DNA of 40,077 bases from Candidatus Zixiibacteriota bacterium. GTDB taxonomy: Bacteria > Zixibacteria > MSB-5A5 > WJJR01. The position numbers and the translations under genes are program-made. Positions 1 through 40,077 of the stretch are shown piece by piece. Below the pieces are notes generated by a model that did no database searches, had not been told where the DNA came from, and saw nothing but the letters and a program-made list of their open reading frames with translations. The stretch is from the NCBI GenBank assembly GCA_016235085.1, contig JACRMA010000030.1, forward strand, positions 1-40,077, written 5' to 3'. Positions within the stretch are counted from its first letter, which is position 1, and the number at the start of each line of letters is the position of its first letter.

Positions 1-84
1 CCCGTAGCACCAACAACCAGAATCGTGTCCGCCAAATTCCCCGTCCCGTCTTCTGCTGGTTCACACACTCCGGTTCAATAAAAT

Positions 85-114
85 CCGCCCCGCCCGCCGA
101 GGCGGACGGGGCGG
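85..114 (-). terminator. Likely intrinsic terminator of citrate synthase
   Basis: CCGCCCCGCCCGCC-GA-GGCGGACGGGGCGG inverted repeat (one mismatch), followed on the minus strand by ATTTTATT; lies downstream of the citrate synthase stop. Confidence 0.6.
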
Positions 115-167
115 TTCCATTTCCCCCCAATCGGCGTGGCGCGCACGCCACGCAATTCTGCGCCCTA

Positions 168-1460
168 TTAGGCAGGAACCGGGGCCGACTGCAAGGTCTT
201 TTTCAGCCAGTCGGTCGTCGACGATTTCGGGCGAACGATCGGGTAACCCATTGCCCGGGCGATCACCGCCTGCGAGCAAATACCCAGCGCCCGCGAAACG
301 GAGAACAGCACCGTGTAGTAGGAGAACTCGGTCAGTCCGTACTTATAGAGCAGCGCACCGGAGCCGGCATCGACATTAGGCCACGGATCCTTGATCTTCT
401 GCACCTGCTTCAGAACATTTGGCACCACATCGAACACCTTCGCCACGATCTGGAATGCCTCGTCCTTGGCACAATACTTCTTGCCGAATTCGAGGAACGC
501 ATCAAAGCGCGGGTCGGTGATACGCAGCACTGCGTGGCCATACCCCGGCACCACTTTGCCCGACTGCAGCGTTTCCCACGCGTACTTCTCAAGCTGCTCG
601 TTGGTCGGCACACCGTTGAATTTCTTGCGGGTCTCCAGCACCCACGCCAGACATTCCTGGTTGGCCAGCCCGTGGAGCGGGCCCGCCAGACCGTTCAGCC
701 CCGCCGACAATGCGTAATACAGATCGGAGAGCGCCGAATTGACTGTGGCCGAGGAGAACGCCGAAACGTTGCCGGACTCGTGATCCGAATGCAGCACGAG
801 GTACAGTCGCATCAGACGGGCAAAATCACCGGACGGATCGGGAATGCCCAGCATGTGGACATAATCCGCCGACCAATCCAGATTCGTGTCGCTGTTGATG
901 CGCGGGCCCTTTTCAAAGCGCATCCGGTACACGCCGGCCGCTATCGCCGGAAGGACGGCGATGATGTTGAGCGCATCTTCGAGCGTGGCAACCCAGTAAT
1001 CGTCCTTCTTCATCCCCTCGTCGTACCGCTTGCGGAATGCCGACTCGCGCTCCATGCACAGAATCGCAGTGTCAAACATGCACATCGGGTGGGAATCCTT
1101 GGGCATCGCTTCCAGCACTTTCCAAACATAGTCCGGTACCTTGGCGCGCTTCTTCAGGTCCATTTGCAGAGAATGCAGCGAACCCTCGTCCGGCATCGAC
1201 CCGGTGCAAAGCAGCCAGAAGATTTCTTCGGGCAGACGGTCGGTGAGATCCTTGACCGGGATACCGCGAATAATGAGACCCTTGTCCGGTTCCACCGATG
1301 AGGTGTAGCACACGGCGCCACGGACTCCCCGCATCCCGCCATACACCTGGGATAGGGTAACTTTCCCTACCACGTCTTCCCCGTGGGCTTTGAGGAATTC
1401 TTTTACGTCATCCCGTAAAGCCGGGATTTGTTTTGCCATTGTCTCCTGCAGTGTCGCCAT
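168..1460 (-). CDS. gltA: Citrate synthase
   Basis: Translation from MATLQETMAKQIPALRDDVKEF; motifs GLAGPLHGLANQECLAWV, VPGYGHAVLRITDPRF and SRALGICSQAVIARAMGYPIVRPKS typical of citrate synthase; ORF extends to 1619 but the internal ATG at 1460 fits best. Confidence 0.93.
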   Translation of the reverse strand: MATLQETMAKQIPALRDDVKEFLKAHGEDVVGKVTLSQVYGGMRGVRGAVCYTSSVEPDKGLIIRGIPVKDLTDRLPEEIFWLLCTGSMPDEGSLHSLQMDLKKRAKVPDYVWKVLEAMPKDSHPMCMFDTAILCMERESAFRKRYDEGMKKDDYWVATLEDALNIIAVLPAIAAGVYRMRFEKGPRINSDTNLDWSADYVHMLGIPDPSGDFARLMRLYLVLHSDHESGNVSAFSSATVNSALSDLYYALSAGLNGLAGPLHGLANQECLAWVLETRKKFNGVPTNEQLEKYAWETLQSGKVVPGYGHAVLRITDPRFDAFLEFGKKYCAKDEAFQIVAKVFDVVPNVLKQVQKIKDPWPNVDAGSGALLYKYGLTEFSYYTVLFSVSRALGICSQAVIARAMGYPIVRPKSSTTDWLKKTLQSAPVPA

Positions 1461-1821
1461 GGCGATTCTCCTTGTCCTCTCCCGCCCCATCCGGTGCGGG
1501 GAAAGAGTTATAGTACAGTCAGGCACTCGTTTTCGGCGCTCGGATTTTCCAACTTGAACTTCAGGTTCACGACCTATTACTCTACGTTTCGGCATCCTGA
1601 TTCGTGAATTAATTAACAATACTTGGTACCCTTCTCATTGCTTGGAATCAAGCCGATTCTGTCAATCTTACCCATAAAGCTGACAAAATGCCCATGGCGC
1701 CCAAAGCGATTTTGCCACCGGTGGCTTTTATCTGACCGGCGTACGTATTACCTTGCGGATGTCTACCCGTTGAATACCCCATGCAGAGGTGTTTGAATCG
1801 GTGGATGAAGGGGAATTGGCC

Positions 1822-4140
1822 ATGATCAAACGAGAAGAAGCACTCGAATACCATCGTCGTGCACGGCGTGGCAAGATCCAGGTCACACCCACAAAACCTT
1901 GTATGACGCAACTCGACCTGTCGCTGGCGTACACGCCCGGTGTGGCCGAGCCGTGCCGCGAGATCGAAAAAGATCCCGAGGCCGCATTCATGTACACCGC
2001 CAAGGGCAACCTGGTCGCGGTCATCTCCAACGGAACCGCGGTCCTCGGATTGGGACACATAGGCGCGCTCGCCGGGAAACCGGTCATGGAAGGCAAGGGC
2101 GTACTGTTCAAACGGTTCGCCGATATCGATGTGTTCGACATCGAGGTCGATGAGCTTGACCCGGAGAAACTCGTCCAGATCGTCAAGTCGCTGGAGCCGA
2201 CCTTCGGTGGAATCAACCTCGAAGACATCAAGGCCCCGGAGTGCTTCTACGTTGTGGAAAAACTCAAAGAAATCATGAAGATCCCGGTCTTCCACGATGA
2301 CCAGCACGGCACCGCGATCATTTCCGGCGCCGCCCTGCTCAATGGCTGCGAAATCGTGGGCAAGAATCTCGACAAGGTCAAAGTTGTCTTCAACGGCGCG
2401 GGAGCCGCCGGCATCGCCTGCGCGAACCACTATGTGCGTCTGGGCGTCAAACTGGAGAACATCATACTCTGCGACACCAAAGGCGTGGTCTACAAAGGAC
2501 GCACCGACGGAATGAATCCGTACAAGGCCAAATTCGCCTCGGCCACGACGGCGCGGACGCTCCAGCAGGCTATGGAAGGTGCCGATGTCTTTTGCGGCTG
2601 CTCGGTTGCCAACACGGTGACCAAGGACATGGTACGCGGGATGGCGAAAAATCCCATCGTGTTCGCCATGGCCAATCCCGATCCGGAAATCACCTACCCC
2701 GATGCCAAGTCGGCGCGCAACGACGTGATCATGGCAACGGGACGGTCAGACTATCCCAATCAAGTCAATAACGTCCTCGGATTTCCCTTCATCTTCCGAG
2801 GGGCTCTCGACGTGCGCGCCCGTGCCATCAATGATGAGATGAAGATTGCGGCGACGCACGCTCTCGCATCGCTGGCGAAGCAGCCTGTGCCGGAGTCGGT
2901 GCAGGCGGCCTACGGCGGCGCCGAATTCACCTTCGGGCCCGACTACATCATTCCCAAACCCTTCGACCATCGGGTGCTCCTCTGGGAAGCCAAAGCCGTG
3001 GCCAAAGCCGCCATGGATACCGGCGTCGCTGGAGTACCAATCGATCTCGACAAGTACACGGAGCAATTGGAAGCGCGTCTGGGACGTTCGCGTGCGGTCA
3101 TGCGTGACGTTATCAATCGCGCCCGCCGCGAACCCAAGCGGATCGTCTTCCCCGAGGGACACGCAGCGAAGATCCTCTATGCCACGCGCACCATCCGTGA
3201 CGAGAAGATCGGCGATCCCATTCTCATCGGCGATCCCGAACGGATCAAAGCCCGCGCGGCCGACCTCAATGTCGACATCGAGGGGCTGGAGATCGTCAAT
3301 CCTGCCACATCGGAGTGGACCGAATCCTTCGTCGATGAGTTCTATCAGTTGCGCTGCCGCAAAGGCTGCACCTTACGTGATGCCCGCCGCGCGGTGGAGG
3401 ACAACCATTACTTCGGACTGATGATGGTGCGCACCGGCAAAGCCCATGGGCTGGTTGCCGGCGCCACGATGCATTACCCCGAAGTCCTGCGTCCGGCACT
3501 GGAGGTCTTTCCCAAATCCGACCACAACGAGAGAGTGGCCGGGATGAACATGCTCATCCTGGAAAACGACATCCTCTTCTTCGCCGACACAACGGTCAAC
3601 ATCGATCCCACAGCGGAGGACCTGGCCGACATCACCCTGACTTGCGCCGCCAACGTGCGCAAATTCGGCATGGAGCCCAAAGTGGCGCTGCTGTCGTTCT
3701 CCAACTTTGGCTCGGTCCGTCATCCCAGTACCGACAAGGTCCGGCGGGCGGTGGAGATCATTAAGGGACGCAACCCCGCTTTGATCGTCGACGGCGAGAT
3801 GCAGGCGGATACCGCGGTGACTCCGGCCATCCTGAATGAGACCTACCCCTTCTCGAAACTCAAGGAGCGGGCGAATCTGCTGATCTTCCCCGACCTGCAG
3901 TCCGGCAACATCGCCTACAAATTGGTCCAGCGGCTCGGCAATGCCGAGATCATCGGGCCACTTTTGGTGGGAATGGAGCGTCCGGTGCAAGTTTTACAGG
4001 TCGGATCGTACACAGTGCGAGATATTGTCCATCTGGCCGCTGTGACCGTGGTGGAGGCTCAGGGACGGGTTCAAAGAGAGTTGTTCATTACCAAAGAGCG
4101 TATTTCCGAACCCGACATCCACGAGGCGATCAAGAGCTAA
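1822..4140 (+). CDS. maeB: NADP-dependent malic enzyme with C-terminal phosphotransacetylase domain (MaeB type)
   Basis: N-terminal malic enzyme ([42 protein letters not shown]) fused to a PTA-like domain ([37 protein letters not shown]); start at [13 protein letters not shown]. Confidence 0.93.
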
Positions 4141-4172
4141 CGCGCTGTTATTCAATGTGTAACGGCAAGAAT

Positions 4173-4200
4173 GGGCGCCCAGTTCCGGGCGCCCTTTTTT
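4173..4200 (+). terminator. Intrinsic terminator after maeB
   Basis: GGGCGCCC-AGTTCC-GGGCGCCC followed by TTTTTT. Confidence 0.9.
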
Positions 4201-5032
4201 GCCCCTGGCATGGTCAACTTGTCATAATACCGTCGAGCTAGGCTGCGCAGTGGGTGCGTAATGCCACTGCGCACTTAAGTCCTTGTGTCACAACATTAAA
4301 AACAGGCGTGCGCAATAAGGCTGCGCAGTCACTACGCACTTTGAGCCTCCGAAACCGTGTGCCAGCTCAAGGCGTTTTTCGTGTAAGTCATTGGCAATCA
4401 ACAAAACGACCTTCAAAATTGCCCTCCAACTTCACGTGGCACGATTGTTGTTATGCATTGTTGCGGCGAGAAATTCCGCGGGTTCCGTCGCGAGACGAAT
4501 CGGGGGATGCGGATCGCCAAAAGCCCCGCCGCCGGATGATGAGATGGAGGGCATCGAATTCACCCCGGCGGTCGGGGCTCATTTTTCGCTCCAACTTGAA
4601 GCAGCAATAACCCGCCAATTCCCCGGCGTGGTTGACAGGTCCTCCTTGACCATCAATCACGAGGGAATAAGTTACCATCCTGACGTGTAGTGCATATGAC
4701 TCCGCCGGCTTGGGGGTGGACAGATTCACGGCGCGAGTCAATCGTTGATCGGCTAATGTTCAGGCAGTTTCGAGTCGTTGGATTCCGCAGACCAAGCTGG
4801 ATTATTGCGAATGTCGGCGTGGTGTTCGTCAGCCGTGATCAGGACCAAGGCGACCGGTACGTTGTCCGCATCCCCGATTTCGACAAAGGCTCACCATTCG
4901 CCTGCAGTATCGCCCTGATAAAAGAGGTGGGCGTCCTCTGGGCTGCGCCCAAGCGATACCGCTCAGCGATCAACCGGACAGCCACCCGACAGCAACAGCC
5001 CTCGCCGCGACCTCTGTCTTGCACGTCAGCAA

Positions 5033-6565
5033 TTAGGGTCGGAAGCTCGATGTGATCTGAATCCGCTTGCGCACCGAGCGGCTGATGTCGGCGCCGGTAC
5101 GGTCCCTACCTTCAAAATCGATGATTAGCCAGTAGTCGCCGGGACGGACACGGTGGGAAATCTGGAATGACGACTCGAAGATCGCCCGATCGCTTTCCGG
5201 TTGATCCACCCGGGCATAGAGCAGATCGAGAATCGGTCTGCTGGATTGCGACTGCTGCTGCAGTTTGCGTAGGTCCCCAGTCAAGTCGGCGCCCGCCCAG
5301 CGGAAAAGCGGCGCCCCCAGACTATCGGCGGAGACCACCGGTTTGCTGACCCGGACCTCTCCTTTGGCCCCAACGCGCACCCGCTCGAGATAGACCCTGG
5401 TCGTGTAAGCCCACTTCTCTCCCGGCGGCAGATACATCTCGACATACGGCGCGATCGTGTCGCCTTTGACAAAGCCGGGGAACGCCGTCCCCTGGAGTTC
5501 GCGATCCTCGCGATGCACTCGCGGCGCAATTCCCGGTCCCCTGGGACCATGCTTGTAGACCAGAAGAATGTCGCTGGTGCCATCGCCGGCAAATGGCGAC
5601 GGCAGGATCAGAGTCTTTTCGCCTCCGCCGGAATTGTTGTGCCCGCCCGCGATCGACACTTCCAGCGTGTACCGCCCGGCCCGAAGCCCCGTGACCTCAA
5701 AATAGAACGGAATACTCAGACTGCGGCGATTGGCGGTCACTCCGAGCACCAGCCCGGCCAGCCCCAGTTCACGAGTCTGCCGGCGCGTGTCCAGCAGCCG
5801 TTCGCGCTCGCTGGGACTATCGCCCAGAAGATTCAAGGTGGCATCGAGCTCATCGCCCGCGAGCGTCGCTCCGGTCAGGTCGTCACCCCACACGGCGGCG
5901 GTCACCCAAACGTCGAATGTCCCGTCGCGGTTCGGAAACGACACGGCCTCGATCGCCGGATAGATCGGTTTGGCCGGCTCTGGTTGATCGGCCAGAAGCG
6001 GCAGTGTCACGCTGGGCCAGGTGTGAGTCGATTCGGCCACCGCGGCCAAACCTGTATCCTGGGTATCCCACCAGTAGAAGAACGCAAGTGTGGTGTCGCC
6101 CCCGCCACCGGGAGCACGAACATTGTAATCGGTCACCCACCACGCCGACGGAGGCCCAAACCGAATGAAGTAACTCCAGCGCACATCACCTTGGGGTCTC
6201 CACACCTCCCCCACGCAATGCGCGCTGTCATGCGCCCACGTCAGTCCGGCCATCGCGCGACTCCACTCAGTCGAATGCCGTTCAATGTATCGATCCGCAC
6301 GCGCCCGAAAGGTGTCCCGCGTGATGGCAGCATTGAAATCATAATCCCAGTAGGCCGAATCCAGAATCAGGATGATCGCCGACTCGGTCGCAAAGCGCGT
6401 GCTGTCGCCCGCCGTCAGTCCGGATGGAAGTGGCCGGAAACCGGACTCCATCGGCGTGACCTTTGTCGTCACACACGATTGGGAGACCAGACCGCAAAGC
6501 GCTGTCAGCAGTAACGCCGGCACAATGGCGGCAACTTGCCCTGCCACACCAGAACGCACGCTCAT
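5033..6565 (-). CDS. Secreted lipoprotein, GWxTD-like architecture
   Basis: 510 aa ORF with N-terminal hydrophobic segment and lipobox-like LVSQSC; beta-rich C-terminal half ending in a bacterial-type GDYWLIIDFEGRDRTG segment; family uncertain. Confidence 0.6.
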   Translation of the reverse strand: MSVRSGVAGQVAAIVPALLLTALCGLVSQSCVTTKVTPMESGFRPLPSGLTAGDSTRFATESAIILILDSAYWDYDFNAAITRDTFRARADRYIERHSTEWSRAMAGLTWAHDSAHCVGEVWRPQGDVRWSYFIRFGPPSAWWVTDYNVRAPGGGGDTTLAFFYWWDTQDTGLAAVAESTHTWPSVTLPLLADQPEPAKPIYPAIEAVSFPNRDGTFDVWVTAAVWGDDLTGATLAGDELDATLNLLGDSPSERERLLDTRRQTRELGLAGLVLGVTANRRSLSIPFYFEVTGLRAGRYTLEVSIAGGHNNSGGGEKTLILPSPFAGDGTSDILLVYKHGPRGPGIAPRVHREDRELQGTAFPGFVKGDTIAPYVEMYLPPGEKWAYTTRVYLERVRVGAKGEVRVSKPVVSADSLGAPLFRWAGADLTGDLRKLQQQSQSSRPILDLLYARVDQPESDRAIFESSFQISHRVRPGDYWLIIDFEGRDRTGADISRSVRKRIQITSSFRP

Positions 6566-6665
6566 GGGAACCCTCCCGGTTACAAGACCAATACACGCGT
6601 GCCCACTGTTCTATTCCCGAACCCTGGAGGATGATCAGCTTCCCTTGCGCAGGACTTCACGCCAC

Positions 6666-6747
6666 GCCTGGTGCCCTGCATCTCTGGGGATTGTTGAAAA
6701 ACCGGCTTCGATCGATTCGAAGGCCTGATCATTCGGGTGCCACGGAC
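6666..6747 (+). repeat. Dispersed intergenic repeat block 1, copy 1
   Basis: 82 bp GCCTGGTGCCCTGCATCTCTGGGGA...GGTGCCACGGAC, repeated at 8851-8932 with a few substitutions. Confidence 0.85.
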
Positions 6748-6825
6748 AAGAAAGACCGAGCGGCTCTTCTGCTCAGTTTTCCTTGTAGTGCCCTTCTTCT
6801 GTGCGTGGAAAGGTGACAAGAACAA

Positions 6826-6967
6826 GCCTGGTGCCCCGCAGCTCTACTGCGGGAAGATTCACATTCACGGACATAATTCCGGTGCCGATCAATTCCAAAT
6901 CTTCTCTTGGCATTGATGCCGGATTTCGCCGTCAAGCCACCCGCAGCAGAGCTGCGTAGCACCAGGC
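6826..6967 (+). repeat. MITE-like element (block 2, complete copy)
   Basis: 142 bp bounded by 28-bp terminal inverted repeats GCCTGGTGCCCCGCAGCTCTACTGCGGG / CCCGCAGCAGAGCTGCGTAGCACCAGGC (3 mismatches); 126 bp repeated at 8605-8730. Confidence 0.75.
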
Positions 6968-7150
6968 GGTCCAAGAGTGGTCGGACGCTCAATGGACACC
7001 GCTCGGGTGGGATCGACGAGCGCCCCTCTTGGTCGTACATCCGGTCCAACGTCCGTGACAGCGGTCGCAGGGGATGATCCGCCGGTATCCGATCCTCCGG
7101 CGACGGATACCGGAACATGTATCCTTGATACTTCTCGTGACCGCGCATGG
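6968..7150 (-). pseudogene. Relic of a transposase N-terminus (IS1182/IS5-like)
   Basis: Minus-strand translation MRGHEKYQGYMFRYPSPEDRIPADHPLRPLSRTLDRMYDQEGRSSIPPER...LSVR resembles transposase N-termini, with internal deletions and no downstream catalytic domain. Confidence 0.7.
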
Positions 7151-7381
7151 CGCCCTCCTTCGTGCGATGAGGGCACAAAGACTAATTCAATCACTTACGG
7201 CAAGAGTTTGTCAGCAACGTGCTAGAATCGGCCCGCCACCGTATCGCGATGGCCCGCGTCAACCGTCGGCGCATCGACCATCCTGGTTAGTCCGTCGCGA
7301 AACATACATAAGTCCAGCTACGCCGCGGGGCGCCATATCGGCACGCTCACCGGTGACCAGCGCTCCGATAGAGGATGAGGA

Positions 7382-8527
7382 TCACTCAGTCCAATCAACA
7401 TTGCCAGACGAATATATCTCCCCCGTCTCTTCGCCCATCTGAACGCTCAATTCCGGGAGCACGAACCACCTGCCACTCTTGGCCTCCACTGCGATCAGGT
7501 CGAATGCACCAATGGGTTCCCGCTTTCGCACCACGGTCACAAGCAACCACCTGCCGTCGGGGGACCAGCATAGGCTCCAAGGGTCATAAGGTTCGAGATG
7601 TGCAAGCGGAACAAACTCGCCAAAGTCGGGCGCGTGGCTGATCACTACCCCGCTTGGCCGAGTAAAGGGCGGGCCCCACGCCACGGCAGCAAGAAATTGT
7701 CCATCGCGCGAGAACGAGGGTTCGAATAGCCGGGAAAATCCTGCGGGATGACGGGGTTTCCGCCACTCACCTCCAGAGCGCTCTCCAATCGTGACGTCGG
7801 TGTCATTTGAGAATGCCAAGAATCTCTCATCGGAGGACACAGCAAAACCCCGGATTCGATCACTGTCGTATGGGAACAAGACTGAATCTCCCACCGATGA
7901 ATCCAGGACCATCACCTTCAACTGCTCTTCCTTGCCGTAATACTTGCGAATTGAATAAATATCGTTGCTAAGTCTGCCCACGCTGAAGTACTCGTCGTAC
8001 GAACTCTGACCGTGGATTGGCACGTACTTAATTCTTATAGTGCTGTGAGATGCGGTCAAGGTCTCAGGGACTTCCTGGTCAGGCTCGGACCTCCACTTCG
8101 ACACTAAACGGCATTGTTCATTTGTGCAGTCGAATCGAAACACGCCATCTCCTCTAAGGGACCCAAAAATAACTCCCTTGCCATCACGCGTCCACTTTGC
8201 CCCAAGGTAACCGTCAGGCTCCAAGCTGTCAGGCACGGACTTAACTGAGACCTTCAGAGACGGAATATCGACGATGCAGAGCCTCGGCTGACCATGCCAT
8301 GGGAACGAGCAAAATACGACTCTACCTCGTGCTTCATTCCGCCACGTCGTCAGCAATCCCTGGTCACCATGAACAACACCGGGGCAACTGCCCGCGAGGA
8401 TAATGAGGACCGCTGCAACTCGTGCAATGCTTCCCCTTCTAGAAGCAACTGGGTGCCTTCGGAACCACTCGGTCAAATGGAACGCCGCGCCCACACTCTC
8501 TATGAATCTTGGCGGATATCTCGACAT
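7382..8527 (-). CDS. WD40-like/PD40 (TolB-type) beta-propeller protein, probably exported
   Basis: N-terminal hydrophobic signal; repeated GAKWTRDGKGVIFGS, SSDERFLAFSN, SFSRDGQFLAAVAW, CWSPDGRWLLVT motifs. Confidence 0.75.
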   Translation of the reverse strand: MSRYPPRFIESVGAAFHLTEWFRRHPVASRRGSIARVAAVLIILAGSCPGVVHGDQGLLTTWRNEARGRVVFCSFPWHGQPRLCIVDIPSLKVSVKSVPDSLEPDGYLGAKWTRDGKGVIFGSLRGDGVFRFDCTNEQCRLVSKWRSEPDQEVPETLTASHSTIRIKYVPIHGQSSYDEYFSVGRLSNDIYSIRKYYGKEEQLKVMVLDSSVGDSVLFPYDSDRIRGFAVSSDERFLAFSNDTDVTIGERSGGEWRKPRHPAGFSRLFEPSFSRDGQFLAAVAWGPPFTRPSGVVISHAPDFGEFVPLAHLEPYDPWSLCWSPDGRWLLVTVVRKREPIGAFDLIAVEAKSGRWFVLPELSVQMGEETGEIYSSGNVDWTE

Positions 8528-8604
8528 AGCTTCGCCCTCAAGTCAACGACCATTACAATCAGCCATCTGGGGTTTCCAAGCGCCTATCCATACCTCGCAT
8601 CAAT

Positions 8605-8730
8605 GCCTGGTTCCCCGCAGCTCTGCTGCGGGAAGATTCACATTCACGGACATAATTCCGGTGCCGATCAATTCCAAATCTTCTCTTGGCATTGATGCCG
8701 GATTTTGCCGTCAAGCCACCCGCAGCAGAG
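8605..8730 (+). repeat. Second copy of block 2, lacking the right terminal inverted repeat
   Basis: 126 bp aligned to 6826-6951 with 3 substitutions by eye. Confidence 0.88.
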
Positions 8731-8850
8731 CCTGGTGCCCTGCCCGCCGAGGCGGGCTGCAGGAAGATTCGAATTCACGAACAGGCACGCTGAGACGTTA
8801 TACATCCGACGGTTTGAATCCAAAGCAATTCGTGCCTGCCGCTCGGATCC

Positions 8851-8932
8851 GCCTGGTACCCTGCATCTCTGGGGACTGTTGAAAAACCAGCATCGATCAA
8901 CTCGAAGGCCTGATCATTCGGGTGCCACGGAC
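8851..8932 (+). repeat. Dispersed intergenic repeat block 1, copy 2
   Basis: 82 bp aligned to 6666-6747. Confidence 0.85.
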
Positions 8933-9022
8933 TTCGAGACGCCCCGGTGCTGCGGGGCACTAGCGCAGAGGGATTGGCTAATACATGGGAGCTTCCTTTC
9001 CGATTTCAAATGAACTCCTTTG

Positions 9023-10096
9023 TCAGGGCCTCGGCCCGATATCGAGACCTCCGTCGATGCGTAAACCCATCGGAGGAAGCGTGGTAGTCTGGTAGGTCAT
9101 GTCCACTACGTTAAGGATGCGTAGCGGCTGGAGGGAGTGGCCGTCGGCTCGGCCTGACAGTACGGCATGCCTGTTGTCCGGCAAAAAACGCACCTGTGAT
9201 TCGCGGGCAAGAATGTCCGTGAACCGCCGGATAAGGGTCAGGTGGTCAAGATCAATGACACTCAGAGATTGTTCAATCCCCAGCATTTCCGGTGGGTCGG
9301 TGACCACGGCCACGGAGCCGTCGTCGCTGATCCCGGCCTCTCCATAGGGCAGAGCCAGGCGATACTCGTAGAGGGTTTCGCCGGTGACCACGTCGCCAAT
9401 CACAAACCAGGAGTAGTGGACACTCCCGTTGAGACCGATGACCAGTACCCTCCGCCCGTCCGGATGCAGGCGAGTATACTGTGGAAGCAGTGCTAGTCCA
9501 TTGGATAGACGCGGCTTATACCGCCCGGAGGATTCTCCGGTGGAAGCATCGAGTATCGCCACAACTGAGTCTTTAGTCGAAGCGACGAGGCTGCCCGTCG
9601 ACGGCCCAAACATGCCTGAAGAAGCGCCGACAAGATGCCTGATCACGGTCCCGTCCTCGGGTCGTACAACGTCGGCGCCGCAGAGCAACTCCTTCCCGTG
9701 CGAAAGGAACTGCAAATGCCCTCCGAGAGAATCGCGTCGCCACACTACTTGCTTGCTTTCGATGTCGATCTTCGAGAGCGCGGCGTAGCTGTATCTGTCT
9801 GCCCGATCGACGACGTAAAGAGACCTGCCATCGGGCGAAGCCGCCAGTATCTCCGGATACTGCTGTCGCACAATTGAGTCGAGGAGCACCAAGCTGTCGG
9901 CGTCGTAGATGAAGATCCGGTGACTGACGCCGCGATAGATGTTGTACTTGACGTCCTTTGGCTTAGTTGACTTCCCGCAGTCGATGACAACCAGGCAGGC
10001 TGTGGCCGCAACGAGGACAATAGCCCAACTGATGCGAAGGGCAGATTCAACTTTCCCCCACAGCGGGAACCGCGGACTGGCATTGCTCGTAGTCAT
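9023..10096 (-). CDS. Lipoprotein with YncE-like beta-propeller repeats
   Basis: Lipobox region LVVIDC followed by GKSTKPKD; repeats such as IFIYDADSLVLLDSIV, AASPDGRSLYVVDRAD and LHPDGRRVLVIG. Confidence 0.7.
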   Translation of the reverse strand: MTTSNASPRFPLWGKVESALRISWAIVLVAATACLVVIDCGKSTKPKDVKYNIYRGVSHRIFIYDADSLVLLDSIVRQQYPEILAASPDGRSLYVVDRADRYSYAALSKIDIESKQVVWRRDSLGGHLQFLSHGKELLCGADVVRPEDGTVIRHLVGASSGMFGPSTGSLVASTKDSVVAILDASTGESSGRYKPRLSNGLALLPQYTRLHPDGRRVLVIGLNGSVHYSWFVIGDVVTGETLYEYRLALPYGEAGISDDGSVAVVTDPPEMLGIEQSLSVIDLDHLTLIRRFTDILARESQVRFLPDNRHAVLSGRADGHSLQPLRILNVVDMTYQTTTLPPMGLRIDGGLDIGPRP

Positions 10097-10206
10097 TTGA
10101 CTCCTCGTTATGAGTTGAAGTCCCGACTTCCAGGAATCCGATCGTGAAGCGAGGCTGCCTGCAGCAGCAGGGCCTGTTGAAAGACCATCACCGCCGTGAA
10201 TTCGAG

Positions 10207-10280
10207 AGGCCGGACAGGAGCGTCCGGCCTACCAGATTGTAGCGATATCGGTAGGCCGGACACTCTTGTCCGGCCTTTTT
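10207..10280 (+). repeat. Large palindromic intergenic repeat, possible terminator
   Basis: 27-bp arms AGGCCGGACAGGAGCGTCCGGCCTACC / GGTAGGCCGGACACTCTTGTCCGGCCT (2 mismatches), each arm itself palindromic, followed by TTTT. Confidence 0.8.
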
Positions 10281-10500
10281 CAGCACACCCCGGATCTGCA
10301 GGCCACACACATACCAGCCCAATCACGCAAGGAAGCCTTTTCATCTGGACCCTCCCAGTCTACACATCCCTCTACACTTATGTGGCGCGTTCTATTCCCG
10401 GCCGCTTAACGCCGCAGGCCGCTTGCACGACTAATCCCCATGTGCCATCTTTATCATGAATCTCAGGCACCATACGAGCTTGAACAGGAGGTGTGCGGTG

Positions 10501-11496
10501 AACTGGAAATCCATCCTTGCTACAATCGTCATCGTCGCGATGATCTCATCAACTGCGGTCGCGGGCGAAACTTCATCGCTCAGACCCGTATCGACCTTTT
10601 CAATTGTCGCGCGGGACTCCGTGACCGGCCAGTTGGGCGTCGCGGTGCAATCGCACTGGTTCTCGGTGGGACCGGTCGTGCCGTGGGCCGAGGCCGGCGT
10701 GGGCGCAATTGCCACACAATCATTCGTGAAGATCGATTATGGTCCCGATGGACTCGATCGGTTGCGCAAAGGCGAAACTCCCCGGCAGGCTCTGGACGCC
10801 ATGCTCGCCGCCGACTCCGGGCGTGAGGTGCGTCAGGTGGCGATCCTCGACGCCAGGGGCAATGTCGCGGCGCACACGGGGAACAAGTGCATTATCTACG
10901 CCTCGCACATCACCGGTCCGGGTTTCTCGGTGCAAGCAAACCTGATGGAGGATTCCACCGTGCCCCGCGCCATGGCCAAAGCCTATCGCGAAGCGAAGGG
11001 CCACTTGGGAGATCGCATCCTCGCCGCATTGCGTGCCGCCGAGGGCGAAGGCGGTGACATCCGCGGCCGCCAATCGGCCGCCATCCTGATCGTTGACGGC
11101 CAGCGGCATGAGAAACCCTGGCAGGGGAGGCTGGTCGAGTTGCGGGTGGAAGATCATCCCGATCCGATCGGCGAGTTGTCGCGCTTGTATCGTCTCAACG
11201 AGGCCTACGACTGGATGAATCGCGGCGACGTCTACTCGGAAAAGAAACAATGGGACAGCGCATCGGTAGCCTACGGCAAAGCCGAGAACCTGGCGCCCCA
11301 GATTGCCGAATTGCCGTTCTGGCATGCGACAACACTGGCAAGCGCCGGCCGAATCGACGAAGCCCTGCCAATCTTCGAGCAAGTCTTCGCCAAGGAGCGC
11401 CGCTGGATTCCGCTGGTAAAACGCCTGGTGCCCGCCGGGCTATTGCCGAATGACACGACGTTGATCAATCGGATACTTTCTCGAATACCAAAGTAG
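10501..11496 (+). CDS. Exported DUF1028 family protein (putative Ntn-hydrolase fold)
   Basis: Likely GTG start with signal peptide VNWKSILATIVIVAMISSTAVAGE, then STFSIVARDSVTGQLGVAVQSHWFSVGPVVPWAEAGVGAIATQSFV typical of DUF1028; C-terminal TPR-like segment. Confidence 0.85.
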   Translation, partial: NWKSILATIVIVAMISSTAVAGETSSLRPVSTFSIVARDSVTGQLGVAVQSHWFSVGPVVPWAEAGVGAIATQSFVKIDYGPDGLDRLRKGETPRQALDAMLAADSGREVRQVAILDARGNVAAHTGNKCIIYASHITGPGFSVQANLMEDSTVPRAMAKAYREAKGHLGDRILAALRAAEGEGGDIRGRQSAAILIVDGQRHEKPWQGRLVELRVEDHPDPIGELSRLYRLNEAYDWMNRGDVYSEKKQWDSASVAYGKAENLAPQIAELPFWHATTLASAGRIDEALPIFEQVFAKERRWIPLVKRLVPAGLLPNDTTLINRILSRIPK

Positions 11497-11562
11497 TAAT
11501 TTGGGCCGGCATTAGCTATATTGGTATTGCAGGTTGAGTTCGCCAGCAACGGGAGCCTGATC

Positions 11563-12048
11563 ATGAGATACCGTGCACTCACAGGAATAGGAATCGTAGT
11601 CTTGATCATTGCCGGGCACGCCTCCTGCAGCCACAAGGGACCGACCCAGTGGGATGGAACCCTCAAGTGGGTCAACACCTCGGCGCTATATGAGCAACAG
11701 AACGCCAAGAGAGACCATTCGCTGTTATTTGTCGTGACCACCTGGTGCGGCTGGTGCAAGCGGCTGAAGAACGAGACTCTGACTGATACCGCTGTGTGCC
11801 AGATCCTGAGTGAGTCATTCAACATCGCGGAAATCGACGCCGACTCCGACAGTTTGGTTGCCTATATGGACACAACCGTCACGTGCCGTTATCTCAGTGG
11901 GACGATTTACGACGTCAGCGGCTATCCAACAACAGTAGTGCTAACCAAAGAGGGCAAGCTGATCGGCACAATCCCCGGTTACAAGAACGCCGCCGATTTC
12001 AAGGCTCTCCTGATTCGGATCCGGGATGGTGAGTTCGATCCCCATTGA
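11563..12048 (+). CDS. Thioredoxin-like lipoprotein
   Basis: Lipobox-like AGHASC; CxxC motif TTWCGWCKRLKNETLTD; GYPTTVVLTKEGKLIGTIPGY. Confidence 0.82.
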   Translation: MRYRALTGIGIVVLIIAGHASCSHKGPTQWDGTLKWVNTSALYEQQNAKRDHSLLFVVTTWCGWCKRLKNETLTDTAVCQILSESFNIAEIDADSDSLVAYMDTTVTCRYLSGTIYDVSGYPTTVVLTKEGKLIGTIPGYKNAADFKALLIRIRDGEFDPH

Positions 12049-12212
12049 CGGGCGAATCCCGGCAGACCCAGTGAAGTCCATCATTCCCAACCACTTCTGA
12101 AGCTCTGACCAGCAGGATTTCCTCCACAATTAAGTTCCGGGGAATACATTTTGCCTCCAAGCGTATTATTCCTGATTGGAGGCACATGGGACGGTTCTCC
12201 CGGGGGTGGACA

Positions 12213-14279
12213 ATGTCCAATGCAAGGCCGGTGGTGAGACTGACATTCGTGATTCTCGGCGTAGCTGCACTCATTCTGGTCTCGTGCTCGGGCCGGAGCA
12301 CGAAGCCGGTGGACGCAGGTGACCCGGAATTTCATGAACTATGGCCAGATGAAGAGGCCGAGTTGATGGCGCTTCTAATCTCGGAAAAGACAAGCGCACC
12401 GCGAAAGTTGTATGACCAGATAAGTTCAGACTTGGGCTATATCCGCAAGAACTGGGGTGACTCGATCCCCATTGTTAAGCAACTGGTCTTCTCCCCGCCA
12501 TTCTTCGCTGGACATATTGAAATGGGCGTCGACAACAACATCTTCGACTCGATGCAAGCCGGTAAGTACACGAACTGGGACTCCCTCAATCAGTACTTCG
12601 GTCTGGCCAGTATTCACTTTGGAGGGTCGTCAAACGCCGTCTTTATTCAAATGACTACTAGAGTCAACCCCAGGATTCTCGTTTCAGCCTATCGGGGTCT
12701 GCCTGGAGTACGCTGGATCCATTCTGGCTGGTCAGGAATGGACCGCTCGCGGCTATACGCCTACTTGGATTCGGTCGGCCCGAGTTATCTGTTTCGTGAG
12801 GGTTGGGGTGATTGTCCGGCAGGATGCATTCACTCGCGTTACTGGTACTTCCGGTCAGAAAACGGAGCAGTGTCGTATCAGGGCGAGTTCCGTCCAAGCT
12901 GGGACAGCGTTATTCCCGAACCGACCTGGTGGAGCGCAGCCTCCAGATGCATTGAATTGTACCATGCTGCGACCCACTGGGAACGAAAGGACAGCATACC
13001 TCCCACGCCAATTACAGACCTCCTCGCCGGGAATCCGACTGGAAATTCGATCACTCTATCATGGACGGCACCTCACGACCCCGGAAGTACCGGTGGTGCC
13101 TCTCGTTATGATATGCGCGTTTCAACTTCGCCCATAGTTGATTCCAACTACAAACAGGCTCAGGCAATATACGGGATCCCCACACCTGGAGCGCCGGGAA
13201 GTCCCGAACACTTTACATTCATGAGGTCGGGATCCAATACCAAGTACTACTTCGCGATGAAGTCGATGGACTATGACAGAAATACGTCAGCAATTTCCAA
13301 TTTGGCCCATGCGACAACGCTGGCCACATCGGACTGGAAAATCTTCGATACATCAAACAGCCCGCTGGTCAGCAATAGAATCACTGCTCTTTGTGCCGAG
13401 CCGAACGGGACGATTTGGTGCGGTACCGAGGCAGGAATCAGCCGTTACGATGGAAGCGGCTGGTCGACATATACCTCGTCCAATAGCATTCTGCCGAGTG
13501 ACTCAATCTCGACGATCACACTGGACCGTGAAGGCACCTGCTGGATCGTTACTGGCACGGGGGTCGTGAAGTTCGACGGAACCGACTGGTATCCCATCAA
13601 CGTTGATACGAACGGGCTTGCAAGCAGCCATGTTCGCTGTATGGCAGTTGACTCGGCGGGGGGGATTTGGTTTGGACATGACAATGGCATGGTGAGTTGC
13701 CTGAGCGAGGGCAAATGGACCCACCATCAGATCTACGACGGCCCGGATCACTTTGCCCCAATCTGGTCCATGACATGTGACAAGTCCGGAAATGTTTGGC
13801 TCGCCACCGATTCTGGTGCGTTCAGATTCGTTGGATCCGTTTGGACGAATCCGACAGCCGAAAACAGCGATCTTGTGAACTCGAGAATCAGGGTGATGGG
13901 CGCGGATCGAAGTGGCGTCTGGTTTGGCTTTTTCCACAACTGGTATTATGGGGTAAGTTTGTTCACGGGCAGCTATTGGAAGCTGTTTTCATTCATGAAT
14001 AGTCTGTTCCCCGACGAGTCGATCAATTCAACGTCCGTGGATCACGAAGGGCTCATCTGGTTTGCGACTCCGGCGGGAGCCCTCCGCTTCGATGGCGCGA
14101 ATTGGATTCTCGTGCAGACTCCACTCAGCGGCGCGCACTCCAACAATGTCACGGCCATCGCATTCGACTATTTTGGTCCAATTTGGTTTGGAACTGACGC
14201 TGGAATCTGTGTCTTTGCACCGCAGGCGACATCCACATCAGCGGTCATTGAGCGATTGACTGCAACAACCATGAGGTAA
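12213..14279 (+). CDS. Lipoprotein: uncharacterised N-terminal domain, fibronectin type III-like segment, two-component-regulator-type propeller repeats
   Basis: Lipobox LILVSC then SGRSTKP; ITDLLAGNPTGNSITLSWTAPHDPG FnIII-like segment; repeats NGTIWCGTEAGISRYDGSGW, AGGIWFGHDNG, GPIWFGTDAGI. Confidence 0.78.
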   Translation: MSNARPVVRLTFVILGVAALILVSCSGRSTKPVDAGDPEFHELWPDEEAELMALLISEKTSAPRKLYDQISSDLGYIRKNWGDSIPIVKQLVFSPPFFAGHIEMGVDNNIFDSMQAGKYTNWDSLNQYFGLASIHFGGSSNAVFIQMTTRVNPRILVSAYRGLPGVRWIHSGWSGMDRSRLYAYLDSVGPSYLFREGWGDCPAGCIHSRYWYFRSENGAVSYQGEFRPSWDSVIPEPTWWSAASRCIELYHAATHWERKDSIPPTPITDLLAGNPTGNSITLSWTAPHDPGSTGGASRYDMRVSTSPIVDSNYKQAQAIYGIPTPGAPGSPEHFTFMRSGSNTKYYFAMKSMDYDRNTSAISNLAHATTLATSDWKIFDTSNSPLVSNRITALCAEPNGTIWCGTEAGISRYDGSGWSTYTSSNSILPSDSISTITLDREGTCWIVTGTGVVKFDGTDWYPINVDTNGLASSHVRCMAVDSAGGIWFGHDNGMVSCLSEGKWTHHQIYDGPDHFAPIWSMTCDKSGNVWLATDSGAFRFVGSVWTNPTAENSDLVNSRIRVMGADRSGVWFGFFHNWYYGVSLFTGSYWKLFSFMNSLFPDESINSTSVDHEGLIWFATPAGALRFDGANWILVQTPLSGAHSNNVTAIAFDYFGPIWFGTDAGICVFAPQATSTSAVIERLTATTMR

Positions 14280-14282
14280 GCT

Positions 14283-14819
14283 ATGCACCGCGCGATATCA
14301 CTCGCAATGAAGGGACTCACAACCGGGCTCTTGGTTGTGTTCTCCCTCGCCTGCCACAGCAGCCCCACCAAGCCCCTCGGCGACCCGCTTTTGAAATTCA
14401 CCCGCCAGCCCGCCGACGGTTTCTGTCCACAGGAAGGCAAACTGTTCAAGTCCACGATCTGGAAGAACACATCGGGCACTCATACGCTGACGGGCACCGT
14501 CCTCGTTGGCTTCGATGGGCAGCACGACAGTTGTGTCGTCACCATCGGACGCTGCCTGGCCGAGGTTCCATTCCGGCAACACGTCCTCACCACGGCAGAG
14601 GCCACCCAACTGCAGACACTCCTGGCGGCCATACCGACCGAGGCGCCACCCATCAACTTTGCGTGCGACCCTTGCGTAATTACGCGGTATGAATTCGATG
14701 GCCGGACGGTGGATAACAATCCGTGCTTCGAGATATCCGACGCGGCCGATGCCTATCGGCAAAGCCTCACCGCCGTCGAGGACTTATTGAGAGTGATGGC
14801 CGAAGGCACGGCGTACTGA
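14283..14819 (+). CDS. Small hypothetical lipoprotein
   Basis: Signal with lipobox FSLAC, then HSSPTKP; 178 aa ORF starting just after the upstream stop. Confidence 0.7.
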   Translation: MHRAISLAMKGLTTGLLVVFSLACHSSPTKPLGDPLLKFTRQPADGFCPQEGKLFKSTIWKNTSGTHTLTGTVLVGFDGQHDSCVVTIGRCLAEVPFRQHVLTTAEATQLQTLLAAIPTEAPPINFACDPCVITRYEFDGRTVDNNPCFEISDAADAYRQSLTAVEDLLRVMAEGTAY

Positions 14820-14878
14820 AGCGCCGGCCAAGGGAAAGGCGCCGGATGCGCCGATAGGAATGGAGGAGGTACGATCCC

Positions 14879-16123
14879 ATGCGACTATTCGTCTGTTTGC
14901 TCGCCGGCACCGTGATCCTGGTCGGGTGCCAGGGTAATCCTGCCGTGTCCAAGACCGAAAACAACAATGCCGAGAAGTCCAAGGCCGTGGTCGATGACCG
15001 CCTCGTGCAGGCGAATACCCGTTTCGGGTTCAAGATGTTTGCGGAGCTGGCAAAACACTCCGCTGAGGCAAATATCTTCGTCTCCGCCCCCAGCGTTGCC
15101 ATTGCCCTGACCATGACCTACAACGGCGCCGACAGCACGACGCGCGACGCGATGGCCTCGGCACTCGAGCTGGAGGGACTCAGCCTCGATCAAGTCAATC
15201 AGGCGAATCGCGCCCTGAAATCGCTGCTGGAGAATCCCGATTCGGCCGTGACCCTCTCGATCGCGAATTCGCTCTGGGCCCGCGAGGGACTGCCATTCCT
15301 GCCCGATTTCATGAATCGCAACAAAGAGTTCTACGGAGCCCGGGTCACCAGCCTGAACTTCGACGATCCCGGTGCGGCTCCCACGATCAACACCTGGGTC
15401 AGCGAGAACACGCATGAGAAGATCCAGCAGATCGTCGACGCCCCCATCGACCAGGGCACTATTCTCTTCCTGATCAACGCGATCTACTTCAAGGGCGCCT
15501 GGACTCGGACATTCGATAAGGCGCGCACTGTCGATGGCCGCTTTACGCCATTGAGTGGCGCCGGACGAATGCTGCCATTCATGCACCAGTCGGGCAGCTA
15601 TCCATACCTGAAAGGCGACGGTTTCCAGGCGGTCAGCCTTCCCTACGGCAAGGGACGCGTCAGCATGTACATCTTCCTGCCCAACGAGGGAACGAACCTC
15701 GCCACGTTCCAAAGCGGCCTGACGGCGGCATCCTGGGAACAATGGATGGCTCAGTTCGCCATGCAGGAAGGCGATATCGCGCTCCCGCGTTTCAAACTCG
15801 AGTATGAAGCGAACCTCAACAGCGTGCTGGCGTCACTGGGTATGGGAATCGCCTTCGATGGCGGACGGGCGAATTTCAGCAAGATGTTCCCGATTTCGCA
15901 GAGCCGGAACGTCTTCATCAGCAAGGTCAAGCATAAGACCTTCGTTGACGTCAACGAGGAAGGGACCGAAGCCGCGGCCGTCACATCGGTGGAAGTCGGC
16001 ATCACGTCGATCCGTGAACCACAAGAGCGTTTCAATTTCATCGTCGACCGGCCCTTCTTCTTTGCGATCCGCGACAACCAGACCGGGACGATTCTATTCA
16101 TGGGTTCTATCGTGAATCCGTAG
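14879..16123 (+). CDS. Serpin family lipoprotein
   Basis: Lipobox ILVGC; serpin signatures FVSAPSVAIALTMTYNGAD, LFLINAIYFKGAWTRTFD, hinge VDVNEEGTEAAAVTSVEVG, and FIVDRPFFFAIRDNQTGTILFMGSIVNP. Confidence 0.94.
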   Translation: MRLFVCLLAGTVILVGCQGNPAVSKTENNNAEKSKAVVDDRLVQANTRFGFKMFAELAKHSAEANIFVSAPSVAIALTMTYNGADSTTRDAMASALELEGLSLDQVNQANRALKSLLENPDSAVTLSIANSLWAREGLPFLPDFMNRNKEFYGARVTSLNFDDPGAAPTINTWVSENTHEKIQQIVDAPIDQGTILFLINAIYFKGAWTRTFDKARTVDGRFTPLSGAGRMLPFMHQSGSYPYLKGDGFQAVSLPYGKGRVSMYIFLPNEGTNLATFQSGLTAASWEQWMAQFAMQEGDIALPRFKLEYEANLNSVLASLGMGIAFDGGRANFSKMFPISQSRNVFISKVKHKTFVDVNEEGTEAAAVTSVEVGITSIREPQERFNFIVDRPFFFAIRDNQTGTILFMGSIVNP

Positions 16124-16160
16124 GGTGGGCTCCGCCCACCATTGCGGCGGAGAGCCGGCG

Positions 16161-17324
16161 ATGCGCAAATCACACATAGTCATTCTAGGTGTCCTGACAA
16201 CAATCGCCCTCGCGGCCTTTGGTTGTGGCGAGGAGAAGATCACAAAGCCCAAGCCTGTGGGTCTCCGGCTGACACCACTCGCCAATGCCGAGGCGGAGCT
16301 GATGGCGCTCTGGCTGTCCGAGGAGGTCGAAGCACCGTTGGATTTGTACGAGCGCATCCGCGCTGATCTGGTGGCACTCCGATCCAACTTTGGCAACACT
16401 CCGCTCCTCGATTCGATCTCCTTCACATCGCCTTACGAACCGGGATTCCTCCTCTTCGACTTTGGTCCATTCGGGCGTGAGGAACTCCTCAATCACGCCA
16501 GCCCCGTCTGGGATTCGCTCAATGCCCTGTACAAACCCGTCTTCGATACGACCTACCAGCGCGCGGCCTTCCCCGGACGGCTGAATGCAATGCGGCTGGC
16601 GGAAGCGTATGCCCGCGTTTCGCAAATCTCCGACGGGGGAGTCGGATTGCATGTCAATATGACGTTCGGAGGATGGTGGCCAAACCAGATCACTCCCGGA
16701 TTTCTGGGCGGCGATACCATGGTGTATCTGTTTCAGCACTCCTACCAGGAACAGCCGATTTCGGCGCCCGACAGCATTGCCTTTTGGTGTTACTACTCCA
16801 CCCCCAATGCCGCATGGTCGGCCGGACGATATGTCGTTGATGACACAGGTCAGGGCGATGCGCCTCCCAGTTGGTGGAGCGACTTCTGTTCGCACGCATG
16901 GCACATGAACCAGCGCGCCGAACGATGGTGCCAGGGCGATCCGGGCATTGTCCCGGTACGCATCACGGACGTTCCGCCGGCCAGCATCGGACGCGACGGT
17001 TTCACTCTCCGATCGGTTTCGCTGTCGGGCAACCTGATCTCGATCACAGTTCAATACGGCGGCGGCTGCGAACCCCACGACTTCCTGCTGTTCATGAGCC
17101 CATCGGCATTTGCGGAATCTTACCCAGTCCAGGCGAATCTGTACTTGATGCACGAGGACAACGACGACCACTGCGAGGCGCTGATTACCGAGACAATCCG
17201 ATTCGACATTTCGCCGATCGCCCGCCAGTACGAACGCTTTTACGGCCAACCCGGTGACATCAGGCTGAACGTATTCAATTTCGAGCGCACCGAATCACTG
17301 CCAGTGCTCTATCATCCGCGGTAG
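16161..17324 (+). CDS. Hypothetical lipoprotein paralogous to the N-terminal domain of 12213..14279
   Basis: Lipobox AAFGC then GEEKITKP; shares AEAELMALWLSEEVEAPLDLYERIRADLVALRSNFG pattern with the upstream lipoprotein. Confidence 0.75.
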   Translation: MRKSHIVILGVLTTIALAAFGCGEEKITKPKPVGLRLTPLANAEAELMALWLSEEVEAPLDLYERIRADLVALRSNFGNTPLLDSISFTSPYEPGFLLFDFGPFGREELLNHASPVWDSLNALYKPVFDTTYQRAAFPGRLNAMRLAEAYARVSQISDGGVGLHVNMTFGGWWPNQITPGFLGGDTMVYLFQHSYQEQPISAPDSIAFWCYYSTPNAAWSAGRYVVDDTGQGDAPPSWWSDFCSHAWHMNQRAERWCQGDPGIVPVRITDVPPASIGRDGFTLRSVSLSGNLISITVQYGGGCEPHDFLLFMSPSAFAESYPVQANLYLMHEDNDDHCEALITETIRFDISPIARQYERFYGQPGDIRLNVFNFERTESLPVLYHPR

Positions 17325-17397
17325 ATGCCGTAGCATCCGCCGCAGATCGCCACACGCCCCTTGCCATTCAATCGTTGGGCGCGTAGAATCGTCTCCT

Positions 17398-17676
17398 GTG
17401 TCCGACGAATCCTTCGAACAGCCGATTGATGGCACACTCGATCTCCACACCTTCTCCCCAAAGGATGTGACATCGCTGGTGCCGGCCTACATCGAGGAAT
17501 GTCACGCTCAAGGCATCCATCATCTCCGCATCATCCACGGCAAAGGTACCGGGACCTTGCGAACCATTGTGCACTCGATTCTGCAAGCTCATCCGTTGGT
17601 ACAGTCCTACCGGCATGAGGGCGGCAACGGTGGCTCCTGGGGAGCCACCGTCGTCGATCTCAAGCCAACTCCGTGA
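17398..17676 (+). CDS. Stand-alone Smr domain protein
   Basis: GTG start; LDLHTFSPKDV...HHLRIIHGKGTGTLRTIVHSIL Smr motif. Confidence 0.88.
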   Translation: MSDESFEQPIDGTLDLHTFSPKDVTSLVPAYIEECHAQGIHHLRIIHGKGTGTLRTIVHSILQAHPLVQSYRHEGGNGGSWGATVVDLKPTP

Positions 17677-17691
17677 GCAGTCTTCGGACGA

Positions 17692-19932
17692 TTACGGACA
17701 GAACGGCGCCGAACCGCCCTCGAAGACAACATTGATCATTTTGATCACGTCGAACACGTCGAAGACGCTGTCGCAGTTCATATCCACGCGTCCCTCAGGT
17801 GGTATCGGTGGTGTTCCCCCCGAGAAGACAAAGTCAATCAAGCTGATGATATCGAACACGTCGACGGTTTGGTCACCGTTGAAATCGCCCATGATATACG
17901 CTGGTTGCACATAGAACTTGATGGCCGAGCCAAAGCCGGATGAATTGCCGGCGCCATCAGTCGCTTTGATGTGCCAATACCAGAATTGATTGGTCACAAG
18001 CTGGTTGGCCAAAGGCAACGGGAAGCTGGTGGTTCCCAATCCGCTGAACGACCGCAGGCCGGTTGTGAACCCCGGATCGGCTGCCACCTGCAACTCGTAC
18101 GTGACCGGCGTCGCAGCATCCGGCGACTTCGCCAGGGAAACAGCGGTCCATGCGAACGTCGGAGTCGTCGTGGTGATCGTGTCGTTGGCCAGCGGCGACG
18201 GTGGAATCGGCGTGGGAACCGCCGGTGGTGTGGCGTCGATCCAGATCGTCCGGACTGGCGAGAGCGCACTGGAATCACCAAAGTTGTCGAAAGCTCGCAA
18301 ACGCCATGAATACTGCCCATCAGGCAGTACTTCGGTGTAGCTATGCGATATCGGCACAGTGCGGAATGTGACTCCGGTGGCGAACAACGGATCGGTCGAA
18401 TACTCCAGCACGTAATTGAGCGAAGAATCGTAGGTCGACCAGTCACTCCATGAGAACGTGACCGATGGATCATTGGTGATTATGCCCGAGGCTGGTCCCA
18501 GAAGTTTTGGCGGGAACAACCGCAGCGGCATGTTGGCTGCGTACACATCCTGATTGAAATCCCGTGTGTCGGTGAATACGACAGTGGCTCTCAACCGGGT
18601 GGAGGTCAAGCCGATGTATTCTCCAATCAATCCGGCGTTGGGGTTCAAAAGTGTAATCGGCGTGCGATTATCATACGGCGTGATTTGCGGAGACGACTTC
18701 GCGGAGGCCGCATTGAACGGATTCGACGAGACGTTCGACACCCGCTGATTAGGCGTCCACGTTTGGCCGCCATCAAACGAATGCGTGATCCACAAGTCGA
18801 AGAGCAGATTCGACGGGTCAAGCCGGCGGTCATAGAACGCCACACTCACAACCCCATCGGGATTGACCGAAATCCAGGGATGGAACTGATCGGCTCCATT
18901 CCCGACCGGATCGTCGTTGAGACGCTGCCGTGGCGACCACGTCTTGCCGCTGTCAGCGGAGACGGTCATGTATAAATCGAGAAATCCATCGGCCGCCCGA
19001 TCGGGGAAGGCACAATAGAACCGCCCGTCGTAGGGGCCATCGGTGATATCGGCGGTCAGCGCGGGATACGCGAAGGCGAGGATGCCTCCGTTGATGTTCT
19101 CGGCCAAGAATGATGTGGGAGCAACGACGCGGTCGGTTCCCCACGTGAATCCCTGATTGGTCGAGATGTCGCACAGAATGGCCGACCGGGCAAACGAGAG
19201 CCAGGCAATCACAACCCGGCCATCATTCCCCACCGCCGGCGTCGGCCACTGCACATTGCCCTTGTCCGAAACCGGGCGGGGCGTACTGAAACTGAATCCG
19301 TCGGTCGAACGAATGCAATGGATTGCCGTCGTATCAGTGAAACGAGTCCACGCAACATAGACACTGCCGTCGGTCGGACCGTGGGTTTGATCGCACGCAA
19401 TCATCTCCTTGTCTTCAAATGGGCCCGAGGGTGTGTCAACGCCGGTCAGAACTGTTCCCCACGTATTCCCGGAGTCAAACGACACCGGGAAGAAGATGCC
19501 ATTGGCGGGCCCCACGGACTCAAACGAGAGAAGCACCGTGTAGAACCTTCCCGCAGAATTCGCCACAATCGCCGGGTCAGAAGCCCAGTCGTAGGGGAGA
19601 TTTCCGATCAGTCCTCCCTCGATCCAGGTCGTGCCCCCATCGTGAGTGTAGCCCCATCCGATCTGCCGATAACCGAGCCGAAAATCGCGCCATACGGCCA
19701 CCATGTTGTCCGGATTCGTCGGGTCGACAGCCACCTGCTCTTCGTTTTGCAGTTGTGTCGTCGCATCGTGATTCAACTTGATGTTCGGCGGGGTCGTGTC
19801 TGCGACATCGAACCACATCGGAATGTCCATGGCCGTTTGCGCAACAACCGAACCCGGATCCGCAAACAACGTCAAGAGGACGAGCAGGGAAACCAACACC
19901 ACCATGAGAGTGGCACGATCGCTCTTCGGCAT
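17692..19932 (-). CDS. Exported sialidase-like propeller protein with dockerin-like C-terminus
   Basis: Start MPKSDRATLMVV with signal peptide; Asp-box-like repeats (TWIEGG, SFDSGNTWG, SADSGKTWSPRQ, SFDGGQTWTPNQ); C-terminal GDFNGDQTVDVFDIISLIDFVF and DMNCDSVFDVFDVIKMINVVF. Confidence 0.83.
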   Translation of the reverse strand: MPKSDRATLMVVLVSLLVLLTLFADPGSVVAQTAMDIPMWFDVADTTPPNIKLNHDATTQLQNEEQVAVDPTNPDNMVAVWRDFRLGYRQIGWGYTHDGGTTWIEGGLIGNLPYDWASDPAIVANSAGRFYTVLLSFESVGPANGIFFPVSFDSGNTWGTVLTGVDTPSGPFEDKEMIACDQTHGPTDGSVYVAWTRFTDTTAIHCIRSTDGFSFSTPRPVSDKGNVQWPTPAVGNDGRVVIAWLSFARSAILCDISTNQGFTWGTDRVVAPTSFLAENINGGILAFAYPALTADITDGPYDGRFYCAFPDRAADGFLDLYMTVSADSGKTWSPRQRLNDDPVGNGADQFHPWISVNPDGVVSVAFYDRRLDPSNLLFDLWITHSFDGGQTWTPNQRVSNVSSNPFNAASAKSSPQITPYDNRTPITLLNPNAGLIGEYIGLTSTRLRATVVFTDTRDFNQDVYAANMPLRLFPPKLLGPASGIITNDPSVTFSWSDWSTYDSSLNYVLEYSTDPLFATGVTFRTVPISHSYTEVLPDGQYSWRLRAFDNFGDSSALSPVRTIWIDATPPAVPTPIPPSPLANDTITTTTPTFAWTAVSLAKSPDAATPVTYELQVAADPGFTTGLRSFSGLGTTSFPLPLANQLVTNQFWYWHIKATDGAGNSSGFGSAIKFYVQPAYIMGDFNGDQTVDVFDIISLIDFVFSGGTPPIPPEGRVDMNCDSVFDVFDVIKMINVVFEGGSAPFCP

Positions 19933-20143
19933 ATCGAACTCCCGGACAAGCAGTTGTGAACTCGACGACATGTTGTGGCTGGCCGCAATGCGCTCCGATC
20001 CCTTGGGCCAGCCGGTCAGTACTGGGTTCCCTATCACGGAACACCGATAATGTCAAACTAACAATTATCCCGCTTTTGGCAAGCTCCGGAGCGAACCGGA
20101 TCGGATTAGTGGACAATATTCGGGCGAGAATCGACGAGGCGCG

Positions 20144-23089
20144 TTACGATGGCACGCCAACCGGCTGGGGCTCTTGCTTCCGATCCAATTCGGACCGGAC
20201 CGCTGTCGCTATGCTCTTCTTGCTCAATGGCTTCCGAACGAACACCCCCGCGCCCATGTCCTGGGCCATGCGCACCTTCGCCGACTCAGAGTACCCGGAC
20301 ACAATGACCGCCCGCTGCGATCCATTAATTCGGAGCGCCCGGCGATACGTCTCGAGCCCATCAATGCCTCTGGGCATAATCATGTCCAGAACAAGCAGAT
20401 CGTGAGGCGTCGATTCGAGAACTTCAATCGCCATCTCTCCGCTCTCGCAGAGGGTCACGTGGTATCCGAGCGACGTGAGCAGCCGGCTCATGATTTCGCG
20501 CTGCACATCATCGTCGTCGATGACCATCACCTTCTCGGTGCCGGATGGAATCGTCTCCACGACTTCATCCACCACTTGATCCCGTGTCACGGGCAGGTAG
20601 ACAATAAACGAGGTCCCCGTGCCGGCCCTTGTGGTCACGTCGATGTACCCACGATGATCCTTCACGACGGCATCGACTATACTGAGCCCCAGTCCGGACC
20701 CTCGCTGTTTGTGTCCCGACTTGGTCGTAAAGAACGGCTCGAAGATTCTCGGAAGCGCCTCAGGTGAAATACCCTTCCCGGTGTCGGAAACGGTGATACG
20801 GACATACTCTCCGCGCGGCACGCGATTGAAAAGGATGGTCGTGTCGTCGGCGTAGTAATTGCGCGTTTCGACGGAGATCGTCCCACGGTCGCCCACCGCA
20901 TCACGGGCGTTAACGAGCAAATTGAGAATAATGCGATGAATTTGCGCGAGCCCTCCGCGCACATTCATCAGATCCGACCCCAGGTCCGTTTGCAGCGTCA
21001 ACGTTTCCGGCAGCGGCCCCAGATCTCTGACCGCCTGGCTGATGACGGTGTTGACATTCAGCACGGTCTGGCTGAAATGACCCCGGCGGCTCACCGTGAG
21101 AAGCTGCTGGTTGATCTCGGCAATCTTGGACGCCGCCGCTTCAATGTCATCGACGTACGCGCGCACCGGATGGCCATCCGGAAGCTGGTCACGCATCAAT
21201 TCCGGATATGCCATCATGGGACCGAGCAGATTGTTGAAATCATGTGCGATCTGTCCCGCGATTCGTTCGGCGGTCTCCAGCCGTTGCGTGCGCGCCTCAG
21301 ATTCCTTAAGCCGCTTGGTCTCCGTTATGTCCTGGACGAGCGCCAGATGCATCTTGCGTGCCACCGGCTTTCCCTCGGTCCATAGTGGCGAGACTGTCAG
21401 GTTGACCCAGACCTCCCGGCCATCCTTATGGATGTACCGCTTTTCCAGTGAGAAAGTCTTGATCTGCCCCTGACGTAACCGGGCGAGATTGGTTAGGTCC
21501 GCCTCGAGATCGTCCGGGTGTGTCAGTTCCAGGAATGAGTGCCCCAGAATCTCCTCTTCCGTGTACCCGATGATCTCGCAGTATTTGGCATTGATACGCA
21601 GATAGTGTCCATCCTCGGAATCGATCACGGCCGCACCCAGTCCTGCCTGTTCGAAAATCGACCGGAATCGAAGCTCACTTTCCTGGAGTTTCGCAGCCGC
21701 GTTGAGCCGATCCGTGATGTTACGCGCAAACCCCGCGGCGAATTCCCGCCCGCCGAACTGGAGGTGTGTTGTCATGATCTCGACCGGGAATTCACTGCCA
21801 TCCTTTCGCTGGTGCACCGATTCGTTCAAGAACGACCCTTTGGTACGCAGCGTGTTCCATACCGACGCCAGCGTCTCGGCCGTCATGCGCGGGTTGATCA
21901 TCTCGATTGGCTCGCCGAACAGGTCGCCGGGGCCGTACCCCAAGACTTCATGCCCTGCGAGATTGGCGTAGACGATTATTCCCTTGGTATCGATCCAATA
22001 GACGCCTTCACGGTGCACCTCAATCGAATGCTTCAACATCGTGATTTGCTCTTCGGCCACCTTCTGCCCGGTGATATCCATGTTCACGCCGATGGCAATA
22101 TTGGTGTTTGAACCAGGCCTTTGAATGACCTGCCCGCGCCAGCGGATCCACCGGAGCTCACTATCATTGCGAATGATCCGAAACTCCATTTCACCCTCAT
22201 CGCGCGTTTGAATCAACTGCGCGAAACGCGCCTTCAGTCCTGAGACATCATCCGGATGAACGCGGCTCCAGCAGAACGCGGAAAAATCCCCATTGAAGTC
22301 CTGGGGAACCTGCCAGAGGCTGGCGATTTCCGGTGTCCAAATTCCCTGGCCGTTCTTCAGATCCACTTCAAAGGCTCCGATGTGACCAGTCCGCAGAGCC
22401 AGGCGCAACCGTTGTTCGCTCCGCTTAACCCCTGCGACCATCGCGTTCCCGATGCGCAGGAGAATCAGCGCACTCACGGATACGAGAAGGATTGCGACCA
22501 TTGAGGTCTGGAGCACCGCCTTGATAAAAGGCGTCCGGATCTCGGCCATGTCAACCTTCGCGACCAGCCCCAGTTTGAGATCCGGCAGGTAGCGATAGAC
22601 TGCAAGGACTTGGTTCCCTCGGTAATCGCGGCCCATCATCGTGCCTGACCGCCCCAACAAGGCTTGTCGGGCCGGCGCGGCGATGTCGGTGTCGAACGGC
22701 ACAGGCGAGGGGCGGGTGATGGTTCTGCCCTTCTGGCTAATGACAAAGACGATCTGGTTGTCTTTGCTTCGGACAAGCAAGCACTCCATCGAGCGTCCCG
22801 GATCAACAGAATCCGAGGAAGTGAATTGCGCCCCATCGAGAAGCCGCAAAATCGGAACCAGTAGCGACTCCGCGTTCGTCGATCCGCCCGCTCGCTGGCT
22901 CTCGCTCATCGCCACACCCGTAATCATTCTGGCGCGGCTTTCCGCAAGGTCAGTCAGCAGATCCGTTTGCTCGTGAATCGCCGTCTGGTAGAGTGTCCTG
23001 AGTGCCACGCCCACCGAGACAACCACCGTCACCGTCAGGACCACGATGAGCGTGAGCACTGTCCGCTTGCCGCTTACCGCTGTTCTCAT
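20144..23089 (-). CDS. Hybrid sensor histidine kinase: membrane sensor, multiple PAS domains, HisKA/HATPase, C-terminal receiver
   Basis: N-terminal TM segments; PAS/PAC stretches; H-box IAHDFNNLLGPM; N-box NLLVNARDAVGDRGTI; GSGLGLSIVDAVVKDHRG; receiver VMVIDDDDVQREIMSRLL...LLVLDMIMPRGIDG. Confidence 0.93.
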   Translation of the reverse strand: MRTAVSGKRTVLTLIVVLTVTVVVSVGVALRTLYQTAIHEQTDLLTDLAESRARMITGVAMSESQRAGGSTNAESLLVPILRLLDGAQFTSSDSVDPGRSMECLLVRSKDNQIVFVISQKGRTITRPSPVPFDTDIAAPARQALLGRSGTMMGRDYRGNQVLAVYRYLPDLKLGLVAKVDMAEIRTPFIKAVLQTSMVAILLVSVSALILLRIGNAMVAGVKRSEQRLRLALRTGHIGAFEVDLKNGQGIWTPEIASLWQVPQDFNGDFSAFCWSRVHPDDVSGLKARFAQLIQTRDEGEMEFRIIRNDSELRWIRWRGQVIQRPGSNTNIAIGVNMDITGQKVAEEQITMLKHSIEVHREGVYWIDTKGIIVYANLAGHEVLGYGPGDLFGEPIEMINPRMTAETLASVWNTLRTKGSFLNESVHQRKDGSEFPVEIMTTHLQFGGREFAAGFARNITDRLNAAAKLQESELRFRSIFEQAGLGAAVIDSEDGHYLRINAKYCEIIGYTEEEILGHSFLELTHPDDLEADLTNLARLRQGQIKTFSLEKRYIHKDGREVWVNLTVSPLWTEGKPVARKMHLALVQDITETKRLKESEARTQRLETAERIAGQIAHDFNNLLGPMMAYPELMRDQLPDGHPVRAYVDDIEAAASKIAEINQQLLTVSRRGHFSQTVLNVNTVISQAVRDLGPLPETLTLQTDLGSDLMNVRGGLAQIHRIILNLLVNARDAVGDRGTISVETRNYYADDTTILFNRVPRGEYVRITVSDTGKGISPEALPRIFEPFFTTKSGHKQRGSGLGLSIVDAVVKDHRGYIDVTTRAGTGTSFIVYLPVTRDQVVDEVVETIPSGTEKVMVIDDDDVQREIMSRLLTSLGYHVTLCESGEMAIEVLESTPHDLLVLDMIMPRGIDGLETYRRALRINGSQRAVIVSGYSESAKVRMAQDMGAGVFVRKPLSKKSIATAVRSELDRKQEPQPVGVPS

Positions 23090-23518
23090 AGTGAACTCGC
23101 CTCAGGAGCTGCTCTTGACCGATCCGAAGCAGATCACGCGTTATCCCCCGCACATCCTGTTCGGAGCTGGCAGAGTACCGCTGATGGCGTCCCCCCCACG
23201 ATCGAAACTGGAGCCTCACCTTGCACAATCAGCCAACCGCTGGCCAGTTCTCCTGGCTCAGAGGCGGATATTCTTGCGCCTTTCGAAAATATCGGCACGC
23301 TGGCACGAATCTTGACAAACTGGTATGGGACAATGAATTTCTGACAATTCTGCGCACTACCCTTTGCCTAATCAGGCTCAGGTTTAGGTTACGTGTGCTC
23401 GGTCCCCCCCCTCGCGGAACCTACGCCGTGGAGTTTTTCAACACGTCTGTAAGACGTTGTGCAGGCGGAACCTATGACACGCTGTCTGAGATGGGTAGCA
23501 AGAGCACGGGTGGAAGGC

Positions 23519-24619
23519 CTACGATTGCGAATTCTCGGTTGGAATACCCCCAATTGCCTCGATGATCGCCCGATTGGCCGAAGGGAACGCAAGCGCGTGC
23601 AATTCGGTTGGCCGCACCCAGCGCCAGTTCTGGCAGCCGATCTTTCGTGGCCGCCCGGAGAGGTACACACAATCAAAAACATGCAGGCGCACAGTGTAAT
23701 GGCTGTAGGCATGACGAACAACCATCCGCTTGCGCCCAATCCTGACCTCGATGGCCAGTTCCTCTTCGATTTCACGCCGGCAGGTTTCGGCCAGCGCCTC
23801 TCGCGCCTGCTGTTTTCCTCCGGGAAACTCCCAGAGACCCGGCAACAGGCCGGTCTCGAGCCGTTGCGCGATGAGAATCTTGCCGTCCCCGCGCCGGATG
23901 ATTCCACACGCGACTTGCACCTCGCTGCGTGGGGTGCGTGCCTCCGGCATTCCATACTTGTCGGGATGCCCCTTTTCAAATGCGCGGCAATTCTGCGTGA
24001 GAGGGCAGCTCGGACAACCGGGCGAGCGGGGCGAACAAATGAGCGCACCAACTTCAATGAGCGCATCGGTCCAGATGGCGCCGTTGCCAACCGTCATCAA
24101 CTTTGAAAGCTCCCGATAGACTTTCGCGCGCACCGGCCCATTGCGAACACCGCCCGTGATGCCAAACAATCTCGCCCCCACTCGTGCAACATTGGCGTCA
24201 ATCGCGGGGACGCGTGTGCCAAAGCAGAAATTCGACACCGCGGCAGCGACATAATCGCCCACTCCCGGCAGGGCACGAATCTCATCGTACTCACTTGGAA
24301 ACACTCCCCCGTATTGGTCCTGAATGATTCGCGCTGCCTGGTGGAGATATCGCGCGCGGTGATAATACCCCAGCCCCTCCCACTCTTTCATCACATCATC
24401 GAGTGTCGCGCGCGCCAGAGATCGCAACGTGGGGAATCGTTTCAGAAATCGCGGGTATCGTTTGATCCCCACCGCGACCGTGGTCTGTACCAGCATCACT
24501 TCGGACACCCAGATCCGGTACGGATCGGTCTGGCCACGCCACGGCAACGGCCGCGCATGTTTCGCGAACCAGCGCCGCAACCGGCTGTACAAAGCACGGG
24601 ATTCGGGGGCGAATGGCAC
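23519..24619 (-). CDS. mutY: A/G-specific adenine glycosylase
   Basis: LPWRGQTDPYRIWVSEVMLVQTT, LPGVGDYVAAAV, Fe-S ligands C-x6-C-x2-C-x5-C (CSPRSPGCPSCPLTQNC), C-terminal NUDIX-like GLLPGLWEFPGGKQQ...REIEEEL. Confidence 0.95.
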   Translation of the reverse strand: MPFAPESRALYSRLRRWFAKHARPLPWRGQTDPYRIWVSEVMLVQTTVAVGIKRYPRFLKRFPTLRSLARATLDDVMKEWEGLGYYHRARYLHQAARIIQDQYGGVFPSEYDEIRALPGVGDYVAAAVSNFCFGTRVPAIDANVARVGARLFGITGGVRNGPVRAKVYRELSKLMTVGNGAIWTDALIEVGALICSPRSPGCPSCPLTQNCRAFEKGHPDKYGMPEARTPRSEVQVACGIIRRGDGKILIAQRLETGLLPGLWEFPGGKQQAREALAETCRREIEEELAIEVRIGRKRMVVRHAYSHYTVRLHVFDCVYLSGRPRKIGCQNWRWVRPTELHALAFPSANRAIIEAIGGIPTENSQS

Positions 24620-24634
24620 TGACGACGCTCCTGT

Positions 24635-25060
24635 CTAACGGGCCAGAAGCCAGATGGCGGCAATGGCGAGGACCAGACCGAAGCCCTTGGAGAGCGAAAA
24701 CGATTCCCCCAGAAACAAGACGCCGATTGCCGCCGTCACCACCAGTGAGCCAAGGAGCGTGATCGGACCCGCCGCGGACAACTCGCCCCGATGCCGGTAG
24801 ATCGTAAAATTCATCACGCTGGCGAGACTGACACAAAGCCCGCCAATAATCGTGTAAACAAGACCCGGCCGTGTGACTTCAGGACCCCAGACCGGCTGCC
24901 GCGCCACTGCCAGATAGGACACGATGCCAAGTATCGCCGCCACCTCGAGCCAGAACCCCCCAACCGCATCAGGAATCTTTCCGGCCGCCAGCTTGGTAAA
25001 CAGTGTGTATGTGCCACCAACAATCCCCACCAGAATCGAGAATAGAAGCCATCGTTCCAT
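24635..25060 (-). CDS. Small EamA/DMT-type membrane transporter (single-domain)
   Basis: 141 aa hydrophobic ORF, LLFSILVGIVGGTYTLFTKLA...GPITLLGSLVVTAAIGVLFLGESFSLSKGFGLVLAIAAIWLL. Confidence 0.8.
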   Translation of the reverse strand: MERWLLFSILVGIVGGTYTLFTKLAAGKIPDAVGGFWLEVAAILGIVSYLAVARQPVWGPEVTRPGLVYTIIGGLCVSLASVMNFTIYRHRGELSAAGPITLLGSLVVTAAIGVLFLGESFSLSKGFGLVLAIAAIWLLAR

Positions 25061-25177
25061 CGGTCATTCCTCCTCAGTCCACCGGAGCGCCGGGGCGCGG
25101 CAGTATGGCGGAATTTCGGCTGGCACGCTATGCCAAAACGCGGTATCATCGGTCCGTCTGAGACGGAGGGGGCACAC

Positions 25178-26389
25178 GTGATCGAGCATACCGCCGAGTT
25201 GCTTGGGATCAAGAATGAACGCCGGATCATCTTCCTGGTCATGGATGGACTCGGAGACCTGCCATTTGGCAGCCGCCTGTCGACACCGCTGGAAGCAGCG
25301 CGCAAACCGAATATCGACGCACTCTTGCCGCAATCGACGACCGGCCTTTTTGATCCGGTCGAACCGGGGATCACACCGGGGTCGGGTCCCGGACACCTCG
25401 GATTATTCGGCTATGACCCGCGGAATCACTTGATTGGGCGCGGCGTATTGGAAGCGCTCGGCATCGACTTCCCTCTGCAGGATGATGATGTCGCCGCGCG
25501 CTTTAATTTCTGCACGCTCGATTCCAATCGCCGCATCACCGACCGCCGCGCCGGACGGATTTCCGATGACGAGAACCGGCGACTGGTGGACAAAATCAAT
25601 GAGCAGCTTGCGATGTCGAACGATGTTGAAGTCATCGTTCGCAGCGTCTCAGAGCATCGCGGCCTGGTCGTGTTGCGCGGTCACACTCTCGGCGGTCGCG
25701 TTAGCGACACCGATCCGCAGACTCTCGGCGGCCGGCCATTGCCGGCAGGCGCGCTCGATGCCGAATCGCGCACAACCGCGGAGTGGCTGAATCGCTTCGT
25801 CACGGAGATCGAACGGATTCTCCACGATGAAACCAAGGCGAACGGTGTGCTATTGCGTGGGATCGACAAGCGGCCCCCGATACCCAAGATCGCCAACCGC
25901 TTCCCGATCAATCCCGGCGCGATTGCCACTTACCCGATGTACCGAGGGATCGCGCGCCTGGTTGGCATGCATGTCTTCGATCCCCCGGGAGACATTCCTG
26001 CAACAATGGCAGCACCGAAGTCGGTCCCCAAGGAATACGACTACCTGTTCGTTCACATCAAGTACACCGACAAGGCGGGCGAGGACGGTGACTACGACCG
26101 CAAGGTTTCCGTCATTGAGGAAGTCGACCGGCATCTCCCCGAACTAATGAAAGCCAAACCCGATGTCCTCGTGATCACCGGCGATCACTCAACCCCGGCG
26201 ATCTTGAAAGCTCACTCGTGGCATCCGGTCCCAGCGCTGGTCTATTCACCAGGGACGGTGCTCCCCGATGGTTCCAAGACTTTTGGCGAACGCGCCTGCC
26301 AAGTCGGCGGCCTCGGCCGCTTGCCAATGCGGCATCTTCTGCCGATCGCATTGGCTCATGCGCAAAAGCTGGCAAAGTTCGGGGCGTGA
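25178..26389 (+). CDS. apgM: 2,3-bisphosphoglycerate-independent phosphoglycerate mutase, archaeal (ApgM) type
   Basis: IIFLVMDGLGDLPF, GITPGSGPGHLGLFGYDP, VHIKYTDKAGEDGDYDRKVSVIEEVD, VITGDHSTPAILKAHSWHPVP. Confidence 0.9.
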   Translation: MIEHTAELLGIKNERRIIFLVMDGLGDLPFGSRLSTPLEAARKPNIDALLPQSTTGLFDPVEPGITPGSGPGHLGLFGYDPRNHLIGRGVLEALGIDFPLQDDDVAARFNFCTLDSNRRITDRRAGRISDDENRRLVDKINEQLAMSNDVEVIVRSVSEHRGLVVLRGHTLGGRVSDTDPQTLGGRPLPAGALDAESRTTAEWLNRFVTEIERILHDETKANGVLLRGIDKRPPIPKIANRFPINPGAIATYPMYRGIARLVGMHVFDPPGDIPATMAAPKSVPKEYDYLFVHIKYTDKAGEDGDYDRKVSVIEEVDRHLPELMKAKPDVLVITGDHSTPAILKAHSWHPVPALVYSPGTVLPDGSKTFGERACQVGGLGRLPMRHLLPIALAHAQKLAKFGA

Positions 26390-26499
26390 TTAGCATGAGG
26401 CGCAGTGATCCAATCAGAGAATACGGATCGAGAGTCCGGGAGGGCGATCCGCCGCGGCGGATCGCCCTCCCTCGTCACCACATTGACTGTGAGGATAGC

Positions 26500-27703
26500 A
26501 TGAAGTTAACGCGTATTGTTTCGTTGCTGCTCACTTGTGTCCTGACACTCCCGGCGGTTCCGAGTCACGCCGGCATCCGCTACGTAGGCAAAAATCTCCA
26601 ATCATTCATCGATACCGCCAAACCCGGTGACACATTGCGTCTCGCCGTCGGCACTTTCGAAGCCGTTCCCGTGACTTTCATGGATTCCCTCTGCGGCAAC
26701 TGCCAGGAACCGAAGACCCGGCACCAGGCCTCTTATGGTTTTCGCATCAAGGACAAGTCGCTGTGGATCGTCGGCGCCGGGCCGGACAAGACGATTCTCG
26801 TGACCAAGGCTGGATACGGTGTCTTCTCGCGACACCTCGGGCCTGGCCACCGATGCCGGTATTGTCGTGCGAAATTCCCGCATCACCGTGGAGAACTGCT
26901 GGATCCGCGACAACACGCAGTATCCCGAATCGCTGATCGTCGGCATCGGCGGAGTCATGGGACGCGAAGGTGCCGAACTGTACGTGATCAACAACAAGAT
27001 CACCAACAATACATGGGATGGTGTCGCATTGTATCGCGGCGCCACCGCCACAATCGCCGACAATATCATCCATCAAGGACGCGGCGCCGGCGTGGGGATC
27101 ACCTGGGATGCCACCGCCACCGTCCTTCGCAATCAGGTCTCGCAGTTCTGGAAGGGCATTGGCTCGTTCGGCGCCACGAGGGTCATCTGCAAGAATAATG
27201 TCGTTTATCACTGTCTCGGCTGGGGCATCATTGCGACCGGAACCTCCTACATGGACTGCGCCAATAATCTCATTTTCCGCAACGGTAATTGCGGCTTCGG
27301 GCTCTGGGGTCCCGAGGTGCGAGGACGGCTGACCAACAACGTGATCGTCCTAAACGGCTGGCGCGATGAATGGGTCTGCCCGCGTGTCGGTGTCTGGAAT
27401 CTCGGCCACCCCCTTCTGGCGCCGATGTCCTACAATGTACTTTGGGACAATGTGCAAGGCGACTGGCGTGACATGCCCGACTACACAAATGAATTCAATA
27501 ATGTGCACATTGATCCATTGTGGGACACACTGTCATTCGTGCCTAGACCCGGCTCGCCACTGATCGATAATGGCAATCCCGAACTCACCGATCCGGACGG
27601 CACTCGCTCCGACATCGGCATCTACGGCGGTCCGCAGGCATTCCGTAAACCGGTCCCGATTCCGCGGACTGCCCCGGTGGATACGCGCAAGAAGAAGAAC
27701 TAG
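26500..27703 (+). pseudogene. Exported right-handed beta-helix protein interrupted by an apparent frameshift near 26820
   Basis: Frame 1 gives MKLTRIVSLLLTCVLTLPAVPSHAGIRYVG...TKAGYGV; continuation in frame 2 from about 26819 (SRDTSGLATDAGIVVRNSRITVENCWIRDN...) with pectate-lyase-like repeats to 27703. Confidence 0.75.
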
Positions 27704-27780
27704 TAGGGGCGCCCCTGTGTGGGCGCCCAATTGTCGCGGCGCGGAGACATCCGGGCGGCCACTTAGGGCCGCCCCTACGA
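27703..27780 (+). repeat. 78-bp double-hairpin intergenic repeat, copy 1
   Basis: GTAGGGGCGCCCCTGTGTGGGCGCCC...CCGGGCGGCCACTTAGGGCCGCCCCTAC; ends are inverted repeats. Confidence 0.8.
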
Positions 27781-27890
27781 TCGTTAGATTTTACAAGAAG
27801 CCAATTTTGCGGATTATTCCGCGACCTCCAATCTGTCGGGGCGTATTGCCTACGCCCTCTGTCCCGCGCGGTGAGAATTCTCTGCAACCG

Positions 27891-27971
27891 TAGGGGCGCC
27901 CCTGTGTGGGCGCCCGTTTTGTATCCGCGTACGGAGACAACCGGACGGCCACACAGGTCCGCCCCCACGCG
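27891..27971 (+). repeat. Double-hairpin intergenic repeat, copy 2
   Basis: Starts with the same GTAGGGGCGCCCCTGTGTGGGCGCCC and shares CGGAGACAACCGGACGGCCAC; right end more degenerate. Confidence 0.78.
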
Positions 27972-28163
27972 AAATCGCGTCACCCATCCCCCAAAATTTG
28001 TCACCGCGCAATTCGATACGGCACGATTCCTGCCCCACTGGCCCCGGCGATGTCTTATACTGGCACCCTTCGGTCGGCCGTGTAGCAGGACGCCGGTACT
28101 GACCTGTTTGGAACCGAATTCACGAGTGAAGAAGCATAGGTGGACGGGAAAGGAGCGGAGAGA

Positions 28164-29024
28164 ATGGCCATTCGCAAAGTGGGAGTGGTGGGCTGCGGTT
28201 TGATGGGCTCCGGCATTGCTCAGGTGAGCGCCCAGGCCGGTTACGATGTGATCGTACGTGAGGTTACCGACGAACTCTTTCAGCGCGGATTCAAGCGTAT
28301 CGCCGGTTCTCTGGACAAATTTGTTGAGAAACAAAAGATGACGGCCGCCGACCGCGATGCGGTGCTGGCGCGCATCAAAGGCACCACGAAACTCGCGGAC
28401 ATGAAGGACTGCGACCTGATCGTCGAAGCCGCCATCGAGAACTTCGAAGAAAAGACCAAAGTCTACCGCGAACTCGACGCCGCCTGCGGCCCGAATACGA
28501 TATTCTCCTCCAACACCTCATCCCTGCCGATCGGTGACATGGCGGCAGTGACCAAACGCCCCGATCGTTTCTGCGGGCTGCACTTCTTCAATCCTGTCCC
28601 GCTCATGAAGCTGGTCGAAGTCGTGCGCTCGATCGATACCTCCGATGCAACCTACCAGGCAGCGAAGGCATTCGCCGAGTCAGTGGGCAAGACCGTGGTC
28701 ACCGCGAAAGACACACCCGGCTTCGTCGTTAATCTGCTCTTGGTTCCATACCTGCTCGATGCCGTGCGCGCGCTCGAAGCCGGTGTCGCCAGCAAAGAGG
28801 ACATTGACAACGGCATGAAGCTCGGCTGCGGCCACCCCATGGGACCGCTCACCCTGCTCGACTTCGTCGGACTCGATACCACGTACTACATCGCCGAAAT
28901 CATGTTCGCCGAATTCAAAGACACTCGTTACGCCGCGCCGCCGCTTTTGAAGCGCATGGTCAACGCGGGTTACAATGGCCGCAAAAGCGGCCGGGGATTC
29001 TACCATTACTCGGCGCAGGCCTAA
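28164..29024 (+). CDS. 3-hydroxyacyl-CoA (3-hydroxybutyryl-CoA) dehydrogenase
   Basis: MAIRKVGVVGCGLMGSGIAQVSAQAGYDVIVRE Rossmann motif; FSSNTSSLPIGDMAAVTKRPDRFCGLHFFNPVPLMKLVEVV. Confidence 0.95.
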   Translation: MAIRKVGVVGCGLMGSGIAQVSAQAGYDVIVREVTDELFQRGFKRIAGSLDKFVEKQKMTAADRDAVLARIKGTTKLADMKDCDLIVEAAIENFEEKTKVYRELDAACGPNTIFSSNTSSLPIGDMAAVTKRPDRFCGLHFFNPVPLMKLVEVVRSIDTSDATYQAAKAFAESVGKTVVTAKDTPGFVVNLLLVPYLLDAVRALEAGVASKEDIDNGMKLGCGHPMGPLTLLDFVGLDTTYYIAEIMFAEFKDTRYAAPPLLKRMVNAGYNGRKSGRGFYHYSAQA

Positions 29025-29039
29025 GAGGAGTCAGGATCG

Positions 29040-29825
29040 ATGGCAAACTACGAAAATATCCTCGTTGAGATCGCCGCACCGCTGGCGACCGTGACCGTCA
29101 ACCGTCCAAAAGTGCTCAATGCGCTGAACGATCAGACAATCGCCGAGCTGGACAGCGCCTTCGCATCGCTCGAACAAAACGATGCGGTCCGTGTGGTCCT
29201 GCTGACCGGATCGGGGGAGAAAGCTTTCATCGCCGGAGCCGACATCAACGAACTGAAAGTCTGCGATGTCCCCGCAGGCATTCAAAAGTCGATTCGCGGC
29301 CAGAATCTCTTGCATCGCATTGAGGATTCCCGGTTGATCGTGATTGCCGTCATCAACGGCTTCGCGCTCGGCGGCGGTTGTGAGATCGCGATGGCCTGCG
29401 ATATCCGTCTGGCTGCCGAAACCGCCCGTCTCGGGCAGCCGGAAGTCGTTCTGGGAATCATTCCCGGCTACGGTGGCACCCAGCGCCTCCCGCGCCTCGT
29501 GGGACGAGGCAAGGCCAAGCAGTTAATTCTGAGCGGCGAGATGATCAAAGCCGCCGAGGCGCATCGCATTGGGTTGGTCGATGAGGTCTACTCAGTGGCG
29601 GAGCTGATGCCCAAGGCGCAGGCAATGGCCGCCGAAATCGCCTCCAAGGGGCCCTATGCCGTTTCCACCGCGAAACGCTGCATCAACCTGGGATTGGACG
29701 TCGACCTGAAAAGCGGATTGGAATACGAGTACACGCAGTTCGGCGTGATTTGCTCAACCAGCGACAAGACCGAAGGCTGCGCAGCATTTCTCGAAAAACG
29801 GCCGGCCAAATTCTCCGGAAAATAA
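29040..29825 (+). CDS. Enoyl-CoA hydratase (crotonase family)
   Basis: NRPKVLNALN, AFIAGADINEL, GFALGGGCEIAMACDIRLAAETARLGQPEVVLGIIPGYGGTQRLPRLVG. Confidence 0.95.
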   Translation: MANYENILVEIAAPLATVTVNRPKVLNALNDQTIAELDSAFASLEQNDAVRVVLLTGSGEKAFIAGADINELKVCDVPAGIQKSIRGQNLLHRIEDSRLIVIAVINGFALGGGCEIAMACDIRLAAETARLGQPEVVLGIIPGYGGTQRLPRLVGRGKAKQLILSGEMIKAAEAHRIGLVDEVYSVAELMPKAQAMAAEIASKGPYAVSTAKRCINLGLDVDLKSGLEYEYTQFGVICSTSDKTEGCAAFLEKRPAKFSGK

Positions 29826-29922
29826 CCGTGCGGCAGTAGGGGCGTATTGCATACGCCCCTTGTTGCCCGAGATTCTGTCTGCCGCCAGAGGGCTATCAAT
29901 CCGACACACGAAGGGATTCATC

Positions 29923-31068
29923 ATGGATTTCGCATTGTCAGAAAACCATTTGGCCATCCAGCAGGTCGCCCGCGAATTCACCGAGAAGAAAATCCTCCCC
30001 CGCGCGTCGGAGTTCGACACTTCCGGCAAGATGGATATGAATCTCGCCCGCGAAATGGGCGCGGCCGGGTTTCTCGGCGTGATCGTTCCCGAGGAATATG
30101 GTGGCACCGGGCTCGACACGCTGTCCTACGCCATCGTCATGGAGGAACTGGGGCGCGGCTGTGCATCGCATTCCACGATTGCCGGCGCGCACAACTCGCT
30201 GTTTGGCTACCCCGTTCTGACCTTCGGCACGGAGGAACAAAAGAAGTTCTATCTGCCTTCCATCTGCTCCGGTGAGAAGTTCGCCGCATTCTCACTCACG
30301 GAACCGGGCGCCGGATCGGATGCCGGTTCGATCGAAACTACCGCCACCGCCGACGGGGACGACTACATCCTCAACGGCAATAAGATCTTCGTGACCAACG
30401 GCGCCTTCGCCGACTACATCATCATCATGGCCAAGACCGACAAGAAAGCCGGAGCGCGCGGCATCACCGCGTTTCTGGTGCACAAGGAAATGCGCGGCCT
30501 TGTGATCGGCCATATCGAAGAGAAGATGGGATTCCACGCCTCGCCCACAACGTCGCTCATTCTCGAGGACCTGCGGGTACCCAAAGCCAATATTCTGGGT
30601 AAACTGGGCGGCGGGTTCCGGGTGGCCATGGAATCACTCAATTCCGGACGTATTTCCGTCGCCGCCAGTGCCATCGGCATCGGCGCCCGCGCCTTTGAAT
30701 TGGCGCTCAAATACTCCAAAGAACGCAAACAATTCGAACAGCCGATCTCATCGTTCCAACTGGTCCAAAACCATCTGGCCAACATGTACGCCCGTGTCGA
30801 ATCCGCCCGCTGGCTGGTTTATAACGCCGCCTGGCGCAAGGATCAGGGGCTGGACTACGCCACCGAGGCGGCCATGGCGAAAGTCGTTGCCTCAGAGATG
30901 GCGACATATGTCACCCATCGTGCAATCCAGGTGCTGGGCGGCTATGGGTATCTGCGCGAATACGAAGTGGAACGGCTCTACCGCGAGGCGCGGCTGACCG
31001 AACTGTTCGAAGGAACCTCTGAGATTCAGCGCCTGGTGGTCGCGCGCGGCCTGATCAAACGCGGTTGA
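29923..31068 (+). CDS. Acyl-CoA dehydrogenase
   Basis: MDFALSENHLAIQQVAREF; AFSLTEPGAGSDAGS; RKQFEQPISSFQLVQ; IQVLGGYGYLREYEVERLYREARLTELFEGTSEIQRLVVAR. Confidence 0.96.
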   Translation: MDFALSENHLAIQQVAREFTEKKILPRASEFDTSGKMDMNLAREMGAAGFLGVIVPEEYGGTGLDTLSYAIVMEELGRGCASHSTIAGAHNSLFGYPVLTFGTEEQKKFYLPSICSGEKFAAFSLTEPGAGSDAGSIETTATADGDDYILNGNKIFVTNGAFADYIIIMAKTDKKAGARGITAFLVHKEMRGLVIGHIEEKMGFHASPTTSLILEDLRVPKANILGKLGGGFRVAMESLNSGRISVAASAIGIGARAFELALKYSKERKQFEQPISSFQLVQNHLANMYARVESARWLVYNAAWRKDQGLDYATEAAMAKVVASEMATYVTHRAIQVLGGYGYLREYEVERLYREARLTELFEGTSEIQRLVVARGLIKRG

Positions 31069-31336
31069 CCTGCCACCGTAAATCGGCCTATTATTGCTCG
31101 CATATGGTGGCACGGGCGGCGCGCCCGTGTATCACGGACATGAGCACCAGCCACGCAATGGTGGTGGCGGAACAGGCATGAGAAGCTTGAGTCAAGCGTA
31201 CTCACACAGACTCCAAGGGGCTAAAAGCCCCTTGCGGTTTTCACAACAACCTGACCACCGTGTTCGCGGACAAGGGGCTTCCAGCCCCTTGCTGATCGCT
31301 TGATTTGAACGGACTGATCCGATTCTCGGAGGAACC

Positions 31337-32565
31337 ATGCCTGTCCCATTGATGAGACTCTTCGGGACGGACTGCAGAATCCATCAGTCACCGATCCGCC
31401 AGTCGAGAAGAAGATCGATCTTCTGCACATGATGCACGAATTGGGCATCGAATCGGTCAATCTCGGTCTCCCCGGAGCCGGGCCGCGTGCCCGCGCCGAC
31501 ATCACGCGCATGGCCGAAGTGATCCGAGACGAGAAACTCAATTTGTTTCCGAACTGCGCGGTGCGGACAGTCAAGGCCGACATCACGCCCTTGATTGAGA
31601 TCGTCCAGCATACCGGTGTCGCCATCGAAGCCGCGACATTCATCGGGTCGTCTCCGATCCGCCAGTACGCCGAAGAGTGGACGATGGACCACATCCTCAA
31701 GCTCTCGGTCGAGGCAGTCGCTTACGCGGTTCAAAACGGTCTGCCCGTCATGTATGTCACCGAGGACACGACGCGCGCCCGTCCGGAGGACATCCGCCGC
31801 ATGTATTCCGCAGCCATCCAGGCCGGCGCCAAGCGGATCGTCGTTTGCGACACCTGCGGCCATGCGATGCCCTATGGCGTGCGCAATCTCATCGGCTTCG
31901 TGAAACAGATCGTCGCCGATTCCGGCGAGGATGTGAAGATCGACTGGCACGGCCACTCCGACCGGGGGCTGGCGGTGGTCAATTCGCTCGCTGCGATTAA
32001 AGCCGGCGTCGACCGCGTCCACGCCACCGGGCTCGGCATCGGTGAACGTGTCGGCAATACCGCGATGGACCTGCTTTTGGTAAACATGAAACTCGACGGC
32101 ATCACCGACCGCGACCTGACCCGCCTGGCCGAATACACCCGCATGGTCTCGGAGATGTGTGATGTCCCCATGCACAACATGTACCCCGTTTTCGGCCACG
32201 ATGCGTTCCGAACCGCAACCGGCGTCCACGCCGCCGCCGTCATCAAAGCCAAGAACAAAGGCGATGACTGGCTGGCCGATCGGGTCTACTCCGGCGTTCC
32301 GGCGGGACTGTTTGGTCTCAAGCAGAAGATCGAAATCGGTTTCATGTCCGGCGTCTCAAACATTGTCTACTGGCTGAAAGAACACGGCGTCGAGCCGGAC
32401 AAGAAGCTGGTCGACGAAATCTTCACCGCCGCGAAGCAGCATAATCGAATCATGACCGACGACGAGATCTTTAACATAGTTCGCTACCATCAGTTTGCTT
32501 CAAGCAATCTGCCCACCGACACACTCGATGAATGGACCAAGCAAATCAAGGGGCAGGGTGCGTGA
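31337..32565 (+). CDS. DRE-TIM metallolyase-like acyltransferase (2-isopropylmalate/homocitrate synthase family), apparent 1-nt frameshift near the start
   Basis: Open frame encodes IDETLRDGLQNPSVTDPPVEKKIDLLHMMHELGIESVNLG...VCDTCGHAMPYGVRN...IDWHGHSDRGLAVVNSLAAIKAGVDRVHATGLGIGERVGNT; best RBS/ATG (GGAGGAACCATG, 31337) is in a different frame. Confidence 0.82.
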
Positions 32566-32623
32566 CCTTGAGGAACGAATCCCGAGAAAGGGAAACGGGC
32601 TAAAGGACCGTCCAAAGTACACC

Positions 32624-32675
32624 GAGGACCCCTCCATCGTCGAGGACCCCCCATCGTCGAGGATCCTCCATCGTC
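32624..32675 (+). repeat. Three tandem 17-18 bp repeats
   Basis: GAGGACCCCTCCATCGTC / GAGGACCCCCCATCGTC / GAGGATCCTCCATCGTC. Confidence 0.85.
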
Positions 32676-32741
32676 ATTCCCGCGAAGGCGGGAATCCAGC
32701 TCCCCACACACGCTTGGACTCCCGTTTTCGCGGAGATGACG
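32672..32741 (+). repeat. REP-like imperfect palindrome
   Basis: CGTCATTCCCGCGAAGGCGGGAATCCAG...TTGGACTCCCGTTTTCGCGGAGATGACG. Confidence 0.75.
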
Positions 32742-32859
32742 AAGTGGAGACACACTGCGCGATTCCATGCGACCCCTCATGTTGTGCGAAGCTCGGGGAA
32801 TCCCGCCATCCGCTGATCCTCACCCGCAAGCAGTCTGCACGCCGTCGCGCGCAGTCTTG

Positions 32860-34428
32860 ATGTCACTCGTGCTTTGCCTCGCCGGCCTGACAACTGCAGT
32901 CCAGGCCGAGGAATCCACGCGGCCAATCGGCCGGATCACCGTCCAGACTCTCAACGTCTACTCGCCCGAAGAAATCGCCAAGGGCTGGCCCTACCGCGTG
33001 ATCAACGCACTCCATTTCCGCACCAAAGAATCAATTATCCGACGGTTCTTGCTTTTCAAAGAAGGCGATACCCTGGCGCCATACTTGGTGACGGAAACCG
33101 AGCGTAATCTCCGCGCCCTCCCGTTTCTGAAGTCCGTGACCATCGCGACTGAGCCTGACGGCGATACCGCGACCACTGTCACAATCACCACTCAGGACAG
33201 CTGGACCACCGAGCCCGCCGTGTCCTTTGAGCTCAAAGGAGGAAAAGCCCTCTACGGTTTCGAACTGAAGGAGAAGAGTCTGTTCGGCACCGGACGCGCG
33301 CTACTGTTCAACTACGACAAGCAACTCGATCGCACGGTGCGTTCCCTGGTCTATCGCGATCCCATCCTTATCGGCCCGTATTGGTATGGAGAGGCATTGT
33401 TCGCGTGGCTTTCCGACGGCTGGGAGAAGGCCGGGCTGATCGAGCGCCCGTTCTACACGTTCACCGCCGGTTGGGCGCTCAGGATGTACTTCGACGATTC
33501 CCGCCAGAGTGCGTGGATCTACCGTGATGCCCGAGTTGTCTCGCAGTTCCGCCAGGCACACACTCAATACGAGGGCCAGGTGGGCCTGGCGCTTTTCGCT
33601 TCCCAAGGCCTCGCCCGCCGGCTGACACTGGGATTCGACGGAATCGATGACCGATTCGACTCAACCCAGTACCACGCGAATGATCTCCTCCCGGGCAATC
33701 GCCGGTTCCGCTACCTGACAATCGGCTATGAAGAAGTTGCCAACGACTACCTCAAACTCAATTACATCAATCGCGACCAGCGTTTCGAAGACATCAACCT
33801 GGGACATCAATTGACCGCGCAGGTTGGTATCTCCCCCAGTGCTTTTGGCACCCCGCGTTCGATCCTCAGATTCACGGCATCCGCACAGCAGGGATTTCGG
33901 CTGGCAGCAAAATCGTATCAACTAACGACGGTGAATTTCGAGTCACGCTGGGACCGCCGTCCCCGAAATACCATTCTCACGGCAACTGCCGGATGTGTTC
34001 TCAAGTTCGAATCGCCGATTTTGCAGACCACCGTTGCCCGGCTGCAATTCAAGCAGGGATGGAATCTGGACTTGGACAAACAATTCTACGCGGATGTAGA
34101 ATACGGACTGCGTGGCTACCGGCCGTATGTCTTCGCGGGGGACATGTCGTTAATCGCGAATCTGGAGCAGAGAATCTTCTATGGTCATGAGCTGCTGCAA
34201 ATCGCCTCCCCCGGCCTCGCGCTCTTCTGCGATATCGGTGCGGCCGGCCGCTCCGGCCAATGGCGCAGCATGAATTTCGCGACCGACATTGGCGCCGGCC
34301 TGCGTCTCGGACTCCCCAGAGCCGCCCAACACAATGTCATCAGGATCGATTTCGCCTACGCCCTCCGCCCCGACCCGCTCGGCCGCAAAGGCTGGCTGGT
34401 CTCCATCGCATCGAGACAAGCTTTTTAG
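32860..34428 (+). CDS. BamA/Omp85-like outer membrane protein
   Basis: Signal peptide MSLVLCLAGLTTAVQAEE; POTRA-like segment then beta-rich domain; FRYLTIGYEEV and long alternating strands; C-terminal Phe. Confidence 0.68.
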   Translation: MSLVLCLAGLTTAVQAEESTRPIGRITVQTLNVYSPEEIAKGWPYRVINALHFRTKESIIRRFLLFKEGDTLAPYLVTETERNLRALPFLKSVTIATEPDGDTATTVTITTQDSWTTEPAVSFELKGGKALYGFELKEKSLFGTGRALLFNYDKQLDRTVRSLVYRDPILIGPYWYGEALFAWLSDGWEKAGLIERPFYTFTAGWALRMYFDDSRQSAWIYRDARVVSQFRQAHTQYEGQVGLALFASQGLARRLTLGFDGIDDRFDSTQYHANDLLPGNRRFRYLTIGYEEVANDYLKLNYINRDQRFEDINLGHQLTAQVGISPSAFGTPRSILRFTASAQQGFRLAAKSYQLTTVNFESRWDRRPRNTILTATAGCVLKFESPILQTTVARLQFKQGWNLDLDKQFYADVEYGLRGYRPYVFAGDMSLIANLEQRIFYGHELLQIASPGLALFCDIGAAGRSGQWRSMNFATDIGAGLRLGLPRAAQHNVIRIDFAYALRPDPLGRKGWLVSIASRQAF

Positions 34429-35049
34429 AATAGGTCCAATTGGCCCTACAGGTCCTATTCTTCCTTCCTTCGGGCGTCGGTCCGCGCTTTGTACAGCCGC
34501 TCCGTGAATCCACCCTCCTTGAGAAAGGCCCGCTCCAACTGCCGGAGCTGCTGATCCAACAGGTAGCAGGTTTGGTGGATGAGGCAGATCACAGTGTTCG
34601 CCGCCACTTCCGCAGGAGCCTCTTCGATATGGGCCCTATAGGTCCTATAGGACCTATCTTCTTCGTAGGCCAATCGCCTCACGGCTTGCGCCGTCGCGTG
34701 GTCTTTCCCCCAGAGCGGCAGATCCCGCTGCCGGAGGAAGTCCTGATAGTCCAGGAGCAGTTCCTCCAGGCTGGCTCGCGCGACACCCACCAGTTTCAGT
34801 TCCGTCTTCTTGGATGTTCCCGAAGCCTGACTTCCCTCAGCGATATTCTGCCGCCCGCTCCGCGCCGACTGTACCATCTGATCATGAGTGCGTGACCGCT
34901 TCTCAATGAAGCGATCACAGAATTTGACGGTGGCGTCGTACACCAGCTCCGACTGCTGAAAGGACTTCAGGCTCTTGTAGCCCCCATGTGCTGGAATGAT
35001 CTCTGCCATGAGTATGGGTCCTATAGGTCCAATAGGTCCTATTCTAAAA
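34423..35049. mobile_element. Putative mobile unit carrying a four-helix-bundle gene
   Basis: 12-bp perfect inverted repeats TTTTAGAATAGG (34423-34434) / CCTATTCTAAAA (35038-35049) and triplicated 9-bp arrays of GGTCCTATA type at both ends and inside. Confidence 0.45.
34455..35009 (-). CDS. Four helix bundle protein (S23/Avd-like) with suffix domain
   Basis: SLKSFQQSELVYDATVKFCDRFIEKRSRTHDQMVQSARSGRQNIAEGSQASGTSKKTELKLVGVARASLEELLLDYQDFLRQRDL is characteristic of this family. Confidence 0.88.
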   Translation of the reverse strand: MAEIIPAHGGYKSLKSFQQSELVYDATVKFCDRFIEKRSRTHDQMVQSARSGRQNIAEGSQASGTSKKTELKLVGVARASLEELLLDYQDFLRQRDLPLWGKDHATAQAVRRLAYEEDRSYRTYRAHIEEAPAEVAANTVICLIHQTCYLLDQQLRQLERAFLKEGGFTERLYKARTDARRKEE

Positions 35050-35118
35050 GCCCCGGCAGACCCCTTCCTATCACTTTGTTCAAGAACTCACCTCGAAAAT
35101 GCGCTATACTCTGGTGCC

Positions 35119-35889
35119 ATGCCCCTCCTCCTCACCATCGACATCGGCAACACGACCACGCAGATCGGCGCCTTTGATGACGACCGTCTGGTGTTCTCAT
35201 TCCGGCTGGCATCGACCCACACACGCACACCCGACGAAGCCGCACTGCTGTTGCGTAACGTGCTGTCTGACGCCGCTGTGCAAACGGCGTCAATTACCGG
35301 AGCAGTTGCCTGCTCCGTCGTGCCGGTGCTGACTCCAGTGATCATCGCGGCTGTGGAATCGACTTGTCGGCTGATCCCGATGCTAGTGTCGCCGCATCTC
35401 AAATTGGCCATCCGTCTCGCTGTGCCCTTCCCTGACCAAGTTGGTGCCGACCGCATCGCCAACGCCGAGGGCTTCTGGGTGGAACATCATCGCTCCGGCA
35501 TCGTGGTCGATTTCGGCACAGCCACCACGTTCGACGTGATCTCCGGCGACGGCGCCTACATGGGCGGCGCCATTGCCCCCGGTCTCGAGACTTCAGCGGA
35601 ACGCCTTTCCCAAAAGGCAGCACAATTGTTCAAAGTCGGAATCGAACCGCCCGCCTCGCCGATCGGGGTCACCACCGAAGAAGCACTGAAGTCCGGACTG
35701 TATTTCGGCGGGATTGGTGCCGTCGATGAAATCGTGCGCCGAATCTCGCTGGCGATGGGCGGCAGCCCCAAGGTGATCGCCACCGGTGGACTCGCATCCG
35801 TAATCTCCAAGGACTCCCAGACAATCCAGGCCGTCGACCCGATCCTGACCCTCAAAGGACTCCGGGCGATCTTCCAGGCCAATAGCTAG
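35119..35889 (+). CDS. coaX: Type III pantothenate kinase
   Basis: MPLLLTIDIGNTTTQIGAFDDD; VGADRIANAEGFW; GIVVDFGTATTFDVISGDGAYMGGAIAPGLETSAERLSQKAAQL. Confidence 0.95.
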   Translation: MPLLLTIDIGNTTTQIGAFDDDRLVFSFRLASTHTRTPDEAALLLRNVLSDAAVQTASITGAVACSVVPVLTPVIIAAVESTCRLIPMLVSPHLKLAIRLAVPFPDQVGADRIANAEGFWVEHHRSGIVVDFGTATTFDVISGDGAYMGGAIAPGLETSAERLSQKAAQLFKVGIEPPASPIGVTTEEALKSGLYFGGIGAVDEIVRRISLAMGGSPKVIATGGLASVISKDSQTIQAVDPILTLKGLRAIFQANS

Positions 35890-36007
35890 AATCGGGTTGC
35901 CTGTCTCAGCGCCCGTCAGTCCCAGTCCTCCATCCGTAATTTTAACTCGTTGTAAGACAACATATTATAATTCGACTGTCGCTCTGCACGCGTCCGCCAA
36001 AAAAAAT

Positions 36008-36037
36008 TTGCATCGCCACCCTCGATTTTCGTATAAT
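36008..36037 (+). promoter_or_regulatory. Sigma70-like promoter of groESL
   Basis: TTGCAT - 18 nt - TATAAT immediately upstream of CIRCE. Confidence 0.75.
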
Positions 36038-36050
36038 CGGCACCAGCCTA

Positions 36051-36077
36051 TTAGCACTCACCGCTTGCGAGTGCTAA
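36051..36077 (+). promoter_or_regulatory. CIRCE element (HrcA operator)
   Basis: Perfect TTAGCACTC-N9-GAGTGCTAA. Confidence 0.97.
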
Positions 36078-36164
36078 CAGGCTATGTGAACTCGAAACGC
36101 AGGGTCAAAACTCAACTGAGTTTCAGATCAAGAAAACCATAAGAGCAAGCAAAGGGAGGAAGAA

Positions 36165-36455
36165 ATGAACGTGAAGCCTCTGGCAGACCGAGTGGTGGTT
36201 AAACCGCTCGACACGGAGAAGGAAATCAAGAAGGGTGGAATCATCATCCCTGACACCGCCAAAGAGAAGCCGCAAGAGGGTGAGGTCATGGAAGTCGGCA
36301 CCGGACGCCGCACCGAAGATGGCAAGATCGTTCCCCTCGAAGTCAAGCGGGGCGACAAGGTGCTCTACGGCAAGTATTCGGGCACCGAAGTCACCATCGA
36401 GAACAACGAGTTTCTCATCATGCGTGAAGCCGACATCTTGGCCGTGGTCGGTTAA
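36165..36455 (+). CDS. groES: Co-chaperonin GroES
   Basis: [41 protein letters not shown]. Confidence 0.97.
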
Positions 36456-36508
36456 GACCGCGCGAGCCAACGGTACCGCATCAATCATCAGACAGAGGAG
36501 ATAGCAAT

Positions 36509-38164
36509 ATGGCAAAGATGCTCGAATTCTCAAGTTCGGCGCGGGACAAAATGAAACGAGGCGTCGACCAATTGGCCAATACGGTCAAGATCACTCTTGG
36601 CCCCAAGGGCCGCAACGTCGTCATCGACAAGAAGTTCGGCGCCCCGACCATCACCAAGGACGGCGTCACCGTCGCCAAGGAAATTGAACTCGAAGACCAC
36701 TTTGAAAACATGGGCGCCCAGATGGTCAAGGAAGTCGCCTCCAAGACGTCCGACATCGCCGGCGACGGCACCACCACCGCCACCGTGCTCGCCCAGGCGA
36801 TTTACCGCGAAGGCCTCAAAAACGTCACCGCCGGCGCCAACCCGATGGGTCTCCAGCGCGGCATCGCGAAAGCGGTCGAGCTGATCGTGGCCGATCTCAA
36901 GCGGCAGAAGGTCGACGTCACCTCGAAGAACGAATACGCCCAGGTCGCGACCATCTCCGCCAACAATGACAAGACCATCGGCGATCTGATCGCCGACGCG
37001 ATGGACAAAGTCGGCAAAGACGGCGTTATCACCGTCGAAGAAGCCAAGTCCACCGAGACCACCCTGGAATTGGTTGAAGGCATGCAGTTCGACCGCGGCT
37101 ACATCTCCCCCTATTTCGTGACCGATCCGGAGGCGATGGAAGCCATTCTCGAAGATCCCGTCATCCTGATCCATGACAAGAAGATCGCGACCATGAAGGA
37201 CATGCTGCCGCTTCTCGAGAAAGTCGCTCAACTGGGCAAACCACTGCTCGTGATCGCTGAAGACGTCGAAGGCGAAGCCCTCGCCACCCTCGTGGTGAAC
37301 AAGCTGCGCGGTACCCTGCGCGTGTGCGCGGTGAAGGCCCCCGGATTCGGCGACCGCCGCAAATCGATGCTCGAAGACATCGCGATTCTAACCGGTGGCC
37401 AGGTCGTGTCTGAGGAACTCGGCTTCAAGCTCGAGAATACCGTCCTGTCGCATCTGGGCAAGGCCAAGCGCGTGACCGTCGACAAAGACAATACGACGAT
37501 CGTCGAGGGCACCGGCGCCTCCGACAAGATCAAAGGCCGCATCGGCCAGATCCGCAAACAGATCGAAGAGACGACCTCCGATTACGACAAAGAGAAGCTG
37601 CAGGAACGTTTGGCCAAGCTGGCCGGCGGCGTGGCCGTAATCAATGTCGGCGCCGCCACCGAAGTCGAAATGAAGGAAAAGAAGGCGCGTGTCGAGGATG
37701 CGCTCCATGCGACCCGTGCCGCGGCCGAAGAAGGCATCGTCCCCGGCGGCGGCGTGGCTCTGCTGCGCGCGCTCGGTGCGCTGGACAAGATTAACGGCAA
37801 GGGCGGCGACGACGAATCCATCGGCGTCAATATCGTCCGCAAAGCGCTCGAAGAGCCGATGCGCCTGATCGCCGAGAATGCCGGTGTCGAGGGCTCGATC
37901 GTGGTCAACCGCGTCAAGTCCGAGAAGGGCAGCTTCGGCTACAACGCTCTGACCGACGTCTACGAGGACATGATCAAGGCCGGCGTTATCGATCCGACCA
38001 AGGTCACCCGTATCGCGCTGGAAAACGCGGCGTCGATTGCCTCGCTGCTTCTGACCACCGAAGCCATGATCACCGACAAGCCGGAGCGGAAGTCTCCTCC
38101 GATGCCCGGTGGCGGCCCCGGCGGTATGGGCGGCATGGGCGGCGGCGGCTACGACGATTTCTAG
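36509..38164 (+). CDS. groEL: Chaperonin GroEL
   Basis: [72 protein letters not shown]-terminal GGM-rich tail. Confidence 0.99.
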
Positions 38165-38210
38165 ACGAGAGAAGCCTATTGGATAAGTCGCCAAAGAAAG
38201 AGATTCACAT

Positions 38211-38232
38211 ATCTGACAGTGCGGTGTCAGAT
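38211..38232 (+). promoter_or_regulatory. Perfect inverted repeat, possible operator
   Basis: ATCTGACA-GTGCGG-TGTCAGAT between groEL and the CD-NTase-like gene. Confidence 0.45.
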
Positions 38233-38243
38233 GGGTTACCGAG

Positions 38244-38274
38244 AATCCCCCCCGATCCTCTACCGGGGGGGATT
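38244..38274 (+). repeat. Perfect 11-bp inverted repeat with C7/G7 arms
   Basis: AATCCCCCCCG-ATCCTCTAC-CGGGGGGGATT; hairpin without a clear U-tract. Confidence 0.7.
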
Positions 38275-38308
38275 ACTCATTTCCAGAATAAGAAAAAGGG
38301 AGGTACGG

Positions 38309-39367
38309 ATGGCTACACCTGGCAAGCTCTTCAATGATCTGTTAGAGAGAATTGAACCGCCAGATGCACGTGCAAAGAAGGCAGTCAAACTACCGACCCG
38401 AGTGCGTGCGCATTTGGAGACGAGTGAGAAGCTTGGAGCTGTTGAGCCTTACACTCTGTTGACAGGTTCATATAAGAGACACACTGCCATCGGAGAGATT
38501 AAAGATGTAGACATCATGGTGTTCCTTGACCCGAAGATGAAGGACGAGAAGCCCGAAGTGGCTTTCTCGCTGTTAAGGGACGCGCTGAACGACCTGCCAG
38601 GACGACTAAAGACCGACATCACTCCGCAAAGAAGATCTATCAGAGTCACGCTCGAGGATCAGGACTTCACTCTCGATCTGGTCCCCTGTGTCGCGCCCTT
38701 TGGCACAGAACAGCCACTCCTGGTCCCTGACAGGCCGCGGGAGCAGTGGATCTGGTCAGACCCTCTTGGTTATGCCGCTGCTCTGAGCGACTTGAACGGA
38801 AAGCGCTACGACATCGTCGTGCCAATGATCAAGCTTCTAAAGGCCTGGCGGGATGGACGCAGGATCTACATGCGCCCAAAAAGCTATTGGATCGAATGCC
38901 TCGTCTACTCAGTTCTCTCCGCAGAGGGTGTTGTCAGCAAGGGCGATTCGCATGCAACCGTGATCTCGCGCGTATTTGACGCTGTACACCAGCGCTTCGC
39001 CTGGGCACTAAACCAGAACGATGTTGTTCCGCAGATTCTTGATCCGCGGTTAGGCAACAACGTCGCATCCGGTTGGGAGCGTGGGCACTTCGAGGCCTTT
39101 ATGAACAATCTTTCCAAGAGCATGAAACTTGCGCACGACGCCTTAGCCACAAGCGAGGATGATGAGGGAAAGAAAGAGGCGGTGCGGCTGTGGACGGAGG
39201 TATTCGGCGAGAAATGGTTCGAGGGTACGATCTACGCAGAAGCTATGAGGACGGCCTCCGGCGTGAGTGCAGGTACTGTCGTTGTGCGATCTACAGGTCT
39301 GCTCGCACCGATAGGTGGACGTGAGAAAGGGTTCGCGATCCCTGAGCACAGATTCTATGGCGCGTAG
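38309..39367 (+). CDS. CD-NTase-like nucleotidyltransferase (SMODS type; CBASS cyclic-oligonucleotide synthase)
   Basis: RBS GGGAGGT and ATG at 38309; LLTGSYKRHTAIGEIKDVDIMVFLD (GS...DxD) with third acidic residue in FTLDLVPCV; SYWIECLVYSVL C-terminal helical region. Confidence 0.85.
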   Translation: MATPGKLFNDLLERIEPPDARAKKAVKLPTRVRAHLETSEKLGAVEPYTLLTGSYKRHTAIGEIKDVDIMVFLDPKMKDEKPEVAFSLLRDALNDLPGRLKTDITPQRRSIRVTLEDQDFTLDLVPCVAPFGTEQPLLVPDRPREQWIWSDPLGYAAALSDLNGKRYDIVVPMIKLLKAWRDGRRIYMRPKSYWIECLVYSVLSAEGVVSKGDSHATVISRVFDAVHQRFAWALNQNDVVPQILDPRLGNNVASGWERGHFEAFMNNLSKSMKLAHDALATSEDDEGKKEAVRLWTEVFGEKWFEGTIYAEAMRTASGVSAGTVVVRSTGLLAPIGGREKGFAIPEHRFYGA

Positions 39368-39815
39368 ACGTCTTATGCCGCGCTTTCGCATCCGGATCCC
39401 CCGCGATATCGGATACCAACGAGTCGCAATGGAAGTAATGTTCCCATCGCTGAAATTCAAGAACAGATGGGGGGCGAGAGGGAATCGCGGACATTCCTTT
39501 CCTCGTTGGGAGGGCAACCTGACACCTCGGAAGGGCGGATCAACATACTTCGTCCGAATAGAAGAGCAGCCTCCGAGTAGGCCGAAGGTCTATGTGATCA
39601 AGCCATCATTACCCAAGACAACGCCACACCGGTACCCTGACGGCGCACTCTGCCTGTACTACCCTGCCGACAACTGTTGGCGAACTGGCGACCTGATTGC
39701 TGAGAAGATTGTGCCCTGGACTGCGGAGTGGCTCTGCTTCTACGAGATTTGGGAGCAAACAGGAGTATGGTTCGGTGCATCCGTGACACATACCGGCCCA
39801 AAGGATTGCATCTAG
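39357..39815 (+). CDS. Stand-alone E2-like protein (type II-short CBASS type)
   Basis: Overlaps the CD-NTase stop; HRYPDGALCLYYPADNCWRTGDLIAEKIVPWTAEWLCFYEIWEQTGVWFG with E2-like Cys in the LCLYYP context; exact start uncertain (39357 or 39375). Confidence 0.72.
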   Translation: MARRRLMPRFRIRIPRDIGYQRVAMEVMFPSLKFKNRWGARGNRGHSFPRWEGNLTPRKGGSTYFVRIEEQPPSRPKVYVIKPSLPKTTPHRYPDGALCLYYPADNCWRTGDLIAEKIVPWTAEWLCFYEIWEQTGVWFGASVTHTGPKDCI

Positions 39816-39828
39816 TAGGAGGATTGGG

Positions 39829-40077
39829 ATGGCAAAGGCAGATCTCTTAACTGTGTTCCTTCAATTACAGAAGAAGATGGTCGCAGAATTGGAAATGACA
39901 AGCAAGACAGTAGACCATCCCGGTGCCAAAGGCACGGGAACCGAATTGAACTGGTTAAGAATGTTCGGAACATACTTACCACACCGTTATCGTGTTACTA
40001 AAGGATTTGCACTAGACTGCGAGGGGAAAAAGAGTGAGGAAATCGACATTCTTATCTATGACAGACAGTACTCCCCT
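39829..40077 (+). CDS. N-terminal fragment of a DUF6602-like protein, truncated by the window edge
   Basis: AGGAGG RBS at 39817 and ATG at 39829; MAKADLLTVFLQLQKKMVAELEMTSKTVDHPGAKGTGTELNWLRMFGTYLPHRYRVTKGFALDCEGKKSEEIDILIYDRQYSP, open to the last base. Confidence 0.7.
   Translation, partial: MAKADLLTVFLQLQKKMVAELEMTSKTVDHPGAKGTGTELNWLRMFGTYLPHRYRVTKGFALDCEGKKSEEIDILIYDRQYSP

Follow-up and report, generated by a model that had tools for sequence, protein, structure and literature searches.

On balance, the four-helix-bundle gene of the window (the whole stretch of 40,077 nucleotides analyzed) and a family of dispersed short tandem repeats appear to form a two-part system, in which the gene and its cognate repeats resemble RAYT/REP and no transposase takes part. 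Different gene copies were paired with different repeat units, the repeats were dispersed with a bias toward extragenic DNA, array lengths changed by whole 9-bp steps, and the protein was under purifying selection. Arrays were found at free-standing copies of the gene and mostly not at operon-embedded ones. We infer that recognition of the repeats would be the task of the four-helix protein.

Organization of the locus

As described in the earlier note, the gene is bounded by perfect 12-bp inverted repeats (TTTTAGAATAGG at 34423–34434 and CCTATTCTAAAA at 35038–35049), extending to 15 bp with one mismatch; in a repeat search, the arms of the inverted repeat reached 39 nt with 82% complementarity. 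On either side of the gene, a 9-bp unit of the GGTCCTATA type is repeated about three times in tandem (34427–34461 and 35011–35045). Since this unit, designated unit A, is near-palindromic by itself, the inverted arrangement of the repeats is due in part to the unit. A third array lies within the gene (Table 1).

The left repeat had been described as abutting the stop codon of a BamA-like gene; that stop codon (34426–34428) was actually found inside the repeat. The left array thus contains two stop codons, that of the BamA-like gene and, at 34455–34457, that of the convergent four-helix gene, and the four-helix start codon adjoins the right array. The BamA-like label itself was not confirmed, as no Pfam match was obtained for this open reading frame at E ≤ 1e-5. 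No rRNA was detected by Rfam between 33500 and 36200, and the neighbors are protein genes; a known structured RNA at the locus was rejected, as no Rfam match was significant.

Table 1. Features of the four-helix locus and its neighbors in the window.
Feature	Position	Strand	Remarks
Left neighbor, BamA-like ORF (earlier label)	32767..34428	+	converges on the four-helix gene; context only
Left array, about three GGTCCTATA-type units	34423..34461		3' of the four-helix gene; hairpin possible, DNA fold z = -2.7
Four-helix-bundle and suffix-domain gene, 184 aa, S23/Avd fold	34455..35009	-	TIGR04258, TIGR02436, AF2, dN/dS
Internal array, GGTCCTATA unit, in frame	34626..34660		encodes residues ~117–128, between bundle helices 3 and 4
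Right array, about three units	35011..35049		start codon of the four-helix gene lies 1 bp downstream
Right neighbor, coaX (type III pantothenate kinase)	35119..35889	+	context only; orthologues in 8 of 8 relatives searched

Properties of the four-helix protein

The protein scored 86.2 bits against TIGR04258 (cut-off 40) and 32.2 bits against TIGR02436 (cut-off 24), which makes it a member of the NCBIfam "four helix bundle suffix domain-containing protein" families, while its score against Pfam PF05635 was slightly under the cut-off (30.1 vs. 33.8). S23-type families alone matched the gene and no match to Y1 (HUH) transposases was obtained; the array-bounded unit is free of a transposase, as the earlier note had stated.

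The AlphaFold2 model (pLDDT 93) contains long helices at residues 15–34, 40–62, 67–94, and 133–165, and the fourth bundle helix is thus contributed by the "suffix". The residues encoded by the internal array fall between helices 3 and 4 of this model. Among solved structures, the nearest by Foldseek probability were the S23-family proteins 2gsc and 2rld and Avd of diversity-generating retroelements (DGR), with TM-scores by target length of 0.81 for 2gsc (probability 1.00) and 0.74 for Avd (8ub7_B, probability 0.91) and with weak E-values, the best being 0.02. The TIGR matches, the model, and the Foldseek results together support the small S23/Avd-fold protein recognized earlier.

The four-helix protein is under strong purifying selection. 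Relative to the sister genome, dN/dS was 0.04 for its gene and 0.06 for coaX, and the closeness of these values indicates a functional protein. Part of the internal A-type array may be kept as a conserved peptide (RSYxTYxxYIE) and not by selection on DNA.

Dispersal of unit A

Unit A was counted by means of a palindromic pattern, with the reversed pattern as a control, in the source genome (G000), a sister species of the same genus (G001), a member of another genus (G005), and further genomes of the same class. The numbers of matches were 51, 50, 21, and 2 in G000, G001, G005, and G002, with control values of 1, 1, 0, and 0, respectively; the abundance of the repeat in G000 is therefore beyond chance. 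These four genomes contain the A-type gene in an intact or broken form (degraded in G002). The other 54 of the 58 same-class genomes yielded 0–3 matches, so that only G000, G001, and G005 exceeded three, and G003, G004, and G006, which belong to the same family, had neither the A-type gene nor unit-A arrays. Within the class, gene and arrays are very strongly associated.

In G000, unit A occurs at more than 20 places, mostly intergenic, with no four-helix gene beside it. Uniqueness of the repeats, or orthologous loci with the gene and without the repeats, had been named as grounds for abandoning the earlier interpretation. Neither was found: arrays of unit A and of units B and C described below are dispersed in G000, and the orthologue of the same genus has both gene and repeats. 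The location of the A-type gene in G005 differs from that in G000. The G005 copy (L032, contig C70) is disrupted by an insert within its reading frame, and this genome retains its 21 unit-A matches.

Paralogues and their repeat units

Four suffix-domain genes were found in G000, each belonging to a different clade of the family tree. The copy on contig C58 carries arrays of a 9-bp unit B (ATGGGAANN), and the copy on contig C142 carries arrays of a 9-bp unit C (AGTGGACNN). Both units are dispersed in G000, with 32 matches for unit B and 116 for unit C and no control match in either case. For unit B, the two genomes with a B-type gene gave 18 + 14 and 25 + 20 matches, compared to 0–1 elsewhere. 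For unit C, 70 + 46 matches were counted in G000 and 68 + 40 in G001, compared to 0–1 in 26 others, with G002 as an exception. The C-type gene was detected in G000 only; G001 and G002 are draft genomes, and its absence from them is therefore not proved. In G002 (88% complete, 530 contigs), 17 unit-C matches were observed and no C-type gene was found.

The fourth copy (C90, L030) has a 10-bp period, for which no dispersal was seen in a 740-kb sample. GATGGAC from G011 was considered as another dispersed unit and rejected, being present at the G011 gene itself only. The SD-type unit GTCNGAC was clearly dispersed in G090 and G091, whereas in G080 and probably in G078 it was confined to the array of the gene itself; for this reason it was left out as proof of pairing.

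Arrays of the A type can form hairpins, whereas solitary B and C arrays showed no fold. A hairpin as the signal common to all units was consequently rejected, as solitary B and C arrays are not palindromic. At two loci (L028, 2045–2113, and L029, 1653–1816), arrays in both orientations within coding sequence produce long hairpins that look perfect.

Position and conservation of the arrays

When all units are considered, arrays occupy well over 70 places in G000, nearly all solitary and extragenic, compared to only four four-helix genes. The expectation that each repeat pair would bracket such a gene was thus contradicted. Among the dispersed sites, 29 of 37 were extragenic in loci that were 87% coding according to a simple codon model (binomial p = 6e-19), and many arrays followed a stop codon at a distance of no more than 25 bp.

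All 24 array sites tested first could be located in G001, with the array recognizable at most of them. A larger comparison of G000 and G001 gave 37 common arrays, whose lengths differed by 0 (24 arrays) or by exactly 9 bp (13 arrays). Orthologous arrays were located by the same pattern in both genomes, and conservation of the internal motif was therefore not used. Between genera, in a comparison based on genome fragments, at most one of 11 array sites of G005 had flanks matching a sampled array site of G000 or G001.

Species of one genus thus share their array sites, most of which do not recur in another genus; this marks the sites as old within the genus. Judging from these sequence comparisons, the set of arrays would have arisen, or been replaced, after the two genera diverged. 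Nearly all sites being common to the sister species, no recent mobility is indicated there.

A few sites differ between G000 and G001. Within one and the same intergenic gap, G000 has a unit-A array (L235, 7997–8025) and G001 a unit-C-like array (L255, ~13029). At the G001 orthologue of another unit-A site of G000, an open reading frame resembling a RAYT-like Y1 transposase (PNHVH motif) was observed (contig C33, L248, ~10353–11277); this insert bears GC-rich palindromes of its own, of the GGGCGGGTCTTAGACCCGCCC type.

Distribution across phyla

A scan of GTDB yielded 559 relatives, and the best 80 of these, from more than 20 phyla, were analyzed. Arrays with a lag of 9 were enriched at the genes of these best 80 loci, with 34 in 82 kb compared to 16 in 727 kb of flanks, in an association that ignores phylogeny and comes mostly from draft metagenome assemblies. 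No comparable excess was detected at lags 5–8 and 10–15 in the same 80 of 559. The units of these loci varied from locus to locus, and the 5' and 3' arrays of a given locus resembled each other in unit more closely than did arrays from separate loci (permutation p = 5e-5, 10 loci). Arrays on both sides were present in ten of the best 80 loci; the end arrays were direct as often as inverted.

In other phyla, 11 of 40 carrier genomes contained at least 10 A-type arrays and more than three times the control, a combination seen in no same-class genome that lacks the gene. On the family tree, phylum labels are scattered, which suggests horizontal transfer, although paralogy and misbinning in metagenome assemblies weaken this suggestion. 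The family gene was found in one plasmid record, one IMG/VR contig, and no phage; plasmids and phages were rejected as its vehicle, as the family is nearly absent from both. Neither transposases among the recurrent neighbors nor a reverse transcriptase in the 15 largest neighbor clusters were found at the best 80 of the 559 loci.

Interpretation and alternative explanations

In the favored two-part system, a free-standing four-helix gene lies between arrays of a 9-bp unit and has a further array in the segment coding for the loop that joins helices 3 and 4. The unit of the gene is seeded as arrays of two to four units in intergenic DNA, often right after stop codons, and each free-standing paralogue tends to own a unit. 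With paralogue-specific units, one genome can hold several independent gene–repeat pairs. The S23/Avd-like protein, probably oligomeric, would recognize its own unit, either as DNA or as RNA, which may explain why arrays spread or persist. A host nuclease, replication slippage, and gene conversion are candidates for producing or relocating the arrays.

Chief among the alternatives is a regulatory or chromosome-organizing role, which we consider rather unlikely. The arrays would then be selected, non-mobile sites in DNA, or in RNA 3' ends, bound by the four-helix protein as a nucleoid, termination, or RNA-stability factor, which would maintain these sites across the genome and autoregulate its own gene through them. 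The conservation of orthologous sites in the sister species, the location of many arrays at most 25 bp downstream of a stop codon, the ability of A-type arrays to form hairpins, and the strong purifying selection on the protein all agree with such a role. It fits less well with an array set that varies between genera (at most one of 11 G005 sites matching a sampled site), with pairing set up repeatedly by different units in one genome, and with the patchy occurrence of the gene across phyla. An improbable reading is the mobile cassette suspected in the earlier note, in which the gene and its terminal inverted arrays would move together like a transposon or a 23S rRNA intervening sequence (IVS). 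The layout of an IVS, with an S23 open reading frame between complementary ends, is indeed matching (PMC4990558), both sides of the gene carry arrays in the window as well as in ten GTDB loci, and the gene is scattered over phyla and differently located in G005. However, no movement of the cassette was seen, its location being unchanged in the sister species. No target duplication was observed, the arrays at the two ends of GTDB loci have a direct orientation as frequently as an inverted one, and neither a transposase nor more than a trace of the family on plasmids and phages was found. The cassette accounts for the bounded gene and not for the large excess of solitary arrays, since G000 has only four genes and arrays at far more than 70 places; what is dispersed is the array and not the gene cassette. 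The earlier interpretation is supported with respect to an S23/Avd protein bounded by arrays, without a transposase and with repeats that are not unique, and is not supported with respect to a dispersed cassette. No clean empty bamA–coaX junction exists in the relatives compared, since these lack the bamA-like gene as well.

Two further explanations were considered. That the arrays belong to another, unlinked element such as a RAYT, with the four-helix gene among them by chance, is very improbable: the RAYT-like Y1 transposase frame at one unit-A site would suit it, but that insert bears different palindromes, transposases are missing among the recurrent neighbors of the best 80 of 559 loci, and locus-specific units with three separate pairings are not expected of chance neighbors. 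It is hardly credible that the arrays are a simple-sequence artefact, namely minisatellites born by slippage whose likeness to the low-complexity linker of the gene is coincidental. Shifts of array length in whole units are those expected of slippage, whereas near-zero controls, unit-specific co-occurrence with the gene, and the restriction to period 9 contradict an artefact.

Relation to known systems

REP/RAYT is the classic example of a bacterial gene seeding intergenic repeats of its own. The case was first argued from similar data, that is, from a gene located between its own repeats and from repeat abundance that tracks the gene (PMC2817692). REP/REPIN-RAYT and the four-helix system share a gene flanked by two copies of the cognate repeat, a dispersed and extragenic repeat whose count follows the gene, and units that vary among gene copies. 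In contrast, the four-helix protein is an S23/Avd helical bundle and the RAYT protein a Y1 (HUH) transposase; the unit is a 9-bp tandem repeat, often not palindromic although unit A nearly is; an array inside the gene occurs in the four-helix system only; and the four-helix protein evolves slowly, whereas rayt genes evolve fast.

The IVS of 23S rRNA, for example in Coxiella burnetii, contains an S23-family open reading frame between complementary ends (PMC4990558). Both features are shared with the four-helix locus, as are an unexplained origin and mobility. Unlike an IVS, the four-helix locus lies outside an rRNA gene, its ends are 9-bp arrays, its repeat occurs genome-wide, and its protein is under strong purifying selection. 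DGR Avd has the fold in common with the four-helix protein (TM-score by target length 0.74, 8ub7_B), and a DGR also has a linked reverse transcriptase and template/variable repeats; no reverse transcriptase was present in the 15 largest neighbor clusters of the best 80 of 559 loci. In contrast to insertion sequences and MITEs, the four-helix locus shows no target duplication, and its sites are shared with the sister species.

In the open-access literature, covering no preprints and few subscription journals, no published link of the TIGR02436/TIGR04258 family to dispersed 9-bp repeats was found. If the two-part system is real, it would be a second, unrelated fold with a REP/RAYT-like signature in many phyla, and repeat families would be maintainable without a transposase. 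It could also offer a handle on the role of the S23/IVP protein, on the spread of IVSs, and on the four-helix genes in cas and hsd operons. The pairing predicts that each protein binds its own 9-bp unit and not the units of its paralogues.

Free-standing and operon-embedded copies

Clustering of neighbors showed that many of the best 80 of 559 copies are located in defense operons. In type I-C cas loci of several phyla, the four-helix gene occupied a fixed place, flanked by cas7 and cas4 and sharing their strand (L058, L060, L065, L069, L070, L076, L077, L084, L101, and L122). In type I restriction–modification loci, it adjoins hsdM, hsdS, or hsdR (L093, L094, L095, L096, L129, L132, and L033). 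S23-type (23S_rRNA_IVP) genes within CRISPR-cas loci have been reported previously (PMC3936711), and 23S_rRNA_IVP also appears as a legend entry in another publication (PMC10910872); the parts of these two sources consulted do not mention arrays, a free-standing form, or a fixed cas7–cas4 place in type I-C.

A more far-reaching proposal, which we put forward only tentatively, is that the non-enzymatic S23/Avd protein might be the specificity and propagation factor of widespread transposase-free repeats. New pairs would arise by drift of the 9-bp unit, and the copies in type I-C CRISPR and type I restriction loci would be domesticated descendants that have lost their arrays.

Based on homology to nine representative genes only, 28 of the 80 copies were accompanied by cas or hsd genes within the retrieved flank, though not in every case immediately beside them, and the other 52 were not. 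Arrays were present at 33 of the 52 free-standing copies compared to 8 of the 28 operonic ones (p = 0.005), and 19 free-standing copies were without an array at the threshold used. Arrays on both sides were observed at 10 of 52 and 0 of 28 copies, respectively (p = 0.012). Genomes whose retrieved copy was closely operonic also contained fewer A-type arrays (p = 0.006, uncorrected for unit differences). In G011, a genome of the same class as the source genome, the copy adjoins hsdM and its unit is not dispersed, which matches the operonic pattern.

Follow-up and report, generated by a model that had tools for sequence, protein, structure and literature searches.

In Serratia marcescens, a type II-short (E2-only) CBASS was reportedly described by Yan et al. 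in 2024; it is said to have a CdnG-type cyclase, which its E2 reportedly trims before conjugation. To our knowledge, this cGAMP-type system of Serratia is the one E2-only system in which the E2 chemistry has been studied. Cyclase-cyclase conjugation has been proposed as the activation step for the E2-only type (PMC11153139), and in E1-E2 systems the cyclase ends with a conserved Gly or Ala (PMC10097602). On the signaling side, the Bacillus cereus cyclase BcCdnD naturally drives the effector Cap4; the 3'3'3'-cA3 that it makes can activate the nuclease NucC as well (PMC13424991), which responds to cA3 (PMC8682760). Here we analyzed a window of 40,077 nucleotides (the whole stretch of DNA under study) from a Candidatus Zixiibacteriota bacterium, and suggest that it very probably carries a complete three-gene type II-short CBASS, made up of a CD-NTase, a lone E2 and NucC, which works as proposed below.

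The first-pass annotation of the window had reported three tightly spaced, co-directional genes at 38309-40077, with groEL as the next gene upstream, and had taken them for a CBASS-like anti-phage operon. Both the layout and the assignment hold: the genes are separated by gaps of 7 and 13 nt, groEL precedes the cyclase gene (Table 1), and the cyclase, the lone E2 and NucC together confirm, at the level of homology, that this is CBASS. The annotation had also considered the operon to be cut by the window edge. This is correct in that nucC, with 83 codons inside the window, is still open at its end, but the edge is the start of a 50-N scaffold gap (contig positions 40078-40127) and not the end of the contig, which has 76,175 bases. 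When the contig was followed past 40077, as the annotation had proposed, nucC resumed in frame beyond the gap and was complete. Because the gap conceals part of the gene, an unbroken frame cannot be shown there, and alignment with homologs suggests that the stretch really missing amounts to only a few codons. On the 3' side, nucC is followed by a gene for a periplasmic sugar-binding protein and then by ABC-transporter genes. Since the next gene thus belongs to a sugar ABC transporter, the operon is complete with exactly three genes. No further effector was found downstream of nucC in the contig past the window, and no E1, JAB/Cap3, HORMA or TRIP13 genes occur in the operon or nearby, where the neighbors are groEL and the sugar ABC transporter.

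A G+C-rich hairpin in the interval between groEL and the cyclase gene probably ends groEL transcription. The hairpin region folds with -35.1 kcal/mol over a 94-nt stretch (z -1.9); since a T-run scan for a terminator gave no match at this hairpin, we can only infer the terminator role. The G+C content across the three genes is 0.45-0.56, compared with about 0.59-0.62 in groEL, and this low G+C fits an operon that was acquired horizontally and placed between groEL and the transporter operon. Two further observations concern the contig. The downstream sugar-binding protein gene contains a second N gap (contig 41319-41402), so the scaffold here has been assembled from several pieces. Elsewhere in the window, a minus-strand gene at 34455-35009 has a weak match (5.6e-07, just under the Pfam cut-off) to the four-helix-bundle family of 23S rRNA intervening sequences; repeats of the TATAGGTCC type flank it on both sides, and another copy lies within its coding frame (window positions 34430-35045).

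Table 1. Features of the CBASS operon and its upstream flank (window coordinates).
Feature	Coordinates	Strand	Basis or remark
G+C-rich hairpin AATCCCCCCC/GGGGGGGATT, groEL-cyclase interval	38241..38278	+	probable groEL terminator, setting the operon apart from the chaperonin genes
Ribosome-binding site GGGAGG, cyclase gene	38298..38303	+	sequence
CD-NTase, 352 aa	38309..39367	+	PADLOC Cyclase 5.6e-62; Pfam SMODS 6.4e-15; BcCdnD
TGSY active-site motif, residues 52-55	38462..38473	+	alignment
Catalytic Asp pair DVD, residues 66-68	38504..38512	+	invariant in alignment
Third catalytic Asp, D123 (LDL)	38675..38677	+	invariant in alignment
Cyclase tail HRFYG-A, predicted E2 substrate	39347..39364	+	aromatic-x-G also present in E2-only cyclases from further phyla
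Stand-alone E2-like protein (short Cap2), 146 aa	39375..39815	+	PADLOC E2 6.7e-35; family profile
Putative catalytic Cys93 in H-x(6)-LCL	39651..39653	+	invariant among 11 aligned E2-only proteins
Ribosome-binding site AGGAGG, nucC	39817..39822	+	sequence
5' part of nucC (cA3-activated endonuclease, DUF6602 domain)	39829..40077	+	continues past gap to contig position 40620

The first gene had been read as a CD-NTase with intact GS...DxD and a distal Asp, and this reading is borne out by the PADLOC and Pfam matches, by the solved relatives and by the kept motifs. Its closest solved relative is BcCdnD (9sa4; 4.1e-25, residues 6-303), and the clade D cAAG synthases 7ljl and 7d48 match at 6e-11. 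In the alignment, all catalytic residues of CD-NTases (GS, D-x-D and the third Asp) are intact. The annotation had named a first ORF without the CD-NTase fold as the case that would speak against it; homology to solved CD-NTases argues for the opposite. Structures predicted from alignments of five sequences reached a pLDDT of 39.8 for the cyclase and 40.1 for the E2, too poor to be used. The cyclase is the one SMODS protein in the genome. As to its product, a Thr in the first position of the XGSX motif marks cA3 makers such as P. aeruginosa CdnD, and cAAG makers have QGSI; lid 2 is occupied by His in cA3 makers and by Gln in cAAG makers (PMC13424991). The Thr of TGSY and the Ser found at lid 1 (Thr in others) appear to agree with cA3 makers. 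Lid 2 is Tyr, which is neither His nor Gln, so the product, which we predict to be cA3, is not certain.

For the second gene, the earlier description as a stand-alone E2-like protein with a Cys motif, accompanied by neither E1 nor JAB, stands. Although a Pfam search with the protein gave no match, a profile built from it and ten relatives matches the solved Serratia CBASS E2 (8hsb) at 1.6e-29, with UFM1-conjugating enzymes ranked below as weak matches. His85 is invariant, like Cys93, in the alignment of the 11 E2-only proteins. Among 134 genomes of the same phylum, the E2 occurs only in this one.

The cyclase itself bears a tail associated with such E2s. E2-only cyclases from several phyla have a terminal aromatic-x-Gly followed by 1-8 variable residues, with HRFFG, KFHG, HLFYG and TFYG as the counterparts elsewhere of the HRFYG-A found here. 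F-x-G occurs within the final 15 residues of 13 out of 21 E2-only cyclases (the window cyclase included, and some being near-duplicates) and in none of three type I cyclases. The type III cyclase of Methylobacterium contains an FFG, which was considered as a tail motif and rejected, as it is part of the core fold. A Gly set back from the cyclase end fits trimming by the E2 ahead of conjugation, of the kind reported for Serratia.

The first-pass annotation described the third gene as DUF6602-like with its own strong ribosome-binding site, and proposed it as an effector of an unusual kind. All of this can be kept except the unusual kind. The portion inside the window matches DUF6602 in Pfam (5.3e-16), the PADLOC NucC profile (6e-29) and E. 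coli NucC (6p7o; 3.5e-16). For the whole gene, the PADLOC NucC match covers the full length (1.5e-80), and among solved structures Serratia NucC (7zgv) is best at 2.6e-51, followed by E. coli NucC at 3.3e-46. When aligned to 6p7o, the third gene has residues identical to D73, E104, K106, R53, Y81 and T226 of E. coli NucC, the first three of which we take, after Lau et al. 2020, to be catalytic and the other three to be cA3 contacts. The D...E-x-K active site, like that of restriction enzymes, is made up of IDI, encoded in the window, and IEVK, encoded beyond the gap, and LPHR, RQYSP and GTAP align at the cA3-pocket positions. By homology, then, the third gene is NucC, the known cA3-activated DNA endonuclease of CBASS and type III CRISPR. 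With NucC in third place, and with no other effector downstream, the effector is one of the best-characterized in CBASS, and the locus is to be classed as type II-short (E2-only) CBASS, its effector being a classical one. Among the 134 genomes of the phylum, none but this one has a close NucC, and three others score 1e-29 or weaker.

Two other readings of this gene have to be weighed. It might be taken for a DUF6602 nuclease that differs from NucC and represents a new kind of effector, in view of its Pfam match, a label without function, and of an NCBIfam search that gave no match for the window fragment. However, this reading is refuted by the full-length homology to NucC and the conserved catalytic and cA3-contact residues, and we give it next to no credence. 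DUF6602 is the Pfam name for the NucC domain, and it is common for nucC genes among the plasmid matches listed to bear DUF6602 as their sole annotation (records with 'nucC: DUF6602 domain-containing protein' also occur), which explains why the effector was taken as unusual. The label thus hides NucC, and an apparently unknown effector becomes a known one. Alternatively, NucC might work for a type III CRISPR system encoded at another site of the genome, or for CBASS and CRISPR alike, its adjacency to the cyclase being incidental; its best solved match, 7zgv, is a type III CRISPR-associated NucC. NucC is common to CBASS and CRISPR (PMC8682760), but we consider this very improbable here. No Cas10 was found by two models in this genome (93% complete) in a search covering Cas10, Cmr and Csm: there was no Cmr2/Cas10 match, and a weak Csm1 match on contig 42, considered as a Cas10, was rejected because it stems from the HD domain in an RNase Y-like gene. 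The search thus gave no CRISPR system that could supply cA3. Moreover, nucC begins 13 nt past the E2 stop, in the same direction and with its own ribosome-binding site, as would suit the effector of this CBASS.

For the cyclase product, the chemistry of the E2 and the protection against phage, we take relatives as the guide and propose the following scheme. Upon phage infection, the E2 would, via Cys93, process the cyclase and conjugate it through its C-terminal tail, which would raise cyclase activity. The activated cyclase would make cyclic tri-AMP (cA3), whose binding to NucC trimers would lead them to pair into hexamers; the hexamers would cut double-stranded DNA throughout the cell, and the infected cell would die before phage release. 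In this way, the E2 chemistry of Serratia may be carried over to a clade D-like cyclase. Conjugation could also act in the opposite direction: rather than activating the cyclase, the E2 might restrain it by attaching it to a host target, like B. cereus Cap2 with PspA. Such a role was proposed for the B. cereus conjugate of a related CdnD to PspA, which would prevent activation (PMC11153139). However, the B. cereus system has an E1 domain and the deconjugase Cap3. Both are missing here, which would leave a braking conjugate with no known way of release, and we consider a brake unlikely and favor activation by the E2.

How rare the pairing of a lone E2 with NucC might be can be judged from partial surveys of plasmids and genome contigs, in which no second locus of this kind was found. 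The effectors recognized in about 20 E2-only loci were phospholipases, SAVED nucleases or membrane proteins, namely patatin phospholipases, SAVED-HNH nucleases, 1TM or 4TM proteins and SAVED-PDDEXK. NucC was seen in type I loci of Paenibacillus, Cupriavidus and Rhizobium, in type II-long loci of three Rhodococcus plasmids and in type III loci of Methylobacterium; in Actinomycetota, it occurred in 2 out of 398 genomes, once with a type II-long operon and once with a type I operon. The 60 plasmid matches listed for each of the E2 and NucC have records in common only in Agrobacterium vitis, where the two lie some 36 kb or more apart; rare cases could lie beyond these matches. A scan of genome contigs for the E2 gave only four actinobacterial loci, all without NucC, and there were no relatives of the cyclase, the E2 or NucC in viral contigs and none of NucC in phage records.

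The same plasmids offered some observations of a different kind. Hymenobacter sp. BRD67 carries two different E2-only CBASS on separate plasmids, with 4TM and SAVED effectors. On the Nostoc flagelliforme plasmid pNFSY01 (locus 1069-4444), an mCpol gene and a second gene, a Panoptes-like pair, lie directly upstream of an E2-only CD-NTase/E2, a layout that might pair decoy signaling with CBASS. Three loci on Nostoc and Chroococcidiopsis plasmids have an E2-only CBASS just downstream of a multiubiquitin/E2 operon, whose extra genes are ThiF and DUF6527 in Nostoc and Mov34 in Chroococcidiopsis, so that two ubiquitin-like systems stand repeatedly side by side.

We tentatively suggest, at somewhat less than even confidence, that an E2-only CBASS with NucC is an undescribed combination, in which a lone E2 controls a clade D-like cyclase that makes cA3. 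What is new would then be, mildly, the pairing of known parts, the effector itself being classical. If true, Cap4 and NucC would be interchangeable behind one cyclase-E2 module. With its three genes, the locus also offers a compact test case of cyclase control by a lone E2 that has neither E1 nor deconjugase beside it, and a simple NucC cleavage assay could read out the cyclase product.

Several known systems can be compared with the locus. The type II-short CBASS of Serratia marcescens likewise has a lone E2 beside its CD-NTase, without E1 or JAB, and the E2 families match (1.6e-29), but its cyclase is reportedly of the CdnG type, whereas this locus combines a cyclase nearest to clade D with NucC as the effector. 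The NucC effector and the predicted cA3 signal are the same in the type III (HORMA/TRIP13) CBASS of E. coli MS115-1 and in the plasmid type I, II-long and III NucC loci; other NucC CBASS, however, have no helper, an E1-E2 with JAB, or HORMA, in contrast to the lone E2 found here. The B. cereus type II CBASS provides the closest solved cyclase (4.1e-25), whose cA3 activates NucC as well (PMC13424991), but it uses an E1-E2 Cap2, Cap3 and the effector Cap4 where this locus has a lone E2 and NucC. Finally, the E2-only CBASS on cyanobacterial plasmids (Nostoc PCC 7120 pCC7120beta, Nostoc C052 and Brasilonema) share the gene order of this locus; among the plasmid matches listed, their cyclases rank first (33-35% identity to the cyclase here) and their E2s are among the top ones (38-39%). 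Their effector is a SAVED-PDDEXK (Cap4-like) nuclease (6.5e-72), whereas here it is NucC. Because BcCdnD drives Cap4 and its cA3 also activates NucC, it is plausible that the effector has been swapped behind the same signal, with a cyclase-E2 module serving a Cap4-like nuclease in Nostoc and NucC here.
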